DNA from: Xiphophorus maculatus
Taxonomy: Eukaryota; Chordata; Actinopteri; Cyprinodontiformes; Poeciliidae
Direction of reading: 5' to 3'
Length of the DNA stretch: 64,000 bases
Assembly (NCBI RefSeq): GCF_002775205.1
Contig: NC_036456.1
Coordinates: 24,131,968-24,195,967 of the forward strand
In this document: positions 1 through 64,000 of the stretch, piece after piece
Layout of the letters: every line of letters starts with the position of its first letter
Numbering within the stretch: position 1 is the stretch's first letter
Translations under genes and position numbers: made by a program
Notes under the pieces: model-generated
The model's input: only the letters and a program-made list of their open reading frames with translations
Databases searched by the model: none
Told to the model about the DNA's origin: nothing

Positions 1-784
1 AACTCATGTAATTTTAACAGTGGGTAAGTTGTTTTAAAGCTATAGACTCAAAATTAATGCCAGGAACAATGACAACAATGGTTCTCGGCTTCTGAACAGA
101 GAAAACAAATGGTTTGAAGGAAGGATGAAAGACTCTTTGCCAAAAACAGAAAAAATCAACTCTGAACTGAGGGTGAAGGTTACAACTTTATCTGCAAATT
201 TGTTTTGAACCTAATTCAAAAGAAATTGCATGAGCATTCCCGCCATTCCACTCCAAACAAAAGAACCAAAGAAACCAGGTGGGGGATGAGCAGGTCGTTG
301 ATTTACATCTGACTGGGAATGAACTGAAGAGGATGGACCTCCATGAATTAAAAAGAGAAAAAGAGTCAGGTTACAACACCAAGTTGCTGAACTGCAAAAC
401 TCCTGCATGGGAGTCAATAATGGAGGTAAAAGTATTTGTGCCCTGTAACCGAGAAGTTTAAGTTTCCAAGAAAAATCCTTTGAGTTTTTTAATTGTAGAT
501 TTTCTTTCATATTTCACAAATACAAAACAGCAGTTACCTCTTCAAATTCTTAACAAGACACAAATCATAGTCTTTGAGTCACACTTTAAAAAAATGTCTT
601 AGTTTTGTCCCTAAATATCCAAAACAAATGGTGGAAAAGAATTTTGCACACTTGTGTCAAGAAAAAATAATTTGCGAATATTTATCACTCACTACATTTA
701 ATATCTTCAATCTGCTGCAGTTTAAAATGTTTCTTCTTTTAGCTCAGGTAGAATGACCAAAATAATTGAAACACATTTCAATAA

Positions 785-895
785 TGTTCAGTTATGTTTA
801 TTTGTATCCACATTTCAGCCACAAGAAAGTTCAAAGTGCTTAACATCATAAAAATACAAAGTCATAAAAACACACAGTGAATAATTGAAACATTA
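785..895 (-). repeat. L2-type LINE 3'-end fragment
   Basis: The stretch reads on the minus strand like the 3' end of fish L2-type LINEs, with the characteristic wording of a short untranslated end before an AAATAA-like tail. It is only about 110 bp and is duplicated at 7842-7953. The rest of 61-1700, intron of ZNF-1, shows no gene; short open frames there have no recognisable protein. Confidence 0.45.
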
Positions 896-1754
896 TATTT
901 TCAGGTATCAACAATCATTGAATCGATGAAATTCTCCTTCCATTGTCGCCACTTGAGTTATTGTAATCACTGCTTTATACAGTCAGTAAAAGCACACCAG
1001 TTTTTTATTTTGTTGTAATTTATGTCTTTACATGTCATTTTGTTGGCTAAGCCTCTAGTTTGTACTTGTGATGCTTCTGTGCTTTCTTGTTTGAAATCCT
1101 CTTCTCCATCTCTCCAGGCTTTCTCCATGCTGCAGTTTTAATTTTATAACCTGAGTTTAGGTGGTTTGATAACATTGTTATCTCGATTCTCCATGTTCTT
1201 TGCCACTTCAGCTGCTGAGTTGTGGACGTGTTTCATCCTCATAAGATTCCCTGAGATTAGCTGAGTTTAGGGTCTGGAAGTTGATCTTCTTTCCTCTCAA
1301 AACCCGACTTCAGTGTATTTAGACGTCACTGTTTCAGCACATCCAGTGGTAATTCTGGTCTAATATTACAGTTTTCCAATCCAGCATCAATCCTTCCTAT
1401 TGTCGGACCATTACTTAATCATTTCTTAGTCTGCAAGTTTCAATAGCTGAGATTAAAAAGCACTTTAGAGTTTTGATTTATTCTTTCTATCTGAGTATTT
1501 TATGTGTTGTATATTCTGTATCTAAAGAGAGAAAAGAAATTTTTTGGAATATTCACTAGGGAGATACTAGGATAGTGTTTGCTCACCCAGAAAAATTAAC
1601 TCAACTTTCATCTTGTTGAGTTAATTTTTCAAACTTAAATGTTTAAATTTTAGAATATTCAAAGGAAACCATGTTTAGATGCATCAATGGATTAAAATCA
1701 AATTTTGATCTTTGATTGATATTTCAAAGCTTTCATTTTTTTTCTTTTGTCCAG

Positions 1755-3064
1755 ATTTATCTAAAGAGGAGGTTCTCAATGAACCCAGCAACCAGGGGGA
1801 AAACTCCACTTTAGATCCAAAGAAACCAGAACATCTGCAGATAAAACAGGAACAAGAGGAACCAGAACCTCTGCTAGGAATACAGAAACAAGAGGAACCA
1901 GAACCTCTGCAGATAAAAAAGGAACAAGAAGAACCAGAACCTCTGCAGATAAAACAGAAACAAGAGGAACCAGAACCTCTGCAGAGAATACAGAAACAAG
2001 AGGAACCACAACCTCTGCAGATAAAACAGGAACAAGAGGAAACAGAACCTCAAGAGTTCAAAGAGGAAGAGAAGCAACTCTGCATCAGTCAGGATGAAGA
2101 GCATCTTGTGCTGAAACAGGAGACTGATGACATTTTGATGATGCCTTCTAAAGTGCAAAGAATCCACAATGAAACAGAACCACAGAGGAACCAACTCATC
2201 TCTCATGACTCTGCTGAGGATGACAACCAGGATCAGGAAGGAAGCAGTTCTGACGATCCAGAAAAAAAGAGAGATGAAGAACAGAGACAAAAAGAGAGAT
2301 GTCAGAAAAAGAAACAGCAGAAAAGTAAAACTGACAGTTCAAAACAAAAAAGGCACAAAAAAGCTCACCCAGACCAAAAATTACATTCCTGTAAAATTTG
2401 TAATAAAACCTTTTCTGGAAACGATACTCTGACTCGACACATGAAAATTCACACAGACAGAGAACAGTTCTCCTGTTCAATGTGTAGAAAACTATACAGT
2501 TCAAAGGACGCTTTAAAGAAACACATGAGATATCATCTTGATGTGCCTTACACATGTACGATCTGTAAAAAAGTATTTCCCAGTAAAAATGTTTTAATTG
2601 ATCACATGCAGACTCACATGGGTGAGAAGGGACATGCATGTGTGACCTGTGGAAAACATTTTGATTTCAAATGTAATTTAAATGCTCACATGAGGAGTCA
2701 CACAGGCGAGAAACCTTTTTCATGTACAATTTGTGGAAAAGAATTCAGTCGAAAAGGAGCTTTAAATTGGCACATGAGAATTCACACAGGCGAGAGGCCT
2801 TTTCCATGTACACGCTGTGACCAAAGGTTCCGCAGTAAACACAATTTAATCTGTCACATGAGGTCTCACACTGGTGAGAAGCCTTTTTCATGTAAGATCT
2901 GTGGAAAACACTTTGGTTACCAAGGTTATGTAAATATTCACAAGAGGATTCACACGGGTGAGAAGCCTTATTCATGTAAGATCTGTGGAAAAAGTTTCAC
3001 TCAAACCTCTACTCTTTCTGTACACATTCAAACTCACAGGGAATTAAAACTTTATTCTGTGTGA
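1755..3064 (+). CDS. ZNF-1: C2H2 zinc-finger protein, main exon (exon 1 outside window)
   Basis: Second and last coding exon of a teleost C2H2 zinc-finger gene, probably a nuclear DNA-binding regulator. The acceptor is the pyrimidine tract ending at 1754; the exon opens in phase 1 and joins a 169-nt exon 1 that should lie left of base 1, giving about 492 residues. Order: DLSKEEVLNE joint, six 12-residue acidic units (LQIKQEQEEPEP type), the conserved [17 protein letters not shown] block, a basic stretch, then eight C2H2 fingers from about residue 267. It stops early: the TGA at 3062-3064 follows a one-base deletion relative to ZNF-6, and two more finger-like blocks (3065-3210) follow out of frame. 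A poly(A) signal AATAAA is at 3429-3434. The ATG at 1712 is intronic and is not the start. Confidence 0.85.
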
Positions 3065-3212
3065 TTTGTGGAAGACCTTTCCAGTTTAAATCTAATTTAC
3101 TTTTTCATATGAGAACTCACACAGGTGAGAGACCTCTCTTGTGTGACGTGTGGAAAAAGTTTCACTCGGATAAGCAATTTCACTGTTCACATGAAAGAGC
3201 ACATGGCATAAT
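3065..3212 (+). pseudogene. Relic C-terminal fingers of ZNF-1
   Basis: Directly after the ZNF-1 stop the sequence still encodes, in a shifted frame, CVICGRPF-like and VWKKFH-like finger remnants ending in a HMKEHMA-type tail. These match the last two fingers of ZNF-6 (33790-33963). They are no longer translated because of the one-base loss near 3058 and a further frameshift. The same relic follows ZNF-2 at 10186-10333. Confidence 0.75.
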
Positions 3213-3639
3213 TTGAACCTTGAATATCAATATTCTCAGTAACTTGCTGTTTGAAAGCGCAGTAATTATAGCTGGGTGACATTTTGTAAATGTAGCAGCT
3301 TTGTTAAAAAAACATTTCAAATGGATTTAGCTGAAATACTTTGAAGAAATAATCTTATTCTGGTAGTTTTAGATTTTCATTTAAATGTTTATTTTTAAGT
3401 GAGATTGTCTCCACATTAATTGTTTGTTAATAAAAGTGAATTTGAATGCATTAAGAGTCATTGTAGATTTGTTGCACTTGTACTTTGTTTTACTTTAATG
3501 ATTTTGGTTAGTGGATAGATGCTAGCTGTTACTGAATGCAATGTTTGCGCTGGTAGGTTACAAACTGATTGGAAACATACTTGTCTATATTTGAATCTGA
3601 ATATCAGTTTTTTATTATGTTGTCTTTGTTGCTCAAAGA

Positions 3640-4062
3640 ATAGTGTCGTTAATTTATAAATCACTGAACAACCTAGCACCACAATACATTAAAGAGCTGT
3701 TGTTGTCATAGCAACCCTCCAAGTCTTCTGGTTCTGGTCTGCTCTGCATCACCAGAACCAAACGGGGAGAAGCAGCATTCAGCTTCTATGCACCACAAAT
3801 CTGGAACAAACTTCCAGAAAACTGCAAAACAGCTGAAACACTGAGTGCCTCTAAATCTAAACTAAAGACCCACCTGTTTAGAGTTGTATTCGAAATGTAA
3901 TCAATAACGAATTTAATGATGTAACTTGACTGAGTGTCATGTTTTGATTGTTGATTCTATGTTGCATGACTTTGTGTTTTTGTGTTATGATGTAAACCTC
4001 TTTGAAATGCCTTGTTTGTGAAATGCGCTATACAAATAAAATTTGATTGATTTGATTCAGGA
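3640..4062 (+). mobile_element. L2-clade LINE C-terminal fragment
   Basis: A broken frame reads YKSLNNLAPQYIKELL, then FSFYAPQIWNKLPENCKTAE and LKTHLFRVVF. This is the familiar C-terminal end of L2/CR1-type reverse transcriptase proteins in fish. It is followed by a 3' end with AATAAA (4035-4040) and an ATTG-like tail. The 5' part of the element is absent, as usual for truncated LINE insertions. A duplicate is at 10762-11185. Confidence 0.7.
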
Positions 4063-5163
4063 CAAAAATAAACATTGTTGCTGAATCTCTGCTCTGTGTT
4101 TATTACCAGTATCTGTAATTTCCTGTAAATAAAACTGATGATCTTAAAGAATCGACCTGAAACTTCAAACTCATCAACTCTAAAAAAAAAAAAAAACCTG
4201 AAAACTGGATCAGGAACCAGGGAGGAACAGATGGGCTCTACTGTGGACTGCTGCTGTTTATATATATGATGGTTTTCCTGATTGACTTTGTTTCAAACTG
4301 AAGGTTTTATTCCAGTCTCTGTTTCTAGCCAAATCATTTACAGTTTCCATGAACGTCTGAAGCAGAATTCAAAGAGGCCGGGGTTGTAAGTATGTAAATC
4401 TATTCTGTCACACAGTCTTCTACTAAACAGACAAAAGAAAAAGACAATTATTGTGGTAAATAAACTTTATTATATCTGAAATTCAATCCAGATCATCAAT
4501 ACCTTTTCTATTATCCAAAGCATAAAAATCATATCAAAGAAAAACTGACAAAAAAAGACTTGGGTAAAAATTATAATTCACAGTAACTAAGAAGAATATG
4601 CAGATTTTTAAACAAAAAGGGAAAACATGTCAGATTTCATCATTATTTAGCACAATTTCCTTCCTCAATCAGAACCTTTCAGAAAAAAAAATGGTGGATG
4701 ATATTTAGATTCAAGTTTAGAAAACATTAGTACTCTCAAAGGGCCATTAATTTGTGACCCTACAAGCACATGCAGTAACAGGTAACATATCTATTTCATC
4801 CAATCATTAAAATAAACCAAATAAGAACAAAGGATAAACACAAAATAAAGACTCCAAAACGTTCCAAGTCTAAATCTGAAAGCATTAAATCCGTTGCTCC
4901 TTTAAGAAGTTACAAATATCTCACTTATCCTCTTTAAAAAAAAATAATGCTAACATAAAACTGCTAGAATAAAGTGAATGTTGAAGTGTTTTAACTAAAT
5001 CTCCCATTTGAAATGCGTTTTAAACAAAGCTGCTACAATTAAATATGCAATACAGTTTTAATTACTCTGTTTCCAAACAGCAAATTACTAAGAATTTTGG
5101 CACTTGAGGTTCACATTATGCCATCAAACTGAGTTTTCACGTGAACGGTTAAATTTATTTTTT
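4063..5163. other. 3' flank between convergent zinc-finger genes, copy 1
   Basis: No open gene is visible. The stretch holds a poly(A)/poly(T)-rich spacer, a short (TA)n tract at 4257-4268 that is the empty counterpart of the LINE target at 18394-18411, and near 5105-5163 the relic last finger and tail of the deleted minus-strand gene. Copy 2 carries the same layout at 11190-12241. Confidence 0.6.
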
Positions 5164-5468
5164 CTGCGATGCATCGACTGCAGTTTTCTTGCCGATCGCC
5201 GACCACCAGTCTTTAAAAAACCTGATATACCATTTTGAATTTTGGGCAACACCAATTTTTTTGTCTGAAATGTCAGTAAATGTAGCAAGAAACTTGCTGA
5301 GCTGGCAACTGTAGAGTGACTATTGTGAATTACGAATGTGCAGACATAACTTTTGACTAATAGTCAAACCTCTCAACGGAGGGCAGAAGAGGACAGTCTG
5401 TGATTATCGGCTGATCACAGATCTCCAAAAATTAAGAAAAGTGACACTGATAAATCAGTGCATCCCTA
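5164..5468 (-). mobile_element. hAT-type MITE in relic zinc-finger exon, copy 1
   Basis: About 305 bp with imperfect terminal inverted repeats of the TAGGGATGCAC type, the hallmark of a common fish hAT-derived MITE. It is the same insertion as at 12242-12547 and 21453-21663, seated in the same codon of the minus-strand zinc-finger exon. In this copy almost all of the exon on the upstream side has been deleted. Confidence 0.75.
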
Positions 5469-5645
5469 CGTCTCACCTGTGTGAATTTTCATGTCAGCAG
5501 TAAAAATTGTTTTACGAGTGAAAACAGTGCAGTGCAGACACAATATCAATACAGTTTTGCTTTGGGTCGAAACGATACATGACGCCTCATTTATCCATCA
5601 CTACTTTAAACTGTCTCGTTAGTAAAACGTGAAGGTGTTTCGTAC

Positions 5646-5805
5646 CTATCCGGTGTAAAATTATCTTCGGTATCCGAGTAAAATCCATCAGTCTGCGCTG
5701 ATCCTCCATCTCTTCCTCCATCTTTACGTTGATTTCTTTCAATGTTTCTCCAGCAGGAGTTACCTGCTCGTTCATAAACTCCCTCTCGGGCTGAACTGAA
5801 GACAT
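5646..5805 (-). pseudogene. ZNF-3: orphan exon 1 of a gutted zinc-finger gene
   Basis: On the minus strand the exon reads [20 protein letters not shown] and continues to ILHRI, with an ATG at 5803-5805 and a good donor GTACG at 5641-5645. It is 160 nt, nine less than its paralogues, an in-frame loss after GET, so the frame is open. The large finger exon that should follow is gone: only one scrambled finger (about 5469-5535) and the MITE remain. Unspliced, the frame runs on to a stop at 5587-5589 and could give a 77-residue peptide (counting an upstream in-frame ATG). Function is doubtful. Confidence 0.75.
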
Positions 5806-5897
5806 TTCTATTGCAAACACGCAAATATTTACCTAAAACCGTCTTCAAATTACCTTCTAACAAAAGAAAGCTAAGCTACCGTGTACGTCGTGTAATT

Positions 5898-5962
5898 TCG
5901 TGTGTTCCACTGTGGCTGAACTGAAGAAACTGTAAACGACATTTAGTTCCGCTTTGAATTTT
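5898..5962 (-). promoter_or_regulatory. Conserved ZNF promoter box (ZNF-3, minus)
   Basis: About 95 bp upstream of the ZNF-3 ATG, the minus strand carries the block AATTCAAAGCGGAACTAAA followed by a core close to TTCTTCAGTTCAGCCACAGT and AACACACGAAA. The same block lies upstream of ZNF-2, -4, -5 and -6 and again at 34181-34260, so it is likely the family's proximal promoter. The function is inferred from conservation and position. Confidence 0.55.
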
Positions 5963-6113
5963 CGATGAGTTTCCTCTTTTTATAGTAAGTTATATTAAAT
6001 AAATTACACTATTTTGAAATTGAGTTATAAAAATAAATTAATATTTCAATAATATTTTAATTTACTAACTATAAATGTATATTAAGAGGTGAATCACAGC
6101 GGATCTTATCATT

Positions 6114-6152
6114 CGTTTACAGTTTCTTCAGGACAGCCACAGTGACGCACCC
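6114..6152 (+). promoter_or_regulatory. Conserved ZNF promoter box (ZNF-2, plus)
   Basis: CGTTTACAGTTTCTTCAGGA and CAGCCACAGTG match the family box. It faces right, head-to-head with the ZNF-3 box about 150 bp away, forming a divergent promoter. It lies about 110 bp upstream of the former ATG of ZNF-2. Confidence 0.5.
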
Positions 6153-6260
6153 GGAAAATGAAAACAGAGCACACAGGATAGAGTTGGTGCTTCTTTTGTT
6201 AGTCGGTTGTTTGAAGACGGGTTTGAGGTTTAGCTAAATATTTGAGTGTTTTCAGTAAAA

Positions 6261-6428
6261 ATCCACTCATTTTAAGCCTCAGAGAGAGTTTATCAACGAG
6301 CAGGTAACTCCTGCTGGAGAAACATTCAGAGTTTAAAGAAATCAACGTCAAGATGGAGGACAAGATGGAGTATCAGCACAGACTGCTGTTTTTTACCCGG
6401 ATACCGAAGATAATGTTACACCGGATAG
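6261..6428 (+). pseudogene. ZNF-2 exon 1, degenerate
   Basis: Clear match to the N-terminal exon of the family ([15 protein letters not shown] region, then ILHRI-like end and donor GTACG at 6429). It cannot encode the domain: the initiator is ATC instead of ATG (6261-6263), an in-frame TAA follows at 6273-6275, and two bases are missing after ACATTCA, which shifts the frame into another TAA. The splice donor is intact, so it could still act as an untranslated first exon. Confidence 0.8.
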
Positions 6429-6645
6429 GTACGAAACACTCTTAAATTTTACTCAGAAGAGTTAAAAACAAGTTAAAGACAGCTATAGAAAAGATAGGAA
6501 TTTTTTTAGGGCCGATCCTGAACTCAAACTAAAAGACTCAGAAATATCAAATCAGTTCCCGCCGGAAATAAATAAATAAATACTTAGAATGATTAACTCT
6601 GACCTCGACTATTTACTATTCATTATATAATATCAAAACCTGGGA

Positions 6646-6776
6646 ACGCCTCGGGATTCCCCCGGAAGAGCTGGAAGAAGTGGCCGGGGAGAGGGAAGTC
6701 TGGGCCTCCCTTCTGAGGCTGCCACGCCCGCGACCCGACCCGGATAAACCGGAGAAAATGGATGGATGGATGTAAC
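6646..6776 (+). mobile_element. RTE (Rex3/Expander-like) 3'-end fragment
   Basis: The stretch matches the last 130 bp of the nearly complete RTE element at 44831-48224, including the codons for the LGTPRDSPGG...ISG-type tail, and ends in a GGAT repeat. It is 5'-truncated and lies in the intron of ZNF-2, outside the duplicated unit. Confidence 0.75.
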
Positions 6777-8812
6777 ATCAAAATTATAGTTTGTTCGTGA
6801 CTCCCTCATCTCTACTTCACCAGTTTAAGAAAGCACTGGTTAAAGTTTGCGCTTAAAATGATTAGTTTTACTAACTAACTAAAATTATTAGTTTATAATT
6901 AGTTTTATATTTTGTGCTTAATCTTGTATTTCATTATTGTTTAGATTCGTTCTCTGTTAAATTATGGCTCATATTTTGTGTTCTCTTTTATTTGTATAAA
7001 TGTAGAACTAAGTCTGTTAAGTGTTGATTGAAAAATGAATATTGAGCATATTAAAACTCATGTAATTTTAACAGTGGGTAAGTTGTTTTAAAGCTATAGA
7101 CTCAAAATTAATGCCAGGAACAATGACAACAATGGTTCTCGGCTTCTGAACAGAGAAAACAAATGGTTTGAAGGAAGGATGAAAGACTCTTTGCCAAAAA
7201 CAGAAAAAATCAACTCTGAACTGAGGGTGAAGGTTACAACTTTATCTGCAAATTTGTTTTGAACCTAATTCAAAAGAAATTGCATGAGCATTCCCGCCAT
7301 TCCACTCCAAACAAAAGAACCAAAGAAACCAGGTGGGGGATGAGCAGGTCGTTGATTTACATCTGACTGGGAATGAACTGAAGAGGATGGACCTCCATGA
7401 ATTAAAAAGAGAAAAAGAGTCAGGTTACAACACCAAGTTGCTGAACTGCAAAACTCCTGCATGGGAGTCAATAATGGAGGTAAAAGTATTTGTGCCCTGT
7501 AACCGAGAAGTTTAAGTTTCCAAGAAAAATCCTTTGAGTTTTTTAATTGTAGATTTTCTTTCATATTTCACAAATACAAAACAGCAGTTACCTCTTCAAA
7601 TTCTTAACAACAAGACACAAATCATAGTCTTTGAGTCACACTTTAAAAAAATGTCTTAGTTTTGTCCCTAAATATCCAAAACAAATGGTGGAAAAGAATT
7701 TTGCACACTTGTGTCAAGAAAAATTAATTTGCGAATATTTATCACTCACTACATTTAATATCTTCAATCTGCTGCAGTTTAAAATGTTTCTTCTTTTAGC
7801 TCAGGTAGAATGACCAAAATAATTGAAACACATTTCAATAATGTTCAGTTATGTTTATTTGTATCCACATTTCAGCCACAAGAAAGTTCAAAGTGCTTAA
7901 CATCATAAAAATACAAAGTCATAAAAACACACAGTGAATAATTGAAACATTATATTTTCAGGTATCAACAATCATTGAATCGATGAAATTCTCCTTCCAT
8001 TGTCGCCACTTGAGTTATTGTAATCACTGCTTTATACAGTCAGTAAAAGCACACCAGTTTTTTTATTTTGTTGTAATTTATGTCTTTACATGTCATTTTG
8101 TTGGCTAAGCCTCTAGTTTGTACTTGTGATGCTTCTGTGCTTTCTTGTTTGAAATCCTCTTCTCCATCTCTTCAGGCTTTCTCCATGCTGCAGTTTTAAT
8201 TTTATAACCTGAGTTTAGGTGGTTTGATAACATTGTTATCTCGATTCTCCATGTTCTTTGCCACTTCAGCTGCTGAGTTGTGGACGTGTTTCATCCTCAT
8301 AAGATTCCCTGAGATTAGCTGAGTTTAGGGTCTGGAAGTTGATCTTCTTTCCTCTCAAAACCCGACTTCAGTGTATTTAGACGTCACTGTTTCAGCACGT
8401 CCAGTGGTAATTCTGGTCTAATATTACAGTTTTCCAATCCAGCATCAATCCTTCCTATTGTCGGACCATTACTTAATCATTTCTTAGTCTGCAAGTTTCA
8501 ATAGCTGAGATTAAAAAGCACTTTAGAGTTTTGATTTATTCTTTCTATCTGAGTATTTTATGTGTTGTATATTCTGTATCTAAAGAGAGAAAAGAAATTT
8601 TTTGGAATATTCACTAGGGAGATACTAGGATAGTGTTTGCTCACCCAGAAAAATTAACTCAACTTTCATCTTGTTGAGTTAATTTTTCAAACTTAAATGT
8701 TTAAATTTTAGAATATTCAAAGGAAACCATGTTTAGATGCATCAATGGATTAAAATCAAATTTTGATCTTTGATTGATATTTCAAAGCTTTCATTTTTTT
8801 TCTTTTGTCCAG

Positions 8813-10185
8813 ATTTATCTAAAGAGGAGGTTCTCAATGAACCCAGCAACCAGGGGGAAATCTCCACTTTAGATCCAAAGAAACCAGAACATCTGCAGAT
8901 AAAACAGGAACAAGAGGAACCAGAACCTCTGCTAGGAATACAGAAACAAGAGGAACCAGAACCTCTGCAGATAAAACAGAAACAAGAGGAACCAGAACCT
9001 CTGCTAGGAATACAGAAACAAGAGGAACCAGAACCTCTGCAGATAAAACAGAAACAAGAGGAACCAGAACCTCTGCAGAGAATACAGAAACAAGAGGAAA
9101 CAGAACATATGCAGATAAAAGAGGAACCAGAACCTCTGCAGATAAAACAGGAACAAGAGGAAACAGAACCTCAAGAGTTCAAAGAGGAAGAGAAGCAACT
9201 CTGCATCAGTCAAGATGAAGAGCATCTTGTGCTGAAACAGGAGACTGATGACATTTTGTTGATGCCTTCTAAAGTGCAAAGAATCCACAATGAAACAGAA
9301 CCACAGAGGAACCAACTCATCTCTCATGACTCTGCTGAGGATGACAACCAGGATCAGGAAGGAAGCAGTTCTGACGATCCAGAAAAAAAGAGAGATGAAG
9401 AACAGAAACAAAAAGAGAGATGTCAGAAAAAGAAACAGCAGAAAAGTAAAACTGACAGTTCAAAACAAAAAAGGCAAAAGAAAGCTCACCCAGACCAAAA
9501 ATTACATTCCTGTAAAATTTGCAATAAAACCTTTTCTGTAAAAAATACTCTGACTCAACACATGAAAATTCACACAGACGGAGAACAGTTCACCTGTTCA
9601 ATGTGTAGAAAACAATACAGTTCAAAGGACGCTTTAAAGAAACACATGAGATATCATCTTGATGTGCCTTACACATGTACGATCTGTAAAAAAGTATTTC
9701 CCAGTAAAAATGTTTTAATTGATCACATGCAGACTCACATGGGTAAGAAGGGACATACATGTGTGACCTGTGGAAAACATTTTAATTTCAAAAATAGGTT
9801 AAATCTTCACATGAGGAGTCACACAGGCGAGAAACCTTTTTCATGTACAATTTGTGGAAAAGAATTCAGTCGAAAAGGAGCTTTAAATTGGCACATGAGA
9901 ATTCACACAGACGAGAGGCCTTTTCCATGTACACGCTGTGACCAAAGGTTCCGCAGTAAACACAATTTAATCTGTCACATGAGGTCTCACACTGGTGAGA
10001 AGCCTTTTTCATGTAAGATCTGTGGAAAACACTTTGGTTACCAAGGTTATGTAAATATTCACAAGAGGATTCACACGGGTGAGAAGCCTTATTCATGTAA
10101 GATCTGTGGAAAAAGTTTCACTCAAACCTCTACTCTTTCTGTACACATTCAAACTCACAGGGAATTAAAACTTTATTCTGTGTGA
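8813..10185 (+). CDS. ZNF-2: C2H2 zinc-finger protein, main exon
   Basis: Duplicate of ZNF-1 exon 2. The acceptor AG is at 8811-8812 and the exon would encode about 457 residues. It has eight acidic repeat units against six in ZNF-1; the extra 63 bp is one 36-bp and one 27-bp unit. The same conserved [17 protein letters not shown] block and eight C2H2 fingers follow, ending with the same truncated C-terminus and out-of-frame finger relics (10186-10333). Poly(A) signal AATAAA at 10551-10556. The frame is fully open although the matching exon 1 is dead, so translation would need another first exon (for example from ZNF-1 by read-through) or an internal Met. Fingers 1 and 4 differ from ZNF-1 mainly at DNA-contact positions. 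Confidence 0.75.
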
Positions 10186-10761
10186 TTTGTGGAAGACCTT
10201 TCCAGTTTAAATCTAATTTACTTTTTCATATGAGAACTCACACAGGTGAGAGACCTCTCTTGTGTGACGTGTGGAAAAAGTTTCACTCGGATAAGCAATT
10301 TCACTGTTCACATGAAAGAGCACATGGCATAATTTGAACCTTGAATATCAATATTCTCAGTAACTTGCTGTTTGAAAGCGCAGTAATTATAGCTGGGTGA
10401 CATTTTGTAAATGTAGCAGCTTTGTTAAAAAAAACATTTCAAATGGATTTAGCTGAAATACTTTGAAGAAATAATCTTTTTCTGGTAGTTTTAGATTTTC
10501 ATTTAAATGTTTATTTTTAAGTGAGATTGTCTCCACGTTAATTGTTTCTTAATAAAAGTGAATTTGAATGCATTTAGAGTCATTGTAGATTTGTTGCACT
10601 TGTACTTTGTTTTACTTTAATGATTTTGGTTAGTGTATAGATGCTAGCTGTTACTGAATGCAATGTTTGCGCTGGTAGGTTACAAACTGATTGGAAACAT
10701 ACTTGTCTATATTTGAATCTGAATATCAGTTTTTTATTATGTTGTCTTTGTTGCTCAAAGA

Positions 10762-11185
10762 ATAGTGTCGTTAATTTATAAATCACTGAACAACCTAGCA
10801 CCACAATACATTAAAGAGCTGTTGTTGTCATAGCAACCCTCCAAGTCTTATGGTTCTGGTCTGCTCTGCATTACCAGAACCAAACGGGGAGAAGCAGCAT
10901 TCAGCTTCTATGCACCACAAATCTGGAACAAACTTCCAGAAAACTGTAAAACAGCTGAAACACTGAGTGCCTCTAAATCTAAACTAAAGACCCACCTGTT
11001 TAGAGTTGTATTCGAAATGTAATCAATAACGAATTTAATGATGTAACTTGACTGAGTGTCATGTTTTGATTTTATGATTCTATGTTGCATGACTTTGTGT
11101 TTTTGTGTTATGATGTAAACCTCTTTGAAATGCCTTGTTTGTGAAATGTGCTATACAAATAAAATTTGATTGGTTTGATTCAGGA
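10762..11185 (+). mobile_element. L2-clade LINE C-terminal fragment, copy 2
   Basis: Duplicate of the fragment at 3640-4062, with the same IWNKLPENCKTAE frame and AATAAA-containing tail and a few substitutions. It was copied with the segmental duplication, not inserted separately. Confidence 0.7.
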
Positions 11186-12186
11186 CAAAAAATAAACATT
11201 GTTGCTGAATCTCTGCTCTGTGTTTATTACCAGTATCTGTAATTTCCTGTAAATAAAACTGATGATCTTAAAGAATCGACCTGAAACTTCAAACTCATCA
11301 ACTCTAAAAAAACCAAACCTGAAAACTGGATCAGGAACCAGGGAGGAACAGATGGGCTCTGCTGTGGACTGCTGCTGTTTATATATATATGAAGGTTTTC
11401 CTGATTGACTTTGTTTCAAACTGAAGGTTTTATTCCAGTCTCTGTTTCCAGCCAGGCCGGGGTTGTAAGTATGTAAATCTATTCTGTCACACAGTCTTCT
11501 ACTAAACAGAAAAAAGAAAAAGACAATTATTGTGGTAAATAAACTTTATTATATCTGAAATTCGATCCAGATCATCAATACCTTTTCTATTATCCAAAGC
11601 ATAAAAATCATATCAAAGAAAAACTGACAAAAAAAGACTTGGGTAAAAATTATAATTCACAGTAACTAAGAAGAATATGCAGATTTTTAAACAAAAAGGG
11701 AAAACATGTCAGATTTCATCATTATTTAGCACAATTTCCTTCCTCAATCAGAACCTTTTAGAAAAATAAATGGTGGATGATATTTAGATTCAAGTTTAGA
11801 AAACATTATTACTCTCTAGGGGCCATTAATTTGTGACCCTACAAGCACATGCAGTAACAGGTAACATATCTATTTCATCCAATCATTAAAATAAACCAAA
11901 TAAGAACAAAGGATAAACACAAAATAAAGACTCCAAAACGTTCCAAGTCTAAATCTGAAAGCATTAAATCCGTTGCTCCTTTAAGAAGCTACAAATATCT
12001 CACTTATCCTCTTTAAAAAAAAATAATGCTAACATAAAACTGCTAGAATAAAGTGAATGTTGAAGTGTTTTAACTAAATCTCCCATTTGAAATGCGTTTT
12101 AAACAAACCTGCTACAATTAAATATGCAATACAGTTTTAATTACTCTGTCTCCAAACAGCAAATTACTAAGAATTTTGGCACTTGA

Positions 12187-12241
12187 GGTTCACATTATGC
12201 CATCAAACTGAGTTCTCATGTGAACAGTTAAATTTATTTTT
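12187..12241 (-). pseudogene. Relic last finger of ZNF-4 beyond the MITE
   Basis: Downstream of the MITE on the minus strand the text AATTTAACTGTTCACATGAG and a GATGGCATAAT-like tail matches the final finger and stop of ZNF-6. It is the cut-off C-terminal end of the ZNF-4 exon. Copy 1 has the same relic near 5107-5163. Confidence 0.7.
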
Positions 12242-12547
12242 TCTGCGATGCATCGACTGCAGTTTTCTTGCCGATCGCCGACGACCAGTCTTTAAAAAAC
12301 CTGATATACCATTTTGAATTTTGGGCAACACCAATTTTTTTGTCTGAAATGTCAGTAAATGTAGCAAGAAACTTGCTGAGCTGGCAACTGTAGAGTGACT
12401 ATTGTGAATTACGAATGTGCAGACATAACTTTTGACTAATAGTCAAACCTCTCAAGGGAGAGCAGAAGAGGACAGTCTGTGATTATCGGCTGATCACAGA
12501 TCTCCAAAAATTAAGAAAAGTGACACTGATAAATCAGTGCATCCCTA
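12242..12547 (-). mobile_element. hAT-type MITE supplying the ZNF-4 stop codon
   Basis: About 305 bp bounded by TAGGGATGCACTGAT on the minus strand and a decayed inverted partner (GATGCATCGACTGCAG) at the other end. The terminal TAG (12545-12547) is the stop codon of ZNF-4. The site is the HTGEK linker; the bases GTGAGAAG there fit an 8-bp target duplication, best preserved at the ZNF-5 copy. It contains no gene. Confidence 0.8.
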
Positions 12548-15500
12548 CTTCTCACCTGTGTGAATTTTCAAGTGAGCAGTAAGATTTTTTTTATGAGAGA
12601 AACTTCTTTTACAGGTCCCACACGAGAAAGACTTCTCGCATGTGTGAGTTCTCATGTGAGAAGCTAAATGGTATTTTTGAGCAAAACTTTTTGCACAGAT
12701 CCCACATGAGAAAAGCTTCTCACTTGTGTGAGTCATTATGTGCTGACGTAAACCAGATCGACATGTAAAGGCTTTTCCACAATTCCCACATGGAAAAGGC
12801 TTCTCACCTGTGTGAGTTCTCATGTGAGCAGTTAAATGTATGTTACGAGAGAAACGTCTTCCACATGTGCCACAAGAGAAAGGCTTCTCACCCATGTGAG
12901 TTCTCATGTGAGCAGTTAAAATTGTTTTACGAGTGAAACTTCTTCCACATGTCCCACATGAGAAAGAATTTTTGCCCGTATGAGACTTCATGTGAGAAGT
13001 TAAACGGTGTTTTCCAGCAAAACTTTTTCCACAGGTCTCACATGAGAACGGCTTTTCACCTGTGTGAGTTCTCATGTGATTAACTAAGTCAGATTTATTC
13101 AAGCAATTTCTTCGACCGGTGCTACAAGAGAAAGTTTTCTCACCCATGTGAACTCTCATGTGAACAGTTAAACTGTTTTTATGAGTGAAACTTTTTCCAC
13201 AAGTCCCACATGAGAACGGCTTTTCACCTGTGTGAACTCTGATGTGACTAACCAAGTCAGGTTTCCTCCGGAAACTTTTTCCACAGGTCCCACATGAGAA
13301 AGGCTTCTCACCTGTATGAATCGTCATGTGATCAAGTAACTGAGATTTAGACGCAAAACTTTTTCCACAGGTTGTGCACGTGTAAGGCTTCTCACCTGAG
13401 TGAATTCTCATGTGTCTGTTTAAAGTGCCATTTAGATGGAAACTTTTTCCACAAGCAGCACATGTGAACGGTTTTTCACCTGTATGAATTCTCATGTGAT
13501 TAGTTAAACGACTCTTGTAACGGTATCTTTTCCCACAGGTTAAACATATGAAAAGTTTCTTAGCCATGTGAGTTGTCATGTGCGTCATGAAGGAATTGTT
13601 TTGAGAAAAGGTTTTGTCACAAATTTTACTAGAATATAGTTTTTGGTTTGGCTGAGCTTTCTTGTGTGTTTTCTGTTTTGAAGTCTCAGTCTCCTGTTTC
13701 AGCACAAGCTGCTCTTCATCCTGACTGATGCAGAGTTGCTTCTCTTCCTCTTTGAACTGTTGAGGTTCTAATTCCTCTTGCTCCTGTTTTATCTGCAGAG
13801 GTTCTGGTTCCTCTTCCTCCTGTTTCATCTGCAGAGGTTCTGGTTCCTCTTCCTCCTGTTTCATGTGCAGAGGTTCTGGTTCCTCTTCCTCCTGTTTCAT
13901 GTGCAGAGGTTCTGGTTCCCCTTGCTCCTGTTTCATCTGCAGAGGTTCTGGTTCCTCTTGTTCCTGTTTTATCTGCAGATGTTCTGGTTCTTCTTGATTT
14001 AAAGTGAAGTTTTCCTCCTGGTTGCTGAGCTCATTGAGAACCTCCTCCTCTTTACACGCCCACCGTTGTGGGAGCGCTGGACAAAAAGACAAAAAAAAGC
14101 TTTTAAATGTGAGTCCAACAATGAAAAATTCATTTTAATTTATTGATGCATCTAAACAGGACTTTTTAAGGGTTTTCTAAAATAACAAACTCAACAAATG
14201 TATGTCTTCTGAACAGAATGGAACTAGATGTGAGTCAATATATTATATCATGGACTTCTGGGTGAACAAGCAAGGTGGCAATAGTTTTTCCTGGTAGCCC
14301 CGAGACAAATTTTCCAAAAAGCCTTTTTCCTCTATGTAGAACTATACGGTTGCTGCCTTCAATAGAACCAGCTCCCTCTTCTACATCACTCCATAGCTTC
14401 TCCCTCCAAAACTGCAGACACAGCGCCTTGCGAAAGTATTCGGCCCCCTTGAACTTTTCAACCTTTTGCCGCTTTTCAGGCTTCAGAAATAAAGATCTAA
14501 AATTTTTATTACTTTGGGTAAAATCAACAAGTGGGACACAATCTTGAAGTGGAACAAAATATATTGAATATTTTATACTTTTTTAGCAAATGAAAAACTG
14601 CAAAGCGGGGCGTACAATATTATTCTGCCCCTTTACTTTCAGTGCAGCAAACTCACTCCAGAAGTTCAGTGAGGATGTCTGAATGGTCCAACGTTGTCCT
14701 AAATGACTGGTGCTGATAAATAGAATCCACCTGTTTCATATAAATGCACCTTCATATAATAAATAATCTGGGGACTGGCTTTTCCCCAGATTATTTAGTC
14801 TAACAGCCATTCGACTACCTGTTTTATGGATTCGAGTATGACAACAAATACCAAAATAAAAATAGTCTTCAGCGAACTTGTGTGCTTGCATTAACAAAAT
14901 AAAATCCCGCCATAGTTTACCAGTAATAAAACAGAGATGCCTTCCAGTGCCAACACTTGGAAATATGCAGTTCGGCCAGCCGGACAGTGAATCTTTAAGA
15001 CGTTAACTCCTCTGAAAGATCTGCTTCGTCCAAACCGGGGTGTTACATCATATTCTGTGACCTTTGTACATTGTGACTGTAGGAGGCGCTGTTGCAGCTT
15101 TACGCCATCCTTTCTATACTTATGGACACAGAATATGATAGCGCTTGTCATGTAATGGGACCACTCTGTAAAATAAATATTTAAACTATTCTGCTAACTC
15201 TCTCCTTCCTCAGTAACTATCTGACCATTAGTATCGTGACGTTACTTTTTATAATTTGGAAGAATAATAAAATAATATTGTCGTTGGTTTTCACAATTAT
15301 TCAAGAAAAGAAAATAATTTTTTTTTTTAATTAATTTGATTGCACTTTTAGCAAAGCTTTTTTTATTCACAAATGTAAATTTAATAAAAATATTTCTTGT
15401 TTAGAGACTTTTAAAATGGACCCGTTTAACTACTTTCAGCTACTCTTTCATTCAAACATCGGTAAGGCAATTAATACACTCGGTGTATTGCCTAACTTCA

Positions 15501-15985
15501 ATTTATGTACATGATGTTGCAATAGCCCCTGGCCGATGTTACTACTTTAATAAGGCATATTGTTTTTGTATATTTAGTGTACTGAGTTCTTTAAAAAAAT
15601 AAAATAAAGAAGAAGAAGAAGAAGTCATAATTCAGGTCACAACTGATCATTCTAAAGCTAAATATGTAATGTTTTCAGACGGAGAGGATTTATTATTCAG
15701 AGTCTTTTGGTTTGGTGTAACACTCCTTTAAATAGGTTTACGAGTTCAGCGTAGCCACAAAGAGCTTTATCTAACTTGTCTCATCAATATTATTAAAAAG
15801 TAAAGGTTTTTCATACATATTCTGTGTACGTTTATCATCGGTATCCGGGTAAAATCCATCAGTCTGCGCTGATCCTCCATCTCTTCCTCCATCTTAACGT
15901 TGATTTCTTTCCACTCTGTGAATGTTTCTCCAGCAGGAGTTACCTGCTCGTTCATAAACTCTCTCTGAGGCGGAACTGAAGACAT
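12545..15985 (-). CDS. ZNF-4: C2H2 zinc-finger protein, two exons
   Basis: Exon 1 is 15817-15985 (169 nt; [20 protein letters not shown] domain) and exon 2 is 12545-14076, joined in phase 1 to about 566 residues. The donor is AT|GTATGA instead of the usual AG|GTACG; the last exon base G is a T. Order: N-terminal domain 1-56, acidic repeat of six units about 86-158 (LHMKQEEEEPEP type), the [10 protein letters not shown] block, then 13 finger positions from about residue 205. Finger 1 lacks its first Cys (YSSKIC) and finger 7 lacks its second (CSTGRRN), leaving 11 intact. It ends HTGEK, with the stop given by the MITE. A promoter box lies at 16092-16160. Nuclear DNA-binding regulator by family; target unknown. 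Confidence 0.85.
14421..14755. mobile_element. Fish interspersed DNA-transposon fragment in ZNF-4 intron
   Basis: Starts CAGCGCCTTGCGAAAGTATT, an opening I recognise from an abundant fish DNA-transposon-derived repeat, and continues for about 330 bp in the familiar wording. I cannot name the superfamily with certainty and see no transposase frame. The remainder of the intron (14760-15816) shows no gene; a short stretch near 14870-14925 resembles 23645-23690 in the ZNF-5 intron. Confidence 0.5.
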
Positions 15986-16091
15986 TTTCACTGAAAACAC
16001 GAAAATATTTACAGAAAACACCAAACTCGTCTTCAGACATCCGTCTCACAAAAGAAAAGCTAATGCTATCCCGTATGCTCTGTTTTTATCT

Positions 16092-16160
16092 TTCGTGTGT
16101 TTCACTCTGGCTGTACTGAAGCAACAGTAAACGAATTTTAGTTCCGCTTTGAATTTTCCG
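16092..16160 (-). promoter_or_regulatory. Conserved ZNF promoter box (ZNF-4, minus)
   Basis: Minus-strand block AATTCAAAGCGGAACTAAAA, then AGTACAGCCAGAGTGAAACAC, about 110 bp upstream of the ZNF-4 ATG. A TATA-like GATAAAAACAGAGC follows at about 16077-16090. The role is inferred from conservation across the cluster. Confidence 0.55.
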
Positions 16161-16577
16161 CTTTGAGACTCCTCTTTTAATATACTGTTTTATTAAATAA
16201 ATTAGTGTTTTTGAGATGTCCATTGTTAGCGTAATTTTAGAAAATATTTTTTTTTAGTTGTTTGTATAGTTTTGTGTGGAAATATTGGCCTATTTAACAG
16301 CAAAGTTACGTTCATGTGACTCTTATTGTATTTTCAACCTATTGGAAATTAGTCAGGGTTTAGATGAGAACGGACAATTCTACCATTTTCAAGGTTTTGA
16401 TGATCTTCGTAAGTCAGAAATGTTGGTTTGTGATAACTCGAGACCAAGAATAAGTATCGAGTGTCAGATTAGATTGAAACAACACTGACCATGAAATTTT
16501 GCAATAATTAATAAAGTGCTGCTTGAGTGAACATCACTTATGTCTGCTAGGTATCTAAGAGTGATAGTTCATTAGAG

Positions 16578-16663
16578 CAGCGGTCCCCAACCTTTTTAGT
16601 CGCGCGGACCGGTCAGCCCTTCAGCACCAGTACCGGTCCGTGGACCAGTGGTTGGGACCACTG
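16578..16663. mobile_element. 86-bp hAT MITE with perfect 8-bp target duplication
   Basis: The element begins CAGCGGTCCCCAACC and ends GGTTGGGACCACTG, an imperfect terminal inverted repeat of hAT type. It is flanked by CATTAGAG on both sides (16570-16577 and 16664-16671). Paralogous sequence at about 34558-34571 and, inverted, near 26444-26456 has a single CATTAGAG and no element, giving empty sites. Confidence 0.9.
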
Positions 16664-17284
16664 CATTAGAGTAAACTCCTTTTCATTTATTTATTTCAGT
16701 ATCTCAGTTCACCTCAGTGTATATATAATAATTACACACAGACTAATGTTTTCAAGCTTTTTCAGTTAATTATGATGTTTTATGCTTTTTATTAATTAGA
16801 TTTTTAGATAGATAGATTTTTATTAGAGACTCAGAGTCCAAATTACGTAAAAAAGAAAACAAGACGATAAAAGAATAAAAAGTACAATAAAAAACATCTC
16901 CTAACCATTCAGAAGGCAATCATACCAATGTCTCCAGAGTATAGATGAGTATTTTACTGCACTATATTTAACATTAGTCAACAGTAGGATAATTCTATTA
17001 TTAGACTCGTTTAACGACAAATATGTTTATGCATAAGCTTTCTTAAAACAGCCATCAAAGTGATGATGCAAGCAGATACAAACAGTTCACTGGCTCTGGT
17101 CCATCTGGGTTTATTTAACAAAAGTCATAGTGCATCATTATAGGCCACCTTCAATCTTTGAAGACTGGCTTTTTTAAAATAGCACTACAAATGTGGAGTA
17201 AACAGTGATGTACAATATGAACCAAACATTGTTTTGAATGAAAGCTTTATTTATTAAAGTTTTTTTTAAAATATTACACTTCTA

Positions 17285-17440
17285 ATATTTAAACTGCGAC
17301 AGACTGGCAACCTGCGCAGGGTGCTCGTTAATAAACGAGCACCCTGTGCTCGTTTATCGCCCGCTTCTTGCCCGAAATGTCTCGCTGGAGTTAGGCACTC
17401 CTCCTGACCCCATTAGGGAGGAGTGTAAGAAAATGGAGGT
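17285..17440 (+). mobile_element. Short LINE-tail-like repeat with internal hairpin
   Basis: The CTGCGACAGACTGGCAACCT wording and the ending near GTAAGAAAATGG match the 3'-tail repeat also present at 27617, 43139 and 55402. This copy carries an inverted repeat around 17319-17346 (GGGTGCTCGTT and its complement) that the others lack. Flanks 16500-17960 are paralogous to 34490-35230 and show no gene. Confidence 0.5.
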
Positions 17441-18393
17441 TTAATAAAAAAACATTTTATATCAGAAATGTGGCACAGAAGCACCTTCATTCTGCCACCT
17501 ACTGACAAGAACCTGATACTACACCTACACTGTTTCAGCTAAAACAGCTGTTGTAGAAAACAGTGACTCGGCTATTTTTCTGCAATCTGTGCTTCTGAAA
17601 TAATTTCAATGGATTTCAAATATTCATATGCTGGAGTATGTTTAAACAGTCATGTTCAATAAGATGGAATATTAAGTTTATTTCAGTAGCTCAGTCAGTT
17701 CAGTGAGTGAAACATGATTAGAATATTACACCAACAAATAAGAACATTTTATTTCAGAAATGTGGATTTGAAGTCAGTTATCCAAAAAGCTTTTTTAATC
17801 TTACAAAATAACCTCATTGGAAAGTATAATTCATTGAATGTAAGTCTTCTTAGTCCATATAACAGTGCCTAAACTTATTTTTGCACATCAGGTTGTAGTT
17901 TATAGGTTCTGATATAGTTTTAAAACTAAATGGTTTACGACCTCAGTTATTTTAGAGGAACATATAGTTCTGTTGTTTTTCCTGACTATTCTGTGGAGAA
18001 TAAAATATCAAAAATAGAACCAGAAAAATATAATTGTAGTTTAAGCACATTATTTAAATACATTTGCATAGATTTTATTTTTCCTCTATAGAAATATTGC
18101 ATAGAAGTATGAAAATAACCAGAAACACCTTCACGTTATACTGATGAGATTTACGAACAGATTAAAGACAAGATAGGAATTTTTTGGGAACTCAAAGACT
18201 CAGGAATAATCTGTTCCAGCAGGAAATAATAAATAATTAGAATGATAAATTATGGCTCATATTTTGTGTTCTCTTTTATTTGTATAAATATAGAACAAAG
18301 TCTATTAAGTGTTGATTGAAAAATTAATATTGACTTAATTAAAATTCATGCAATGTTAAGGAGGAAGAGACGGGCTCTGTGGACTGCTGCTGT

Positions 18394-18411
18394 TTATATA
18401 TATATATATAA
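18394..18411. repeat. (TA)n tract, left border of R4-clade LINE
   Basis: A short TA run that continues as (TA)n at 20803-20843 on the other side of the LINE. In paralogous copies (4257-4268 and 11379-11391) the same context is uninterrupted, so this is the split target site. Confidence 0.85.
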
Positions 18412-20801
18412 AATTCCCTTCTCACCCACCCACCGCGGGTGGTTCTTATCCTCTGAGCTCGGGTCCTCTACCAGAGGCCTGGGAGATTGAGGGTTCTGCG
18501 CAGTATCTTGGCTGTGCCAAGGACTGCACATTTCTGGACTGAGATGTCTGATGTTGTTCCTGGGATCTGTTGTAGCCATTGGTCCAGTTTGGGGGTGACT
18601 GCCCTGAGGGCCCCGATGACCACAGGCACCACTGTGGTATTCACCTTCCAGGCCCTCTCCAGTTGCTCCCTGAGGCCCTGGTATTTCTCTAGTTTCTCGT
18701 GCTCCTTTTTCCTGATGTTGCAGTCGCTTGGTATTGCTACATCTACCACAACGGCTTTCCTCTGTTGTTTATCCACTACGACAATGTCTGGTTGGTTTGC
18801 CATTACCATTTTGTCTGTCTGGATCTGGAAGTCCCACAGGATCTTAGCTCTGGCGTTCCCCGCCACCTTTGGGGGTGTTTCCCACTTTGATCTCGGGGTT
18901 TCCAGTCCATATTCTGCACAGATGTTTCTGTACACTATGCCTGCAACTTGGTTATGTCGTTCCATGTACGCTTTCCCTGCCAGTATCTTGCACCCTGCTG
19001 TTATGTGCTGGACTGTCTCAGGGGCCTCCTTGCACAACCTACACCTTGGGTCTTGTCTGGTGTGGTATATCTGGGCCTCTATTGCTCTGGTGTTTAGGGC
19101 CTGTTCCTGGGCGGCCAGGATGAGGGCCTCTGTGCTGTCCTTGAGTCCAGCTTTTTCCAGCCATTGGTAGGATTTACTGATATCAGCCACTTGGGTTATT
19201 TGCTGGTGGTACATCCCATGTAGGGGCTTGTCCTGCCATGATGGTATCTCTGGCACCTCAACCTCCGTTCCCTGTTGTCTGAGATATTCACTGAGCACAT
19301 TGTCTGTTGAGGCTTTGTCCCTGATGTATTTATGGATCTTAGTTGTTTCGTCCTGGACTGTGGTTCTCACACTCACTAGTCCTCTGCCTCCTTCCTTGCG
19401 GCTCGTGTATAGTCTCAGGGTGCTGGATTTGGGATGGAACCCTCCATGCATTGTTAGTAGTTTTCTAGTCTTAATATCCATGGCTTTTATCTCCTCCTTT
19501 GGCCAGCTAATTATTCCAGCAGGGTATCTGATTACTGGCAGGGCATAGCTGTTTATCGCACGGATTTTGTTCTTGCCATTGAGCTGGCTTCTCAGGACTT
19601 GCCTTATTCGTTGGAGGTATTTAGCTGTGGCTCCTTTCCTTGTGACCTCATCGAGGTTGCCATTTGCTTGTGGTATACATAGGTACTTGTAACTGTCCTC
19701 TATGTCTGCTATTGTTCCTTCTGGGAGTGAGACCCCTTCTGTGCGGATGACCTTCCCCCTCTTGGTGATCAGCCGACCACACTTCTCTAGTCCGAATGAC
19801 ATCCCAATGTCCGTGCTGTAGATCCTGGTGGTGTCAATCAGTGAGTCGATGTCTCGCTCACTCTTGGCATACAGCTTGATGTCATCCATGTAGAGAAGGT
19901 GACTGATGTTGGCCCCATTTTTGAGTCAGTATCCGTAGCCAGTCTTGTTGATAATTTGGCTGAGGGGGTTCAGGCCTATGCAGAACAGTAGCGGGGACAG
20001 AGCATCTCCTTGGTATATGCCACATTTGATGGACACTTGTGCAAGTGGTTTGCAGTTGGCTTCAAGGGTGGTTTTCCACAGCCTCATCGAGTTTGCAATG
20101 AAGGCTCTCAGAGTCCTGTTGATGTTATACATCTCTAAGCATTCAATGATCCAAGTATGCGGCATTGAGTCATAGGCTTTCTTGTAATCAATCCAAGCCA
20201 TGCACAGGTTGGTGTGTCGGGTTTTGCAGTCTTGGGCACTACGAGGAGTTGGTGTTTGGCTCCTCTGCTATTTACACCAATACCTTTCTGTGCCGTGCTC
20301 ATGCGTTTATCCATGTGTTTGCTTATCTTGGCCGCTATGATGCCTGACATGAGCTTCCATGTTGTGGAGAGGCAGGTTATTGGTCGGTAGTTGGGTGGGA
20401 CTGGACCCTTTGATGGATCCTTCTGGATTAGGATTGTTCGCCCTTCAGTTAACCATTCAGGGTGAGTCCCACTTTGTAGCAGCTGGTTCATTTGGCCTGC
20501 CAGTCAGTCATGGAGGGCAGTGAGTTTCTTTAGCCAGTAGGCATGGATCATGTCAGGCCCTGGTGCTGTCCAGTTTTTCATACCTCAGACTCTTTCTTGG
20601 ACATCTGTCACAGTGATGGTTACCAAGGCTTGCTCAGGAAGGTTACTATGGTCCTCTCGTAGAGAGATCAACCAATGTGCATTGCTGTTGTGTGACGCCT
20701 CCCTTTCCCATATGCCTGTCCAGTATTGTTCAGTCTCCAGCCTTGGTGGGTCTACTCTGTTGTTATTACCCTGCCATTGAGAGTACACCTTAGCTGGTCG
20801 A

Positions 20802-20802
<1 letters not shown>
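18412..20802 (-). mobile_element. R4-clade (Dong/Rex6-like) non-LTR retrotransposon, 5'-truncated, broken
   Basis: The minus strand encodes reverse transcriptase followed by the restriction-enzyme-like endonuclease typical of the R2/R4 group. Visible parts: PPNYRPITCLSTTWK and WIDYKKAYDSMPHTW palm blocks, GDALSPLLFCIGLNPLS, catalytic YMDD near 19893, a CCHC motif (CRLCKE...HITAGC) near 19010-19050, and the nuclease core PDIVVVD...KAVVVDVAIP near 18720-18800. The C-terminal frame is 18468-19889; a TGA just upstream at about 19926 and a frameshift near 20200-20240 break the rest, and a stop lies near 20505. It abuts TA repeats at both ends, consistent with the known preference of Dong-type elements for simple repeats. 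Non-functional as it stands. Confidence 0.85.

Positions 20803-20843
<41 letters not shown>
20803..20843. repeat. (TA)n microsatellite, right border of R4-clade LINE
   Basis: About 20 TA units directly next to the 5'-truncated end of the LINE, followed by TGAAGGTTTTCCTGAT, which matches the flank right of the short TA tract at 4257-4268 and 11379-11391. Confidence 0.9.
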
Positions 20844-20846
<3 letters not shown>

Positions 20847-21299
20847 GGTTTTCCTGATTTAGTTTGTTTCAAACACAAGGTTTTATTCCAGTCTTCTACT
20901 AAACAGAAAAAAGAACAAGACCATCTTTATGATACTTTATTATCTAAAATTATATAAAAACTTTCAATCATTTTCCATCTGAAATTCAAATCCATATCAT
21001 AAATACATTTTCTAAGCAGAAAAATCATTAAAACCATGTCAAAGAAATGCATCCATTTCTCCAAATCATTGAAATAAAAAAAAAATACAAAGGATAAACA
21101 CAATAAAGGTTTCAAAATTTTAGAAGTCTAAATCTTAAAGCATTCAAACTCATTGTTTCTTTAAGAGACAATTTCTTCCTTAGTTTCATTAAATAAAATG
21201 GAAATATAAAATTGCCAGAACAAAATATGTTGGTTGCAATCACTCCACTTCCAAACAGCAAGTTACTGAGAATCTTACTTGAGGTTCACATTGTGCCAT

Positions 21300-21444
21300 C
21301 AAACCTGTGTGAGTTCTCATGTGAACGGTTACATTTCTAATGAGTGAAACTTTTTCTACAGGACCTACAAAAGAAAGGCTTCTAACCCATGTGAATCTTC
21401 ATGTGATGACGTAAACTGGATCTACACACACAACATTTTCCTCA
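21300..21444 (-). pseudogene. Relic fingers of ZNF-5 beyond the MITE
   Basis: On the minus strand past the MITE the sequence still reads finger-like blocks: an RSSLRHHMKIHMG helix, then KPFFCRSCRKSFTH with in-frame stops, then a tail matching the family C-terminus. At least two fingers were cut off from ZNF-5 by the insertion and have since decayed. Confidence 0.75.
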
Positions 21445-21452
21445 CTTTTCAC

Positions 21453-21663
21453 TAAGGGTGCACCGATTGCAAAAGTGCAGACATGACCTGGTGGGCCGGT
21501 CTAATAGTCAAACCTCTCAACGGAGCAGAAGACAAATGCTCAGGTCAATAAAATTGGGGGATCAGATCGGCTTCACATGCATGTTTCTGCTGATCACCAA
21601 TGTCCCAAAATTAAGAAAATCAACATAGATTAATCGGCTGGCTGATAAATCAATGCACAGCTA
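21453..21663 (-). mobile_element. hAT-type MITE at the ZNF-5 C-terminus with 8-bp target duplication
   Basis: 211 bp from TAAGGGTGCACCGAT to ATCAATGCACAGCTA, imperfect terminal inverted repeats. Flanks are CTTTTCAC (21445-21452) and CTACTCAC (21664-21671); against the undamaged CTTCTCAC of ZNF-4 this is an 8-bp duplication with one change on each side. It sits in the same codon of the finger linker as in ZNF-4, so the insertion predates the gene duplication. Confidence 0.85.
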
Positions 21664-24600
21664 CTACTCACATGTGTGAATTCTGATGTGAGAAGTCAAA
21701 AGGTATTTTTTAGTGAAACTTTTCCCACAGATCCCACAGGAGAAAGACTTCTCTCTTGTGTGACTCTTCATGTGAAGAAGTAAAAATGACCTAAAAGGAA
21801 AACATTTTCCACAGGTCCCACATGAGAAAGAATTATCTCCTGTATGAGTCTTCATGTGAAAATGTAAAAGGTGTTTTACAGCAAAACCTTTTCCACAGGT
21901 CGCACATGAGAAAGGCTTCTCACCTGTGTGAGTTCTCATGTGAATAACTAAGTGAGATTTATACAACCAATTTCTTCCACAGGTGCCACAAGAGAAAGTC
22001 TTCTCACCTGTGTGAAATCTCATGTGAGCATTTAAACTTTTTTTATGAATAAAACTTTTCCCACAGGTTCCACATGAGAACGGCTTCTCTTCTGTATGAA
22101 TCATCATGTGAGCAGTTAAGCTTTTTTTACGAGTTAAACGTTTTCCACAGATCTCACATGAGAAAGGCTTCTCACCAGTGTGAGTTATCATGTGAGTATT
22201 TAAACTTTTTTTATAAGGGAAACTTTTTCCACAAGTTCCACATGAGAAAGGCTTCTCACCTGTGTGAGTTCTCATGTGATCAACTAACTGAGATTTAAAC
22301 AAATAATCTTTTCCACAGATGCCACAAGAGATCACCTTCTCACCTGTGTGAAATCTAACGTGAGCAGTTAAAGTTTTTTTATGATTGAAACATTTTCCAC
22401 AAGTCCCACATGAGAAAGGCTTCTCACCCGTGTGAACTCTCATGTGAACAGTTAAACTTTTTTTACAAGTGAAATTTTTTCCACAGGTCCCACATGAGTA
22501 CGGTTTCTCACCTGTGTGAATTCTAATGTGACAAGTCAAGTCAGATTTCCTCCGGAAACCTTTTCCACAGGTCCCACAAGAGAAAGGCCTCTCACCTGTA
22601 TGAGTCGTCATGTGATAAAGTAACTGAGATTTAGACGCTAAACTTTTTCCACAGGTTGTGCACGTGTAAGGCTTCTCACCTGAGTGAGTTCTCATGTGTC
22701 TGTTTAAAGTGCCAATCTGATGGAAACCTTTTCCACAAGTTGCACATGTGAACGGTTTTTCATCTGTATGAATTCTCATGTGATCAATTAAACGACTCTT
22801 ATAAGGGTGATCTTTTCCACAGGTTGAACATGTGAAAGATTTCTTGGCCGTGTGAGTTCTCACGTGTATTATGAAGGAATTATTTCGAGAAAAGGTTTTA
22901 TCACAAATTTTACAAGAATATAGATTTTGGTTTGGTTGAGTTTTCTTGTGTGTTTCTTTTTCTGAAGTCTCAGTTGTGCCTTTCTGCTGTTTGTTCACCA
23001 AAATGTCATCAGTCTCCTGTTTCAGCACAAGATGCTCTTCATCCTGACTGATGCAGAGTTGCTTCTCTTCCTCTTTGAACTCTTGATGTTCTGGTTCCTC
23101 TTGTTCCTCTTTTATCTGCAGAGGTTCTGGTTCCTCTTTTATCTGCAGAGGTTCTGGTTCCTCTTGTTCCCGTTTTATCTGCAGAGGTTCTGGTTCCTCT
23201 TGTTCCTCTTTTATCTGCAGAGGTTCTGGTTCCTCTTGTTCCCGTTTTATCTGCAGAGGTTCTGGTTCCTCTTGTTCCTCTTTTATCTGCAGAGGTTCTG
23301 GTTCCTCTTGTTCCCGTTTTATCTGCAGAGGTTCTGGTTCCTCTTGTTCCCGTTTTATCTGCAGAGGTTCTGGTTCCTCTTGTTCCCGTTTTATCTGCAG
23401 AGGTTCTGGTTCCTCTTGTTCCCGTTTTATCTGCAGAGGTTCTGGTTCCTCTTGTTCCCGTTTTATCTGCAGAGGTTCTGGTTCCTCTTGATCCAAAGTG
23501 GAGTTTTCCTCCGGGTTGCTGAGCTCATTGAGAACCTCCTCCTCTTTCCAGCATTGTGGGAGATCTGGACAAAAAGACAAAACAAAAGCTTGAATATGTG
23601 AGTCAATGACAAATTCATTAACAAAAATTAAAATAAAAATATTCTTCAGCGAACATGTGTGCTTTCATAAAAAAATAAAATCTCCGCCGCAGTTCATCTT
23701 TTTTAGCGATATTTTCTTGCCATTTGTGATATTAATTGGAAACGTGTTTTATGGATTTTCCTTAGAGATATTTAGTGGAAAGATGCGCTGTGAGAGTCTG
23801 GGGCTGTCCTTTTCACATTCTGCCAGTGAAAAGCCTTTTCACAGCTTGAGCACCTGGTGATCGCGTAGCTTAATCCACCGGATGGTTTGAGTTCTTTCAT
23901 AATAGGCGACCATGTATTTTATTTTTTTGGTAATAAATTCCTCAATTTTTGGACTTTTGTGTACACTTATATGTGCTGTTATTATTCAATGATACAAAGT
24001 TTTGTTTGAGGGGAAAAAAAACAACAGAACTTAAACAATAATAAATATAAGAATACGCTCTAAGAAAAGCATAAATAAATTAATATTTTAAACACTTACT
24101 CATTAAGCTCTTACCAGTAGTTTCTTGAACTGGTAGATTAGAGATTAGAGAGTCATGGATCTTAAACTTTGATTTTTTTTTTTTTTTTTTTTAAGGTTTT
24201 GTTGGCTCTATTGGCCTTTAATAACAGTTTTTAGACACGAAAGTCGGTTACGACAGAGAGGGAAAACGTGCAGCAGAGGTCATAATCCAGGTCAGTTTTG
24301 AATAACTAATAAAATTAGAGAGGCCTCCTACAAAATTATGCATGGATACTATTTGCCAATCAGTATATGCAAAAAGTCAAAAAGGAAATTAACATAAAAT
24401 GCTCACTATTTTCACCCCGAAACCTTTTTGGCTTTGCATTCATATAAAAAAAAAGTTTTGTGGAGATGTCGTTTATAATCGATAATGTATATAAATATTT
24501 TGTTTTATGTTGAGACAATTAATCTTAGTTTTCACAATTGTTCGAGAAAAGGAAACATATTTTTAGTAAAGTTTTTTTAATCACAAATGTAAATTCAATA

Positions 24601-24952
24601 GACTAATTCCTCGTTTTGTGACTTTTAAAATTGAAGTAATTAACTAATTCCTGTTGCTCTTTCAATCAATCCATCAGTCAATCAACCAAACATTAGCAAA
24701 GCAATATAGACGCTCAACAAGGCGTCTAAGTATTCATGTCTGTGGTCTCATCCGTATCAGTAAAACATGAAGGTGTTTCGTACCTATTCGGTGTAAGATG
24801 ATCTTCGGTATCCGGCTGAAATCCATCAGTCTGCGCTGATCCTCCATCTCTTCCTCCATTTTAACGTTGATTTCTTTCCACTCTGTGAATGTTTCTCCAG
24901 CAGGAGTTACCTGCTCGTTGATAAACTCTCTCTGAGGCGGAACTGAAGACAT
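21664..24952 (-). CDS. ZNF-5: C2H2 zinc-finger protein with long acidic repeat, two exons
   Basis: Exon 1 is 24784-24952 (169 nt, [20 protein letters not shown] domain) and exon 2 is 21664-23564; the phase-1 join gives 689 residues with no break. Order: N-terminal domain 1-56, [17 protein letters not shown] joint, 11 tandem 12-residue units of [12 protein letters not shown] or [12 protein letters not shown] at about 81-214, the [17 protein letters not shown] block, then 15 C2H2 fingers with TGEKP linkers from about 271 to the end. The stop TAG (21664-21666) lies at the MITE junction, where the linker AAG has become TAG. Likely nuclear DNA-binding regulator. Upstream lie an I-like LINE 3' end and, farther out, the family promoter box at 25395-25460. 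Confidence 0.88.
23092..23492 (-). repeat. 36-bp coding minisatellite in ZNF-5 (SUMO-motif repeat)
   Basis: Eleven tandem units of 36 bp (one shortened to 27 bp) encoding LQIK(R/E)EQEEPEP. Every unit carries I-K-x-E, the SUMO acceptor consensus, followed by acidic residues. Homologous arrays: six units in ZNF-1 (about 1830-2052), eight in ZNF-2 (about 8890-9174) and six in ZNF-4 (about 13770-13990). Confidence 0.9.
23565..24783 (-). other. ZNF-5 intron
   Basis: Intron with a phase-1 donor GTACG and a pyrimidine-rich acceptor. It has a T-run at about 24172-24193 and a short stretch (23645-23690) like the ZNF-4 intron. No RNA gene or coding exon was recognised. Confidence 0.6.
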
Positions 24953-25027
24953 TTTCACTGAATACACGGAAATATTTAGCTAAACCTCAAACTCTTCAAG
25001 CCACCGTCTAACAAAGGAAAAGCTCTG

Positions 25028-25150
25028 ATTTGATCTTCCCCGCCTTCTTATTCTTTTTCTTCTTCTTTTTTATGGCGGTTGGCAAACAACTTATTGATGT
25101 GCATTACCGCCATCTACTGGAAAGGAGTGTGGATCGGGATAATATGTATA
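25028..25150 (-). mobile_element. I-like LINE 3'-end fragment upstream of ZNF-5
   Basis: On the minus strand the block GATGGCGGTAATGCAC, then TTGTTTGCCAACCGCCATAA and an (AAG)n-rich tail matches the 3' ends of the LINE copies at 38700-38760 and 54490-54560. It joins the host sequence at the same place (before ATCAGAGC), just upstream of exon 1, as in ZNF-7 and ZNF-8. Confidence 0.75.
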
Positions 25151-25163
25151 TATATTATCCCCC

Positions 25164-25235
25164 ACGAATTAATAAAATAATAATAATAATAATAAGAAGA
25201 AGAAGAAGAAGAAGAAGAAGAATTATTATTATTCT

Positions 25236-25291
<56 letters not shown>

Positions 25292-25322
25292 TAATAATAA
25301 TAATTATTATTATTATTATAAA
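25164..25322. repeat. Compound trinucleotide microsatellite
   Basis: Tandem TAA, AAG and ATT runs of about 160 bp next to the LINE tail. The long frame across it (poly-Ile, poly-Arg) is a by-product of the repeat, not a gene. Confidence 0.95.
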
Positions 25323-25394
25323 ACTTATATGCTTTTTAACAATTTCGTTTTCTTAAGGTAATTTAGTAAATAACAAAAATATTCAGAAATCTTC

Positions 25395-25460
25395 CCCGTG
25401 TTTCAGTGTGGCTGTACTGAAGAAACTGTGAACGATTCATAAGCTCCGCTTTAAATCAAC
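25395..25460 (-). promoter_or_regulatory. Conserved ZNF promoter box (ZNF-5, minus)
   Basis: Minus-strand match to the family box, with a TTCTTCAGTACAGCCACACT core. It is now separated from ZNF-5 exon 1 by the LINE fragment and the microsatellite, about 440 bp from the ATG instead of about 100. Confidence 0.5.
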
Positions 25461-25648
25461 TCGTTTAATATACAGTATTACTTAGTAAATTAAAATATAA
25501 TTGAAATATTCATTTATTTTATTTTCTGTATTAACCCTATTACAGCACAGTACTTTGAATAATAACTCATAGACTGATGTTTTAAAACCTTGTATTTCTG
25601 TTTATTTTAATTAATTTCTGGTTACATCTAATGAAGACTTGACATTAA

Positions 25649-26840
25649 ATTAATAAAAACATTTTACTTCATAAATGTAGGCTTAAAGAGAACAATGCTT
25701 ATTACCTGCTTGAATTGAGTAACCAAAGATACCCTTGATCTCAATACCACATTTTCTTTCATATTTTAATTTATTGAGTATGAATAGATCTGCTTAATTA
25801 GAACAAAACACGTACAGTTATTATATCGGCACATAAGATTGTAGTTTGTATGTTCAGATTCATTTTTAAAGTTAAACAGTATGAGGCCACAGGTGGTTTA
25901 GAGTATTGTATTTAACTGGAACATTTTGAATATAATTGAAAAAAACCGTCTCACAACAGAAACTTTTGGATAACTGACTTTAAACCCACATTTCTGACAT
26001 AAAATGTTTTTATTTGCTGGTCTGATTCCATGTTATTGAACATGACTGTTTAAATATACTCCAGCATATGAAATCCACTGAAATGAATTCAGAAGCACAG
26101 ATTGTAGAAAAATAGCCGAATCACTGATTTCTACATCTGTTGCAGCTGAAACAATGTAGGTGTAGTATCAGGTTCTTGTCAGTAGGTGGCAGCATGAAGG
26201 TGCTTCTGAGTCACATTTGTGATTTAAAATGTTTTTATTAAACATCGGAAGTTTAATATAAACATTTTATTAAAAAAAACTTTAGTAAATGTGTTAAAAA
26301 CATAAAACTTAATAATTAACTGAAAAAGCTTGAAAACATTAGTCTGTGTGTAATTATTTTATATACTGCGTTTCACTCAGGTGAACTGAGGTACTGAACG
26401 AATAGTAATGGAAAAACTTAAATTAATAAGAAAGTTTACTCTAATGAGCTATCACTCTTAGTTACCAAGGAGACATAAGTAATTTTCACTCAAGCAGCAT
26501 TTTATTAGTTATTGCAACAACATCATCAGTGTTTTTTCCAGACTGATCTATTCTCACTAAACATTCCCTCCCTACGTATACTTGGTCTTGAATTATCAAG
26601 CAAGCAGTATGCAAGCGTTATGTTTTACCACCATACAATAAGAGTCACAACCCCAGTTTACACATATAACTAAAAGAAACTATTTTCTAAATTTCCACTA
26701 ACAATAAAGTTTGTAATTTTTTTTTAACAAAGAGAAGAAGCACAGCAGAAAATTCAAAGCGGAACCAAAAATCATTTCCTGTTTCTTCAGTACAGCCAGA
26801 GTGAAACACACAAACTATAAAAACAGAGCACGCGGGACAG
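25649..26840. repeat. Left arm of 1.19-kb inverted repeat
   Basis: The reverse complement of this stretch reappears at 34171-35360 nearly base for base. It contains the ZNF-6 promoter region. The loop, 26841-34170, holds the whole ZNF-6 locus. Confidence 0.9.
26750..26823 (+). promoter_or_regulatory. ZNF-6 promoter box and TATA box
   Basis: AATTCAAAGCGGAACCAAAA, then TTTCTTCAGTACAGCCAGAG and GAAACACACAAAC, then a TATA box TATAAAAA at 26816-26823, about 80 bp before the ATG at 26900. This is the best-preserved example of the family promoter in the window. The start of transcription is inferred, not seen. Confidence 0.6.
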
Positions 26841-27616
26841 CCTTGGCTTTTCTTTTGTTAGAAGACAGTTTGAAAACAGGTTTGGTGTTTTCAGTGAAAA
26901 TGTCTTCAGTTCCGCCTCAGAGAGAGTTTATCAACGAGCAGGTAACTCCTGCTGGAGAAACATTCACAGAGTGGAAAGAAATCAACGTTAAGATGGAGGA
27001 AGAGATGGAGGATCAGCGCAGACTGATGGATTTTACCCGGATACCACAGATCATCTTACACCGGATAGGTACGAAACACCTTCATGTTTTACTGATTTAT
27101 CAGCTTAAAGAGAGTTTTTAGACAGATAAATAATCGTTGTGTTCGGAAACATATTTAAGGAATCGGCTCAAATTGTAAATATTAAGCAGAAGTAGAAAAT
27201 TCCTGAAGAAATTTAACCGGGGCCTGCCAAAGTGGGCCCGTTAGTTTGGACCCAGCAATGTTATTCAATGCTAACAATTAGCATCAATGCTAAGCTTAGC
27301 TAAATAGTAGTCAATAGCCTGTGGAGAGTCACAAGCATGTTGATTAACATGGACTTGCACCATTCAGTTAGTTAAAATTAGTGTATAATCTAAAATGAGC
27401 CAAAATGCTAATGTAAACCTAAATGCTGCCAGTAGCATGTGGGCTATCATTAGAATGTTGTCTTACATGGACTTCCTACATTCAGTGTCCTAAACATGGA
27501 TAATAAGTAAGAAAAATATCTAAAATCTTATTTTAGGGGAAAAGCTAATGCTTGCGCAGCAAGGCAGCGCCCTAACCTGAGAGGAAAAGATAATGCAGGC
27601 TAATATTATTGCACTG

Positions 27617-27732
27617 TCTCTGTGTCGCCCTGCGACAGACTGGCGACCTGTCCAGGGTGACCCCGCGCACCAGCACCTCCCAACCCCACTAGGGACAGGG
27701 GTGTTAGAAAATGGATGGATGGATGGATGGAT
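27617..27732 (+). mobile_element. LINE-tail repeat ending in (GGAT)n, ZNF-6 intron
   Basis: CGCCCTGCGACAGACTGGCG through AGAAAATGGATGGATGG. The same repeat sits at the same place in the introns of ZNF-7 (43139-43253) and ZNF-8 (55402-55533), with different numbers of GGAT units. It is therefore shared by descent within the introns, which align over about 27070-27800. Confidence 0.7.
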
Positions 27733-28149
27733 GTCCCTGGTCTTCTTTGGATACAGTCACAAATGTCAATTTAAAATTTCTAATATATACATTTAAAGAG
27801 ACGTGTTTACATATTCTTAACTCGTTGGCGCATTATTATCTATTGTATAAACGTAATAATTATATTGCATAGATATGATATTTCATGTCCAGGAGGTGGC
27901 GATAATATGCTTGTAGTGCAGCATAATGAAGGTTAGTACAGGGGCTAATAGGAGTTGGTCAGGTTTTTCTTCATGTTTGGTCTAAAACAGAGAGATACTG
28001 ATGCTGGTTTGCATTGTGGTTGAAATCAGCAATAGTATGCGCACTGTGAGCTGGATCCTAAACAGATCGGGACTGCACAGAAGGAAACGTCAGTCCGATC
28101 CTCCAGCTGTGGTGGCGATCCTAACTGACCGCCTTGAACGAAGCTGAAG

Positions 28150-28340
28150 TTGGCTTCTGGTTGTAGCTTCTGATTCAGGAAACGGCTAAAGGGCGATTAT
28201 AACAGAATGAAAGCTTCTTCAGTCATAACAGAGGCTCAGATGTCTTTGCTGAACATTTTCTGTTCAGTTTTTTACTTTTTAAATTTTTTGTTACACAAAA
28301 CAATAGCTGAATAACGGCAACAGCTATTTGTAACCTTGCA
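28150..28340 (+). repeat. Direct repeat, copy 1 (ZNF-6 intron)
   Basis: The text from TTCTGATTCAGGAAACGGCT through the CAATAGCTGAATAACGGCAA block recurs at 30485-30745 with substitutions and a 70-bp longer middle. It is non-coding and its family is not recognised. Confidence 0.65.
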
Positions 28341-29326
28341 ACCAAAATCAACAGAAGGGAAGATAGTGACAAAAGACGACACTAGATTCTGTTTAAGGGA
28401 TCCATGATTAGTTGTAGCAATAGATTTTATTTGGAAAATATTTATTTTAGATGTAAAAACAATACAGTAATGGTACTGTAGGTCATTTAATTTTTATAGA
28501 TTTTAATAAAATATTGTCACAGGAACGTCGCCATGTTGTTCACGTTGCAATGCACTCTGGGTAAATGACGTCAAATGGTCCAACTGCCTGGCTCCTCCAG
28601 CCAAAACAGTGATGAATAACGTTATTAAGCCTTTTCAAACTGAGCTGAAGCTTGTTGAAATCACAAGAGGTGAGTGGATAGACTAAACACGGCGGGTGGC
28701 TGAGTAGTTAACGGTTACAGTGTAAATGTAGCTTTACGGGCAAACCGCACAATAAATTTCATATCATCCAGGTTTTACTAATGATACAGGTTAAAGACAG
28801 ATAAATAATCGTTGTGTTTCGGAAACCTATTTAAAGAATCCACTCAAATTGTAAATATTAAATAGAATGATCAACTTTGACCTGAACTGTTTACTATTCA
28901 TCAATATCTAAATTACAGTTAGTTGATCTGACAGTCTTATCTTTACTCAAAGTGCTGTTTAAAGTTGGGTTCAAAATTATTATTTTTGATTATGTTTGTG
29001 TGTAATCTATTTGTTTTTGTTTTTCTTCTCTCTATATCAAATTACAATTTAAACATTGTGTTCATGGTGTAAATATAAAACTAAATATATTGTTTATTAG
29101 ATTAAGTTTGAGTCTATAAAAATTCAGGATTTTTACCATATACTTTTAGCCTTTAATTTAGTGACTGATTACATAATATAGTCGATGAAACCTTCAGGTT
29201 TGAAAACTCTGGGTTTTTCCCAGTGTATTACAAGCCTGGCGGGTGACCAGGCTAAGTATTCTTTTTTTATTAGTTTTAGTTGTTTTTTGACACACCAATA
29301 ATAGTGATAGCAAAGACGGGTTAAAG

Positions 29327-29534
29327 CAGGGATTGCCCAAAGTTGGTTCTCGAGGGCCGAGACGTTTTAGTCCTGCAGGTTTTAGTTTCCTCCCTGGTGG
29401 TACCAGCAACCTTTTTTCAGCATGTCAGTGTTCTTCTTAGGCCTTTAATGAGCCATCATTTGATCCAGGTGCGTTAAACCAGGGAGAGATCTAAAACATG
29501 GAGGGTGTCGGGCCTCTAGGACCGACTTTGGACG
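29327..29534. mobile_element. hAT-type MITE in ZNF-6 intron
   Basis: Starts CAGGGATTGCCCAAAGTTGG and ends ACCGACTTTGGAC, in the wording of an abundant fish hAT MITE (…CTCGAGGGCC…TCCTGCAGGTTTTAG…). Flanked by GGTTAAAG at 29319-29326 and 29535-29542, an 8-bp target duplication. The far terminus has lost a few bases. Confidence 0.75.
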
Positions 29535-29564
29535 GGTTAAAGAGTCTCTTTGGTGAAATAGTTG

Positions 29565-29930
29565 GAAGTAGAGGTGTGTCGATCGATCGGCCACCGATCA
29601 CAGTCGGCCGATTTTCGTGAAACAGTGTATGATCGTGATTGCCGATCACTAAAACCGATCACATCTATCTCTCTTCACAGCCTGCGTGTGCAGCTTATCT
29701 CCTCTTTTCTTCACGCTGTACAAGCGCAGCAACAAATCCTGTCGTGTGGAACTTTAACGCTCTGAGAGCGAATGGGGATGTTTGCATGTTGCGCCAGAAA
29801 AATACTTCAGATGTGAAGCACGTCAAAAATACAGCAACACGACTAATCTAATATCACATTTAAAAAACAAGCACCTGACAGAGTTTTGCTATATTGAAGC
29901 TCAATGCAGGAAAGAAAAAAAGGCGGCCAG
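29565..29930 (+). mobile_element. hAT transposon fossil with BED-type zinc finger
   Basis: Begins near GTGTGTCGATCGATCGGCCA, a hAT-like terminus. Inside it a decayed frame reads SVVWNF-like NPVVWNFNALRANGDVCM, then QKNTSDVKHVKNTAT, and after a frameshift ISHLKNKHLTEFCY. This is the layout of a BED finger (aromatic W/F, C-x2-C, H-x4-H) at the N-terminus of hAT transposases. The second Cys is now Arg (CMLR). The catalytic part is absent. Confidence 0.65.
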
Positions 29931-30484
29931 ACTCAGGTAAAGCAGCGCACAACTACCAACACTCTCCCGGATGAGTGTGACAGTCAGAAAGCTAAGCAAA
30001 TAACCTGAAAAATAATTTAAGTCAATGAGCTGGTGGTGTAAAAAGATAGTTCTGCTCTCTCTTTTGGACCGCCGCTACGCGCTACTTGTAGTAATAATTC
30101 ACAGACGAAGCGCCGCTCAACCTCCATCCGGCAGTGAACTCTCACACCGAACGTCTGCTTAAAGCTGCAGCTTGTAACTTAAAGATTTTACATAAAACTT
30201 TCGCTATGTCCTCCTAACATAAGACAGATAATCTCTGAAAATAAATCGATCTTCTCATCCTCCTCACTGAGTTCTGCAGAATTACTCAGCTCAGTCAGAA
30301 ACAGCCAATCAGAACCAGTGCAGAACAATTAGCTGTGCTCTCAGGAAGTTTTGATTTAATAACTCAGGATTGTTTATTTTGATGCAATTTGCATTTGACT
30401 TTGAATGAATGTTTCCTCTTGTACTTGACATTGATATAAGCAGATTTATTTGACTTATGTATAATTTATGGTACTGATATCCTT

Positions 30485-30745
30485 ACTGCAGCTTCTGATT
30501 CAGGAAATGGCTAAAGGGTGATTATTATGAAAGCTTCTTCAATCATAGCGGAGGCTCAGATGTCTTTCCTGAACAACTTCTGTTCTGATGTACATAATAC
30601 AGGATTTCCAAAGCTTAAAGCTAACGGACATCAAAATTTGATTTGAGAAACTGGTTTTAGCTTCTCATATTGTATAATTTTTGTTGTTGTGCACCAAACA
30701 ATAGCTGAATAATGGCAACAGCTGTTCGTAACCTAGTAACTGAAA
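30485..30745 (+). repeat. Direct repeat, copy 2 (ZNF-6 intron)
   Basis: Partner of 28150-28340. The intervening 2.1 kb holds the two hAT elements above. The remaining intron to 32520 has AT-rich sequence and one further MITE relative. Confidence 0.6.
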
Positions 30746-31494
30746 TAAACAATTAGTAGCAAACTAATGTTCTATTGAGAATAAAACATCGGCTTGTGAA
30801 ATTTTAATGACACTGCATTTTACATTAAGAAGACAAATATCCTAAGTTTTATGGATTTAGGATAAACACTAAAAATAGTGCTTGTAGGAGCTATTTATCT
30901 ACTGTACTTTCAGTTAAATCTTAAAATATAGATTATTTAGTTTATTTTTATTTTTTCCTTATTTTCTAGTTAATTTATAATCAGAATTTTAGTTTTTAAT
31001 TTGTTATTTAAGAATAAATAACAACCTAAATTTAAAATTTGGTTAGTAATTCACTTAATTAGTTAATTAATTTCAGTTTGGGATGTGGGTGTTTCACGAT
31101 ATAAATCGGTCATAAGGTTTTTTACCAGTCACTTCAGTCGTCAGTCAACCAGTCAGAGAACAGGTGCAGGAATCAGAACAGGAGAACCAGCAGAATCCTG
31201 TGACGACTGTAACATGTTTTGTCTGAATACAAAATAAAAACAAAGAACTGCATTTTAATCTTTCAGACTGCTTAAGCCAGAACCCACGGTGCATAAGGTG
31301 ACTATTTGAGTTGGATTCACCTTTTGTTTGATCACCTTTAAGTCTTAAGCTTTTTGATATTTGAATTTGAGTTTTGGACAAATAGTCTCTACAGTGCTTC
31401 CTGTTTTTAAGGTGAGGTTTTTATCAAGTAAAAGTCACACTTGGACCTTTACGTAAGTGGGATAAATTTTTGTCTTAAATGAGTTGTCATCTTT

Positions 31495-31880
31495 AATGGG
31501 TCAGTGAACCGATTGCAAATTTCTCGCAGATCATAGATTATCAATCTATAAAACGTTTGATCTGCCAATTTCGATTTTAGCCAAGGCCATTTTTTTTAAA
31601 ATTGAAATGTCGCTAAATATGGGAAGAAAGTTTCTGAACCGGTCTAACAGTGGGGTCACTGTTGATGACTACCAGCTTGCAGACATGACCTGGTGGGCCG
31701 GTCTATCAGTCAAACCTCTCACTGCAGAGCAGAAGAGGAAAGTGGCTGATTTTTAAACCTTTGCTGAAGTAGAAAAGATCAAAGGATGAGATTGGCTTCA
31801 CATAAATATCGACTGATCATCGATCTCCTAAAATTGAGGAAATGGTGCGAAATTGGCTCGATATTGTGTTGGTAGTAAAA
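31495..31880. mobile_element. Larger relative of the ZNF hAT MITE
   Basis: Shares blocks with the MITE at 21453-21663, including GCAGACATGACCTGGTGGGC and AGTCAAACCTCTCAC and the GATTGGCTTCACAT region, but is longer (about 385 bp). Ends are poorly defined. It lies in the intron just before ZNF-6 exon 2. Confidence 0.55.
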
Positions 31881-34170
31881 ATATCGTAGAGGTATTAAAA
31901 AAGGTAGTAAAAAGTAGTAAATTCAACTCTGGGAATTTGTAAATGTTTCAGAAATTATATAATTGTCCATTTTCACATTTCATATTTAATCTTCCAAATT
32001 GTCCAACATTCATGTGAAAAAATTTTCAATAGGATCATTTTGCCATTATTTTCTGCATGTTAACAACAATCACCCCACTGTTACCAATTTGGCTGTGACT
32101 AACAGGAAAGTAAACCTGAGATTTAGTCGTGATTTTGAAAGTTTGTGTTGAGTGTGTGAGTGGAGCAATGTCTGACAATATTAGTGGGTGAGATTAAAAA
32201 ACACTGTAGTGTTTCGCTTTAGGCATTTTATGTCACTCTTTAATGTGATATGTATCCTGTAGCTACAGGGAGGATGAAAACTTCTAACATTTGTCAGGAA
32301 GCCATCTTGTTTGCTCACCTGGAGGTCCATAATATCATATTTTGACTCTCATCTAGTTCCATTCTAATCAGAAGAACCTCATTGGTTGAGTTAATTTTCA
32401 TTCTTGTAAGATTATAATTTTAAAATGACCCAATAAAATCCTGTTTTGATACATCAAGGTTAAAGTGAAGGATTTCTAGTTTGATTGACATTTAAATGCT
32501 TTTGTTTTGTCTTTTTGTCCAGATCTCCCACGATGTTGTGTGTGTAAGAGGAGGAGGTTCTCAATGAAACGGAACCACAGAGGAACCAACTCATCTCTCA
32601 TGGCTCTCCAGAAGCTGAGAACCAGAATCAGGAAGGAAACAATTGTGAAGACCCAGGATAAACAGATACAGACAACAGAAACAAAAGGAGAAATATGAGA
32701 AAACTAAAGAGCAGAAAGGCAGAACTGACACTTCAAAACAAAAAAAAGCACAAGAAAGCTCACGCAGGGCAAAAATTATATTCTTGTAAAATTTGTGATG
32801 AAACCTTTTCTCGAAACAGTAACTTGATGAGACACATGAAAACTCACACAGGAGTAAAACCTTTAATTTGTTCAACCTGTGGGGAAAGTTACAGACAAAA
32901 GGATGATTTCATTCATCACATGAGAATTCACACAGGTGAGAAACCTTTCTCTTGTGGGACCTGTGGAAAAAGTTTCACCCGTAAAAATAATTTAACTGTT
33001 CATATGAGAATTCACACAGGTGAGAAGCCTTTATCTTGTGGGACCTGTGGAAAAAGATTTGCTCTAAATGGACATTTAACTGACCATATGAGAATTCACA
33101 CAGGTGAGAAGCCTTTCTCCTGTGGGACCTGTGGAAAATGTTTTACCCACAAAGACACTTTAAATGTTCATATGAGAATTCACACAGGTGAGTTGCCTTT
33201 CTCTTGTGGTACCTGTGGAAAAAGTTTCACCTTGAAAACAATTTTAAATAATCATATGAGAAATCACACAGGTGAGAAGCCTTTCTCATGTGGGAGCTGT
33301 GGAAAAAGTTTCAACGATAAAGGCCAATTAAATGTACATATGAGAATTCACACAGGTGAGAAGCCTTTCTCCTGTGGGACCTGTGGAAAATGTTATACAC
33401 ATAAAGACACTTTAAATGTTCATATGAGAATTCACAGAGGTGAGAAGCCTTTCTCTTGTGGTACTTGTGGAAGAAGTTACAGTGAAAAAAGGTCTTTAAT
33501 TCAGCATATGAGAATTCACACAGGAGAGAAGCCTTTCTCTTGTGGGAACTGTGGATAAGAATTACCGTCTAAGAACGACTTTAACTCAGCACATGAGAAC
33601 TCACACAGGTGAGAAGCCTTTTTCATGTCCAAGTTGTAGAAAACAATTCAGTCAAAAAGGACATTTAACCGGGCACATGAGAATTCACACAGATGAGAAG
33701 CCTTTTTTATGTGAGATCTGTGGAAAAAGTTTCTCTCAAAAATCTTATCTTTCTCAACACGTTGAAGCTCACGCAGCTGAGAAGACTTTTTCTTGTGTGA
33801 TTTGTGGAAGACCTTTCCTGTCTAAACCTAATTTACTTTTTCATATGAAAACTCACCCAGGTGAGAAACCTTTCTTTTGTGTTATGTGTGGAAAAAGTTT
33901 GTCTCAGATTAGCAATTTAACTGTTCATATGAGGGAGCACAGAGCACATGATGGCATAATTTGAACCTGAAGTATCAACATTCTCAGTAACTTGCTGTTT
34001 GAAAGCGCAGTAATTATAGCTGGGTGACATTTTGTAAATGTAGCAGCTTTGTTAAAAAACATTTCAAATGGATTTAGCTGAAATACTTTGAAGAAATAAT
34101 CTTATTCTGGTAGTTTTAGCTTTTCATTTAAGTGTTTATTTTTAAGTGAGATTGTCTCCACATTAATTGT

Positions 34171-35360
34171 CTGTCCCGCGTGCTCTGTTTTTATAGTTTG
34201 TGTGTTTTACTGTGACTGTACTGAAGAAACAGGAAATGATTTTTGGTTCCACTTTTGCTTCTTCTCTTTGTAAAAAAAATAACAAACTTTATTGATAGGT
34301 TTATTGTTAGTGGAAATTTAGAAAATAGTTTCTATTAGTTATATGTGTAAACTGGGGTTGTGACTCTTATTGTATGGTGGTAAAACATAACGCTTGCATA
34401 CTGCTTGCTTGATAATTCAAGACCAAGTATACGTAGGGAGGGAATGTTTAGTGAGAATAGATCAGTCTGGAAAAAACACTGATGATGTTGTTGCAATAAC
34501 TAATAAAATGCTGCTTGAGTGAAAATGACTTATGTCTCCTTGGTAACTAAGAGTGATAGCTCATTAGAGTAAACTTTCTTATTCATTAAATTTTTTCCAT
34601 TACTATTTGTTCAGTACCTCAGTTCACCTGAGTGAAACGCAGTATATAAAATAATTACACACAGACTAATGTTTTCAAGCTTTTTCAGTTAATTATTAAG
34701 TTTTATGTTTTTAACACATTTACTAAAGTTTTTTTTAATAAAATGTTTATATTAAACTTCCAACGTTTAATAAAAACATTTTAAATCACAAATGTGACAC
34801 AGAAGCACCTTCATGCTGCCACCTACTGACAAGAACCTGATACTACACCTACATTGTTTCAGCTGCAACAGATGTAGAAATCAGTGACTCGGCTATTTTT
34901 CTACAATCTGTGCTTCTGAATTCATTTCAGTGGATTTCATATGCTGGAGTATGTTTAAACAGTCATGTTCAATAACATGGAATCAGACCAGCAAATAAAA
35001 ACATTTTATTTCAGAAATGTGGGTTTGAAGTCAGGTATCCAAAAGTTTCTGTTGTGAGACGGTTTTTTTCAATTATATTCAAAATGTTCCAGTTAAATAC
35101 AATACTCTAAACCACCTGTGGCCTCATACTGTTTAACTTTAAAAATGATTCTGAACCTACAAACTACAATCTTATGTGCCGATATAATAACTGTATGTGT
35201 TTTGTTCTAATTAAGCAGATCTATTCATACTCAATAAATTAAAATATGAAAGAAAATGTGGTATTGAGATCAAGGTTATCTTTGGTTACTCAATTCAAGC
35301 AGGTAATAAGCATTGTTCTCTTTAAGCCTACATTTATGAAGTGAAATGTTTTTATTAATT
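34171..35360. repeat. Right arm of inverted repeat with orphan promoter
   Basis: Reverse-complement copy of 25649-26840. At 34181-34260 it carries the family promoter box in minus orientation, facing the 3' end of ZNF-6, with no exon 1 behind it. Its left edge (34170/34171) cuts the ZNF-6 3' flank a few bases before the position of the AATAAA seen in ZNF-1. Its right edge is cut by the LINE at about 35361. Confidence 0.9.
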
Positions 35361-38300
35361 CGTCTATCTAATCATATGCAGGATGCAATATAAGGAAAGA
35401 GGCAGCTGAAGTTCAAAAACTTAGAACTGAAAAGAGAGTAACTTATGCTGAGACAGTGAAACAGGTGAGAAGTAATGATAGTAATTTGAATGTAAGTCAG
35501 GAAAGGAAAGTAATGACAAATGATGATCAGGGAAATATTACGTTAGATAAATTAATTCCATTTCTTGCGTATATTATTAACTGTTCAGAACAAGCAAGAA
35601 ATAAAACTGAGAAGATTAAAATTATAGTGAAAGCAGCTACTAAATTTTTTAAGGTAAAAGATTTGTCTTGGGGAAAAAATAGATGATGAGCTAAGACAAG
35701 GTGAAGGGTCAGCTGATTTTGAAGCGTCTCAAACAATTTCATAATTTTAATAGTACAGTGGAATGCTCGGAGTTTAATAGCAAATGGTCAAGAATTTAAA
35801 GGTTTCATTAGTAATTTAAATCCTAAACCGGATATAGTATGTGTTCAAGAAACTTGGCTCAAGCCATCATTACAGTTTAGTATTAACGGTTATTCAGTTC
35901 TACGTAAAGACAGGAAAAGTAAAAATGGAGGAGGGTGTGCAATTTTTATCAAAACTAACATAAAATTTATTCAAATACCAATACATATAGTGTCAGACTT
36001 AGAAATTATTGTTGCTGAAGTATGGACAAATGAAGGGAGTGTTAAAATAATTAATTTCTATAACCCTTGTAAGCAATTAGAAAAATCAAAACTTGTAGCA
36101 GTCCTAAAAAATTGGAGAGTGAAAATGGTGTGGTGTGGGGATTTTAATGCTTATAGCACATTATGGGGTGATCAAGATAATTATAATGGAGAGATTGTAG
36201 AAGAGTTCATAGAAGAAAAAGGGTTGATTGTTTTAAATAATGGAGAAGGCACTCGGGTGGATATTGTTAGAGGCAAAGAGTCTGCTATTGACTTGACATT
36301 GGTGTCTCAATCTATTGCTGATGTATGCAGATGGGAAATAATGAAAGAAAATACAATGGGGAGTGATCATTACCCAATAATCATTAATATAGGGGTAGTT
36401 ATGAAGGAGGAACAGTTAAAAGTTGAGGGAAGGTGGAAGTTTGGGAGAGCAAATTGGGGTATGTTTGGAGTTATGAGTGAAGAATGCTTGGAAAAGGTAG
36501 ATATAAATAATCCAATTAATGAGGTTAATTCTGAAATTAGCAAGGGTATAATAAATTCGGCCAAATTAAGTATTCCCAAAAGTAATGGGAATAGAAAAAA
36601 AAAAGTTCCTTGGTGGACAATAGAATGTTCAATAGTTATTAAACAGAGGAACAAAGCGTTTAAGATATTGAAAAAAATGATAAGTTTTCAGAATCTGATA
36701 AATTATAAAAGAAAACAGGCAGAAGTTAGAAGAGTTATTAAAAGTGCTAAAAGAAATTATTGGAGAAAGTATTGTGAATCATTGGGGAAGAATTCAGCAT
36801 TAGATAAAGTCTGGAATACTATTAAAAAAATGTCAGGGAATTCAAAATAACTTTTTTTTCAATAATAAAAGAGAATGGAAATAATATTATAGATAATAAA
36901 AGTAAGGCTGGGGTATTAGGGAAGATGTTTGCTAAGATACATAGTACAGAGAATCTAAATAATAGGGAAAAATTAGGACGTGAAACTACCAAACAGTTGA
37001 ATATAGTATTAATTCAAAATGATGAGGATTATGATGATTATATTAACAAGGAATTTTCCTTAGCTGAATTAGATAAAGTGATGAGGAATTCTAGAAAATC
37101 GACACCTGATAATGATCAAATCACTTATAATATGATGAGTAATCTTAGTGTTGTGAGTAAAGAAAATTTTTTAAAACTGTTTAATAAAAGTTGGGAGGAA
37201 GGAGTTTTGCCTGATAACTGGAAAGAAGCTATTATTATTCCTATATGCAAACCTGGGAAAGATCCATGTTTAACTGAAAGTTATAGACCAATAGCCCTAA
37301 CGTCGTGTTTAGGTAAAGTTATGGAGAAAATGGTAAATAATAGGTTAGTATATTTCTTAGAATCCAAGGGGAAGATAAAGGAATACCAATTTGGATTTAG
37401 GAAAGGAAGAAGTACGATTGATCCAGCAATATGTTTGGAACATGAAGTTAGACGAGCTCAAGTTACTAAAGAGAGTGTGATAGCAGTGTTCTTGGATGTG
37501 GAAAAGGCTTATGATATGTTGTGGAAAGAAGGGTTGCTGATTAAATTAAAACTAACAGGTATAAAGGGTAAAATGTTTAGATGGATTAAAAATTTCTTAA
37601 CTGAAAGAAAGATAAGAGTGAAAATAGAAGGGGAAATTAGTTCAGAGTATCAAGTGGAAAATGGAAGTTTATAAAGTTCAAATTATTTCGGTAGTTGTCT
37701 CTCCTGCCATCCCACCATGGGTTTTAGAACAGGCTGAAGTTGACTTAATATTATTGGATAAGGGAAGAGAGATGGAAAAGAATGAAGTGGAAAATTATAT
37801 TAATAAAGAATATTCAAAGTATATCCAAGTATATACAGACGCTTCAAAAATGTCAAATAATCAAGTAGGGATAGCATTTATTGCTCCAGATTTAAATGTT
37901 ATGGAAAATAAAAGAATTAGTGATAAACTAACAGTGTATACAGGTGAATTAATGGCAATTTTAATAGCCTTAGAATGGATAGAGGGAATAGGAAGAGGAA
38001 AGTTTGTAATTTGTTCAGATTCTAGTAGTGCATTAATTAGTATACAAGGAATGAAATCGGAAGTTAGGCAAGATATTGTAGAGGATATAGTTCAGATAAT
38101 TTTCAGGGTTAAGAAGAAAGGATCTCAGATTAAATTAATTTGGATTCCTGCTCACATCGGTGTTGTAGGAAATGAATTGGCAGATAGTTTTGCTAAGAGA
38201 GCCTCTAATAAGGAAATTGTTGAGTTAAATATTACAATAAATAGGAATGAGATAAAAAGTGTTGTTAAGGAGTACATGAAGGAAAAATGGCAAGAACAGT

Positions 38301-38690
38301 GGGATAGAGGAGAAAAAGGGAGATTTTATTATAAAATTCAAAAAAGAGTTGGGGGGTAAAGAAAAGGTAATAGGAATAGAAGGGAAGAAGATATTATTTC
38401 CAGAATCAGATTTGGGCACACAAGGTTAAATAGTACTCTTAAGTTAATTAATAAACACAGTACAGGTTGTTGTGAATATTGTGGAGAGATGGAAACAATA
38501 CAGCATGTATTTTTAGAATGCAATAAGTATGTAAGGGAGAGAGAGATGTTGGTTAATGAGTTGAATAATTGTAAATTAGATTTAGAATAAATATTTCAGA
38601 AATCATCAGGAGATATAATATTTGAGAGTGTTTTTAGATTTCTAAGAAGAACGGGTATTATGGGGAGGGTATAAGCGTGTGATTCATACT
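35361..38690 (+). mobile_element. I/Nimb-like non-LTR retrotransposon, copy 1 (internally deleted)
   Basis: Longest of three copies. Visible in order: end of the first protein (KRVTYAETVKQV, to 35686); an apurinic endonuclease domain from about 35740 (VQWNARS, VCVQETWL, WCGDFNA, GSDHYPI; open frame 35990-36850); a frameshift near 36850; reverse transcriptase blocks 36925-37674 (YRPIALTSCLGKVMEK, YQFGFRKGRST, VFLDVEKAYD); then a deletion that removes the GTPQGS and FADD catalytic blocks; RNase H 37661-38359 (YTDAS, YTGELMA, CSDSSSAL, IPAHIGVVGNELAD); and a terminal CCHC motif after two nonsense codons. The 3' end, GGCGGTAATGCACC then an AAG-rich tail, runs into the ZNF-7 promoter region. The APE-RT-RNase H order points to the I/Nimb group. 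Inactive. Confidence 0.8.
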
Positions 38691-38824
38691 CCAACCTGGA
38701 AGGTGGCGGTAATGCACCTGTAAGTTGTTTGCCAGCCGCCATAAAACAAGAAGAAGAAGAAAAAGAAGGCGGGGAAGATAAAATCAGAGCACACGGGCTA
38801 GCCTTAGCTTTTCCTTTGTTAGAC

Positions 38825-41800
38825 AAGTACACCTCGCTGCAGCAAACAGAATGGGGCGGGGTCGGACAACTGTCAGTCTCATACCTTATATGGAAATGGT
38901 GGGGACGGACCACTGTCCGTCTCATACCTTATATGGAAATGGTGGGGACGGACCACTGTCCGTCTCATACCTTATATGGAAATGGGACTATTTCATTCCG
39001 GAAATGAAGGGGGCGCTAGTGACACTATTTCCTGTACCGATCGTGTTATAATAATTATACTAATAATAACGTATTTTATTTGACAACGCCTTTTAAAACA
39101 CCCAAGAACACTTTCAACATTAAAAATACAAATTAAATAGTAAAAAAATGGCTACAAAACGTGATATGTCACGTGGTATGTCTGTCACGTGGTAAGTCAC
39201 TTTTTTATTTCCAAATCTTTATTAAACCTTTATTTAAAATTATATTAGTAACAAACAATCTAGAATAAGCAATAAGGAAACATTATGGAGATGTATTTAT
39301 GTATCCTTAAACCCAATCTATCTCAAACAAAAGTAATAAAACATGAATCAAATCAATATTTTGGAGACAAATGTACATTACATTAAGAGCACATTTATCC
39401 ATTCATTAATTATCATGAATTATCCCTATAGTTGGGTCATGAGGGCTGCTGACCCTGGACATATCGCCAGTCCGTCGCAGATTAAGAAAACAGATATAAA
39501 CAAATGAAGTTCAAATATATTTTGATGTTGTGAATGGTACTCTTAAAATAAATAAGTTAAAATCTAAAATATAATAGCCTCTGGCTTATTAAATAAGAAC
39601 TAGATGTTAAAGAGGTTTGGTCTGTAAAACATTTAGTCAACAATTTTGGCCAACTTAGTACGTCCATTCACAGAGCACTTTTGTTGTTTATTTGCCAAAT
39701 ATTTTTCTTATTATTCACATTGTGAATATAATTTACAAACAAACCAAAGGACTTTTGAACTTCTAACAAGTGAAGTTCAGAAAACTAGAATATTTTTGGT
39801 TGCAGGTGACCTGGCTCAGCTATTATCATTGTTTACCATAATGTCTCATTGGAAACTTTTGCTATAAGGCTCCAGTTCAACCAGTAAACTGATTGGTGTC
39901 CCACTATTCCATTTATAAATTCCATATCAATTCTATCAATTGCAATCGATTCATAACATAAAGCCCTTAAATATCCAATTGTTGCAAAACCCAAAGAGAT
40001 TCATTTAAAACTTTAAATGTAGCTTCAGCCTGGAAAGACTCACACAGAGAGAAAGTAGGTTTTAGAAAGTTTATTTGACAAGAAATAATCTTTGGGGCTC
40101 GGACCCCGGCAGTAGACACTGCACTGGTAACTGCCAGAGAGAATGATCTTTTTTCTATATGAAAACCTTTTTGAATAAAGTCACTGGTTACATAAATTAA
40201 ACCAGTGTGTAAATTCTAACTATAACTGTCTTCATCTCACCTGCTCAGCTAATCACCTGATCATGTGTCTCCATCCCAGCCTAACGGCGCCGGGCTCATC
40301 TCCTCCACCCTTCATAAAGTCCGGCTTGATGTGTGCAACTGCTCCTCATCTGAGCTTCCATCACCTCCACCCCGACTACACCTTCGCTCTGCTCGTTTAA
40401 TCTTGTTTGTATCTGAACAATATGTTTCTGTATGTGCTTGCTTTATTACAAAAAAACCCCAAGTTGATTCTGACTGTTAAAACATAAACAACTTGGCTGT
40501 ATGTCAGGTTTGTAAAAAAATTTGTATTGATTCCAGTCATTGTTCAAAATGTATAGGAAACATTGTATTTACACATATAAAATATTGCAAGTTATTAGCT
40601 TTGCTTGCATTTAAAATTTTTAAAACAAGGTTATCCTATTGCTAAACAACGCTGTTCCAATATATTTACAACTACTTTATTGGTTCTACTCTCTCCAACA
40701 AATTACAGCCACAATGTAACTTTGTGTGGAAACGGCACCATTTCTGTGAAAACTAAATAATGTAAATCAACTGAGCTACAACAAAAGGAACATTCAAAAA
40801 TGTAAATAATATTGAAAGAACACATTATTAAAAAGGATGACTGCACAAGTCAAAAGGCAAATATTATTTAGCAGAAATGATTTAAAATGGCATGTCACAA
40901 AAAAAACGAACAATGTGTGACAACTGAAATGTGTGAAAGACTGTGGAAAGCAACTAATATTCTCCTTGCATTCAGTATTGACAGTCAGTGCAGTGTCCAG
41001 GTCGGCCATCACAGTAGTAACCAGGGTACTCTCCTCGTCTTCCGTTGCCGGTGAAGCCCACAGTCTTTATATTACCGGTTGCAGGAAAAACACGTTACAA
41101 CCGCAAAAGGAATCCGGTTTTCTGCCTTGAATGTTTTTTGAAAATTTGCCCCAGTTGATCTCACCTGTTAATGAAAAATCGATTTCATGTAGTTGAAATC
41201 TAATTTCACATGTTTTAGGTGAAAAAAGTCAAAGGTCCTTACCATCCAGCCAAGCAAAGTGAGTCTTCTTCCTGAAAACTGGCTCAGACACAACGGCTTC
41301 AAAGCACTTGCAGGTCAATGCCAAGGTGAGGTAAGCTGAGTCTCCCTGTGCTGGTATCACCTCCTGGAGAACAGCTTCAAGAACATTCAGAGGCATCTGA
41401 AAAAAACAAAAAAACAAACAAAATAAAAAATCACATTGCACATTATGATCAGTAAAACAGTAGTTAATAATAGCCATTTCACCAAATACGTTGTTACTCT
41501 TACTAGTGTAGTTTATTGCAGTTACTTACTAAAACTATATTGAAGTAGTGCTACTCGTCGTTAGAGTATCACATCTGGGTACTACACCCAACTATAATGG
41601 CAGCTGTTAGTTTATAAAATATATTAGACTTTCCAGAAATTTAACATTGGTGTACAAAACATATTTAAAAAAGATCAACCTTTAAAAATAAAAGAGAAAC
41701 ACTAGAAAACTGGTATGTAAAAAATATTTTATATTTTTCAAGTGTAGTTATACATACCGTTATGTTGAACCATAGCAGTTTGTGCTAAATGGTTCTGTAG

Positions 41801-42355
41801 CTTGTATGAGCAAAGGGGACAGAAATATTTATGTTCATGTTGCAAATAGATACGTGGATCTGTATAATGAAAATAAAAAACAGTTTGAGCATAAAATACA
41901 TTTCTCAATTATACATGTTATCTACTTTTCTATTTTTATCTAATGGTGCCCAGCGGGATAATAATTAGCTATGCTACATGCTAAAGTTAGCCTTCCCCTG
42001 TATGAATTACGAATTTCACTAGTTTACAGCTGTTAATTGTATTTTCAACCTAATCTAGAAAAGTGTATTGATTTACTATGTGAAAAAATTTAAGAAGGTA
42101 AAAATACCTTTTGTTGACTTTGTGAGTTTTGCATTGTTGATCGTGTGCCGAACACCAGTGGAAAAACCTCTCAAACTTCTTTCTTTCTTCTTCTGTTCCT
42201 CTTAACTCCGCGTCTTAAGGTATTTATACTAGTGATTATGAAAATAGCGCCCCCTTCATTTCCGGAATGCAATAGTCCCATTTCCAAATAAGGTATGGGA
42301 CTGACGGAAAGGTCCGTCCCCGCCCCATTCTGTTTGCTGCAGCGAGGTCCTTCTC
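38825..42355 (-). mobile_element. 3.53-kb terminal-inverted-repeat transposon carrying a decayed multi-exon gene
   Basis: Terminal inverted repeats of roughly 130-200 bp contain CCTCGCTGCAGCAAACAGAA, GGGGCGGGG, an ATACCTTAT(A/T)TGGAAATG block and a GGAAATGAAGGGGGCGCTA block. The flanks are TTGTTAGAC at 38816-38824 and 42356-42364, and the paralogue upstream of ZNF-8 has one TTGTTAGAC (54619-54627) and no element, proving insertion. An 8-9 bp duplication fits hAT-, P- or Merlin-like elements; I see no transposase, so it may be non-autonomous. The left end has three copies of a 43-bp subterminal unit, the right end one. The interior 39060-40900 shows no gene. Confidence 0.85.
40972..42134 (-). 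pseudogene. Cargo gene of the TIR transposon: finger-like and F-box-like exons
   Basis: Minus-strand exon candidates with consensus splice sites: A 42108-42134 (ATG, MQNSQSQQK, donor GTATTT); B 41758-41859, frame reading PRIYLQHEHKYFCPLCSYKL with a trailing H, a C2H2-like unit; C 41243-41396, reading MPLNVLEAVLQEVIPAQGDS then AYLTLALTCKCF and KKTHFAWLDG, resembling an F-box; D 40972-41164, reading EINWGKFSKNI, later in a shifted frame GRRGEYPGYYCDGRPGHCTD and stop. A TATA-like AGTATAAATACC at about 42222-42233 sits beside the terminal repeat. The A-B and B-C phases do not match and D has a frameshift, so it looks dead here. I recognise the style of multicopy fish hypothetical proteins but cannot name it. 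Confidence 0.6.
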
Positions 42356-43138
42356 TTGTTAGACGGTGGTTTGAAGAAGAGTTTGAGTTTAAGCTAAATA
42401 TTTCCGTGTTTTCAGTGAAAATGTCTTCAGTTCCGCCTCAGAGAGAGTTTATCAACGAGCAGGTAACTCCTGCTGGAGAAACATTCACAGAGTGGAAAGA
42501 AATCAACGTTAAGATGGAGGAAGAGATGGAGGATCAGCGCAGACTGATGGATTTTACCCGGATACCGCAGATCATCTTACACCGGATTGGTACGAAACAC
42601 TTTCATGTTTTACTGATTAATCAGCTTAAAGAGAGTTTTTAGACAGATAAATAATCGTTGTGTTCGGTAACCTATTTAAAGAATCCGCTCAAATTGTAAA
42701 TATTAAGTAGAAGTAGAAAATTCCTGAAGAAATTTAACCGGGGCCTGCCAAAGTGGGCCCGTTAGTTTGGACCCAGCAATGCTATTCAATGCTAACAATT
42801 AGCATCAATGCTAAGCTTAGCTAAATAGTAATCAGTAGCCGGTGGAGAGTCACAAGCATGTTGACTAACATGGACTTGCACCATTCAGTTTGTTAAAATT
42901 AGTGTATAATCTAAAATGAGCCAAAATGCTAATGTAAACCTAAATGCTGCCAGTAGCATGTGGGCTATCATTAGAATGTTGTCTTACATGGACTTCCTAC
43001 ATTCAGTGTCCTAAACATGGATAATAATTAAGAAAAATATCTAAAATCTTATTTTAGGGAAAAAGCTAATGCTTGCGCAGCAAGGCAGCGCCCTAACCTG
43101 AGAGGAAAAGATAATGCAGGCTAATATTATTGCACTGT

Positions 43139-43253
43139 CTCTGTGTCGCCCTGCGACAGACTGGCGACCTGTCCAGGGTGACCCCGCGCACCAGCACCTC
43201 CCAACCCCACTAGGGACAGGGGTGTTAGAAAATGGATGGATGGATGGATGGAT
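43139..43253 (+). mobile_element. LINE-tail repeat, ZNF-7 intron
   Basis: Same repeat and same intron position as 27617-27732, ending in four GGAT units. Confidence 0.65.
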
Positions 43254-44267
43254 GTCCCTGGTCTTTTTTGGATACAGTCACAAATGTCAATTTAAAATTT
43301 CTGATATATACATTTAAAGAGACGTGTTTATATATTCTTAACTCAATGGTGCAAAAAAATGTATTTATTACAAAATAGTATTCTTATCATGGTGATAGTT
43401 GTACGAACATGATTATCTATTGTATGAACGTAATAATTATATTGTATGAACGTAATCATTATATTGCATAAACATGATATTTCATGTCCAGGAGATAATA
43501 CGCTTGTAGTGCAGCATAATGAAGGTTAGTACAGTAGCTAATATAATTTCAGATCTTTGTATAACTTTTCTTCAGGTTAACTTAGAAAGTGAGACATTAT
43601 TGTTACAGGTTAATTTTCTAAACTACAAAAAAGTAATTGTTAGGGAAGCTCAAAAATGAAACATTGGACTGATATTAATATATGATAGTAACACTGGTGT
43701 TATGCCAGATTTACCTATATTTTATTTTATCATTTTTTAAATCTGATTACTCTATTAATCATAAGAATAATCAATAGATTACTCAATTACTAAAATATTT
43801 GTTTACAACAACCCTAATTATTTTATTATTTTTAGTATAATTTTTCCAGTTACTTATTGCATCAAACTATATCAAATGCTTTGTGCTTAGTCAGCCAGAG
43901 TTAATGTGCGCGGCCGCAGGAAGATCCGAAAAACTCGTCCCACAAACTTGAGCAGCCAGAACAATTTCTGTGATGCATACTAAAAACTCAACAGACACAA
44001 ATGGCAGAGATACCAGAGCCAAATTAGCAGCCTTTAATTAAATCTCCCGTTTGTTGCGCATTTCTGCGCAGTGCAGCGGATTCAACTCCTCATGCAGGGC
44101 CGGTCCAAGGCTGTACGAGGCCTGGAGCAGAATCTGACTTAGGGCACCTCTTGCTGCTTAAAACATCAGCATCTCTAACAGCTTCTGTGTTAGATTTAAT
44201 CTGGGAGAGGGGGAGTAGTTTAATTGGCCAACCTAAAAACAATCAGTTATAATTGCAGTTTTCTAAT

Positions 44268-44830
44268 AGAGCATTGGAACTGACGTCACTGCGTGTGACG
44301 TTTACGTCGCTTGGCGCCATCTTGTATAGCGACAGACCAAAACAAACTTTATTCCAGCATCTTCATTGTGTTACCGACCGCAGTGAAGTTGTTTTCAAGT
44401 TGGATATTTGATATCCGCGCTCCGCGGAGTTAGGGGCGTTTAGCTCAAGGTTGATCCGATTTATGAACGCTGATTCCGGCCAGCTGTTCTCTACCGCTCC
44501 CTCCTCAACGCTCAGGGGTTCACATAGGGACCGTCCATTTCTGAACCAAACACTCCTGTAAATAAATGCCTTGTGACCAACTGATACAAAAACAGTGGTA
44601 ATTCATACTATTACAGGAGGCACACTATCCTCTATTAAAAATTTAAGTCATATTCAATATTTTAAATTATTTTAATATTGAATGATGTTTTCTTCAATAA
44701 CTGAAAATCAGTAATTTAAAAATTTCATAAAATGTATTTGTTACCTGTAATGTTCAATTACATAAAATTCTAGGACAGGATCTATTTCATTACATGTTCA
44801 CTTCTTACCTGAAATATGTTAAATACAATA
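44268..44830 (+). mobile_element. Left half of a DNA transposon, cut by the RTE element
   Basis: Matches 56540-57195 in unit B, beginning AGAGCATTGGAACTGACGTC. In unit B the element is complete to its inverted right end near 58460; here everything right of 44830 is replaced by the RTE insertion. Confidence 0.65.
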
Positions 44831-47800
44831 CAACCTCTCCTTGGGCTGCCACCTTATCGTGGTGGAGGGGTTTGAGTGCTCCAATGATCCTAGGAGCTAT
44901 GCTGTCTGGGGCTTCATGCCCCTGGTGGGGTCACCCAAGGCAGACAGGTCCTAGGTGAGGGACCAGACAAAGCGGAGCCCGAAGACCCCAATGACGGATA
45001 AAAACATTGGACTTGGCCTTCCCTCGCCCGGACGCGGGTCACCGGGGCCCCACTCTGGAGCCAGGGCTGGAGGGGGGGCACGATGGCGAGCGTCTGGTGG
45101 CCGGGCTTTAACCCATGGAGCCCGGCCAGGCTCAGCCCGAAGAGGAAACATGGGTCCCCCCTCCCATGGGCCCACCACCTGTGAGAGGGGCCAAAGGGGT
45201 CGGGTGCAGTGTGGGATGGGTGGCGGCAGAGGGAGGGGACCCTGGCGATCCGATCCTCGGTTGCAGAAGCTGGCTCTTGGGACGTGGAATGTCACCTCTC
45301 TGGTGGGGAAGGAGCCGGAGCTAGTGTGTGAGGTCGAGAGGTTCCGGCTAGAAATAGTCGGTCTCACCTCGACGCACGGCTCTGGTTCTGGAACCAGCCT
45401 CCTTGAGAGGGGCTGGACATACTTCCACTCTGGAGTTGCCCAAGGTGAGAGGCGTCGGGCAGGAGTGGGCATACTTGTTGCTCCCCATCTCGGCGCCTGT
45501 ACGTTGGGGTATACTCCGGTGAACGAGAGGGTAGCCTCTCTCCGCCTACGGGTGGGGGGACGGGTCCTGACTGTAGTTTGTGCTTACGGGCCGAACGACA
45601 GTTCAGATTACCCACCCTTTTTGGAGTCCTTAGAGGGGGTACTGGAGAGTGCTCCTCCGGGGGACTCCCTTGTTCTACTGGGGGACTTCAACGCTCACGT
45701 GGGCAATGACAGTGAGACCTGGAGGGGCGTGGTTGGGAGGAACGGCCCCCCCGATCTGAACTCGAATGGTGTTCTGTTGTTGGACTTCTGTGCTTGTCAT
45801 GGATTGTCCATATCGAACACCATGTTCAGGCATAAGGGTGTTCATATGTGCACTTGGCACCAGGACACCCTAGGCCGCAGTTCGATGATCGACTTTGTCG
45901 TCGTTTCATCGGATCTGCGGCCGTATGTCTTGGACACTCGGGTGAGGAGAGGTGCGGAGCTGTCCACTGACCACTACCTGGTGGTGAGTTGGCTCCGGTG
46001 GTGGGGGAGAAAGCCGGTCAGACCTGGCAGGCCCAAACGTGTTGTGAGGGTCTGCTGGGAACGTCTGGCGGAATCCCCTGTGAGACGGAACTTTAACTCC
46101 CATCTCCGGCAAAACTTTGAACACGTCCCGGAGGAGGTGGGGGACATGGAGTCTGAGTGGACTGTGTTCCGTGCCTCCATTGTCGAGGCGGCCGGTCGGA
46201 GCTGTGGCCGCAAGGTTGTCGGTGCCTGTCGCGGCGGCAACCCTCGTACCCGTTGGTGGACACCTTCGGTGAGGGATGCCGTCAGGCTGAAGAAAGAGTC
46301 CTACCGGGCCTTTTTGGCCTGTGGGACTCCGGAAGCAGCTGATGGGTACCGGCAGGCGAAGCGGCATGCGGCTCGGGTGGTTGCTGAGGCAAAAACTCGG
46401 GCGTGGGAGGAGTTTGGAGAGGCCATGGAGAAAGACGTCCGTACGGCTTTGAGGCGATTCTGGTCCACCATCCGGCGTCTCGGGGGGGGGGGGGGGGGGG
46501 GGGGGGAGAAGCAGTACGGCACCAACACTGTTTATAGTGGGGATGGTGTGCTGCTGACTTCTACTCGGGACGTTGTGGGCCGGTGGGCAGAGTACTTCGA
46601 AGACCTCCTCAATCCCACCAACATGCCTTCTATTGAAGAAGCTGAGCCTGGGGACTCTGGGTTGGGCTCTCCAATCTCTGGGGACGAGGTCGCCGAGGTG
46701 GTTGAGAAGCTCCTCGGTGGCAAGGCTCCGGGGGTGGATGAGATCCGCCCGGAGTTCCTTAAGGCTCTGGATGTTGTAGGGTTGTGTTGGCTGACGCGAC
46801 TCTGCAATATCGCATTGACATCGGGGGCAGTTCCCCTGGACTGGCAGACCGGGGTGGTGGTCCCCCTGTTCAAAAAGGGGGACCGGAGGGTGTGCTCCAA
46901 TTATAGAGGGGTCACACTCTTAAGCCTCCCTGGCAAGGTCTATTCAGGGGTCCTGGAGAGGAGGGTCCGTCGGATAGTCGAACCTCGGATCTAGGAAGAG
47001 CAGTGTGGTTTTCGTCCTGGTCGTGGAACACTGGACCAGCTCTACACCCTCGGCAGGGTCCTGGAGGGTGCATGGGAGTTCGCCCAACCAGTCTACATGT
47101 GTTTTGTGGACTTGGAGAAGGCGTTCGACTGTGTCCCTCGGGGAGCCCTGTGGGGGGTTTTCCGGGAGTATGGGGTACCGGGCCCTTTGATACGGGCTGT
47201 CAGGTCCCTGTATGACCGGTGTCAGAGTCTGGTCCGCATTGCCGGCAGTAAGTCGGGCTCGTTTCCGGTGAGAGTTGGACTCCGCCAGGGCTGCCCTTTG
47301 TCACCGATTCTGTTCATTACTTTCATGGACAGAATTTCTAGGCGCAGCCAAGGTGTTGAGGGGATCCGATTTGGTGGCCTTAGGATCTCATCTCTGCTTT
47401 TTGCAGACGATGTGGTCCTTTTGGCTTCATCAGATCGTGATCTGCAGCTCTCGCTGGAGCGGTTCGCAGCCGAGTGTGAAGCGGCCGGGATGGGTATCAG
47501 TGCCTCCAAATCCGAGGCCATGGTCTTGAGCCGGAAAAGGGTAGAGTGCCTTCTCCGGGTCAGGGGGGGTGTCCTGCCCCAAGTGGAGGAGTTCAAGTAT
47601 CTCGGGATCTTGTTCACGAATGAGGGAAGAAGGGAGCGGGAGATCGACAGGCGGATTGGCGCAGCGTCTGCTGTCAAGCGGGCGCTGTACCGGTCCGTCG
47701 TGGTGAAGAGAGAGCTGAGCCAAAAAGCGAAGCTCTCGATTTACCGGTCGATCTACGTTCCCACCCTCATCTATGGTCATGAGCTTTGGGTCATGACCGA

Positions 47801-48224
47801 AAGAACGAGATCGCGGATACAAGCGGCCGAAATGGGTTTTCTCCGTAGGGTGGCTGGGCTCTCCCTTAGAGATAGGGTGAGAAGCTCAGTCATCCGGGAG
47901 GGAGTCAGAGTAGAGCCGCTGCTCCTTCACATCGAGAGGAGCCAGTTGAGGTGGCTCGGGCATCTGGCCAGGATGCCTCCTGGACGCCTCCCTGGTGAGG
48001 TGTTCCGGGCACGTCCCACCGGGAGGAGGCCCTGGGGAAGACCCAGGACACGCTGGAGGGACTATGTCTCTCGGCTGGGAACACCTCGGGATTCCCCCGG
48101 AGGAGCTAGAAGAAGTGGCTGGGGAGAGGGAAGTCTGGGCCTCCCTTCTGAAGTTGCTACCCCCGCGACCCGACCTCGGATAAGCGGAAGAAGATGGATG
48201 GATGGATGGATGGATGGATGGATG
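44831..48224 (+). mobile_element. RTE-clade (Rex3/Expander-like) retrotransposon, near full length
   Basis: One frame from the ATG at 44955 to the stop at 48240-48242 is broken only by a TAG at 46992-46994, where a C-to-T change would explain it (CAG before GAAGAGCAGTG). Domains: apurinic endonuclease ([38 protein letters not shown]), reverse transcriptase ([25 protein letters not shown], then CGFRPGRGT, FVDLEKAFDCVPR, GLRQGCPLSPILF, catalytic FADD near 47400), a C-terminal domain ending LGTPRDSPGG, and a GGAT tail typical of fish RTE elements. A 125-bp GC-rich leader precedes the frame. A run of 25 G (46482-46506) encodes polyglycine and may be mis-sized. GC content and codon use contrast sharply with the AT-rich host, and the element looks young. 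Confidence 0.9.
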
Positions 48225-48297
48225 TTTTCCCTTAACATATAATTACCCAGTAATATTTTTACTTTTACTGTCTACTTAATATCTTTTTATACAAAAA

Positions 48298-48359
48298 CAC
48301 GGTGGACCGCCTCGGCGCCCCGCCCACCGGGCTTAGCAAGTTTTCTGGGGGAAACCCTG
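48298..48359 (-). mobile_element. hAT terminal fragment
   Basis: Minus strand begins CAGGGTTTCCCCCAGAAAAC, a terminus I recognise from fish hAT elements, followed by a GC-rich stretch. It is duplicated at 58945-59008 in unit B. The other end is not found nearby. Confidence 0.5.
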
Positions 48360-50108
48360 CAGTCTACCCACGTCTCTTGGAAAAAACTGTGTGAAAAATA
48401 GACACTTGCTTTTTTCTCCCTTTCTCTCTTGTTTTGGAAACCTGACTTTACTTCATGGTAATTACTTCTATTCCACCAAACAGGAATTGGCTTTAACTTC
48501 TGTCAAGAAGGTTTGGTTTCTGCCAAAACTTTATCAATGGAGCTGAACTGAGCCTGACTGAACATAATACAGAGTCTTTCTCAATGTTCTGCTTGGTGGC
48601 GATTTGCAGAATTGATTGGAATGCAAAGCGCCGATGGGTTTGTCATTGCAACATACGCCAGAGCGTTGTTGAGGCGCATGGGCCATTCGAGGTTGCTTAC
48701 AACTTTAATTTTTGTTGCTACAGTAATAAAGAACAGATGTTTATGCAAATGAGGATCGGAATGAAGACATGAAACCAAAATCATCAACAGAGTTTAAACT
48801 GCTCAGTTTCTTTTTTAATGTGCATTAGAAAACAAGCTGCTCTATGCATTAAATGCATAGAGTAGTTCCTTAGTGTATAAGACTCTAAGGAACTATAACA
48901 GGACTAAATCAAGCTGCTGTTTGAACTATTTTTGTCTTGGAGCCACTAGGTTTAATTATCGCCATCTTGCTTTCTCGCCTGGAGATCCATAGTATGTTTT
49001 GACTGATTTCTTGACCCCTTCCAGTCAGAAAGACTAAAGTGGTTAAGTACATTTTCATAATTATACATTTGTAATTTTAGTCTTCGGATCACTTGAAAAG
49101 GCTTTAAGTGATTAAAATCAATACTTCCTTCTTTTACTCACATTTAAAAGCTTTTGTATTGTGTTTTGTGCAGATCTCTCACAGTGCTGGGTGTGTAAAG
49201 AGGAGGAGGTTCTCAATGAATTCAGCAACCAGGAGACTAAGTCCACTTCAGATATAGAAGAACCAGTACATCAAGAGTCCAAAGAGGAAGAGAAGCAATT
49301 CTGCATCAGTCAGGATGAAGAGCATCTTGTGCTGAAACAGGAGACTGATGACATTTTGGTGAATCCTCTTAATGTGCAAAGAATCCACAATGAAACAGAA
49401 CCACAGAGGAACCAACTCATCTCTCATGGCTCTGCTGAGGATGAGAACCAGGATCAGGAAGGAAGCAATTCTGAAGACCCAGGAAAAGAGAGAAAGGAAG
49501 AACAGAAACAAAAGGAGAGATTTGAGAAAATCAAAGAGCAGAAAGGCAGAACTGACACTGAAAAGCAAAAAAAGCACAAGAAAGCTCACGCAGAGCAAAA
49601 ATTATATTCTTGTAAAATTTGTGATAAAACATTTTCTGGAAACCGTAACTTGATGAGACACATGAAAACTCACACAGGAGAAAAACCTTTCACTTGTTCA
49701 ATCTGTGGAAAACGTTTCACACAAAAAGGACATTTAACTCAGCACATGAGAATTCACACAGGTGAGAAGCCTTTCTCCTGTGGAACCTGTGGAAAAAGTT
49801 TCAGACAACAAAATGGTTTAATTTATCACATGAGAATTCACACAGGTGAGACGCCTTTCACATGTGGGAACTGTGGAAAAAGCTTCTCTCGAAAAGCTCA
49901 ATTAAATAATCACATGATAATTCACACTGGTGAGAAGCCTTTCTCATGTGGGAGCTGTGGAAAAAGTTTCAACGATAAAGGCCAATTAAATGTACATATG
50001 AGAATTCACACAGGTGAGAAGCCTTTTTCCTGTGGGACCTGTGGAAAATGTTTTACCCATAAATACACTTTGAATGTTCATATGAGAATTCACACAGGTG
50101 AGAAGCCT

Positions 50109-50360
50109 TTCTGCTGTGGGACTTGTGGAAAGAGTTTCACCCAAAAGGGCAGTTTAGATGTTCACATGAGAATTCACAGAGGTGAGAAGCCTTTCTGCTG
50201 TGGGACTTGTGGAAAGAGTTTCACCCAAAAGGGCAGTTTAGATGTTCACATGAGAATTCACAGAGGTGAGAAGCCTTTCTGCTGTGGGACTTGTGGAAAG
50301 AGTTTCACCCAAAAGTGCAGTTTAGATGTTCACATGAGAATTCACAGAGGTGAGAAGCCT
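50109..50360 (+). repeat. Three tandem 84-bp zinc-finger units
   Basis: Units start at 50109, 50193 and 50277 and encode [20 protein letters not shown]-type fingers with the rare HRGEKP linker. Units 1 and 2 look identical; unit 3 differs by one visible base (GGC to TGC). ZNF-8 has only one related finger here. Confidence 0.9.
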
Positions 50361-51788
50361 TTCTCCTGTGGAACCTGTGGAAAAGGTTTCTCTATAAAAA
50401 GTAATTTAAAAGTTCAGGTGAAAATTCACACTGGTGAGAAGCCTTTCTCTTGTGGGGCTTGTGGAAAGAGTTACAGTGATAGAGGGACGTTAACTCAGCA
50501 CATGAGAATTCACACAGGTGAGAAGCCTTTCTCCTGTGGGGCTTGTGGAAAAGGTTTCTCTAAAAAAGTTCATTTAAATGTTCATGTGAAAATTCACACT
50601 GGTGAGAAGCCATTCTCTTGTGGGACTTGTGGAAAAAGTTTCCCAATAGGGGCAGTTTAAATGTTCATATGAGAATTCACACAGGTGAGAAGCCTTTCTC
50701 CTGTGGGACCTGTGGAAAATGTTTTACCCATAAAAACACTTTAAATGTTCATATGAGAATTCACACAGGTGAGAAGCCTTTTTCTTGTGGTACTTGTGGA
50801 AAAAGTTTCTCTCGAAAAGATAAATTAAATAATCATATGAAAATTCACACAAGTGAGAAACCCTTCTCTTGTGGAACATGTGGAAAAAGTTACAGTGGCA
50901 GAAGGACCTTAATTCAGCACATGAGAATTCACACAGGTGAGAAGCCTTTCTCTTGTGGTACATGTGGAAAAAGTTTCACCTTGAAAACAACTTTACATAG
51001 TCATATGAGAATTCACACAGGTGAGAAGCCTTTCTCTTGTGGGGCTTGTGGAAAAAGTTTCACCCGTAAGGGCAGTTTAAATGTTCATATGATAATTCAC
51101 ACAGGTGAGAAGCCTTTCTCTTGTGGGGTTTGTGGAAAAAGTTTCACCCGTAAGGGCAGTTTAAATGTTCATATGAGAATTCACACAGGTGAGAAGCCTT
51201 TCTCCTGTGGAACCTGTGGAAAAAGTTTCTCTAAAAAAGTTCATTTAAATGTTCACATGAGAATTCACACAGGTGAGAAGCCTTTCTCTTGTGGTACATG
51301 TGGAAAAAGTTTCACCTTGAAAACAACTTTAAATAATCATATGAGAATTCACACAGGTGAGAAGCCTTTCTCTTGTGGAACCTGTGGAAAAAGTTACAGT
51401 GTCAGAAGTACTTTAATTCAGCACACGAGAATGCACACAGGTGAGAAGCCTTTCTCTTGTGGTACATGTGGAAAAAGTTTCACCTGGAAAACAACTTTAA
51501 ATAATCATGAGAATTCACACAGGTGAGAAGCCTTTCTCTTGTGGAACCTGTGGAAAAAGTTACAGTGACAGAAGGACTTTAACTCAGCACATGAGAATTC
51601 ACACAGGAGAGAAGCCTTTCTCATGTGGGAACTGTGGGACGAATTACCGTCTAAGAACGACTTTAACTCGGCACATGAGTATTCACACAGGTGAGAAGCC
51701 TTTCTCATGTGGGACCTGTGGAAAAAGTTTCAGGATGAAAAGACAATTACTTAAACACATGAAGATTCATGTGGGTGCGAAACAGTGA

Positions 51789-53002
51789 TGTGCGGTGAGG
51801 TTCATAGCTGGTGAGGCACTGCCTTATGATGTATAAATACAGACATCATGCATGTTATTGTTTAGGTACAGACATTTTGCGCATGCATACAACGCTGGAG
51901 GGCAAAAAGACAATTCTTTTACATGTCTTCCATAGCTGCGTTTACTAGATGTAACTTAGAAATGTAGGTATTATGGGTTGTTGTTATGTTGCTGTACAGT
52001 GTTTTAAGATCTTGTTCAATGTGCCCCTTTTTAACTTTGAACCCCTGCCCCTTCAAAGGTCTCTGCACGGCCCTGTTCATATGTATGGTAAGCTTTATTA
52101 TTTTTTACCCCCTAGCTTGGTTGTCCCCAGAGTGCTAATGTTGTTAGCAGCTAACTTAGTGTTGAGTCCTGGACAGAAAATATGTTTATTCAGTGGGACT
52201 TCCATGCTAGAAAAAAAGCTGAATAAATTAAATATAACCTACCCAGCCATACAGTCTTTTCCTGACCCCCATCAGAATTTCTTGCAGCATCCGAGTCACA
52301 TGTCTGAAGCCCAGAAATTGAACGCTGTGATGTTTGTTTGAAAGGAAGAAAACTCAAATATTATTGAGATTACTGAGATCTCAATCAAAATCACATTTTG
52401 ATTGAGAGCTAACAGCAGAGAGATTTTTATTTTCCCAAATGTTTGTTCCTCAGAAGTCATTGTTAAAATTCTGCTGTGAAAATGTGTTTGTACATGCTCT
52501 ACACAACCAGGTTCATAACAGTATATTGGTATTTTATACAGCTGCAAAATGACTTTTGTTTCTTAGCATTGAGGAGCTTCAGTTAAACACATTTTGTTCC
52601 TTTGGGAGGCTTCACAGTGTTTTCCTCTGTTATTTTATATTTCTAACATATTTTCTTTGTATGTTTTTAAATGAGTGATTAATAACATCTCTTTGCTCAG
52701 GTACATGTATGATGATACAAGCAAAATAATTACTTTGTCTTTGTGGCTTTAATTAAAGTTATGTCTTCTTCTTACATCTTGTCTCTTCAGTGACCTTTCA
52801 TGTTTTCACTTCTTTCTATGGAAACATGAACCTTTTTTCACAAGATTCTGTTATTATTAATATTTTCAGGTCAAAACAACATTTCACTGTGTTCCTCTAA
52901 AATATATGTAGTCATTCAGTGTTTAACTTTAAAACTGAATCACAACCTACAAAACTACAACTTGATATAGTTATATAGTTTATAGTATAGTATAGTTTAT
53001 AG
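51789..53002. other. 3' flank of ZNF-7 up to the tandem junction
   Basis: No gene. Sequence is nearly identical to 62074-63290 after ZNF-8. It ends in a TATAG-rich stretch (about 52968-53002) joined directly to LINE sequence. Confidence 0.75.
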
Positions 53003-54520
53003 TATAGTTTTGCCTGATAACTGGAAGGAAGCTATTATTATTCCTATATGCAAACCTGGGAAAGATCCATGTTTAACTGAAAGTTATAGACCAATAGCCC
53101 TAACGTCGTGTTTAGGTAAAGTTATGGAGAAAATGGTAAATAATAGGTTAGTATATTTCTTAGAATCCAAGGGGAAGATAAAGGAATACCAATTTGGATT
53201 TAGGAAAGGAAGAAGTATGATTGATTCAGCAATATGTTTGGAACATGAAGTTAGACGAGCTCAAGTTACTAAAGAGAGTGTGATAGCAGTGTTCTTGGAT
53301 GTGGAAAAGGCTTATGATATGTTGTGGAAAGAAGGGTTGCTGATTAAATTAAAACTAACAGGTATAAAGGGTAAAATGTTTAGATGGATTAAAAATTTCT
53401 TAACTGAAGGAAAGTTAAGAGTGAAAATAGAAGGGGAAATTAGTTCAGAGTATCAAGTGGAAAATGGAAGTTTATAAAGTTCAAATTATTTCGGTAGTTG
53501 TCTCTCCTGCCATCCCACCATGGGTTTTAGAACAGGCTGAAGTTGACTTAATATTATTGGATAAGGGAAGAGAGATGGAAAAGAATGAAGTGGAAAATTA
53601 TATTAATAAAGAATATTCAAAATATATCCAAGTATATACAGATGCTTCAAAAATGTCAAATAATCAAATAGAGATAGCATTTATTGCTCCAGATTTAAAT
53701 GTTATGGAAAATAAAAGAATTAGTGATAAACTAACAGTGTATACAGGCGAATTAATGGCAATTTTAATAGCCTTAGAATGGATAGAGGGAATAGGAAGAG
53801 GAAAGTTTGTAATTTGTTCAGATTCTAGTAGTGCATTAATTAGTATACAAGGAATGAAATCGGAAGTTAGGCAAGATATTGTAGAGGATATAGTTCAGAT
53901 AATTTTCAGGGTTAAGAAGAAAGGATCTCAGATTAAATTAATTTGGATTCCTGCTCACATCGGTGTTGTAGGAAATGAATTGGCAGATAGTTTTGCTAAG
54001 AGAGCCTCTAATAAGGAAATTGTTGAGTTAAATATTAAAATAAGTAGGAATGAGATAAAAAGTGTTGTTAAGGAGTACATGAAGGAAAAATGGCAAGAAC
54101 AGTGGGATAGAGGAGAAAAAGGGAGATTTTATTATAAAATTCAAAAAAGAGTTGGGGGGTATAGAAAAGGTAATAGGAATAGAAGGGAAGAAGATATTAT
54201 TTCCAGAATCAGATTTGGGCACACAAGGTTAAATAGTACTCTTAAGTTAATTAATAAACACAGAACAGGTTGTTATAAATATTGTGGAGAGATGGAAACA
54301 ATACAGCATGTATTTTTAGAATGCAATAAGTATGTAAGGGAGAGAGAGATGTTGGTTAATGAGTTGAATAATTGTAAATTAGATTTAGAAGAAATATTTC
54401 AGAAATCATCAGGAGATATAATATTTGAGAGTGTTTTTAGATTTCTAAGAAGAACGGGTATTATGGGGAAGGTATAAGCGTGTGATCCCTACTCCAACCT
54501 GGAGGGTGGCGGTAATGCAC
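53003..54520 (+). mobile_element. I/Nimb-like LINE, copy 2 (3' half, internally deleted)
   Basis: Starts abruptly at PDNWKEAIIIPICKPGKD of the reverse transcriptase, directly after the TATAG stretch. It shares with copy 1 the exact internal deletion that removes the catalytic region (GGAAGTTTATAAAG at 53466). The RNase H frame 53464-54477 is open to the element's natural end, including the CCHC block CYKYCGEMETIQHVFLECNK. The 3' end again runs into the promoter of the next zinc-finger gene. Confidence 0.8.
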
Positions 54521-54683
54521 CTGTAAGTTGTTTGCCAACCGCCATAAAACAAGAAAAAGAAGAAAAAGAAGGCGGGGAAGATAAAATCAGAGCACACGGG
54601 CTAGCCTTAGCTTTTCCTTTGTTAGACGGTGGTTTGAAGAAGAGTTTGAGTTTAAGCTAAATATTTCCGTGTTTTCAGTGAAA

Positions 54684-57600
54684 ATGTCTTCAGTTCCGCC
54701 TCAGAGAGAGTTTATCAACGAGCAGGTAACTCCTGCTGGAGAAACATTCACAGAGTGGAAAGAAATCAACGTTAAAATCGAGGAAGAGATGGAGGATCAG
54801 CGCAGACTGATGGATTTTACCCGGATACCGAGGATCATCTTACACCGGATAGGTACGAAACACCTTCATGTTTTACTGATTTATCAGGTTAAAGAGAGTT
54901 TTTAGACAGATAAATCATCGTTGTGTTCGGAAACATATTTAAGGAATCGGCTCAAATTGTAAATATTAAGCAGAAGTAGAAAATTCCTGAAGAAATTTAA
55001 TCGGGGCCTGCCAAAGTGGGCCCGTTAGTTTGGACCCAGCAATGCTATTCAATGCTAACAATTAGCATCAATGCTAAGCTTAGCTAAATAGTAATCAATA
55101 GCCTGTGGAGAGTCACAAGCATGTTGACTAACATGTACTTGCACCATTCAGTTAGTTAAAATTAGTGTATAATCTAAAATGAGCCAAAATGCTAATGTAA
55201 ACCTAAATGCTGCCAGTAGCATGTGGGCTATCATTAGAATGTTGTCTTACATGGACTTCCTACATTCAGTGTCCTAAACATGGATAATAATTAAGAAAAA
55301 TGGCTAAAAGCTTATTTTAGGGAAAAAGCTAATGCTTGCGCAGCAAGGCAGCGCCCTAACCTGAGAGGAAAAGATAATGCAGGCTAATATTATTGCACTG
55401 TCTCTGTGTCGCCCTGCGACAGACTGGCGACCTGTCCAGGGTGACCCCGCGCACCAGCACCTCCCAACCCCACTAGGAACAGGGGTGTTAGAAAATGGAT
55501 GGATGGATGGATGGATGGATGGATGGATGGATGTCCCTGGTCTTTTTTGGATACAGTCAAAATGTCAATTTAAAATTTCTGATATATACATTTAAAGAGA
55601 CGTGTTTATATATTCTTAACTTGATGGTGCAAAAAATGTATTTACTACAAAATAGTATTCTTATCATGGTGATAGTTGTACGAACATGATTATCTATTGT
55701 ATGAACGTAATAATTATATTGTATGAATGTAATAATTATATTGCATAAACATGATATTTCATGTCCAGGAGATAATATGCTTGTAGTGCAGCATAATGAA
55801 GGTTAGTACAGTAGCTAATATAATTCTTACTTAATTAATACTTTTCTTCAGGTTAACTTAGAAAGTGAGACATTATTGTTACAGGTTAATTTTCTAAACT
55901 AAAAAAACGTAACTGTTAGGGAAGCTCAAAAATGAAACATTGGACTGATATTAATATATGATAGTAACACTGGTGTTATGCCAGATTTACCTATATTTTA
56001 TTTTATCATTTTTTTAAATCTGATTACTCTATTAATCATAAGAATAATCAATAGATTACTCAATTACTAAAATATTTGTTTACAACAACCCTAATTATTT
56101 TATTATTTTTAGTATAATTTTTCCAGTTACTTAATGCATCAAACCGTATCAAATGCTTTGTGCTTAGTCAGCCAGAGTTAATGTGCGCGGCCGCAGGAAG
56201 ATCCGAAAAACTCGTCCCACAAACTTGAGCAGCCAGAACAATTTCTGTGATGCATACTAAAAACTCAACAGACACAAATGGCAGAGATACCAGAGCCACA
56301 TTAGCAGCCTTTAATTAAATCTCCCGTTTGTTGCGCATTTCTGCGCAGTGCAGCGGATTCAACTCCTCATGCAGGGCCGGTCCAAGGCTGTACGAGGCCT
56401 GGAGCAGAATCTGACTTAGGGCACCTCTTGCTGCTTAAAACATCAGCATCTCTAACAGCTTCTGTGTTAGATTTAATCTGGGAGAGGGGGAGTAGTTTAA
56501 TTGGCCAACCTAAAAACAATCAGTTATAATTGCAGTTTTCTAATAGAGCATTGGAACTGACGTCACTGCGTGTGACGTTTACGTCGCTTGGCGCCATCTT
56601 GTATAGCGACAGACCAAAACAAACTTTATTCCAGCGTCTTAATTGTGTTACTGACAGCAGTGAAGTTGTTTTCAAGTTGGATATTGGATATCCGCGCTCC
56701 GCGGAGTTAGGGGCGTTTAGCTCAAGGTTGATCCGATTTATGAACGCTGATTCCGGCCAGCTGTTCTCTACCGCTCCCTCCTCAACGCTCAGAGGTTCAC
56801 ATAGGGACCGTCCATTTCTGAACCAAACACTCCTGTAAATAAACGCCTTGTGACCAACTGATAGTAAAAAGTGGTAATTCATACTATTACAGGAGGCACA
56901 CTATCCTCTATTAAAATTTTAAGTCATATTCAATATTTGAAATTATTTTAATATTGAATGATGTTTTCTTCAATAACTCAAAATCAGTGTGAAATTGTTC
57001 TACTAGACTGTATAGATGAAGCACACCCATCTTTATTACATTATTACACCCAGATTTTTTATTTTTTAACTAATTTTATATATTTTTTAAAAATTTCATA
57101 AAATGTATTTGTTACCTGTAATGTTCAATTACATAAAATTCTAGGACAGGATCTATTTCATTACATGTTCACTTCTTACCTGAAATATGTTAAATACAAC
57201 AAATATTTACTTAAAGTTTTTTCTATTTCATAACATTTACTTGTCACCTTTACATTTTACTCTGAACTGTTTAATTACACATTAAATATTTAAAGATTTA
57301 ATGCTCTTTCATCTGATTTGATTGCTTATATTAAATGTTTACTGCAAAATGTCTGATTATATAATTGTTTACTTTAATCACATAAAATGTTTATTTAAAA
57401 ATATAATCTTCCATTACATGTACATTTATTACCTGAAATATTTTAAATATCAAATTTATACTTAAAATGTGATTCATTTCATCACCTGTTTACCTGCAAC
57501 TTGAAGTGCTTGAATCAAACGTTTCATGAATGTTTTACCACATTAAATGATTAAATGACAGAAAACAGACACTTCCAACTGACACATAATTCAACACGAA

Positions 57601-60600
57601 TGGTTCATGTTCCTCTCCAGAGTCTGCAGCCTTGCTGAGCTCTTCTCCTGGGGTTTCCTCCTCAGCCTCTCCAACTTGCTCCTCTTCTATAGCCTCCCCT
57701 ACTGTGTTTTCATGATTTACCTCTTCTGGGGTAAATCATGAAAACACAGTAATTTTCTCTAACTTGTTGGTCCACCATGGTCTTGCTGTATTGCCTCTTT
57801 AATTGACTCGCATGTCGGTCCGATGTTGTGGCGTTTACCTCGCAGTGACCCAGATTCAGCCTGGATTGAGCTAATATATTTCATACGTCGGTTTGCCTTG
57901 AAGAGGACGAATCAGAACATATCAGTATTAATGCTGTAAATTTTATAACACTAGTAAAATAGTTTACTTCACAATAATGGAATAACCTCGATATCCACTG
58001 ACAAAACTCGGACTATGCTACATAAAACGATTATGACACAACACCAACAAAGTGAATTTAAACACTCACCAGAATGGAGATGTCTGGAGCAAACTTGTAG
58101 ATATCTTGGGATGTTGGAGAAGGTAACATCAGGACGTCTCACCGCTGATACCCGGGATATTTGTCTCCTTTTCGTTAGCTCCGATAGTTTAGCCTACTCA
58201 CGTTGTTTACAGACAGAAAAACAGTGAAACTAAAGTCTGTTTTAAAATCTTTTTACCGTCTCGGTCGTGTGATCGGACATTACATCCAAAAACGCAGCAA
58301 GTTCGAACCATTGCTAAATAATTTCAAGTAACTTAGATTCAAAAATTCAAAATATCTGTGAGACAGTGGTTTTCTCGGTTATGTATATGGCCTCACAAGA
58401 TGGCGCTCATATCCCTACGCCTAGAGCAATGACGTCACGTTCCAAAGCTCTGTTTGTATTTTTGAACAAATAGAGCTCAAACTCAAAGATTAAACTCACA
58501 GCATCTGATTGCTATGATAATAAAACAATCTAACTATGAATATTGTTCTTTGAACTTTTAGAAAGTAAACTTGTCAGCTTGTTAAAATCTTACATTTAAA
58601 TGTTAAACAATTTAAATTAATTTATGTATGCTGAAACCATTCAATCAAATTCAGCAACATTGATGATGTGGATAAACAAATGTTACATTTATGAATGTGT
58701 GGTTTGTGTTAAAATATTAGCATTTATGGGCCCCTGAAGAACCTTATGGAGCCGCTGACTTAATTTGTATTAAACAGAAGTGAAAATAATTGATATTAAT
58801 TTTATTTGTATTCTTTGATTAGTTGTTTTTAAGACTAGTTGTGGGTTTAAATATCGTTTCACTGGCAATGTTTTCCCTTAACATATAATTATCCAGTAAT
58901 ATTTTTATTTTTACTGTCTAATTAATATCTTTTAATACAAAAACACGGTGGACCGCCTCGGCGCCCCGCCCACCGGGCTTAGCATGTTTTCTGGGGGAAA
59001 CCCTGCAGTCTACCCACCTCTCTTGGAAAAAACTGTGTGAAAAATCAACACTTGCTTTTTTCTCCTTTTCTCTCTTGTTTTGGAAACCTGACTTTACTTG
59101 ATGGTAATTACTTCTATTTCACCAAACAGGAATTGGCTTTAACTTCTGTCAAGAAGGTTTGGTTTCTGCCAAAACTTTATCAATGGAGCTGAACTGAGCC
59201 TGACTAAACATAATACAGAGTCTTTTTCAATGTTCTGCTTGGTGGCGATTTGCAGAATTGATTGGAATGCAAAGCGCCGATGGGTTTGTCATTGCAACAT
59301 ACGCCAGAGCGTTGTTGAGGCGCATGGGCCATTCGAGGTTGCTTACAACTTTAATTTTTGTTGCTACAGTAATAAAGAACAGATGTTTATGCAAATGAGG
59401 ATCGGAATGAAGACATGAAACCAAAACCATCAACAGGGTTTAAAGTGCTCAGTTTCTTTTTTAATGTGCATTAGAAAACAAGCTGCTCTATGCATTAAAT
59501 GTTTTCAGCATAGAATTATGTATAAGACTCTAAGGAACTATAACAGGACTAAATCAAGCTGCTGTTTGAACTATTTTTGTCTTGGAGCCACTAGGTTTAA
59601 TTATCGCCATCTTGCTTTCTCGCCTGGAGATCCATAGTATGTTTTGACTGATTTCTTGACCCCTTCCAGTCAGAAAGACTAAAGTGGTTAAGTACATTTT
59701 CATAATTATACATTTGTAATTTTAGTCTTTGGATCACTTGAAAAGGCTTTAAGTGATTAAAATCAATACTTCCTTCTTTTACTCACATTTAAAAGCTTTT
59801 GTTTTGTGTTTTGTGCAGATCTCTCACAGTGCTGCGTGTGTAAAGAGGAGGAGGTTCTCAATGAATTCAGCAACCAGGAGAGGAAGTCCACTTCAGATAA
59901 AGAAGAACCAGAACATCAAGAGTCCAAAGAGGAAGAGAAGCAACTCTGCATCAGTCAGGATGAAGAGCATCTTGTGCTGAAACAGGAGACTGATGACATT
60001 TTGGTGAATCCTCTTAATGTGCAAAGAATCCACAATGAAACAGAACCACAGAGGAATGAACTCATCTCTCATGGCTCTCCTGAGGATGAGAACCAGGATC
60101 AGGAAGGCAGCAATTCTGAAGACACAGGAAAAGAGAGAAAGGAAGAACAGAAACAAAAGGAGAGATTTGAGAACATCAAAGAGCAGAAAAGCAGAACCTA
60201 CACTGAAAAGCAAAAAAAGCACAAGAAAGCTCACGCAGAGCAAAAATTATATTCTTGTAAAATTTGTGATAAAACCTTTTCTCGAAATCGTAACTTGATG
60301 GTACACATGAAAACTCACACAGGAGAAAAACCTTTCACTTGTTCAATCTGTGGAAAACGTTTCAAACAAAAAGGACATTTAACTCAGCACATGAGAATTC
60401 ACACAGGTGAGAAGCCTTTCTCTTGTGGGACCTGTGGAAAAAGCTTCTCTCGAAAAGCTCAATTAGATTATCACATGATAATTCACACTGGTGAGAAGCC
60501 TTTCTCATGTGGGAGCTGTGGAAAAGGTTTCAACGATAAAGGCCAATTAAATGTACATATGAGAATTCACACAGGTGAGAAGCCTTTCTCCTGTGGGACT

Positions 60601-62073
60601 TGTGGAAAGAGTTTCACCCATAAGGGCAGTTTAGATGTTCACATGAGAATTCACAGAGGTGAGAAGCCTTTCTCCTGTGGGTCCTGTGGAAAGCGTTACA
60701 GTGAAAGAGGGAATTTAACTCGGCACATGAGAATTCACACAGGTGAGAAGCCTTTCTCCTGTGGAACCTGTGGAAAAGGTTTCTCCTTAAAAAGTAATTT
60801 AAAAGTTCATGTGAAAATTCACACTGGTGAGAAGCCTTTCTCTTGTGGGGCTTGTGGAAAGAGTTACAGTGATAGAGGGATGTTAACTCAGCACATGATA
60901 ATTCACACTGGTGAGAAGCCTTTCTCTTGTGGGGCTTGTGGAAAAAGTTTCACCAATAAGGGCAGTTTAAATGTTCATATGAGAATTCACACAGGTGAGA
61001 AGCCTTTCTCTTGTGGGGCTTGTGGAAAGAGTTACAGTGATAGAGGGACGTTAACTCAGCACATGATAATTCACACAGGTGACAAGCCTTTCTCCTGTGG
61101 AACATGTGGAAAAAGTTTCTCTCGAAAAGATATATTAAATGTTCATGTGAAAATTCACACTGGTGAGAAGCCTTTCTCTTGTGGGACTTGTGGAAAGAGT
61201 TTCACCCTTAAGGGCAATTTAGATGTTCACATGAGAGTTCACACAGGTGAGAAGCCTTTCTCCTGTGGATCCTGTGGAAAAAGTTTCTCTAAAAAAGTTC
61301 ATTTAAATGTTCACATGAGAATTCACACAGGTGAGAAGCCTTTCTCTTGTGGTACTTGTGGAAAAAGTTTCTCTCGAAAAGATATATTAAATAATCATAT
61401 GAAAATTCACACAAGTGAGAAACCCTTCTCTTGTGGGACATGTGGAAAAAGTTTCGCCTTGAAAGCAACTTTACATAGTCATATGAGAATTCACACAGGT
61501 GAGAAGCCTTTCTCTTGTGGAACATGTGGAAAAAGTTTCTCTCGAAAAGATATATTAAATAATCATATGAAAATTCACACAAGTGAGAAACCTTTCTCTT
61601 GTGGGACATGTGGAAAATGTTTCACCTTGAAAACAACTTTACATAGTCATATGAGAATTCACACAGGTGAGAAGCCTTTCTCTTGTGGAACCTGTGGAAA
61701 AGGTTACAGTGACAGAAGGACTTTAATTCAGCACATGAGAATTCACACAGGTGAGAAGCCTTTCTCTTGTGGGACCTGTGGAAAAAGTTTCACCTGGAAA
61801 ACAACTTTAAATAATCATATGAGAATTCACACAGGTGAGAAGCCTTTCTCTTGTGGAACCTGTGGAAAAGGTTACAGGGACAGAAGGACTTTAACTCAGC
61901 ACATGAGAATTCACACAGGAGAGAAGCCTTTCTCATGTGGGAACTGTGGGAACGTTTACAGGGACAGAAGAACTTTAACTCGGCACATGAGTATTCACAC
62001 CTGTGGAAAAAGTTTCAGGATGAAAAGACAATTACTTAAACACATGAAGATTCATGTGGGTGCGAAACAGTGA
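54684..62073 (+). CDS. ZNF-8: intact 21-finger C2H2 protein, two exons
   Basis: Exon 1 is 54684-54852 and exon 2 is 59819-62073; the phase-1 join gives 807 residues without interruption. Order: N-terminal domain 1-56 ([20 protein letters not shown] start), [20 protein letters not shown] joint, a short acidic segment without the 36-bp repeat, the [17 protein letters not shown] block, a Glu/Lys-rich coiled-coil-like stretch, then 21 full C2H2 fingers from about residue 200, mostly FSCGTCGK with TGEKP linkers. A final finger is fused: 27 nt are missing, so SIH runs straight into [19 protein letters not shown]. It ends VGAKQ. A possible poly(A) signal AATAAA is at 62506-62511. The promoter region is LINE 3' sequence. 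Most likely to be functional of the array. Confidence 0.9.
55402..55533 (+). mobile_element. LINE-tail repeat, ZNF-8 intron
   Basis: Same repeat and intron position as 27617 and 43139, here with eight or nine GGAT units. The difference in unit number is the only notable change. Confidence 0.65.
56540..58462. mobile_element. 1.9-kb DNA transposon with inverted ends, unit B
   Basis: The left end AGAGCATTGGAACTGACGTC and the right end, whose complement reads AGAGCTTTGGAACGTGACGT, are imperfect inverted repeats; both are followed inward by a GCGCCATCTTGT block. The target duplication is not clear. Open frames on both strands near 56520-56880 are not recognisable as a transposase. A perfect hairpin lies inside at 57701-57750. 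Superfamily unknown. Confidence 0.55.
57701..57750. repeat. Perfect short inverted repeat (hairpin)
   Basis: Arms of 21 bp at 57701-57721 and 57730-57750 are perfect complements around an 8-base loop (TCTTCTGG). There is no T-run, so it is not terminator-like. It lies inside the DNA transposon. Confidence 0.9.
58945..59008 (-). mobile_element. hAT terminal fragment, unit B
   Basis: Duplicate of 48298-48359 by tandem duplication. The rest of the ZNF-8 intron to 59818 aligns with 48240-49173 and shows no gene. Confidence 0.5.
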
Positions 62074-63290
62074 TGTGCGGTGAGGTTCATAGCTGGTGAG
62101 GCACTGCCTTATGATGTATAAATACAGACATCATGCATGTTATTGTTTACGTACAGACATCTTGCGCATGCATACAACGCTGGAGGGCAAAAAGACAATT
62201 CTTTTACATGTCTTCCATAGCTGAATTAACTAGATGTAACTTAGAAATGTAGGTATTATGGGTTGTTGTTATGTTGCTGTACAGTGTTTTAAGATCTTGT
62301 TCAATGTGCCCCTTTTTAACTTTGAACCCCTGCCCCTTCAAAGGTTTCTACATGGCCCTGTTCACATGTAAGGTAAGATTTATTATTTTTACCCCCTAGC
62401 TTGGTTGTCCCCAGAGTGCTAATGTTGTTAGCAGCTAACTTAGTGTTGAGTCCTGGACAGGAAATAGGTTTATTCAGTGGGACTTCCATGCTAGAAAAAA
62501 AGCTGAATAAATTAAATATAACCTACCCAGCCATACAGTCTTTTCCTGACCCCCATCAGAATTTCTTGCAGCATCCGAGTCACATGTCTGAAGCCCAGAA
62601 ATTGAACGCTGTGATGTTTGTTTGAAAGGAAGAAAACTCAAATATTATTGAGATTACTGAGATCTCAATCAAAATCACATTTTGATTGAGAGCTAACAGC
62701 AGAGAGATTTTTATTTTCCCAAATGTTTGTTCCTCAGAAGTCATTGTTAAAATTCTGCTGTGAAAATGTGTTTGTACATGCTCTACACAACCAGGTTCAT
62801 AACAGTATATTGGTATTTTATACAGCTGCAAAAGGACTTTTGTTTCTTAGCATTCAGGAGCTTCAGTTAAACACTTTTTGTTCCTTTGGGAGGCTTCACA
62901 GTGTTTTCCTCTGTTATTTTATATTTCTAACATATGTTCTTTGTATGTTTTTAAATGAGTGATTAATAACATCTCTTTGCTCAGGTACATGTATGATGAT
63001 ACAAGCAAAATAATCACTTTGTCTTTGTGGCTTTAATTAAAGTTATCTGTCTTCTTCTTACATCTTGTCTCTTCAGTGACCTTTCATGTTTTCACTTCTT
63101 TCTATGGAAACATGAATCTTTTTTCACAAGATTCTGTTATTATTAATATTTTCAGGTCAAAACATTTCACTGTGTTCCTCTAAAATATATGTAGTCATTC
63201 AGTGTTTAACTTTAAAACTGAATCACAACCTACAAAACTACAACTTGATATAGTTATATAGTTTATAGTATAGTATAGTTTATAGTATAG
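62074..63290. other. 3' flank of ZNF-8 up to the second tandem junction
   Basis: No gene. Near-identical to 51789-53002, including the TATAG-rich end that joins LINE sequence at 63291. Confidence 0.75.
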
Positions 63291-64000
63291 TTTTGCCTGA
63301 TAACTGGAAGGAAGCTATTATTATTCCTATATGCAAACCTGGGAAAGATCCATGTTTAACTGAAAGTTATAGACCAATAGCTCTAACGTCGTGTTTAGGT
63401 AAAGTTATGGAGAAAATGGTAAATAATAGGTTAGTATATTTCTTAGAATCCAAGGGGAAGATAAAGGAATACCAATTTGGATTTAGGAAAGGAAGAAGTA
63501 CGATTGATCCAGCAATATGTTTGGAACATGAAGTTAGACGAGCTCAAGTTAATAAAGAGAGTGTGATAGCAGTGTTCTTGGATGTGGAAAAGGCTTATGA
63601 TATGTTGTGGAAAGAAGGGTTGCTGATTAAATTAAAACTAACAGGTATAAAGGGTAAAATGTTTAGATGGATTAAAAATTTCTTAACTGAAAGAAAGTTA
63701 AGAGTGAAAATCGAAGGGGAAATAAGTTCAGAGTATCAAGTGGAAAATGGAACTCCCCAAGGGAGTATTATAAGCCCTATGTTATTTAATATAATGATTA
63801 ATGATATTTTTAGTAATATAGATAAATCCTTAGGTGTTTCGCTATTTGCAGATGATGGTGTCATTTGGAAAAGGGGAAGGAACATTGAATATATAACACA
63901 GAAAGTGCAGGAAGCATTAAATAATGTAGAAGCATGGGCGTTAGAATGGGGATTTAGGTTCTCAACATCTAAATCTAAATTTGTTGTTTTTTCAAATAAG
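63291..64000 (+). mobile_element. I/Nimb-like LINE, copy 3, with catalytic region preserved (runs off window)
   Basis: Same abrupt start as copy 2, but after YQVENG the frame continues with TPQGSIISPMLFNIMIND and the catalytic FADDG (near 63847), and stays open to the window edge. It therefore lacks the deletion found in copies 1 and 2 and shows what was lost from them. Confidence 0.85.

Follow-up and report, generated by a model that had tools for sequence, protein, structure and literature searches.

An internally deleted, gene-like transposon that is very probably a non-autonomous relative of Zisupton

The window, the whole 64-kb stretch of DNA that we analysed, contains a transposon with a set of gene-like exons inside it (Table 1). 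This element is very probably a non-autonomous derivative of a Zisupton-like (KDZ-associated) cut-and-paste transposon that has lost its middle. Full-length transposons with ends of the same kind carry a gene that finishes with these exons, so the cargo is not a captured host gene. The sequence-only reading had offered two interpretations, a non-autonomous element that captured a gene or a kind of transposon that itself encodes such a protein. The second one fits; of the first, non-autonomy fits and a captured host gene does not.

Table 1. Features of the element in the window
Feature	Position	Strand	Basis or remark
Left target-site duplication TTGTTAGA, 8 bp	38816..38823	.	8-bp length from other copies
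Non-autonomous element, very probably Zisupton-like	38824..42355 (3,532 bp)	- (strand of remnant gene)	Copies elsewhere end at identical bases; empty site
Left inverted end	38824..39018	+	Includes three tandem units with 43-bp spacing (38855-38985)
CxC7 exon (exon 22 of the full-length gene)	40972..41164	-	Interrupted by frameshifts and one stop
F-box-like exon (exon 21 of the full-length gene)	41243..41396	-	Open
Deletion junction	41407..41426	.	Low complexity; alignment to full-length relative
Exon 2 remnant (CPLC finger)	41758..41859	-	Out of frame
Exon 1 remnant (ATG, 9 codons)	42108..42134	-	
TATA-like box	42221..42228	-	Upstream of exon 1; also in full-length relative
Right inverted end	42245..42355	-	
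Right target-site duplication TTGTTAGA, 8 bp	42356..42363	.	Following base C is a chance match
Empty target site	54619..54626	+	In duplicated flanking unit

Results

Element boundaries and target site

Terminal inverted repeats, described earlier for the window copy, were found there, in copies elsewhere in the genome and in a full-length relative. Those of the window element are about 110 bp long, and their arms are complementary at 93% over 61 nt and at 97% over 37 nt. The two ends are those of a single element, not of two unrelated ones. TTGTTAGAC is present at both 38816-38824 and 42356-42364. The flanking direct repeat reported before is thus real, and its length is 8 bp, not 9: because other copies show 8-bp duplications, we set the start of the element at the C at 38824 and read the window duplication as TTGTTAGA. 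Flank alignment bore out the exact empty site at 54619, to which the two flanks of the element are 97.7% and 97.0% identical over 309 and 300 columns, respectively. C2H2 zinc-finger open frames also occur in the window, where they form a duplicated cluster, as do long open frames at 35723-38359, 44955-48242 and 52986-54477 that by eye resemble LINE endonuclease/reverse transcriptase. The first and last of these frames flank the filled and the empty sites and are parts of a duplicated zinc-finger and LINE unit.

Copies found elsewhere in the genome share the end points of the window copy. Among 13 short copies with both ends read, seven, including the window copy, have 8-bp duplications; those elsewhere are GCGGTTGC, AACAGAGC, CAGGAATC and GTTTGCTT, as well as GTTCGGTC and GGTTCGAC, which lie after one extra left-end terminal unit. 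No duplication was found in the other six (L011, L018, L025, L026, L027 and L033), several of which have extra or nested end pieces. The 13 copies do not include a second L026 entry, two L024 entries and L019, whose end pairs are incomplete, or L013, in which an end is interrupted and the left flank is identical to that of L020. Additional terminal units of about 10 bp (CAAGTACACC-like) were seen beside the element ends in L011, L020 and L037.

Full-length relatives and their gene

A genome search with CxC7 gave five matches from 38 scored candidates, all of them open frames. Identity among these loci, which are located on five chromosome-sized contigs, is 99.7-99.9% over 3.2 kb. They belong to full-length copies which are about 77% identical to the window element and lie between ends like its own. 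The sequence-only reading had suggested looking for an autonomous relative with the same ends. The full-length type has matching asymmetric ends, and all five copies are flanked by 8-bp duplications (TTTCTGTT on C21, GCTCTACC on C7, TAATGATT on C16, CACGCCTT on C3 and GTCTCAGC on C2). The termini of short and full-length elements match as CAAGTACAC(C/T)TCGCTGCAG and GAGA(A/G)GG(A/T)C(C/T)TCGCTGCAG. The C7, C16 and C21 copies share an identical, open transposase exon (exon 9), which is broken in the C2 copy and interrupted in the C3 copy; an older relative on C8 also has this exon open, with 90% identity. At C21:24074004-24088120 (L013, L057, L052 and L058) the young full-length element is inserted in the right inverted end of an older short copy, flanked by the 8-bp duplication given above for C21.

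The C21 copy, 10,785 bp long, is the sole full-length copy that was read entirely. Its 22 exons with AG/GT borders join in phase and without a stop to encode 1,374 aa, in a model hand-built from splice signals and open frames, in which single borders may be off. The gene starts with finger exons, contains CxC4, a transposase-like region and an Ulp1-type protease, and finishes with the F-box-like exon and the C-terminal CxC7 exon. CxC4 (66.4 bits, E 2.9e-18), Peptidase_C48 (the Ulp1-type protease; 27.8 bits, E 2.7e-6) and CxC7 (33.1 bits, around residues 1314-1372) score above their Pfam cut-offs, and the protease piece matches solved SUMO proteases with a best E of 2.4e-6. The F-box reaches 17.0 bits, under the cut-off of 20.5. 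The KDZ transposase profile PF18758 gave no match, with E values of up to 5 allowed, to the 1,164-aa portion of the model that was searched, a miss that does not amount to absence, and for this reason we file the elements as Zisupton-like and not as proven members. Searching the genome with PF18758 returned four matches, all outside these elements. These four KDZ transposase relatives over Pfam's cut-off (L053-L056, at C8:27824458, C7:27075231, C7:27076629 and C5:32161281) have stops in three of the four matches, and tblastn with the open frames of the full-length element found no match to them.

The remnant gene in the window copy

The window copy has minus-strand exons with splice signals, as read before, and these make no single reading frame here. 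Exon 2 is 102 nt long compared with 154 nt in the full-length relative and is out of frame with both exon 1 and the F-box exon. The CPLC finger-like unit is present in it, with a weak Pfam match (best 16.9 bits vs a cut-off of 27.5). The F-box-like exon is open and scores 12.5-13.3 bits; we call it 'F-box-like' because the scores in the window and in the full-length relative fall short of 20.5. A fold of this exon (52 aa, 20 sequences) contained five helices at a mean pLDDT of 70.1 and a pTM of 0.37, and Foldseek of the structure model against the PDB returned 0 matches. The Cys-rich tail corresponds to Pfam CxC7 (PF18866), with 35.3 bits (cut-off 27, E 1.2e-8) for a read-through joined across the breaks of an exon that carries frameshifts and a stop; a search of solved structures with the window read-through gave 0 matches. 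The TATA-like box noted beside one end is indeed there and also occurs in the full-length relative. No transposase is visible in the window copy, in agreement with the sequence-only reading, and the middle of the full-length relative has no match anywhere in the 64-kb window. A nested LTR had been suspected by eye at about 40018-40450. A repeat scan gave just two 4-bp chance repeats, and we take this stretch as transposon sequence because most of it aligns with the full-length element.

A short family with a shared deletion

Aligned in gene sense with the full-length relative, the window copy corresponds to its bases 1-972 and to everything from 8216 onwards; bases 973-8215 (7,243 bp) are absent. 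The deletion begins in intron 2 and stops in the intron that precedes the F-box exon, and its position is resolved to 20 low-complexity bases. We found the same junction spanned at 25 loci, window included. L022, L034, L041 and L047 retain other parts of the middle at 83-89% identity and seem to be left over from a full-length lineage of greater age; a fifth middle match, in L013, is the adjoining young full-length element.

The genome searched comprises 704,300,149 bases in 101 contigs, and 39 of its loci were taken for comparison. The element gave at least 168 matches, a lower bound because 40 of 515 candidate places were scored. Identity to the window copy over about 1 kb was 90.4-98.3% (mean 95.3%) for the 29 matches longer than 700 bases. 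The cargo exons were found at dozens of places and are thus not confined to one locus.

Some copies differ in structure. About 80 bases at 40325-40405 of the window are replaced by about 30 bases in many other copies, which suggests two subfamilies of the short element. L022 (C4:4847500-4852200) has about 12 tandem 43-bp units at its left end, compared with three in the window, and bears a different internal deletion. L069 (C21:22873463-22873809) is a 347-bp element with little beyond the two ends and a 7-bp flank match by eye; it is possibly a miniature (MITE-like) derivative. A single element end alone occurs at several other places.

Coding state and location of the exon pair

We compared the coding state of the cargo across the copies, dropping CxC7 rows that cover less than 90% of the exon. 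Of the 30 rows outside the full-length family, 29 have a CxC7 exon whose length shifts some of it out of frame, the exception being the longer relative L047, and 23 read the same stop. For this exon, other copies thus stay in frame in the five full-length elements and, with that one exception, not in the rest. For the F-box exon, 25 of the 30 rows that do not belong to the full-length family are open and typical. Of the other five, L027 contains a stop, the start differs in L019, and the ends differ in L016, L017 and L021. Distinct changes in 26 rows (L027 kept; FL, L016, L017, L019 and L021 left out) comprised 21 nonsynonymous, 10 synonymous and 1 stop, with a neutrality P of 0.44 and a null mean of 1.1 stops. 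Between the short family and the full-length copy, dN/dS was 0.23 (7 nonsynonymous and 9 synonymous changes). Because the changes within the short family fit neutrality while this ratio is low, the F-box exon seems to have been under constraint at first and to have drifted later, in the short family.

To see whether the cargo always lies in this element, the genome was searched with the F-box plus CxC7 protein. From 92 scored candidates, this yielded 108 matches, of which 36 cover the F-box part. The cargo sits in element copies in 35 of these (five full-length copies, the C8 relative, the window and 28 others); the remaining match is at C13:27498507. No intact F-box plus CxC7 locus outside the elements was seen among the matches examined, which do not include C3:30059313 and C13:27498507. 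The match at C3:30059313-30059516 is a diverged CxC7-like sequence with 51% identity and one stop and perhaps represents another Zisupton-like family.

Discussion

Origin of the short element

Most likely, a full-length Zisupton-like element lost its middle through a deletion from intron to intron and kept both ends. The deletion would have arisen in an older lineage that is sister to the young full-length family, and the CxC7 frame probably broke before or early in the spread of the short family. We infer that the short copies were moved in trans by transposase from full-length elements recognising their ends, because the ends and the duplication length are shared by short and full-length elements. 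The exons left in the short copies would be passengers.

We weighed this origin against three other explanations. A gene-like, multi-exon interior without transposase would also be expected of a Pack-TIR type element, i.e. a non-autonomous TIR transposon with captured exons of a host F-box gene, and such elements have been reported in animals (PMC8277862). This is very unlikely here, as the same exons, identically ordered, end the gene of full-length elements with matching ends, and no intact F-box plus CxC7 host locus was seen among the genome matches examined (C3:30059313 and C13:27498507 aside). A Mutator-like element, with a 9-bp duplication and long inverted ends, is the least probable: the ends are long and a 9-bp duplication is apparent in the window alone, but the other copies have 8-bp duplications and the full-length relative encodes KDZ-associated cysteine clusters. 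We consider it improbable, though slightly less so than capture, that the element is a satellite whose remaining F-box peptide is still functional, for instance in regulating transposition. In favour of such a peptide, 25 of the 30 rows that do not belong to the full-length family have an open and typical F-box exon; the fit of the short-family changes to neutrality (P 0.44), the CxC7 exon being out of frame in 29 of 30 rows and the CPLC exon being out of frame speak against it.

Our preferred explanation, deletion within a Zisupton-like element, points to an annotation trap, in which an intron-to-intron deletion makes a multi-exon transposon resemble a host gene inside a transposon. It also places the F-box::CxC7 pair inside a mobile unit, since five near-identical copies carry the pair between transposon ends. 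Tentatively, and with somewhat less than even confidence, we propose that the fish Zisupton-like protein regularly includes a functional F-box plus CxC7 end. If so, the transposon would combine an enzyme that removes SUMO with an adaptor for ubiquitin ligase, perhaps directed against host silencing proteins, and the zebrafish F-box::CxC7 genes would be trimmed Zisupton copies and not host genes that captured a domain.

Comparison with known systems

Internally deleted derivatives of DNA transposons that are mobilised in trans are a known kind of element. As in these, the ends are kept, the coding middle is lost and the short copies outnumber the full-length type found here. The window copy differs in that its first and last exons can still be recognised, since the deletion began and ended within introns.

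The elements share several features with Zisupton/KDZ transposons. The Zisupton target-site duplication is given as 8 bp in PMC12730594, and 8-bp duplications flank 5 of 5 full-length and 7 of 13 short copies here. Terminal inverted repeats are present, and so are KDZ-associated cysteine clusters, with CxC4 and CxC7 in the full-length relative and CxC7 on the joined window read-through. Zisupton is described as having a multi-exon gene for a protein of up to about 1,400 aa (PMC9297572), the platyfish Zisupton G3KL21 has CxC7 near its C-terminus at residues 1333-1393, and one platyfish isoform has an F-box (PMC12062965, citing Bohne et al. 2012). The full-length element described here encodes 1,374 aa compared with those roughly 1,400, and CxC7 is C-terminal in both, a comparison that for G3KL21 uses the CxC7 position alone; in our splice model CxC7 lies about 19 residues earlier than in the published G3KL21 coordinates. 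The window copy differs from platyfish Zisupton in that the transposase is missing.

Three F-box::CxC7 genes in zebrafish are described as host genes in the same 2025 paper, which reports that no evidence was found for F-box capture by transposons (PMC12062965). The zebrafish genes resemble the exons analysed here in that an F-box exon is joined to a CxC7 exon. They differ in their setting, as here the pair ends a transposon gene and lies between inverted ends with target-site duplications.
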